This document shows positions 1-23,954 of a stretch of 23,954 bases of DNA, in pieces; position 1 is the stretch's first letter, and each line of letters begins with the position of its first letter. The stretch comes from a virus: IMG/VR virus record IMGVR_UViG_3300044731_000494, positions 1 to 23,954 of that record. The stretch is one strand, 5' to 3'. The position numbers and the translations under genes are program-made. Under the pieces are notes generated by a model, which did no database searches, was not told where the DNA came from, and saw nothing but the letters and a program-made list of their open reading frames with translations.

Positions 1-639
1 GTCACGCAGTATGGTGACCAGAGTGTGGAGAAATTCGCTGCATCCGTTGGAGTGCATCCCCGGCGCGTCTACGAGTATCGAGCGGTCTATACTCTCGCCC
101 AGGAATTCGGCATACGTTCGCCAAATCTCCAGTTCAGTCATTACGTGGTCGCGTCCTCAGCCGAATGTCCTCTCGAAGTCCTGGAAGCTGCCGCTGAAAA
201 CTCTCTCTCAGTCAGGGACGTCAAGCGCCTGATTGCCGACATTCAAGCTCCCCCTATCACTACTTCCCTTCCCGCCATCAGCGAAAACTTAGCCGTAGTC
301 CACGCGTGGCAGCAGTACCGGACAGTCAGTCAGCAGCTCATGCAGGTGGCACCAATCACCGCCCAGGCTATTCTTTATGCCCTCGAGGAGGTGCAGTACG
401 CGCTCGAGGTGCCAGAGCAGACGGTAGCAGAGCGGATCATCTACGCCATCACCACACAAGGCGCTAATGAGCTGGATTCGATCGCGCAAGCTCTCGGAGC
501 TGATCGCGAGCGCGTCAGGGTATGGCTGTCACGGATGGTGGAAGCAGATACACTCTCCATCCGACGGCAGGAACTTGACGAGCGTGCACCCGGAGCAAGA
601 GGGCCAGCACGGGTGTATTACGATGTTTCAGAAAAATAA
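1..639 (+). CDS. DNA-binding-like protein, 5' partial
   Basis: The reading frame is already open at base 1 and ends at TAA 637-639, so the true start probably lies upstream. A GTG at 25 is possible but has no Shine-Dalgarno sequence, and the residues before it (YGDQS) fit the same domain. The first part (VHPRRVYEYRAVY, then a FSHY motif and LSVRDVKRLI) resembles helix-turn-helix regions in ParB-like or plasmid/phage regulatory proteins. The last third (SIAQALGADRERVRVWLSRM) looks like a second, winged-helix-type segment. This suggests a sequence-specific DNA-binding protein, perhaps a regulator or replication accessory. The family assignment rests on pattern recognition only. It is the last gene before an intrinsic terminator, so it may belong to an upstream transcription unit rather than to the structural genes that follow. 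Confidence 0.6.
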   Translation, partial: VTQYGDQSVEKFAASVGVHPRRVYEYRAVYTLAQEFGIRSPNLQFSHYVVASSAECPLEVLEAAAENSLSVRDVKRLIADIQAPPITTSLPAISENLAVVHAWQQYRTVSQQLMQVAPITAQAILYALEEVQYALEVPEQTVAERIIYAITTQGANELDSIAQALGADRERVRVWLSRMVEADTLSIRRQELDERAPGARGPARVYYDVSEK

Positions 640-708
640 AAATATTCTGCATATAGTATCCGGACGTGGTGGATAACATCATTGTTGATACTCCTTATGT
701 GTGATTAC

Positions 709-737
709 GGGCGGCCACCAAGCCGCCCTCTTTTTTT
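709..737 (+). terminator. Rho-independent terminator
   Basis: A perfect 7-bp GC-rich stem, GGGCGGC (709-715) with GCCGCCC (722-728), closes a 6-base loop and is followed by TCTTTTTTT (729-737). This is a textbook intrinsic terminator for transcripts coming from the gene ending at 639. The T-run runs straight into the AGGAGAT ribosome binding site (738-744) of the next gene, so the structural genes need either their own promoter or readthrough/antitermination. The rest of the 640-749 gap is AT-rich and contains a weak -10-like TATAGT at 652-657 but no convincing -35. Confidence 0.85.
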
Positions 738-749
738 AGGAGATATGAA

Positions 750-953
750 ATGAATTTAGCAATTTGGGCAAAGGGCTTGATCGCGGCCATCATCGGCGGT
801 GTGTCTAACACCATCGTCCTGATGATCGCGGATCCGCTCACCTTCAATCTCGGCGAGGGCATTGATAAGCTGGTCACCGTCGCCGCAACCAGCGCCATCG
901 TCGCAGCGGCCATGTACCTCAAGCAGTCGCCAATTCCGACGGAGGTGGAATAA
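750..953 (+). CDS. Small two-helix membrane protein, holin-like
   Basis: A 67-residue protein with two hydrophobic segments, about residues 5-26 (IWAKGLIAAIIGGVSNTIVL) and 40-57 (KLVTVAATSAIVAAAMYL), separated by a short loop containing DPLTFNL. Small size, two predicted membrane helices and a place in a cluster of small membrane and lipoprotein genes fit a class II-like phage holin, which would permeabilise the inner membrane at lysis. No endolysin is seen next to it, so the assignment is inferred from topology and context. The start ATG at 750 follows a good AGGAGAT site at 738-744. The stop overlaps the next start as TAATG, suggesting translational coupling. It could instead be a structural or superinfection-exclusion membrane protein. 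Confidence 0.6.
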   Translation: MNLAIWAKGLIAAIIGGVSNTIVLMIADPLTFNLGEGIDKLVTVAATSAIVAAAMYLKQSPIPTEVE

Positions 954-1432
954 TGCGTAATCTGATTCTCGGGCTGATTGTCCTCATTGGTCTGAGTGCG
1001 TCGGCTTGTAACGACAAGGGCAAGCAGTTTGCGGCTACTACTGACCGCGTTGCCGGGTACGTCGGCACGGGCCTATTGCTCGTCGATCAGTACACTGCCG
1101 CCGGGCAGATGTCGCCAGAGACCGGCACGGCCATTGTCACGATCCTGCGGCAGGTGAATACGCTCAACGGGCAGCTGGTTACAGAAGGCAAGCGCTACGT
1201 GCAGCCTGATGGCGGCCTCAAGCTCACGGGCGACGGGCAGCAGCAGCTTCTTGCAATCGTCGCGACATCTACCAGTCTGGCCAACACGCTCATCAACGAT
1301 CCACGCGTCCTTGCCTTGCCGGATGGCCAGCGCAAGCAGATCACAATGCTGGTAGTCAATCTCAGTACTACCGTCCTCAGCATCGGCGAATTGGTAAAGA
1401 CCATCAAGACTGTCGAGGAGGTGAACCGGTGA
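953..1432 (+). CDS. Putative lipoprotein
   Basis: A 159-residue protein starting with a short positive N-terminus (MRN), a hydrophobic core (LILGLIVLIGL) and a lipobox-like LSASAC, so Cys19 is the likely lipidated residue after signal peptidase II cleavage. The mature part is helical and polar, without a motif I recognise. It sits between a holin-like gene and two further small genes, one of them a membrane-anchored coiled coil. An outer-membrane lipoprotein in such a cassette could act as an o-spanin analogue, although 140 mature residues is long for that role. Start and upstream stop share TAATG. The 3' end overlaps the next gene by 4 bases. Confidence 0.65.
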   Translation: MRNLILGLIVLIGLSASACNDKGKQFAATTDRVAGYVGTGLLLVDQYTAAGQMSPETGTAIVTILRQVNTLNGQLVTEGKRYVQPDGGLKLTGDGQQQLLAIVATSTSLANTLINDPRVLALPDGQRKQITMLVVNLSTTVLSIGELVKTIKTVEEVNR

Positions 1433-1608
1433 ACATCGTGGAAATCCTCAACACACTGCCATCGATGATCCTCCTGATCATCAAAGAGATCCTGAAAGAG
1501 TCTGCGCGTACCGGCAAGACTCCGGAACAGCTTCTCGATGAGGCCGGACAACAGACGGCGGCCAACGAGCAGCAGGCCGCTGATCTGCTGGCCAGGCTCA
1601 AACCGTAA
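1429..1608 (+). CDS. Small 59-residue protein of unknown function
   Basis: A short gene beginning with GTG at 1429, overlapping the previous stop by 4 bases (GTGA), and ending with TAA at 1606-1608. A strong GAGGAGGTG Shine-Dalgarno sequence at 1415-1423 sits about 6 bases before the start, which strongly supports translation. The product begins MNIVEILNTLPSMILLIIKE, an amphipathic to hydrophobic helix too short and interrupted to be a clear membrane span, followed by a polar helical tail rich in Gln, Glu and Ala (TPEQLLDEAGQQ, then AANEQQAADLLARL). I do not recognise the family. Its position in the putative lysis cassette is the only functional hint. Confidence 0.65.
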   Translation: MNIVEILNTLPSMILLIIKEILKESARTGKTPEQLLDEAGQQTAANEQQAADLLARLKP

Positions 1609-1711
1609 CGTGTACCCATCCCCGGCATACGGGCTGGCTCCTGCTGGGCGTATAGCCTCACGCCGGGGAACTGCGGGTAAGCCAGCCCACCAACTACACA
1701 GGCACCAAGCA
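1609..1711 (+). other. Non-coding gap with interleaved inverted repeats
   Basis: This 103-base stretch is unusually long for this gene-dense region. It contains two perfect inverted repeats in interleaved order: CCCCGGC (1620-1626) with GCCGGGG (1662-1668), and GGGCTGGCT (1631-1639) with AGCCAGCCC (1680-1688). Both stems together would make a pseudoknot; alternatively they are mutually compatible only in part. A third, competing hairpin is GGCGT (1647-1651) with ACGCC (1660-1664). One frame stays open across the gap, but its translation is Pro/Arg/Ser-rich and unlike a real N-terminus. It may be a structured RNA controlling the gene starting at 1712. No T-run follows, so it is not an obvious terminator. 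Confidence 0.45.
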
Positions 1712-1960
1712 ATGATCCCCGAGAAGGCACAGGAGATGGACAAAGATTACCTCGACGTGACAATCAGCAGCCTTATCGCCCTCCTTGCCGGATGGCTGGT
1801 TAAAGGGGTGTTCTCTGCCAGCAAGCGCGAGGTCGACGAGCTGCGTCAGGAGATGCGGCACCTTGTCACTACCAGAGCTTTTGACAAAGAGCTGAATGGA
1901 CTACAGGCGCGCTTGGATCGAATTGAAGAAAAGCTGGATAAGATCATTACGGAGAGATAA
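1712..1960 (+). CDS. Membrane-anchored coiled-coil protein, i-spanin-like
   Basis: From the ATG at 1712 the product is 82 residues; a second in-frame ATG at 1736 would give 74. Neither has an ideal ribosome binding site: the AGGAG at 1731-1735 touches the second ATG. The protein has one hydrophobic segment (VTISSLIALLAGWLVKGVF) followed by a charged heptad-rich coiled coil (REVDELRQEMRHL, then LQARLDRIEEKLDKI). An N-terminal membrane anchor plus a coiled coil is the topology of phage inner-membrane spanins, and a lipoprotein lies just upstream, but the length is short and the pairing is an inference. A coiled-coil accessory protein of other function is possible. Its stop overlaps the next start (TAATG). 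Confidence 0.6.
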   Translation: MIPEKAQEMDKDYLDVTISSLIALLAGWLVKGVFSASKREVDELRQEMRHLVTTRAFDKELNGLQARLDRIEEKLDKIITER

Positions 1961-3192
1961 TGAATAAAAAGAGGCTACCTGAACAAACGTGGCAAAATCG
2001 CATCGTGTCCCACGGTGAGCAGCCAGCCAATCAATTCCTTGCTCACGAACTAAACGCTCGTCGACATCCCGGCAAACAACGTGAAGCTTTGCGGGGTTCA
2101 CTTAATGCTGTTGGTTGGGTTGCACCGGTTATCGTTTCTGCACAAACTGGTAAAATCCTTGATGGCCATGCAAGAGTAGAAGAAGCGTTGTCGCAAGATG
2201 AAAATTCGCATGTGCCGTTTATAGAAGTCGATGTCAGCGAGAGCGAAGAGTTACTTATTCTTGGCACGTTTGACCCGATCACCAATCAGGCGACTTATGA
2301 CAAGGAAGCACTCGACAACCTACTGCACAGTATATCAACGGGTGAGGCCGGGTTGCAGGCGTTATTGACCGAACTGGCAGAGCGTGAGGGGCTTTACTTA
2401 GATTCATTGAAGCCCGGTGAAATGCTGGACGCCGAACCGCAGATTGACCGAGCGGCAGAACTGAATAAGAAATGGCAGGTCAAGCCGGGCGACTTGTGGC
2501 AGATCGGTGATCACCGGCTGCTTTGTGGCGATAGTACAAAGGCTGAGGATGTGGCGCGGGTGATGGGAGGAGAAAAGGCGGTGCTTTGCTTGACCGATCC
2601 GCCGTATGGACAGGATCAAGAAGGTGTGCCGAATGACAGCCCCGAAGCCCATGCGCCATTGCTTGCAGGAGTGGCAGCACTGCTACCGCTAAACGAAGGG
2701 ATCGCGCTTGCATTTCAATCGCCGCGCACGTTTATCAATTGGTATAAGCCAATGGAGGCGAACGGCTTTCACTTTGAAAGAATGCTTTGGCTTTACAAGG
2801 CGGCACAATGCACATTCCCGTGGCGAGGATGGATTCTGAAGTCAGAATCCATCCTTGTATTCAGCAAGGGACAGGGGCAATGGCAAGATGTTCATCCCTA
2901 TTCGCATGATTGCTATTATTTGTCAGAGGTGTCGGGCGAACTTAGTCCAGAAATGGGATGGCACGGTTCGGTTAAGCCGTTAAAAGTTGTCACTGATCTA
3001 ATGTCAAGAACAAGCGAAGTCAACGCAATCACGTATGAACCCTTTGCCGGTTCTGGCACAACACTTGTCGCGGCTCAAAACCTAAAGCGCAAGTGTTACG
3101 CCGTTGAAATATCGCCCGACTACTGCACGGTTATACTTGAACGAATGCAAGAGGCTTTTCCGAGCCTATCACTGGAGCGGCTAAATGGCTGA
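1960..3192 (+). CDS. ParB-like domain/DNA methyltransferase fusion
   Basis: A 410-residue protein. Residues 20-130 form a ParB/Srx-like nuclease-fold domain with the motif ILDGHAR (67-72). Residues 175-405 form an amino-methyltransferase of the N4-cytosine/N6-adenine type, with the catalytic DPPY at 213-216 and the SAM-binding FAGSGTT at 362-368; this order (IV before I) is that of the beta class. CGDST (189-193) is typical of the ParB-methylase group. It should transfer methyl groups from S-adenosylmethionine to an amino group of a base in double-stranded DNA. No restriction enzyme is adjacent, so it acts as an orphan methylase. The gene overlaps the small terminase candidate by 8 bases. Its GC content (about 43-47% in sampled lines) and GATC density (7 in 1233 bases) are lower than in the terminase gene, suggesting separate acquisition. 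Target site unknown. Confidence 0.9.
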   Translation: MNKKRLPEQTWQNRIVSHGEQPANQFLAHELNARRHPGKQREALRGSLNAVGWVAPVIVSAQTGKILDGHARVEEALSQDENSHVPFIEVDVSESEELLILGTFDPITNQATYDKEALDNLLHSISTGEAGLQALLTELAEREGLYLDSLKPGEMLDAEPQIDRAAELNKKWQVKPGDLWQIGDHRLLCGDSTKAEDVARVMGGEKAVLCLTDPPYGQDQEGVPNDSPEAHAPLLAGVAALLPLNEGIALAFQSPRTFINWYKPMEANGFHFERMLWLYKAAQCTFPWRGWILKSESILVFSKGQGQWQDVHPYSHDCYYLSEVSGELSPEMGWHGSVKPLKVVTDLMSRTSEVNAITYEPFAGSGTTLVAAQNLKRKCYAVEISPDYCTVILERMQEAFPSLSLERLNG

Positions 3193-3556
3193 TAGCGCAA
3201 CAAATGACACCCTTAAAAAGCCGCGCAAGCATTTTACCAATGATCAGGTTGCTGCGCTGATCGCGGATCATCACGGTAACGTCGCGCACATTGCGCGGCT
3301 AATGGGTATTGATAGATCAAACCTGCATCGACGCATCGGCAAATCCGAGAGGCTACAGCAGGCCGTTTATGATGCCCGACAGACGATGGTTGATAACGCT
3401 GAAAGCGCACTCCACGCGGCATTAATTCAAAAGGAAGGCTGGGCGGTCTGCTTTACCCTCAAATGCCTTGGTAAAGATCGGGGATATATTGAGCGACAAG
3501 AGCAAGAACATGCAGGCAGCATCGAGGTAATCATCAGACGTGCAGATCGCAAATAA
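3185..3556 (+). CDS. Probable small terminase subunit (TerS)
   Basis: A 123-residue protein beginning within the end of the methyltransferase gene (8-base overlap) and ending inside the large terminase gene. It carries a Fis/HTH_8-like helix-turn-helix around residues 27-52 (GNVAHIARLMGIDRSNLHRRI), then a helical stretch (MVDNAESALHAAL) and FTLKCLGKDRGYIERQE. DNA-binding N-terminus, helical oligomerisation middle and short C-terminal tail, directly before TerL, are what small terminases look like. It would bind the packaging start site and regulate the large subunit. The call rests mostly on the helix-turn-helix and position, because small terminases are poorly conserved. Confidence 0.8.
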   Translation: MADSATNDTLKKPRKHFTNDQVAALIADHHGNVAHIARLMGIDRSNLHRRIGKSERLQQAVYDARQTMVDNAESALHAALIQKEGWAVCFTLKCLGKDRGYIERQEQEHAGSIEVIIRRADRK

Positions 3557-4754
3557 GACAATTGAGTTAGTGCTGCCCTCTTTGCATCCGGCGCAACAGC
3601 GGATCATCGACGAGGCGCGACGGTTCAACGTGCTGGCTTGCGGTAGACGCTTTGGTAAGACTACGCTGGGCATTGACCTGATCATCGACAAGGCTCTTGA
3701 CGGTTACCCGGTAGGATGGTTTAGTCCAACATACCGAATGCTTAATGAAGTCTGGAAAGAGATCATCGAGACCACGAAGCAGCTGCAGACGCGGGTTGCC
3801 AAGCAGGAGCATCGGATCGAGCTGATCACCGGTGGCGTGATCGATTGCTGGTCTCTGGACGCTGCTGATTCTGTACGCGGCCGCAAGTATGCGCGGGTGA
3901 TAGTTGACGAGGCCGCAATGGTGCCGGATCTAGGGGACAGCTGGCAAGCGGCTATCCGTCCGACTATGACGGATTACGTCGGCAGCGATGCTTTCTTTCT
4001 CAGCACTCCCAAGGGCATCAACTTCTTTCACGAGTGTTACAGCAGGGGCGTGGATGATACCCAGCCAGACTGGGCAGCTTGGCATAGCCCGACGGCAAGC
4101 AATCCGCACATCAGCGCATCAGAGATCGAGGCCGCACGGCAAGAACTTCCGGAGCAGGTGTTCCGGCAAGAGTACCTGGCGGAGTTCCTGCAGAACGAGG
4201 GCGCGGTGTTCCGCAACATCGATGCTTGTCTTCGTGCTGACTCTGGCCAGCATCAGGGACACCGACTCTTTGCGGGCGTCGACTGGGGACAGAAGCACGA
4301 TTTCACCGTGATATCCGTGATCTGCGCGACGTGCCGACAGGAGGTCGAGCTGGATAGGTTCAACAAGATCGAATGGGCTTTCCAGAGGGCGAGGTTGAAG
4401 GCCATTGTCGAACGGTGGGGCGTCCAGAGCGTGATGGTGGAGACCAACTCCATCGGATCACCAAACCTCGAGGCACTCCAGCGGGAAGGGATGAACGTCC
4501 GGGGCTTCGAGACGACGGGCAGCACCAAGCCACCGCTGATCCAATCGCTTGCGTTGTGCCTCGAGCGCGAAGAGTGCCGCTTCTTACCCGATCCCATCGG
4601 GCGTGTAGAGCTGCTGTCATACGAAAGCCGCATCAACAGCACGACGGGCCGCGTGAGCTACTCGGCACCGGATGGCGGCCACGATGACACCGTGATTGCT
4701 CGGGCGATCGCTTGGGAGTGCGTCCAGAAGGGCAACTTGGGCACGGCGTATTAG
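3540..4754 (+). CDS. terL: Terminase large subunit (TerL)
   Basis: A 404-residue packaging motor and nuclease. The ATPase half has a Walker A GRRFGKTT at 35-42, a Walker B VIVDEA with Asp123/Glu124, and the coupling motif STPKG. The nuclease half (RNase H-like fold) starts at GVDWGQKHD with Asp248, continues with VMVETNSIG and ends with GGHDDTV (Asp382/383), the expected acidic residues for metal binding. It would hydrolyse ATP to pump DNA through the portal and cut concatemers. The best start is GTG at 3540, overlapping the preceding gene by 17 bases, with a weak GAGG about 12 bases upstream. The length is normal to slightly short for the family. Confidence 0.97.
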   Translation: MQIANKTIELVLPSLHPAQQRIIDEARRFNVLACGRRFGKTTLGIDLIIDKALDGYPVGWFSPTYRMLNEVWKEIIETTKQLQTRVAKQEHRIELITGGVIDCWSLDAADSVRGRKYARVIVDEAAMVPDLGDSWQAAIRPTMTDYVGSDAFFLSTPKGINFFHECYSRGVDDTQPDWAAWHSPTASNPHISASEIEAARQELPEQVFRQEYLAEFLQNEGAVFRNIDACLRADSGQHQGHRLFAGVDWGQKHDFTVISVICATCRQEVELDRFNKIEWAFQRARLKAIVERWGVQSVMVETNSIGSPNLEALQREGMNVRGFETTGSTKPPLIQSLALCLEREECRFLPDPIGRVELLSYESRINSTTGRVSYSAPDGGHDDTVIARAIAWECVQKGNLGTAY

Positions 4755-4800
4755 GGAGTCACAAAAGTTATTTGCCAGTATCCGGTAACCAGTCACTTGT

Positions 4801-7245
4801 ATGGGAATCATAGACCGCATCAAAGCCGCCAGCACCGCCTTCCGCTACCCGTCCAATATGACGCATCGGGGCGGCTCGTTCCTCAGTATGGCTCCCCGTA
4901 CATTCCCATACGAGAACACGGATCCCATCGCAAACTCGGCCGTGATCAATACCCTGGCTTGGATCCAGCGCAACTTTATCCAAGCGGAGTTCGAGGTATA
5001 CCGCGAGACGGCCGAGGGCGATGAGACGATTGACGGGCACCCTTTGGAGCGGCTGCTTGAGAATCCCAATGTCGGCTACGATACGCAGTCGTTATGGGCC
5101 GCTACCCTGTTGTCATACCACCTTGACGGTAATGCGTATTGGATCAAGGAAAGAAACGCGCGCGGCTTCGGCGTCCCAACGTCGATCTGGTATGAACCGC
5201 ATTGGTCGATCAAACCGCACTGGCCAGACAATGGATCGGCATTCGTCGACTACTACGAGCGCCGCATCAATGGCACCATCGAGCGGATCCCCATTGAAAA
5301 CGTGGTGCACTTCCGGAACGGCTTGAACCCCGCTAACCCTAGATACGGTCTAGCGCCGCTCAAAGCCGCTCTGCTGCAGGTTTTCACCGATACTGAGGTG
5401 TCACTATGGGTGGCCGCTCTGTGCCGCAATATGGCCATTCCTGGCGTTGTGGTGAGCCCTACAGAGTCGATCGGGATGACGTTCGAGAAGGCCGAGCAAA
5501 TCAAGCAGACTTGGAAACGCAAGTTCGGCGGAGATAACCGCGGCGAGCCGCTGATCCTCGATTTCCAAGCGTCCATCCAGCCAATGGGGTACGATCCGAA
5601 GCAGATGGACTTCGCGTCAATTACCAATCTGGCGGAGTCACGCATATCCGGAGCGCTGGGCATTCCTGCTATCGTTGCGGGGCTGTCGGCGGGGCTGGAT
5701 TCATCGACCTACAACAACCTAGCCAATCTCAAGAAGAGCGCCTTCGAAGAGTGCCTGATCCCAACGTGGTCGACGTTTGAGCGTACCATTACCCGACAGC
5801 TACTGATTGACTTCGAGCGTGATATCGAAAGCGTAGAGTGCGAGTTCGATACCAGTGAGATCCGCGCCCTTCAAGAGAACCAGTCCGAGACGGAAGCTCG
5901 GGCTATCGCTGCATTCACCAGCGGCGTGACTACCCTCAACGAGTGCCGCGAGCAGTTCGGCTATGATCCGGTCGACGCTGGTGACTATTACGTGATGCCA
6001 GCCAACCTCAAGCCGATTACGCCGGATATGGCTCTGACAACACCGGAGCCGCCAGTATCACCGCAAGGCGCGCTACCGCCGGGGCCGGTGAGTGAGGATG
6101 CCGGGGGCAACCCCGTAAAATCCATGCATCCTCACACCTCTTTCAAAAGCGTCGATTGGAACGGCATGACGCTTCGCCGCCAGCCGACTGAGCTGGAAGC
6201 GCGAATGCTCAAGCAGCTCGATGATGCATACCAGCAGGGCAAGGCATCGATGGATGGCGCACTGCTCGCCCTTCGTGGAAGATACTACAACGAGATCATC
6301 GACACACTCGATGAGCTTGATCCGGCAGAGTACTACGCCGCGACGGTGTCGCCGACTGATCGAGACAGGACATTGATCTTCGGACTCCTCTCTGCGCTTT
6401 TCCTCCGTGGCGCAGGCTTGATAATTGAGGAGCTCCGGAATCAGGGCGTGACTGATATTGGTGACCGGTCAGCACGTCCTGATCAAGGTATCTTCAGGAC
6501 AATGGCCGGGGCAATCATTTCGAGGATCGCCAATGACGTGCAAGCGCGTGGTACGGGTGCAGCGATTTCGGCAACGCTCCTCGGTAGACCCGTGGGCGAT
6601 ACAGTCCGCGAGAGCCTGGCTACAGGCTCTACGGCATATATCACGCGCTCTTCTGCAGAGGCGACGAACTGGGCACTATCGCAGGGCCGGGATGCAGAGA
6701 TAGAAGCAAAAGCCGATAGTATCGAGTATCTGGTCTATAGCGCAGTGTTGGACAACAACACATGTGCACCGTGCGGGGATGCTGATGGCATTGGCGGCCA
6801 GCTGGGCGAGATACCCGCCGTCCCTAACCCGGACTGCGCTGGCGGGGCACAGTGTCGATGCGTACATATCCCCGTGGTGGCGACCGAGTTCAAGGCCTTG
6901 TATCGAGGGGTTGAAATCAATCTCAAGCCAACGGCAGGGATGAAGGCCGAAGCTGAACGCGGTCTTGCTTGGCGCAAAGAATACAACCGCGGCGGCACTG
7001 CTGTTGGCGTGGCACGGGCCAGAGACATCAGCAATGGCAAGGAGCTGTCCCCGCGTACCGTGCGCAGGATGTATTCATTCTTTTCGCGCCACGAAGTCGA
7101 CAAGGAAGGGCAAGGCTTCTCGCCCGGTGAGGATGGCTTCCCATCAGCGGGGCGGATTGCGTGGGCACTGTGGGGCGGAGATCCGGGCTATACCTGGGCC
7201 AAGTCGAAAGTAGCGCGAATGAACAAGCTGGATGAGGGAGACTAA
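4801..7245 (+). CDS. Portal protein fused to MuF-like head morphogenesis domain
   Basis: An 814-residue protein, about twice the length of a normal HK97-type portal. Residues 1-400 are a portal protein of the HK97 family (for example HLDGNAYWIKERN, YGLAPLKAAL, LGIPAIVAGL), forming the dodecameric DNA gate. After a Pro-rich linker (about 400-440), residues 445-705 look like an SPP1 gp7/Mu gpF-type minor head domain ending in a cysteine signature: C655-x2-C658, C679, C685-x-C687. Residues 715-805 hold a further segment (RARDISNGKELSPRTVRRM, then PSAGRIAWALWGGD) that I recognise as recurring in phage head-module proteins without known function. The frame is uninterrupted, so the fusion is real in this sequence. 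The ATG at 4801 lacks a clear Shine-Dalgarno sequence; the 46-base gap before it shows no other signal. Confidence 0.9.
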   Translation: MGIIDRIKAASTAFRYPSNMTHRGGSFLSMAPRTFPYENTDPIANSAVINTLAWIQRNFIQAEFEVYRETAEGDETIDGHPLERLLENPNVGYDTQSLWAATLLSYHLDGNAYWIKERNARGFGVPTSIWYEPHWSIKPHWPDNGSAFVDYYERRINGTIERIPIENVVHFRNGLNPANPRYGLAPLKAALLQVFTDTEVSLWVAALCRNMAIPGVVVSPTESIGMTFEKAEQIKQTWKRKFGGDNRGEPLILDFQASIQPMGYDPKQMDFASITNLAESRISGALGIPAIVAGLSAGLDSSTYNNLANLKKSAFEECLIPTWSTFERTITRQLLIDFERDIESVECEFDTSEIRALQENQSETEARAIAAFTSGVTTLNECREQFGYDPVDAGDYYVMPANLKPITPDMALTTPEPPVSPQGALPPGPVSEDAGGNPVKSMHPHTSFKSVDWNGMTLRRQPTELEARMLKQLDDAYQQGKASMDGALLALRGRYYNEIIDTLDELDPAEYYAATVSPTDRDRTLIFGLLSALFLRGAGLIIEELRNQGVTDIGDRSARPDQGIFRTMAGAIISRIANDVQARGTGAAISATLLGRPVGDTVRESLATGSTAYITRSSAEATNWALSQGRDAEIEAKADSIEYLVYSAVLDNNTCAPCGDADGIGGQLGEIPAVPNPDCAGGAQCRCVHIPVVATEFKALYRGVEINLKPTAGMKAEAERGLAWRKEYNRGGTAVGVARARDISNGKELSPRTVRRMYSFFSRHEVDKEGQGFSPGEDGFPSAGRIAWALWGGDPGYTWAKSKVARMNKLDEGD

Positions 7246-8135
7246 TGGAAAAGCGGTTTGACGACATACAACGAAAGACATTGGCCTTCGAGGTGAAGCA
7301 AGCCGAAATGATGGATAGCGGCCAGTATGCTGGCGAGTTCACCGGCTATGCTGCCGGGATTCTCAACATCGACTCCACCGGCGATATGATCCTGCCGGGC
7401 GCCTTCAATGCTGACATCCCTCGCTTCTTGTCTGATGGCGTTGTCTGCTGGCAACACGACTGGATGACACCGATTGGCGTACCGCTCGAGGCCAAAGAGG
7501 ACGGTTACGGGCTGCTGACAAGATCCCGCATCAGCCGCACGGCAAAGGGTATGGACGCTATGACGCTGATTCGTGACGGCGTCGTTAAGCGGCTGTCTAT
7601 CGGATACCAGGTCATGGACTATGACGTAGTCGATCGGGCCGGGCTGGCGAACACCATCGCCGCCTATGGGCTGCCAGTCGAGAAACAGATGCAGATCCTC
7701 GCCAAGTTTGACGACGACGGCAGGGACGTTGTGTACCTGCTGAAGAAGCTCAAACTGTACGAATATTCCCCGGTCACTGTACCGGCAAATGACAAGGCAA
7801 TAATCATGGACGCAAAATCGCTGACTGGTTTGACGTTCTCTGAGCACTCTCGCGCCGTGCTGACTGCGGTTGAGGGACTCGAAACGCGGATCAAGGAAAT
7901 CTCCGAACTCCGCAAATCGCAAGGCAGGAAGGGCAGTCCGTCACATGGGGTCATGTGTTCGGAGATGGCTGATGATCTCGAGAAAGCTTGTGGCCGTCTG
8001 CGTAAGATGGCCGAAGAGCTTGGCAACAAGCCTAAGGGCGACGACGAGGAAGACGAGCCCGGCAAGCCAGAGATGGAATATGGGCAGGACGCCAAAGCCC
8101 TTTATGTTCAATTCCTAAAACTGCAGTCTATATAG
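7245..8135 (+). CDS. HK97-type prohead protease (peptidase family S78)
   Basis: A 296-residue prohead maturation protease. The N-terminal catalytic domain shows GYAAGILNIDSTGDMILPGA (35-54), then His71 in CWQHDWMTPIG, Ser118 in RLSIGY and Glu173 in YEYSPVTVPAN, matching the His/Ser/acidic arrangement of family S78. It would cleave the scaffold-like delta region of the capsid protein and itself inside the prohead. The C-terminal 80 residues are charged and helical (a highly acidic GDDEEDEPGKPE stretch), likely a scaffold or targeting tail. The start overlaps the portal stop by one base (TAATG) and follows a GAGGGAG site at 7234-7240. The capsid gene starts 8 bases after its stop. Confidence 0.95.
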   Translation: MEKRFDDIQRKTLAFEVKQAEMMDSGQYAGEFTGYAAGILNIDSTGDMILPGAFNADIPRFLSDGVVCWQHDWMTPIGVPLEAKEDGYGLLTRSRISRTAKGMDAMTLIRDGVVKRLSIGYQVMDYDVVDRAGLANTIAAYGLPVEKQMQILAKFDDDGRDVVYLLKKLKLYEYSPVTVPANDKAIIMDAKSLTGLTFSEHSRAVLTAVEGLETRIKEISELRKSQGRKGSPSHGVMCSEMADDLEKACGRLRKMAEELGNKPKGDDEEDEPGKPEMEYGQDAKALYVQFLKLQSI

Positions 8136-8142
8136 GAGACAT

Positions 8143-9486
8143 ATGACAAAACTTCAGGAGAAACTGATTGAGCTGGACGGGCTCAAGGCCGCACAGAAAG
8201 CGGCTTTTGATGCTCACCCGGACGTTACCACGATCCCCGCTGACAAGCTGACGGAAATCAAAGGCCGCAACGAGCAGATCGCCACACTGCAGACTGAAGT
8301 CAAGCAGCTGGAGGAGATCGAGTTAATGAAGAGCGCGGCGAGCACGTATAGCCACAGCGCAACGCCGTCCACCAAAGCGGATGCCGTTATCCCTGCCCCG
8401 GCGATTGAGTTCTCGAGGGTCAGCAAGGTGAAGAACTTCAAGGGCACCGTGGCGGGAAAGTCTGCTGATGAGCGGGCCTATCGCTTCGGCAAGTGGTTCA
8501 AAGGCGCCGTGGTTGGAGATTCGGTTTCCAAGGCGTGGTGTGATCAGAACGGCATTCAGACGAAAGCTCTGAGCGAGGGGACGAACTACCTCGGCGGGTA
8601 CCTTGTTCCGCCGGAGTTCAGCACTGACATCATCGACCTGCGCGAGACCTACGGCGTTGCCCGTCAGGTTGCGCGAGTAGTGCCGATGTCGTCGGATACG
8701 CTGACAATTCCCCGCCGCACGGGTGGCCTGACTGCGTACTTCGTCGGCGAGGCGTCGACCATCACGGACAGCAACAAGACTTGGGATCAGGTCAACTTGG
8801 TCGCCAAGAAGCTTGCCGCTCTGACTCTCTGGTCAAGCGAGCTCAACGAGGATGCAATGATCTCCATCGGCGATGACCTTGCCGGTGAGATCGCTTATGC
8901 GTTTAGCCAGAAAGAGGACGAATGCTACTTCAACGGCGATGGTACCAGCACGTATGGTGGCATCACCGGCGTCCGCTCGAAGCTGCGCAATGTTGATGGC
9001 ACGATTGCGAACATCAAGGGGCTGCAGGTGGCCACCGGCAATGCCTACAGCGAGATCATCCTCGGCGACTTTCACGGCGTTCTCGGCAAGCTGCCGCTCT
9101 ACGCTCGCAATGGTGCTGTGTGGATTATGTCGGCGACGTTCTTCGACACGGTGGCCCACAAGCTGCAGACGGCTGCAGGCGGCAACACGGTGGTCGACAT
9201 CGCCAATGGTGGCGTTGCTCGCTTCTTGGGCTACCCGGTTGTACTCAGTCAGGTAATGCCGACGACTGAGGCTAACTCGCAGATCTGCGCGCTGCTCGGC
9301 AACTTCCGCCTCGGCTCTACCTTCGGCGATCGTCGACTGCTCTCGCTGGCTCTGTCCTCGGAGTACAAGTTCGCCGAGGATCAGCTTGCCATTCGGGGCA
9401 CGGAGCGCTTCGACATCAACGTCCACGACGTCGGCAACACGACTGCTGCCGGGCCGATCGTTGGACTCATCACGGCTGCTGGCTAA
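8143..9486 (+). CDS. Major capsid protein, HK97 fold
   Basis: A 447-residue capsid protein. The first ~60 residues are a charged coiled coil (delta domain: EKLIELDGLKAAQK, QIATLQTEVKQLEEIE) expected to act as internal scaffold and be removed by the protease encoded just upstream. The folded part begins near TKALSEGTNYLGGYLVPPEF and continues with features of the HK97 family: VARVVPMSSDTLTIPR, an E-loop-like region GGLTAYFVGEASTIT, DQVNLVAKKLAALTLWSSEL and DECYFNGDGTSTYGGITG. It polymerises into the icosahedral shell. The ATG is preceded by AGGAG at 8134-8138 overlapping the protease stop. Its TAA stop forms the first bases of the unusually long ribosome binding site of the next gene. Confidence 0.95.
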   Translation: MTKLQEKLIELDGLKAAQKAAFDAHPDVTTIPADKLTEIKGRNEQIATLQTEVKQLEEIELMKSAASTYSHSATPSTKADAVIPAPAIEFSRVSKVKNFKGTVAGKSADERAYRFGKWFKGAVVGDSVSKAWCDQNGIQTKALSEGTNYLGGYLVPPEFSTDIIDLRETYGVARQVARVVPMSSDTLTIPRRTGGLTAYFVGEASTITDSNKTWDQVNLVAKKLAALTLWSSELNEDAMISIGDDLAGEIAYAFSQKEDECYFNGDGTSTYGGITGVRSKLRNVDGTIANIKGLQVATGNAYSEIILGDFHGVLGKLPLYARNGAVWIMSATFFDTVAHKLQTAAGGNTVVDIANGGVARFLGYPVVLSQVMPTTEANSQICALLGNFRLGSTFGDRRLLSLALSSEYKFAEDQLAIRGTERFDINVHDVGNTTAAGPIVGLITAAG

Positions 9487-9498
9487 GGAGGTGATCCA
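9484..9498 (+). promoter_or_regulatory. Near-complete anti-anti-SD ribosome binding site
   Basis: TAAGGAGGTGATCCA at 9484-9498 is a 15-base perfect complement of the known 3' end of bacterial 16S rRNA (UGGAUCACCUCCUUA). Normal sites in this window match 4-8 bases. The core GGAGG (9487-9491) lies 9 bases before the ATG at 9501, a workable spacing. The capsid stop codon TAA supplies its first three bases. It should give very strong initiation, fitting a protein needed in hundreds of copies per virion. Confidence 0.85.
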
Positions 9499-9500
9499 GA

Positions 9501-9947
9501 ATGAATAACCTGAAAAACATCAAATCAACTGTCCTGCTGGTGCCTGCTACCGTGACACACGGGGCGACCGCAACAGCTAACCTTGACTGCCTTGACGCCG
9601 GATCTGCGGAGATCATGGTGACTCTCGGAGCGTTTGCCGGTGGTACAAACGGCACAGCTCCGTCGGCAATCAAGATCTCTCAGAGTGATGACACCGTTGT
9701 CACCAACTTCACCGAGATCACGGCGCTCTCGACTGGTGCCGCGGCTGTTGGAGCGTCCGAGTCGGTACGCTTCTTCGTCGATCGTTCGAACGGCAACCGC
9801 AAGCGGTACCTGCGGCTAGAGGTCACTGTTCCGGCTGGCTCAACGAACAACAACATCCCTATGGCCGCCGTCGGCTTCCTCGACAAGCTCGATGAGGCTC
9901 CTTCGGGAACGGCGGAGTATGGTAGCACCGTAGTCAAGGAGGTCTAG
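9501..9947 (+). CDS. Probable head decoration/accessory protein
   Basis: A 148-residue, mostly beta-rich, Thr/Ala/Gly-rich protein (KSTVLLVPATVTHGATATAN, FFVDRSNGNRKRYLRLEVTV, STNNNIPMAAVGFLDKLDEA). I recognise no catalytic motif. It lies directly after the capsid gene, where many phages encode a decoration or head-stabilising protein, and it has the strongest ribosome binding site in the window, consistent with high copy number. The function is inferred from position, size, composition and expected expression. It could also be a head fibre base or another small virion protein. Confidence 0.7.
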   Translation: MNNLKNIKSTVLLVPATVTHGATATANLDCLDAGSAEIMVTLGAFAGGTNGTAPSAIKISQSDDTVVTNFTEITALSTGAAAVGASESVRFFVDRSNGNRKRYLRLEVTVPAGSTNNNIPMAAVGFLDKLDEAPSGTAEYGSTVVKEV

Positions 9948-9950
9948 TCA

Positions 9951-11150
9951 ATGAAGCTGAACCTGGGTGGAGGCTTGCAAAAGATTCCGGGTTTCACGAC
10001 TCTCGACCGTCAGACTGGGCAGGAGGTTTTCCCGCTTCCTGCCTATCCTGACGCTTCTGTTGATGAAGTACGCGCTTCTCATATCCTCGAGCACTTCGGA
10101 CACCGTGAAGCCGTGGACGTCTTGCGGGAGTGGGTACGCGTATTGAAGCCGGGCGGGATCCTACGGATTGCCGTGCCTGACTTTGACTGGCTGAGACAAC
10201 ATGCGGACGATCGCAATATTCCGATTGAATCATATCTGATGGGGGGCCAGACAAATGACGATGATGTCCATCGGAGTATATACACGGAGCGCAAGCTGCG
10301 TGACATGATGCGGTATGTCGGCTTGACTGATGTCACTCGCTGGACGTCAGAGATCCAAGACTGCGCGGCGTTGCCAGTATCCTTGAATCTGCAGGCCATC
10401 AAGCCCGCCAATATGACGCAGCTTGAGGACGGCAGGATTGAGGTAAAGGCCAAGGTGGCCGCAGTGATGAGCGTCCCGCGGCTGGGCTGGAATGATCACT
10501 GGGGCGCAGCGTGGACAGCACTGCGATCATCCGACTTCAACATTCCGCTCTATCGCTTTGGCGGCGCATTCTGGGAGCAAGGCATACAGCGCGCGCTCAA
10601 TCAGCTACTGGCCAACGGCACGGAGTGGGTGATTACGCTCGATTACGACACGTTATTTGGGCCGGAGGATGTCAAAGAGCTGTTGACGCTTGCGGCGCAA
10701 TATCCGGACGCTGATGCAATCGTTCCCGTGCAAGTGAAGCGCAACAACGAGCATTTCTTGTTCTCGATGAAGGATGCATATGGCAACTTACGCCGAGAAG
10801 CAACGCTCGACGACTTCTCCGATGATCTGACGCTGATCGAAACGGGCCATTTCGGAATGACGTTGATCAAGCTCGAAGCGTTGAAGCGAGTGCCTAAGCC
10901 GTGGCTATGGTCACAGCCTGGCCCGTCTGGTGACTGGGATGATGATCGCGTTGATGCGGATATCTACTTCTGGCAGAAGTGGAAAGCAGCCGGTAACACG
11001 GTCTATCAGGCGAATCACATCAAGTTGGGTCATATTCAGGTAGTCGCTAGCTGGCCTACAAATGACTGGCAAATCAAGCATCAATACCTGTCAGACTGGT
11101 CGGAGACCGGCAAGCCAAAGGAGTGTAGACTTGAAGATCAAGCTGATTAG
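9951..11150 (+). CDS. Methyltransferase-glycosyltransferase fusion
   Basis: A 399-residue two-domain protein. Residues 1-155 form a class I SAM-dependent methyltransferase: motif I LNLGGG (3-8), ASHILEHFGHREAVDVLREW (42-61) and LKPGGILRIAVPDF (65-78). Residues ~165-380 look like a GT-A glycosyltransferase: AVMSVPRLGW, then WVITLDYDTLFGPEDV with a DxD-type metal/nucleotide-sugar motif DYD at 231-233, DADAIVPVQVKR, HFGMTLIKLEAL and an acidic DWDDDRVDADIYFW. It may glycosylate, and possibly methylate, a capsid or host-surface component; the substrate is unknown. A good AAGGAGGT (9936-9943) precedes the ATG. It is placed between the head accessory and connector genes, an unusual spot for enzymes. 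The end overlaps the next gene by 20 bases. Confidence 0.85.
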   Translation: MKLNLGGGLQKIPGFTTLDRQTGQEVFPLPAYPDASVDEVRASHILEHFGHREAVDVLREWVRVLKPGGILRIAVPDFDWLRQHADDRNIPIESYLMGGQTNDDDVHRSIYTERKLRDMMRYVGLTDVTRWTSEIQDCAALPVSLNLQAIKPANMTQLEDGRIEVKAKVAAVMSVPRLGWNDHWGAAWTALRSSDFNIPLYRFGGAFWEQGIQRALNQLLANGTEWVITLDYDTLFGPEDVKELLTLAAQYPDADAIVPVQVKRNNEHFLFSMKDAYGNLRREATLDDFSDDLTLIETGHFGMTLIKLEALKRVPKPWLWSQPGPSGDWDDDRVDADIYFWQKWKAAGNTVYQANHIKLGHIQVVASWPTNDWQIKHQYLSDWSETGKPKECRLEDQAD

Positions 11151-11322
11151 GCCATATGGATTCTCGAGTATTGGCGACGTGCTTGACATCCCCGTGGGAG
11201 TCGCGCAGTTGCTGATTCAGCGCAAGATTGCCGAAGTATATGAAGAGCGTATATCAAGCGACTGGACAAAGCGACTGACACAGCCGCCAGCGCATAGGAG
11301 GGAGCAGCGTGGCCGCAAGTGA
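11131..11322 (+). CDS. Small conserved-looking head-module protein
   Basis: A 63-residue product from a TTG start at 11131, chosen because AAAGGAG at 11117-11123 lies 7 bases upstream; the earlier in-frame ATG at 11062 would add 23 residues lying wholly within the glycosyltransferase gene. The N-terminal half (KIKLIRPYGFSSIGDVLDI, then VAQLLIQRKIAEVYEE) resembles small proteins often found between capsid and connector genes of phages, with a short beta-barrel-like start and a helix. The tail is basic (HRREQRGRK). Function unknown. It overlaps the preceding gene by 20 bases and the next by 14. Confidence 0.65.
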   Translation: MKIKLIRPYGFSSIGDVLDIPVGVAQLLIQRKIAEVYEERISSDWTKRLTQPPAHRREQRGRK

Positions 11323-11980
11323 TTACGTCACACTCGATCAGGTGAGGGCATATGTCTACCAGTCGCAGGATGCCGATGAAGATCAGCTGATCCGGATCAT
11401 GTCCCGTGCGGCAAGGGTATTTGACGCGGCTTGCTCTTTGCCTGATGGGTATTTTGCTGCAGGATCTACCGGGCAGACAGCCAGCATCCGGTATTACTGG
11501 GGCACGGGTACGGATTACCTCAAGGTTGATCCGTACCTGCCAACCCCGGCGCCCGTGGTGACAATGCCAACAGGCTTCGCGGTCCTCAACTGGATCGAGG
11601 TAAACCCGTACAAGAACGCGCAGCAGAACACGCCGGGCGAGTTCTTTCTGTCGCGCCGGTACGGTGATGACTACTCAAGCTTTGCGGCATTGAATGAGCG
11701 GCGTGATTACTTCTTCGCGGAGTTTAGCAACCAAGTGGACTATGTCGGCTGGCCTGCTGGGATCCGCGTAGGTGTGACAGCTAAGTGGGGATGGGACAAG
11801 ACGCCGGAAGAGGTACAAGAGGCCGTGCTCGAGACCATCGCCAATATCTGGCGTAGCAAGGATCAGGGCTTCGCGCGGGCCGTGGCGATCGACGGGATTG
11901 CCGTGATCAACCAGCCGCTTCCACCGAGAGCGCAAATGATCGCAGATGGATTCAAGGCGGGGAGGGCAATGTTCGCGTGA
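11309..11980 (+). CDS. Head-tail connector/adaptor protein (gp6-like)
   Basis: A 223-residue protein starting at GTG 11309, preceded by AGGAGGGAG. The N-terminal helix region (VTLDQVRAYVYQSQDADEDQLI, cut here at DEDQLI, followed by IMSRAARVFDAAC) and the later VGVTAKWGWDKTPEEVQEAV, with its W-x-W and 'P-x-E-V-x-x-A' pattern, are typical of HK97 gp6/SPP1 gp15-like adaptors, which bind beneath the portal as a ring. A beta-rich insertion lies between. It would form the neck between portal and tail. Position after the head genes and before tail completion genes agrees. The stop overlaps the next start by 4 bases. Confidence 0.8.
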   Translation: MAASDYVTLDQVRAYVYQSQDADEDQLIRIMSRAARVFDAACSLPDGYFAAGSTGQTASIRYYWGTGTDYLKVDPYLPTPAPVVTMPTGFAVLNWIEVNPYKNAQQNTPGEFFLSRRYGDDYSSFAALNERRDYFFAEFSNQVDYVGWPAGIRVGVTAKWGWDKTPEEVQEAVLETIANIWRSKDQGFARAVAIDGIAVINQPLPPRAQMIADGFKAGRAMFA

Positions 11981-12495
11981 ATCTTTCTGTAACCATTGAT
12001 GGCCGCGAAGAGTCACGACGCGCATTCCAGACAGTCGCCGAAAATATCCGCGACTTTCGCGAGGTGTGGCCGGAGATTCATATGTATTTCCTACGCGCCA
12101 ACGTGGAGCACTTCGAAAGCCTCGGTGCACGTGGTGGGGCGCAATGGCAACCACTCTCCGAAAGATATGCCAAGTGGAAAGCGAAGAAGTATCCCGGCAA
12201 GCCGATATTGGTAGCTACTGAGCGCCTCAAGCGGTCGCTCTCGCTGGCTGGCCAGAAGGGCGGGGATCAAGTTTATGAGGAGACAGCGCTAAGCCTGACG
12301 ATGGGAACGGCTGTCCCTTATGCTCGGTATCATCAGCGCGGTACGGCGAGAATGGCGCGGCGTCCTGTACTTCAACCCACGCAGCGTGACATTGATCGTA
12401 TGGTGTCACGGCTCTATAGATATGTGGAGCGGGGTGCAAGGGATGCAGGTTTCGAGACGACTGGCCGAGCGCGTAATACTCCGGGGGCTAGCTGA
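11977..12495 (+). CDS. Virion morphogenesis/tail completion protein (Mu gpG-like)
   Basis: A 172-residue protein from GTG 11977, overlapping the connector stop. Features include FREVWPEIHMYFLRANVEHF, the conserved-looking GAQWQPLSERYAKWKAK, ILVATERLKRSLS and a YHQRGTARMARRPVLQP segment. The W-x-PL-S-x-x-Y-x-x-x-K pattern, the 'L-x-x-S' region and the 'H..G......RP.L' segment are those of the phage virion morphogenesis family (Mu gpG/P2 gpS type), which finish the tail or neck before joining. Context between connector and tail terminator candidate supports this. Its stop overlaps the next start by one base. Confidence 0.8.
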   Translation: MNLSVTIDGREESRRAFQTVAENIRDFREVWPEIHMYFLRANVEHFESLGARGGAQWQPLSERYAKWKAKKYPGKPILVATERLKRSLSLAGQKGGDQVYEETALSLTMGTAVPYARYHQRGTARMARRPVLQPTQRDIDRMVSRLYRYVERGARDAGFETTGRARNTPGAS

Positions 12496-12992
12496 TGGCA
12501 TACACGACTACCAGATATCAGGCACAGTTCGCGCTTAGGCTCATCGACAACATACAGACTTACCTCGAAGCGTCGACGGCCACAGCACTCGCGGAGATTG
12601 ATGCCACTCTGCGCAACTTCGTGGACTACCGGACGCCGACGCCAATTGTGCTGAATTTCCCTGCTCTGTTCGTGTCGACCTCAAACGAGCAGATGGAGCA
12701 AGCTGATGATGATTCGTATATACGCGGTCGCGTGGAAATGTATATCGATATTGCGGTGGATGGTGTAGACGCCTATACCCTGCAGCGCAGCATTCTGAAA
12801 TATACGCTGGCCGTTGATCGCGTGTTGCGGACGATGACCGTTGCTGATCTTTTGGGCGGCGTAACAACGTCGACCGTAACCGAGCCCGTCTGGGAAGTAA
12901 CTGAGCATCAATTCGGCATACTCAGACAGAACGACACAATTTACCGCATGGATTCGCGCATAATCTTGGCGGTGCAATTATTGGAGAGATGA
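12495..12992 (+). CDS. Probable tail terminator/neck protein
   Basis: A 165-residue alpha/beta protein (ALRLIDNIQTYLEAST, PIVLNFPALFVSTS, VEMYIDIAVDGVDAYTLQRS, DSRIILAVQLLE). I see no diagnostic motif. Size, predicted fold and position between the gpG-like completion gene and the tail tube gene match tail terminator proteins (lambda gpU-like), which cap the tail tube and join it to the head. The call is inferred mainly from synteny. The start overlaps the preceding stop by one base (TGATG). Confidence 0.6.
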   Translation: MAYTTTRYQAQFALRLIDNIQTYLEASTATALAEIDATLRNFVDYRTPTPIVLNFPALFVSTSNEQMEQADDDSYIRGRVEMYIDIAVDGVDAYTLQRSILKYTLAVDRVLRTMTVADLLGGVTTSTVTEPVWEVTEHQFGILRQNDTIYRMDSRIILAVQLLER

Positions 12993-12993
12993 C

Positions 12994-13200
12994 ATGGACT
13001 ATCGACAGAAAGCATTGACGATGACCCTCCCGCCGTTGCCGTGGACACACGAGGCACTCGGTGAGGAGACATATTGCAAGATCGCGCGGGAGCTGGGTTA
13101 CTTCGATCCGCGCAAAGAGAAAAAGGATTACCGTCCCTCGCTTGATCCGACTCCGTACAAGGATCTGATCAAGGCAACCTCAACGAAGAAGGAGAAATAA
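12994..13200 (+). CDS. Small protein before tail tube gene, unknown
   Basis: A 68-residue, charged protein with a Pro-rich N-terminal half (MTLPPLPWTHEALGEETY), a helix (CKIARELGYFDPR) and a Lys-rich tail (KATSTKKEK). It starts at ATG 12994 with GGAGAG at 12983-12988, and its last codons carry the GGAGA ribosome binding site (13191-13195) for the tail tube gene. I do not recognise the family. It is a genuine-looking gene in a tail operon, perhaps a minor neck or tail assembly factor. Confidence 0.6.
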   Translation: MDYRQKALTMTLPPLPWTHEALGEETYCKIARELGYFDPRKEKKDYRPSLDPTPYKDLIKATSTKKEK

Positions 13201-13203
13201 CCA

Positions 13204-13821
13204 ATGGCCGGAACGGCAAAGAATTACGATGCAAATGAGATCATCCTCGGGCCTGCTGACGTATGGCTGAATGTGGCTGTTCCGGCTGCAAGCGCGAGAA
13301 TGACTCTCCACACCGACGGCACTCCGGACGATGTCGCCAATCCCAGCGCCATCCATCTTGGAATGACGGTCGGCGGCACGACGTTTGAATACGTCCCGGA
13401 GATTCAGGATTTTTCGTCCGACGAACTGACTGCTCCGCACCTCTCGCGGATCATCACGGAGAGGGCTACGCTAAAGGGCGAGTTCCTGCAGGTGTTCAAC
13501 TGGAGCTTGCTGGAGAAGATGACCGTGGGCGGTACGAAGAGCGTGGACACCAACACATCTACCGGATACGAGCAGTTGACGATGGGTGGACTCTCGACGA
13601 TCAGCACTTTCTCTGTGGCATTGATCGGACAGGACATTGCTGGCTCAAATCAGTGGTGGGTAGTCCAGCTCTACAAGACGTTCAACAGGGCGGGCTTCAA
13701 CTTTATGGTCACTCGCAAAGATCAGTCGCGCGCGCCGTTTGAATTCAACGGGCAGGCTGTCACTACTCGCGCAGCAGGTGATCAGATCGGCAATTTCTGG
13801 CATCAGGGCGCGGCTAACTAA
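13204..13821 (+). CDS. Major tail tube protein
   Basis: A 205-residue beta-rich protein: EIILGPADVWLNV, a variable loop, LGMTVGGTTFEYVPEIQDF, then 'SDELTAPHLSRIITERATLK' and FNFMVTRKDQSRAPFEF. The pattern 'G..VGGTTFEY.PE......D', the small beta-sandwich size and the place between terminator and chaperone genes identify a siphovirus-type tail tube protein (HK97/lambda gpV class, short form without an extra Ig domain). Hexameric rings would stack around the tape measure to build the tube. It has a good GGAGA site 8 bases before the ATG. Confidence 0.8.
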   Translation: MAGTAKNYDANEIILGPADVWLNVAVPAASARMTLHTDGTPDDVANPSAIHLGMTVGGTTFEYVPEIQDFSSDELTAPHLSRIITERATLKGEFLQVFNWSLLEKMTVGGTKSVDTNTSTGYEQLTMGGLSTISTFSVALIGQDIAGSNQWWVVQLYKTFNRAGFNFMVTRKDQSRAPFEFNGQAVTTRAAGDQIGNFWHQGAAN

Positions 13822-13841
13822 GCAATCATTGAGAGGCTACA

Positions 13842-14357
13842 ATGAAGGCAAGTGACTACAGACAACAGCGTCAGGCGGTGGAGTTGACCGGAGAGGTTAT
13901 TCTGCCGTCTGGCGCGGTCTTTACGATGAGACGTCCACCGCTCGATTTATGGATGGCGGCTGGACGGATCCCGCAATCGTTCCTTCGAGCGATGCTCGAA
14001 TCACAGCAGGGCGGGCCACAAGCAAGCGTGCAGTTCTCGACAGAGGAGACGATTGACGGCTTGGCATTCCTGACAGAGGCCGTGATATATGCCTGCGTGG
14101 AACCACGTGTGGCATTGACCAGCGATGATCCGGATATCCTGGCCTTGTCGGAGCTTGATCCCGAAGACTTCCGCTTCCTGACTGGCTGGATCCAAGCCGG
14201 ATCGCCGGGAGTGCCCGTCAAGACGGCAGGCGGGGAGGTGCAGCCCGAGAAGCTGCGCCGGTTTCGTCAAAAGCGACCTGGGGGAGGCTTTGTTGGCGAT
14301 AGCGATGACAGCGGCCAAGTTCGGGACACGGCCGAGCAAGCTGCTGGGATTGCGTGA
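13842..14357 (+). CDS. Tail assembly chaperone, short (G-like) form
   Basis: A 171-residue protein with EVILPSGAVFTMRRPPLDLWMAAG near the start (given here in full only to VFTMRRPP), acidic and helical middle (DPDILALSELDPEDFRFLTGW) and a disordered basic C-terminus. It lies between the tail tube and tape measure genes, where long-tailed phages encode the chaperone that coats the tape measure protein. The 3' end overlaps a second frame (to 14481) encoding a plausible C-terminal extension, so this is likely the unshifted product of a frameshifting pair like lambda G/GT. GAGAGG at 13831-13836 precedes the ATG. Confidence 0.8.
   Translation: MKASDYRQQRQAVELTGEVILPSGAVFTMRRPPLDLWMAAGRIPQSFLRAMLESQQGGPQASVQFSTEETIDGLAFLTEAVIYACVEPRVALTSDDPDILALSELDPEDFRFLTGWIQAGSPGVPVKTAGGEVQPEKLRRFRQKRPGGGFVGDSDDSGQVRDTAEQAAGIA
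14277..14288 (+). promoter_or_regulatory. Putative programmed frameshift site
   Basis: In the chaperone frame the codons are CCT GGG GGA GGC, giving the run GGGGGAG. The downstream coding frame is offset so that a -2 (or +1) shift is needed; a -1 shift would not reach it. A G5 run slipping by -2 resembles the phage Mu chaperone site, where a G-rich heptamer is used. Slippage here would join KRPGG to EALLAIAMTAAKF. No clear downstream stem was sought by computation. Confidence 0.6.
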
Positions 14358-14481
14358 TAGTGCGATAGCTTTCGACTTCGACAATGTCGCGGCGGTGAAG
14401 CTGCAGCAGTGGGAAGACGAGCGTACAGCGGCAACGTGGGGTAGTGGAGAGAGGCAGGTAATACTCGATGGCGCTGGATAG
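14284..14481 (+). CDS. Frameshifted C-terminal extension of tail assembly chaperone (T-like)
   Basis: Reading from 14284 in the shifted frame gives EALLAIAMTAAKFGTRPSKL followed by LGLRDSAIAFDFDNVAAVKL and QQWEDERTAATW, ending at TAG 14479-14481. The 'PS-LLG--D---A---D-A' pattern is the one I know from the T-frame extension of tail assembly chaperones. It has no ribosome binding site of its own; a TTG at 14290 could only start a 63-residue protein without the first residues. It is best read as part of a fusion from 13842 to 14481 (about 213 residues) made in minor amount. It overlaps the tape measure start by 14 bases. Confidence 0.75.
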   Translation, partial: EALLAIAMTAAKFGTRPSKLLGLRDSAIAFDFDNVAAVKLQQWEDERTAATWGSGERQVILDGAG

Positions 14482-16753
14482 AGATCAGGTAGGATTGCTG
14501 TTCAAAGTGAATGCTGACACGGCTGACGCGGTGCAGGCATTCTCTTTGCTGCGCGGCGTGGTCGAGGGTATGGCCGCGGAGACGTCGGAGCAGCTGCAGC
14601 GGATGGCGTCCCGCTTTGGCGCTGTCGGCGATCAGGTACGCCAGACAGGGCAACAGTTTCGCGAGAGCTTTGGTGATGCCGCACGGGGACAGCTTGCCGG
14701 GTATGTGGGGCAGTTTGGGCTGCTCGGTGATGCTGCCGCTGGGATGATCCCGAGCTTGACGGGGAGCGCTGCGGCAGTGGCTGGTATAGGCGGCGCAGCA
14801 GTTGCGACTACGGCGGCGATGGGCGCATTGCTGCAACGCACGATGGACTTTACCGGGCGCGTGGATGATCTGCGACAGATCACAGGCCTGACTAATGAAA
14901 CCATTCAATCATTACAGCTTGGCGCGCAGCTAGCCGGGCAATCGTTTGAGGCCGTGTCACAAACTGCGGTGATCTTCCAGCGCCGATTACAGGAAGCTCA
15001 AGAGGGCAACAAGGATCTTGCTGACACCTTCCGGACGCTTGGCATCAACCTGCAAGGCGATGTAGATACAGCTTTCCGGCAAACACTCGAGCGCCTCAAT
15101 GGCATGTCGGATGGCGCGCAAAAGACCGCTGTTGCCATCGACCTGTTTGGGCGTTCTGGTGCGGCGTTGCTACCTGTTATCAATCAGGTGGGTGGCAGCT
15201 TTGACGGATTGGTACAGCGCGCCAAAGAGCTTGGCATTGTGTTGTCCGAGCAGGACATCAAAGCGGCCAATGATTTCCAAGACAGCCTTGATATTCTCAC
15301 GTTGAAGGTGGAAGGACTTGGCCGTCGCATTGCAACCAGCTTACTGCCACGATTGCAAGAGATGGCCGCTGCAATGGTTGGCGGTGCTGGTGTCTTGCCC
15401 GTGCTGGCTGAGTTCCGACGGCAAGAAGAAGAGCAACTGCGTTTGATGGGATCGATGGACGAAGCTACACGCGCTCGCCTCGAGGGCGTCGATACAGGGG
15501 CAACCGGACAGACAGCCCTCGATAAGGCGATGGCCGCACTGGCGCAGCAGCGGCGAGCAGCAGCGGCAAAGGCAGCAGGTGGAGCAGGAGCAGCGCAACT
15601 CGTCAATCTCCCTTCCGGGGATGCCGTTAAGCGGATCTATGATTCCTATATCGCCAGCATTCTGACAGAGGAGCGGCGCGTATCTGCAGAGCGAGAGCGG
15701 TTGCGGATTGCGGCACTCGACAGCGAAGAGGCGCGGCTGATCGATCAGGCGCGACGGCTTGAGGAGCAGATCACGCAAGCGCGTTTACAAGCTTTGCAAA
15801 TGGGCACTGATCTGATTCAGGGGCGCCTGATACAGGGACGGCTGGACGTACTACAGGCTGAAGCCACCGCAACGCAAGGCAAGCTCGATGAGATCCGCGC
15901 AAAGCGTGATGCTGACCTTGAAGCGCAGTACGCGAAAGAGGTCGACGACTATCGGAAAAAAGAGGAAGCCAAGCGACAGGAAGAAGAGCGCAGCTATCAG
16001 AACAGCGTAAGACTCAACCAGGCATTGCAAGCGATGTTTGAAGAAGGGCGACGGCAGCGAACCGAGTCACTGGCGGCTGATCCCTCTTCCCCACTGTCCT
16101 TAATGGGGCCAGAAGCGCAAGAAGCCGCAGATCGTGGCGCTGGAATCTTTGGCCAACTTGGGGCTAGCGCAAACGCCGCAATTACCGAAGTCCGTAAGAG
16201 TATGGGTAATTTTGGCACGATGATGACCGACGTCTTTAGCGGCATTGCCAGTGGTCTGCAAAACATGCTGGCTGGGTTTATTATGACTGGTAAGATTGGC
16301 GGTCAGGCATTTAAGGCGATGGCCGCGCAGATTATCAGCGCATTAACAGCACAAGCAGCGGTCAAAGCCATTTTTGAGCTTGCGGAAGGATTCGCCGCTA
16401 CAGCGCAGATACCGCTTGATCCAACGGGAACAGCGGCACTGAGAGCGGCAAGCCACTTCACCGCGGCGAAGTTTTACGGCACTGTAGCAGGCGTTGCTGC
16501 TGCTGCGTCAGTAGGACTCGCGGCCATCGGCGGCGGTGGTGGCGGCGCCAATGGCACGATGTTCCTCGGGCAGGATCGTCGATCAGGATCTGCAGTGATG
16601 GAACAGGGCGGGCGACGGGCCACAGAGCCGCAGGTGATCATCATCCGGGCCGAGACGGAGCCGGGTGTAATGGTCAGCAAATTTGTTCAGGACTATCGAT
16701 CCAATGGGGAGGCGCGCTCCGTGCTTCGCCGTGATCTATTAGGAGAATTTTAA
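14468..16753 (+). CDS. Tail tape measure protein
   Basis: A 761-residue, Ala/Gln-rich protein. The N-terminal region is helical (AVQAFSLLRGVVEGMAAE), followed by a hydrophobic stretch around residues 90-125 (SAAAVAGIGGAAVATTAAMG). Residues ~130-270 carry DLRQITGLTNETIQSLQLGA and GAQKTAVAIDLFGRSGAALL, patterns of phage tape measure proteins. A long charged coiled coil covers ~395-520. The C-terminal third has hydrophobic helices (AAQIISALTAQAAVKAIFEL) and a Gly-rich run. It sets tail length and is injected ahead of DNA. By the usual rule of about 0.15 nm per residue it predicts a tail near 110 nm. The ATG at 14468 overlaps the chaperone extension. Confidence 0.9.
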   Translation: MALDRDQVGLLFKVNADTADAVQAFSLLRGVVEGMAAETSEQLQRMASRFGAVGDQVRQTGQQFRESFGDAARGQLAGYVGQFGLLGDAAAGMIPSLTGSAAAVAGIGGAAVATTAAMGALLQRTMDFTGRVDDLRQITGLTNETIQSLQLGAQLAGQSFEAVSQTAVIFQRRLQEAQEGNKDLADTFRTLGINLQGDVDTAFRQTLERLNGMSDGAQKTAVAIDLFGRSGAALLPVINQVGGSFDGLVQRAKELGIVLSEQDIKAANDFQDSLDILTLKVEGLGRRIATSLLPRLQEMAAAMVGGAGVLPVLAEFRRQEEEQLRLMGSMDEATRARLEGVDTGATGQTALDKAMAALAQQRRAAAAKAAGGAGAAQLVNLPSGDAVKRIYDSYIASILTEERRVSAERERLRIAALDSEEARLIDQARRLEEQITQARLQALQMGTDLIQGRLIQGRLDVLQAEATATQGKLDEIRAKRDADLEAQYAKEVDDYRKKEEAKRQEEERSYQNSVRLNQALQAMFEEGRRQRTESLAADPSSPLSLMGPEAQEAADRGAGIFGQLGASANAAITEVRKSMGNFGTMMTDVFSGIASGLQNMLAGFIMTGKIGGQAFKAMAAQIISALTAQAAVKAIFELAEGFAATAQIPLDPTGTAALRAASHFTAAKFYGTVAGVAAAASVGLAAIGGGGGGANGTMFLGQDRRSGSAVMEQGGRRATEPQVIIIRAETEPGVMVSKFVQDYRSNGEARSVLRRDLLGEF

Positions 16754-16754
16754 C

Positions 16755-17180
16755 ATGAGCGCAATGTATGACAAGGCAAAGGAATCACTGCTGTCGCAGA
16801 ATCCAAGCATCGACTTCGACAATACCAGTGTCCCGCTAAAGATCGCGCTGGTGGGCGGTGGATATGTGCCTAGTTTCGCCGTCACTGGCCATCAGTACTT
16901 CTCGAGCTTGGGAACCAATGCCGTCCGCACTGCGGCACTTGCGTCGATCTCATTGACTGGCGGCGTATTTGACGCGGCTGATGTGACGTTCACCGCGGTC
17001 TCAAATACACATCCGCAGATCACGCAGCTGGTGATCTATGCCGACACGGGCACAGCCAGCAACTCCCCGTTGATTTGTCAGATTGACTCGGCGTCGACCG
17101 GGCTTCCAATCACGCCCAACGGTGGGGATATCACCATCAGCTTCGACAATGGCACCAACAAGATCTTCCGGCTGGTCTAA
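16755..17180 (+). CDS. Conserved phage tail-module protein, unknown role
   Basis: A 141-residue beta-rich protein. The start (MYDKAKESLLSQNPSIDFDN), KIALVGGGY, the 'HQYFSSL' region, LTGGVFDAADVTFTAVS, LVIYADTGTASNSPLICQID and the end GLPITPNGGDITISFDNGTN followed by KIF recall a family of small structural proteins found widely in tail or head modules of siphoviruses. I am confident of the resemblance but not of a function; a tail tip or decoration component is likely. AGGAGA at 16741-16746 gives a good ribosome binding site. The stop overlaps the next start (TAATG). Confidence 0.7.
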   Translation: MSAMYDKAKESLLSQNPSIDFDNTSVPLKIALVGGGYVPSFAVTGHQYFSSLGTNAVRTAALASISLTGGVFDAADVTFTAVSNTHPQITQLVIYADTGTASNSPLICQIDSASTGLPITPNGGDITISFDNGTNKIFRLV

Positions 17181-18982
17181 TGGCATATCGTTCCCGACAT
17201 TGGCAGGTCTTCGATGAGCACTGGTTCCAGCGCAATCAGCGCTGGTTGCGGTGGTGCGTCAATATGTCGATCGTCGGGCGATGGTTTCGCAGGATCCTGT
17301 CATTGCGACTGGCAATGCCCGTCACATTGATCACGCCTGATGCCGTCCATTATCGCGAGGATGGCCTACAATCGATCGCACACTGCTATCCCTTCCCTTA
17401 CCATAGCCGGGCCATTTATGACGCGCTGAAGCCGCTTTGGTGGGGGATGCATTACTGGGACGAACTGATAGCAGATCGATGGCTCCCGGAGCTGTCATTC
17501 GGCTTTGACCAGCTTACAGTGTATACCGGCAAGACGCAGGTACAAGATTTTGATGGCACTATTACGTCTATTGCAAACACGTATTTTGATGCGCGACAAG
17601 GCAATGAACAAGCACAGCTTGTTGCAAGCATAGGAATCAGTGACAACGTAGATGCCATTTTAAGCTTTGAAGCGTCACGTTCAGGATCTAATGAGTTTAC
17701 TGTTTCGCGTAGTTATTTGCGCTTCAATTTATCATCTATTCCTATTGGTAATCGGGTCACAGGCAGCAATCTGTATATTGCACCGTTAAGCGTTCAAAAT
17801 CATTCTGGGTTTTTTGCCGTTATCAGCAGTTGGCCTGCGTTAGATGGTCAAACTACGCTCACCAGTAGTGATTGGGCGACGTCGACTGTAACGGCGAGTA
17901 GCACGTCACCATTACGTTTAGGTGCATATTCCTTGACTACGCTGAATAATTACGTGTTTACGACGCCTGATTATGCGCCAGGATTTGCTCTAAACGCGAA
18001 TGGGTTAGCATACCTACAAGGTCGGGCTGGCACATATGCCAATTTATGCGTTAGACATAATCGAGATACTGACAATGTGGCACCAGTTGGCACGTCACTT
18101 ATCACGTTAGCCACTTTTGCCGCATCTGAATATCGCATTGGCAGCACGTATTACGGTCCATATCTAGAGGTCACATACCAGCGCGTTGTTCTGGCCAATG
18201 GCTTTACCGTGACTGCGGTGTTTGGTTTGCCGACGCTCACACAGACTCAGCCCATAGTCACACCTGTCGGCTTTGAAGTGACTGTCACCTTTGGCCAGCC
18301 AGCTTTGCGCGGATCGACTACCACGGTCAATCTCAACGGCTTTGTCGTTACTGCTACCTTCGGCACCGTGCAAGGCTCGACGATACAGGCCATCGGGCTT
18401 GCCGTCCCTGTCACCTTTGGCACTCCGCAGATACCGATCATTCAGGCAACCGGCTTGCCGATTACCGTGACGTTTGGGGAAGTGGCGTTAGTACGCGGGC
18501 AGATTGTGCGGCCAAATGGATTCGCGGTTACTGCGACATTTGGTACTATCACGGTGGGCGCCGTGCCGTGGATAGTCTCTCCTGCTGGCATACCAATCAA
18601 TGTCCAGTTTGGTTTTGTTGCGATGGAGTCGCCTTACCCGGATGGCGAGCAATTCACCGGGCCATATATCGCCAGACTCATCGATCAGCCGATCCAATTC
18701 GATAGCGTTACGTATGAATACGAAGACGGCACCGCAACGGTAAACGTCCAGCCTGCTGGCTTGCGTCAATGGGTGCTGGAGTATGAGGGATTGACGGAAG
18801 CAGAACTGAGCCAGCTCGTCAATCACTACAACGCAATGCGCGGAAGATCGGCCACGTTTTCATTCTATCATCGCCGGGATAATGTGACATATACCAATGT
18901 TCGATACGCCTCAATGTCGATCGACAATCGTTCTCGCAAGTGGGTCAACGGCGCGACGGTGGTTCTGGAGAAAATGCGATAA
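17180..18982 (+). CDS. Mosaic tail protein with adhesin-like insert and repeats
   Basis: A 600-residue protein in four parts. Residues 1-115 are Trp/Arg-rich (WFQRNQRWLRWCVNM, YPFPYHSRAIYDALKPLWWG), probably the part docking to the tail. Residues ~121-330 form a beta-sandwich-like segment (SRSYLRFNLSSIPIGNRVTG, then LVASIG and YYGPYLEVTY) resembling DNRLRE/CBM96-type adhesin modules. Residues ~339-480 hold seven short repeats with the core G-[FLI]-x-V-T-x-T-F-G. Residues ~490-600 (VLEYEGLTEAELSQLVNHYN) are homologous to the end of the next gene's product. It is likely a tail tip or receptor-binding component. The second part has about 38-40% GC against about 57-62% around it, a sign of recent insertion. 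No enzyme motif is seen. Confidence 0.7.
   Translation: MAYRSRHWQVFDEHWFQRNQRWLRWCVNMSIVGRWFRRILSLRLAMPVTLITPDAVHYREDGLQSIAHCYPFPYHSRAIYDALKPLWWGMHYWDELIADRWLPELSFGFDQLTVYTGKTQVQDFDGTITSIANTYFDARQGNEQAQLVASIGISDNVDAILSFEASRSGSNEFTVSRSYLRFNLSSIPIGNRVTGSNLYIAPLSVQNHSGFFAVISSWPALDGQTTLTSSDWATSTVTASSTSPLRLGAYSLTTLNNYVFTTPDYAPGFALNANGLAYLQGRAGTYANLCVRHNRDTDNVAPVGTSLITLATFAASEYRIGSTYYGPYLEVTYQRVVLANGFTVTAVFGLPTLTQTQPIVTPVGFEVTVTFGQPALRGSTTTVNLNGFVVTATFGTVQGSTIQAIGLAVPVTFGTPQIPIIQATGLPITVTFGEVALVRGQIVRPNGFAVTATFGTITVGAVPWIVSPAGIPINVQFGFVAMESPYPDGEQFTGPYIARLIDQPIQFDSVTYEYEDGTATVNVQPAGLRQWVLEYEGLTEAELSQLVNHYNAMRGRSATFSFYHRRDNVTYTNVRYASMSIDNRSRKWVNGATVVLEKMR
17540..18170 (+). other. Low-GC, GATC-poor insert within tail gene
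   Basis: Sampled 60-base lines at 17641 and 17701 have 40% and 38% GC, whereas lines at 17221 and 18901 have 62% and 57%. GATC occurs once in 17521-18160 but six times in the preceding 360 bases. The segment matches the adhesin-like beta domain of the encoded protein, so it looks like a domain swapped in from a source of different composition. Boundaries are approximate. Confidence 0.75.
18194..18625 (+). repeat. Seven degenerate in-frame coding repeats
   Basis: Seven copies of a roughly 20-24-residue unit with cores ANGFTVTAVFG, PVGFEVTVTFG, LNGFVVTATFG, AIGLAVPVTFG, ATGLPITVTFG, PNGFAVTATFG and PAGIPINVQFG. The DNA copies are diverged, so this is an old protein-level repeat. Each unit holds alternating residues suited to beta strands; a fibrous or stacked beta structure between the adhesin-like module and the C-terminal domain is likely. 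Confidence 0.85.
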
Positions 18983-19992
18983 TGGCAAAGCTCTCGGTGC
19001 AGTGGGTCAATTACGCCAACACCATGATTACTGGCAATATGATCATGAATGACAATATGGGCGCGAATGCTTGCTTTGCTGACGCCACCACAATGGGCGA
19101 TGCTATTGCTACCAGTCTTAACGGCTTTTCGACGCTTGTCGATCAAGACTGGGAGCTGATGTTCACGCTTAACGGGCGTATGCCTAACGGGCGCGTGTAT
19201 CTAGGCCTATGCTCTGCCGACGTTGCTTTCACGTCCGACGTTGAGCAGTTTCAGAACTGGACGCATTGCATCTACATCTCAACAGAGACGTGGTCGACTG
19301 CTACGCCTCCACATCCTGCCGGGACGGTGTATATCTACGAGGGATCATCCACGCCGAAATACTGGCTGGACGGCATATGGCAATCTACCGGGCAAGAGAT
19401 CGCTATGCGCTGCCTGGGCGACGTGATTTGCTACCACGTCGGCGATCGAGTGATATATCGATCTATCACGCCGCCGCAGTATCCAATGGAAGCAGTGGTG
19501 GCAATGGCTTGCTACGATCAAGAGGTAATGGTGGACTTGATCATCGGGCCGAATGTCGGCGTAGGATCCGGAGATATTGAGCAAGGGCCGACGATAGGCA
19601 CCGGCACGGCTGGCATTTGGAATTTTCCCTCGCCTGATTTATTGCCCCAGCCACCGCTGGCTGATGCTCCTATCCCTGTACGCTTTCAGGAGACTATCAC
19701 CGATTGGAAAACATATAGTCAGCAGTTCGGCGACAATCGCAATGTGAGCAATACGCAGTTGACAGGGCCGATTAGAGTCTTTGAGGTGCAATGGGATGGA
19801 CTGAGCGAGAGTCAGGCCGCTATGCTTGATAATCATTACCAGTCAACATCAGGCGGCATCAGCTTCACCGTGATTCATCCTCATACTGATGAAGTGCTTA
19901 CGGGCTGCAGGTATGCGGCTTATTCGCGCTCGAGTCATACTCGGTACTGGTCGCAGTCGAGACAAGCAACGCTGATCAAATACGTGCTTTGA
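18982..19992 (+). CDS. Tail tip-associated protein, paralogous C-terminus to neighbour
   Basis: A 336-residue protein. The start at ATG 18982 overlaps the preceding stop (TAATG); an in-frame ATG at 18940 lies inside the upstream gene and is rejected. The N-terminal ~210 residues (VDQDWELMFTLNGRMPNGRV, GTVYIYEGSSTPKYWLDGIW, GQEIAMRCLGDVICYHVGDR) suggest a jelly-roll or lectin-like binding domain with a Trp-rich surface. The last ~105 residues (VFEVQWDGLSESQAAMLDNH, ending in RQATLIKYVL) align with the end of the previous protein, including the GL-[ST]-E-[AS] and NHY motifs. This resembles distal tail/lambda gpL-region minor tail proteins. It may present a binding domain on a shared tail-tip fold. 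Confidence 0.65.
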   Translation: MAKLSVQWVNYANTMITGNMIMNDNMGANACFADATTMGDAIATSLNGFSTLVDQDWELMFTLNGRMPNGRVYLGLCSADVAFTSDVEQFQNWTHCIYISTETWSTATPPHPAGTVYIYEGSSTPKYWLDGIWQSTGQEIAMRCLGDVICYHVGDRVIYRSITPPQYPMEAVVAMACYDQEVMVDLIIGPNVGVGSGDIEQGPTIGTGTAGIWNFPSPDLLPQPPLADAPIPVRFQETITDWKTYSQQFGDNRNVSNTQLTGPIRVFEVQWDGLSESQAAMLDNHYQSTSGGISFTVIHPHTDEVLTGCRYAAYSRSSHTRYWSQSRQATLIKYVL

Positions 19993-19993
19993 T

Positions 19994-22900
19994 ATGCAGA
20001 CAATCGCGCCGACACTGTATCAAATTCTACGATCGTCCAATCGTGACCTTGCACCGGGCGACTTGATCGAGTTTTACCCGCCCGATGTCACAGATCTGAT
20101 TCCGGCCAACGCAGAGCGGCGCTTTGCGTCGACTGAGCTGGTTTGGTTTGGTTGGAAGTATGAGCAGCAGCTTGTCAGTCGATCCGATATCAGCAGATAC
20201 ATCAACGAGAAATTCAGCGGCGTCAACATCACGCTCTCGAACGTCGATCGTACAGTCAGCACTTGGCTACAGTCGATTGATCTGGCGGGATATCGGGTAT
20301 TGGTGAGGACGATTAGCAGACGGCTAGATGATGATTCCATCGTGCTGTTTGTGGGCCGTTGCGAAAAGCCTGGGGACATCACCCACACGGCGATCACGAT
20401 CACGGCAAAGCAAGATCTGGGCAGCATTGAAAATACCCTGCCGTTCAACACGTTCGACTTGAAATGCCCATTGAAATTTAAGGGTACCGAGTGTCTAGCC
20501 GGGCAGCAGATCGGCGACAAGGCGCAGTCATATCGACAGGCCAGTGTATGCAACAAGTCTTTCTCGCAGTGTGTCGAGTATGGCAACGAGAAGGCCTTTC
20601 AGGGTGTGCGGTACAAGGCCGTCATTGGATCATTCAAGGTCAATAGCCAGCAGTCTGGAGCGGGCGCGTTGTTTGGCTCGAGGCGAGCGACAAAGCAATG
20701 GTCTTCGAGCGACAACATGCCGCTTGGGCAAAGCGTACCAATCGGACTCGGGCGTACTCAAATTGATCTGATCCCTATCCTGTATGCCGACACCGGGCAG
20801 TATCTGTATGGGCATTTCATCGCAGGTGAGGGAGAGATCACCCAGTTTGCTGACGTCCGCAATACCACGGCAGGATGGGCGACTACCTTCCAAGCCAAAC
20901 ATGAGCACGTCGGCAAATACGGATATGCTACGGGCCAGTCTACTGTGTCGGATGTACTAGGCACAGAGCATTACTCTCATCGGGCATATGTCGAGGCGAC
21001 CATCGAGGGCAAGAATCCGGATACTGGTGACGCCGCTCCTACGCTGGCCGGGCTGGTGCTTTGGAATAAGATCGGCACCATTGGTTTTGCTGGTTTCGAT
21101 ATGACTGACTGGTCAGACAATCCCGTGGAGCATTTGCGTTACCTGCTCACAGAACCACGCGCGTTGAACTACCCGGCATCGTGGCTCGATGATATGGCTT
21201 GCTTCGAGACAGCAGAGTATTGCAATGAGCCGCTTCGAGATGATTCAGGATGTGAAGAGTTTTGGTATGATCAGAATCAAGGCACGGCTGGAACGGATTG
21301 GAAACGATATCGATCCACCGGCGTTTTAGACAGCGCCTATTACAAATATATACTGGATCCTACTGACGCCAACAGGCCGCAAAAGCTCGGGGCGGAATAC
21401 AACGCCTATGATCCCGAGAACCCGCCGCAGGGGATAACGCCGACCACGTTCTATCGCAAGCGCTATACGTCCAACTGGCACTTGAAAGAACCGATCAAGG
21501 TCAGCGACTTCGTCTTCAAGCACTTGCTCCCTGCCTTTCGTGGGTACCTGATTACCGCCGCAGATGGACGGCTGCAGATACGTTCGGAGCGTCCTGCTAT
21601 CACATCCCTGCTTCGCAATGCGACCGCACCGAATGCCACAGTTATCGCCGTCGAGGATGTCACGGCTTGGCAGAAGTTGCAACTCAATCAGCTCTATGCG
21701 GTGATAGGTGTAGGCACTGAGACCAGCGAGACGGCGACCGTTGCATCGATTGCATACAGCACGGCTGGCAATAGCCTGACGCTGGCACAGACTCAGGGAG
21801 CTACGGTCTATTCGCCGACGTTTGTTGAAGGATCCGCCAGCACTCAGGCCTGGAATTACTTCACCGTGACTGGTGCCACGGGTGGCGTTCCGGTGATCGT
21901 CACTGTGGACGGCGTGACAATCACGGGTGGCGGTTTTGATGCCACAGGCCAGCCACCAAGCAATGGCGCAGTCGCTGGAGAGCTGGCGGCAAGAATCAAT
22001 GCTAATGCTACGCTCAACAGGTACATCGAAGCGCAATGGTCAAAGACGTCGCCGACGGTGGTCATGCTGCGGTGCAAGCTGGGATTGCTGACGCTCGATC
22101 AGCCGCTTGTGTATTCGCACACAACATCAGATATGGTCGCGCAGGTGCATGGCGTGTTTGCGGATGTCGGTGGCGGTGCATTGACCTCGAGCAACATCAT
22201 CCGTGATTCATTCAAATGGCCATTAGGGCAGCGACAGAGCAACTACAATCAGTTTTCGATCACGTACACAGACAGCACTCAGGACTTCCAGCAGACTGAG
22301 CTTCGTGAGAACGATTACGATCATCAGGAGAGGGTAAACGCAGTCAACAAGCTCGAGATCTCGGGGGCTTGTGTAGACAACTATCATCAGGCTGACAGAC
22401 TGGTACAAGCAGCTCGTGCAAAGTATCGTGACGGTGATTTCTTCTGTGCGTTTCAGGCGACTGGTGAAGCGTTGTTGCTCGAAGAGGGTGACATCATCGC
22501 CGTGACTCACGCCAATATGATGACGCGTCGGAATCAGTTGTTCCGGATCGAAGAGCTGAAAGTAACCGGTGATCATCGCGTCAATATCCTGGCTCGATTG
22601 TATGCTGACTCACAGTTTCCATCAGCTGCTACTGTGCGAACGGTTGGACTTAATACGGGCTCGGTATGGATTGCAGGGACACCACCACCAGTGACAGGGC
22701 TGACGATTACGGCAACCACGATAGACAGTGGTCGCGTGACCTTCAACTTTGGCAACTTCGTGGGAGGCCAGACAGCGCGCATTGAAATCCAGCGTCCGGG
22801 TGATAGTGACTGGTTGCCGGTGCTGACTGCTACGCCTGACGGACTTGGCCGAGGAGCTGCAGAGATCCCCGCGCTTCGAGTAGGGACGCAGATCCGCATC

Positions 22901-23110
22901 ACGCCGATCAGCAGCACGGGGATTGCAGGGACGCCCAGTACCGTGACAGTCACATCGCCGTCATACCAATGGCCGTCGGCGTATCCTGCGGTCGATGGCT
23001 ATGTCCTCGCTTCATCGACATCAGGCGTGTTGAGCTGGGTAGCACAGAGTGGCGGCGGCGGTGGTGGTGATATTGCGGATGGCCGCAAATATGCATGGTT
23101 TATTAGCTAG
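19994..23110 (+). CDS. Tail tip attachment protein, gpL-gpJ-like fusion
   Basis: A 1038-residue protein. Residues 1-205 resemble lambda gpL/DUF2163-type tip proteins: SGVNITLSNVDRTVSTWLQS, VLFVGRCEKPGDI, then four cysteines at C158, C167, C186 and C193. The spacing 9-19-7 is close to the four cysteines reported to hold an iron-sulfur cluster in lambda gpL. Residues ~205-890 match the central fibre protein class (lambda gpJ-like), with EPIKVSDFVFKHLLPAFRGY and EALLLEEGDIIAVTH. Residues ~896-1000 form an FnIII-like beta domain (PPPVTGLTITATTIDSG) followed by a fibre motif (DGYVLASSTSGVLSWV) and a Gly run. It would form the tail tip that contacts the cell. Start ATG 19994 follows the preceding stop by one base. 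Confidence 0.85.
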   Translation: MQTIAPTLYQILRSSNRDLAPGDLIEFYPPDVTDLIPANAERRFASTELVWFGWKYEQQLVSRSDISRYINEKFSGVNITLSNVDRTVSTWLQSIDLAGYRVLVRTISRRLDDDSIVLFVGRCEKPGDITHTAITITAKQDLGSIENTLPFNTFDLKCPLKFKGTECLAGQQIGDKAQSYRQASVCNKSFSQCVEYGNEKAFQGVRYKAVIGSFKVNSQQSGAGALFGSRRATKQWSSSDNMPLGQSVPIGLGRTQIDLIPILYADTGQYLYGHFIAGEGEITQFADVRNTTAGWATTFQAKHEHVGKYGYATGQSTVSDVLGTEHYSHRAYVEATIEGKNPDTGDAAPTLAGLVLWNKIGTIGFAGFDMTDWSDNPVEHLRYLLTEPRALNYPASWLDDMACFETAEYCNEPLRDDSGCEEFWYDQNQGTAGTDWKRYRSTGVLDSAYYKYILDPTDANRPQKLGAEYNAYDPENPPQGITPTTFYRKRYTSNWHLKEPIKVSDFVFKHLLPAFRGYLITAADGRLQIRSERPAITSLLRNATAPNATVIAVEDVTAWQKLQLNQLYAVIGVGTETSETATVASIAYSTAGNSLTLAQTQGATVYSPTFVEGSASTQAWNYFTVTGATGGVPVIVTVDGVTITGGGFDATGQPPSNGAVAGELAARINANATLNRYIEAQWSKTSPTVVMLRCKLGLLTLDQPLVYSHTTSDMVAQVHGVFADVGGGALTSSNIIRDSFKWPLGQRQSNYNQFSITYTDSTQDFQQTELRENDYDHQERVNAVNKLEISGACVDNYHQADRLVQAARAKYRDGDFFCAFQATGEALLLEEGDIIAVTHANMMTRRNQLFRIEELKVTGDHRVNILARLYADSQFPSAATVRTVGLNTGSVWIAGTPPPVTGLTITATTIDSGRVTFNFGNFVGGQTARIEIQRPGDSDWLPVLTATPDGLGRGAAEIPALRVGTQIRITPISSTGIAGTPSTVTVTSPSYQWPSAYPAVDGYVLASSTSGVLSWVAQSGGGGGGDIADGRKYAWFIS

Positions 23111-23119
23111 AGGGTATAT

Positions 23120-23954
23120 ATGCTTCTTGTATTAGATTCTACAAGTCGAACATTGCGGGCAACAATGGCAGATCCTGCTGATGAAACAGAGTGTTCTGTG
23201 ACTGTCACATATGCCGACACTACAGCCACGACGTTTGTGGAGGGCATGTACCCGATACAGATGGACGGCACAAATTTTGTAACCATCCTGCCCGCTCCCG
23301 CATCAGGGACAAGACGCGTCGTCAAGTCGGTGATGTTCTTCAACGACGATACAATGACGCATACCGTCACATTGTATTTGACGGACAACATTACCGATTA
23401 TCCGATCACCAAGATTACTTTGCCTGCCGGGGCCTCATGGGCCAGCGACGATCAGACAGGGGTAAATGTAGGTGGTGCTGTCACAGATGGATCGAAGGGC
23501 GACATTGCAGTTAGCAGCGGTGGAGATACATGGACCATTAACAATGGCGTGGTCACGCTGGCCAAGCTGGCGGATCTTCCCACGGATCGATTGATCGGGC
23601 GGGATAGTACAGGGACAGGTGTGCCGGAAGCGATCAGCGTAACAGGTGGCATTGAGTTTACCGGCAGCGGATCGATACAGGTCGGCGCCTTTTCTGGTGA
23701 CGTCGCCAAGACCGCGGGAAGTGCAACGCTCACGATCAGCAATGACGCAGTCACCACAAGCAAGATGGGCGGAGACGTGACTACCGCCGGAAAAGCATTG
23801 TTGGATGATGCTGATGCCGCCGCACAGCGCACGACGTTGGGCCTTGGCACGTTTGCAACGCGCAACGTGATGGCAAACACAAATATCTCTCCCACTTCTG
23901 CGGATCAAACAGGCGCAGTTAATACCCGGTATTTTGCGACTATTGCAGGCTTAT
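23120..23954 (+). CDS. Tail fibre protein, 3' partial
   Basis: An open frame from ATG 23120 continues without a stop to the end of the window (278 codons). The ATG is preceded by AGGG at 23111-23114, a modest ribosome binding site. The N-terminal ~115 residues are beta-rich (GMYPIQMDGTNFVTILPAP, KSVMFFNDDTMTHTVTLYLT). Next come fibre-like motifs: NNGVVTLAKLADLPTDRLIG, GRDSTGTGVPEAISV and LLDDADAAAQRTTLGLGTFA, all familiar from phage tail fibres and collar-anchored fibre shafts. The product likely trimerises and carries a receptor-binding tip beyond the window. The N-terminus may attach to the tip protein encoded just upstream. Confidence 0.85.
   Translation, partial: MLLVLDSTSRTLRATMADPADETECSVTVTYADTTATTFVEGMYPIQMDGTNFVTILPAPASGTRRVVKSVMFFNDDTMTHTVTLYLTDNITDYPITKITLPAGASWASDDQTGVNVGGAVTDGSKGDIAVSSGGDTWTINNGVVTLAKLADLPTDRLIGRDSTGTGVPEAISVTGGIEFTGSGSIQVGAFSGDVAKTAGSATLTISNDAVTTSKMGGDVTTAGKALLDDADAAAQRTTLGLGTFATRNVMANTNISPTSADQTGAVNTRYFATIAGL

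What the first reader, a model, noticed from the sequence alone, without database searches (positions are those of the whole stretch)
9951..11150. Methyltransferase-glycosyltransferase fusion inside the head module
One protein joins a class I methyltransferase to a GT-A-like glycosyltransferase (DYD at 231-233), placed between head accessory and connector genes. Enzymes in this spot suggest modification of a virion protein during assembly, for example a glycan on the decoration protein made from the adjacent gene. Methylated sugars could help evade host or environmental recognition. The two-step modification is an inference.
Basis: partly seen in the sequence, partly recalled or inferred. Interest (0 to 1): 0.62.

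Follow-up and report, generated by a model that had tools for sequence, protein, structure and literature searches.

The report
Phage head-gene methyl-and-sugar transferase fusion
An uncultured phage carries, between its capsid genes, one protein that joins a methyl-transferring enzyme to a sugar-transferring enzyme; hundreds of environmental virus fragments encode relatives, nearly always in the same slot where the position could be checked, so these phages probably coat their own capsids with modified sugars, although the chemistry has not been shown.

Summary
ORF 9951-11150 (399 aa) is a class I SAM methyltransferase (aa 1-155) fused to a GT-A glycosyltransferase (165-365), with invariant motifs and both halves under purifying selection. 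It lies MCP - g10 - fusion - connector. At least 568 IMG/VR stretches encode relatives, none full length in 50,697 phage records. Where inspected, nearly all sit in the same slot, and the DNA between g10 and the fusion carries mostly glycan enzymes: FkbM-type methyltransferases, sulfotransferases, GDP-mannose dehydratase, once GDP-fucose synthase. The same glycosyltransferase, alone or fused to an FkbM methyltransferase, follows the MCP plus one gene in an unrelated head lineage. The best fold match is STIV A197, an essential viral glycosyltransferase suspected of modifying its capsid protein. Best reading: a swappable virion-glycosylation cassette that builds a methyl-capped sugar on a head protein. 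Acceptor, sugar, and methylation of the sugar are inferred. Virion glycosylation is known in mycobacteriophages; this is a new, widespread variant.

The parts
8143..9486 (+). g09 major capsid protein (HK97 type)
   Evidence: PF05065 E 4.8e-47; phrog_10 E 2.9e-52
9501..9947 (+). g10, 148-aa all-beta (jelly-roll-like) accessory protein; candidate head decoration/cement protein and one candidate acceptor
   Evidence: Model pLDDT 70; middling fold matches that include phage BPP-1 chain 3j4u_H Z 7.8 and Carin1 capsid chain 8cjz_A Z 7.2; follows the MCP in 39 of 40 MCP-baited loci
9936..9942 (+). Shine-Dalgarno AAGGAGG for the fusion gene, inside the end of g10
   Evidence: sequence
9951..11150 (+). 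g11 methyltransferase-glycosyltransferase fusion, 399 aa
9951..10415 (+). class I SAM-dependent methyltransferase domain (aa 1-155)
   Evidence: PF08241 30.4 bits, cut-off 21.2; 1vl5 Z 13.6
10443..11045 (+). GT-A glycosyltransferase domain (aa 165-365)
   Evidence: 2c0n STIV A197 Z 18.2; invariant motifs
10641..10649 (+). DYD (aa 231-233), DxD metal/nucleotide-sugar motif
   Evidence: invariant D231 and D233 in 22 sequences
10953..10973 (+). DADIYFW (aa 335-341), candidate catalytic-base region; role assigned by analogy to GT-A enzymes
   Evidence: D335, D337, F340, W341 90% or more conserved
11062..11322 (+). g12 small gene, true start uncertain; conserved behind the fusion in close relatives
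11309..11980 (+). g13 head-tail adaptor
   Evidence: phrog_442 E 1.7e-7

Best explanation
The gene is the enzyme part of an optional, exchangeable virion-glycosylation cassette in the late head operon. Made together with the capsid and g10, the GT-A half uses a nucleotide sugar (from the host, in some relatives partly phage-made) to glycosylate a head protein, the jelly-roll protein g10 or the MCP, and the methyltransferase half methylates that sugar, giving an O-methyl cap. Related phages replace or add FkbM methyltransferases, sulfotransferases and nucleotide-sugar enzymes, so the surface sugar would differ between them. Shown: fusion, folds, conserved motifs, purifying selection, slot, cargo of glycan enzymes, repeated gain or loss. 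Inferred: that the enzyme is active, that the acceptor is a virion protein and which one, that the methyl goes on the sugar, and the benefit (probably shielding or altering the capsid surface).
For: Folds and motifs. Slot: of 151 distinct glycosyltransferase loci with 2 kb or more upstream, 145 have g10 and 143 the MCP just upstream. Cargo between g10 and the fusion: 72 of 86 ORFs fall in clusters of FkbM or multi-domain MT-GT proteins (51), sulfotransferases (11), GDP-mannose dehydratase (3), GDP-fucose synthase (1) or nucleotidyltransferases (6). Second head lineage (phrog_9953 MCP: L198, L199, L043, L044) with the same glycosyltransferase right after MCP plus one gene, alone or fused to FkbM. 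On an MCP tree of 100 representatives the glycosyltransferase changes state at least 6 times, FkbM 18, sulfotransferase 11, dehydratase 5. Selection. A197 is essential in STIV and suspected to glycosylate the capsid (PMC10551542). Phages that glycosylate capsid and tail tube with their own enzymes exist (PMC11600133, PMC12363180). A fused N-terminal methyltransferase that caps a rhamnan is known in WsaE (PMC2943079).
Against: No enzyme assay or mass spectrometry. The g10 co-occurrence does not identify the acceptor, because g10 accompanies this MCP also without the cassette. No sequence link to the glycosyltransferases of phage Che8. Scans were baited and capped at 80 rows, so the fractions describe sampled loci, not the whole collection. 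The g10 model is of modest confidence.
Confidence: 0.68

Rival explanations
1. The enzymes alter the host cell surface (LPS, capsule or S-layer glycan) late in infection, for example to block re-adsorption or superinfection, and merely ride in the head operon.
For: Glycosyltransferases, GDP-mannose dehydratase, FkbM methyltransferases and sulfotransferases are typical of surface polysaccharide loci; the literature reads such phage genes this way (PMC10980836, PMC7824862).
Against: Slot tied to MCP plus accessory gene in two unrelated head lineages; start signal inside the upstream g10 gene; none of the family hits on the sampled cargo genes is a flippase or a lipid-carrier transferase.
Confidence: 0.2
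2. The methyltransferase half methylates a protein residue and the glycosyltransferase half acts separately, the fusion serving co-delivery only.
For: The acceptor of the methyltransferase is unknown; best family matches are generic methyltransferases.
Against: The weak nearest hits are sugar methyltransferases (D-glucose O-methyltransferase 6uv6, E 0.022; mycofactocin oligosaccharide methyltransferase MftM, E 9e-4, far below its cut-off); a lineage with the glycosyltransferase alone fits the sugar step as the core step.
Confidence: 0.07
3. The glycosyltransferase modifies phage DNA (DNA hypermodification).
For: Phage glycosyltransferases can glycosylate DNA (cited in PMC12619734).
Against: Head-operon slot; no pyrimidine hydroxymethylase among the window genes searched; fold matches are protein and polysaccharide glycosyltransferases.
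Confidence: 0.02
4. A catalytically dead structural or assembly protein that keeps enzyme folds.
For: Position among structural genes.
Against: Ligand and catalytic motifs of both halves are among the most conserved columns across 40% identity.
Confidence: 0.03

Closest known systems
Sulfolobus turreted icosahedral virus A197 (PDB 2c0n)
   Same: Virus-encoded GT-A glycosyltransferase, best fold match of the GT half (Z 18.2); essential; suspected acceptor is the major capsid protein
   Different: No methyltransferase domain; archaeal virus; no sequence match found
Virion-glycosylating glycosyltransferases of mycobacteriophages Che8 and Corndog (Freeman et al. 2023, as cited in PMC11600133 and PMC12363180)
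   Same: Phage-encoded glycosyltransferases, with an O-methyltransferase gene beside them in cluster O, that modify capsid and tail tube
   Different: Separate genes; in Che8 at 56-59 kb, far from the head genes at 0-8 kb; no profile match to this family
WsaE of Geobacillus stearothermophilus (S-layer glycan)
   Same: N-terminal methyltransferase fused to glycosyltransferase; the methyl caps the glycan (PMC2943079)
   Different: Two glycosyltransferase domains, bacterial S-layer rhamnan built on a lipid carrier; sequence relation not tested

Membership tests
GT-A fold glycosyltransferases | GT-A (Rossmann-like) nucleotide-sugar fold | tested here: met
   2c0n Z 18.2, LH3 16.8, SpsA 13.8
GT-A fold glycosyltransferases | DxD motif | tested here: met
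   DYD 231-233; D231 and D233 invariant in 22 sequences
GT-A fold glycosyltransferases | transfer of a sugar from a nucleotide sugar | not testable with these tools
   no assay
Pfam Glycos_transf_2 (PF00535) | score at or above the gathering cut-off | tested here: not met
   22.5 bits against 23.3
class I SAM-dependent methyltransferases | family score above cut-off and fold | tested here: met
   PF08241 30.4 bits, cut-off 21.2; 1vl5 Z 13.6
class I SAM-dependent methyltransferases | SAM binding and methyl transfer | not testable with these tools
   glycine-rich motif and D19 conserved, no assay
mycobacteriophage virion-glycosylation enzymes | detectable sequence relation to Che8 gp108-gp110 | tested here: not met
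   hhalign of A1 against each single sequence, probability 0.4% or less; single-sequence templates limit sensitivity
virion-glycosylation systems | glycan on a virion protein | not testable with these tools
   no mass spectrometry
WsaE-type capping enzymes | methyltransferase N-terminal to glycosyltransferase in one chain | tested here: met
WsaE-type capping enzymes | two glycosyltransferase domains | tested here: not met
   one GT-A domain in 399 aa

The most novel reading that the evidence does not exclude
Environmental phages of at least two head lineages carry a fast-changing capsid-glycan cassette (methyl-, sulfo- and fucose-type sugar enzymes) in a fixed slot behind the capsid gene, so that virion surface sugars vary like bacterial O-antigens, and many phage genes now listed as host-directed auxiliary metabolic genes (GDP-mannose dehydratase, sulfotransferase, FkbM) in fact decorate the virion.
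Probability: 0.45. Interest if true: 0.8.

Novelty: new variant of a known kind. Interest (0 to 1): 0.62.

Why it matters
If right, capsid glycosylation, shown so far in a few cultured phages and in STIV, would be common among uncultured phages and chemically diverse, and the fixed slot gives a simple marker for it. It offers a testable function for phage GDP-mannose dehydratase and sulfotransferase genes that are now reported as auxiliary metabolic genes or as of unclear function (PMC10980836, PMC10580990).

Tried and rejected
Co-occurrence of g10 and the fusion as evidence for the acceptor: scans baited with the fusion or with g10 showed them together throughout, but a scan baited with the MCP found g10 in 12 of the 13 loci that lack the glycosyltransferase, so the tight pairing was a bait effect. 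Thr23 of g10: Thr in 92-100% of loci with the glycosyltransferase against 12% without, but picked after the fact, and only 3 to 5 independent pairs on the tree, not significant. Two alignments (g10 family A2, MCP A3) were too divergent for a collection scan. A sequence-profile search of the PDB with A1 gave nothing at E 0.01. g10 has no relative in phage records at E 1. Host: full-length relatives in genome contigs lie on mostly short contigs of MAGs from unrelated phyla, so no host is assigned. Freeman et al. 2023 is not held; it is cited through other papers. DNA glycosylation and a dead structural protein were considered and put low (see rivals).

Full report
The window is a whole IMG/VR record of 23,954 bases, held as one contig. 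It holds a late operon on the + strand: terminase, portal, protease, MCP, g10, the fusion, connector genes, tail genes.

The fusion. ORF 9951-11150 encodes 399 aa. The gene starts 3 nt after the stop of g10, with a perfect Shine-Dalgarno inside g10; its GC content does not stand out, and promoter-like sites in the region are no more than chance gives, none of them on the + strand between MCP and connector. Pfam sees a methyltransferase and, just under the cut-off, a family 2 glycosyltransferase. The AlphaFold2 model (pLDDT 84, pTM 0.72) gives a class I methyltransferase and a GT-A domain; the best match of the latter is A197 of the archaeal virus STIV, followed by human lysyl hydroxylase/glycosyltransferase LH3, mimivirus R699, B4GALNT1 and the wall teichoic acid enzymes RmlT and TarP. 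Ligand and catalytic motifs are among the most conserved columns across 22 proteins at 40-96% identity, and dN/dS is about 0.06-0.14 in each half where not saturated.

Distribution. Among 50,697 phage records only partial matches appear, and g10 gives none. In genome contigs, full-length relatives occur on six MAG contigs (L048-L053), L054 has a version with an FkbM domain between the two halves, and most further hits are to the methyltransferase half alone.

Slot and cargo. In the mapped loci the order MCP, g10, optional cargo, fusion, connector is nearly constant. The cargo between g10 and the fusion is mostly glycan chemistry: FkbM methyltransferases (some fused), sulfotransferases, GDP-mannose dehydratase, in one case followed by GDP-L-fucose synthase (L123; NCBIfam E 3e-149, 496.5 bits against a cut-off of 500), and nucleotidyltransferases. 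In several loci a GDP-mannose dehydratase lies just before the MCP. In another lineage the glycosyltransferase has no methyltransferase partner (L205-L259). In a head lineage with an unrelated MCP (phrog_9953) the same glycosyltransferase follows MCP plus one gene, alone (L198, L199) or fused to an FkbM methyltransferase (L043; L044 lacks upstream sequence).

Control. The g10 scan suggested an obligate pair. Baiting with the MCP instead gave 40 non-redundant loci with 3 kb downstream: 27 with the glycosyltransferase, 13 without, 12 of the latter with g10. g10 is thus a general partner of this MCP and the enzyme cassette an optional insert; versions in which g10 is followed directly by the connector exist (L267, L285). 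On an MCP tree the cassette changes state at least 6 times and its partner enzymes FkbM and sulfotransferase more often.

Mechanism. The most likely reading is glycosylation of a head protein during late expression, with methylation of the sugar. The slot, the glycan cargo, the second head lineage and the A197 match support the virion as target; a host-surface target remains the main rival. Which protein is the acceptor is open. Precedents are the capsid and tail-tube glycosylation of mycobacteriophages, STIV and, for a methyltransferase fused in front of a glycosyltransferase, WsaE.

Limits. Scans were baited and capped; the HMMs used for mapping were built from members of the set; g10 is modelled with modest confidence; the MCP tree is a quick one with several long branches; no biochemical data exist.

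Noticed in passing
window 1960-3192: ParB-like N-terminal part joined to an N6/N4 DNA methylase.
   Followed up: no
window 4801-7245: Portal protein (aa 47-385) with a weak Mu-F-like stretch (620-689, below cut-off) and a C-terminal part matching phrog_2859.
   Followed up: no
window 17180-18982: Tail-region protein with repeated 'VTVTFG'-like segments in the translation; no DNA tandem repeat found.
   Followed up: no
L307, L310, L311, L316, L318-L322: Two tandem g10-like genes after the MCP, without the glycosyltransferase where enough sequence is held.
   Followed up: partly
L092 and L093, from 17345; L110, from 18815: A second glycosyltransferase/methyltransferase copy further downstream; in L092/L093 the order of the domains is reversed.
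   Followed up: no
L034 2056-2682, L048 1549-2220, L204 6865-7536: Nucleotidyltransferase (NMN-adenylyltransferase-like in L034) next to the sulfotransferase in the slot.
   Followed up: partly
L113 8907-10001, L130 8850-9989: Heptose-adenylyltransferase-like protein in the slot (tested for L113; L130 by clustering).
   Followed up: partly
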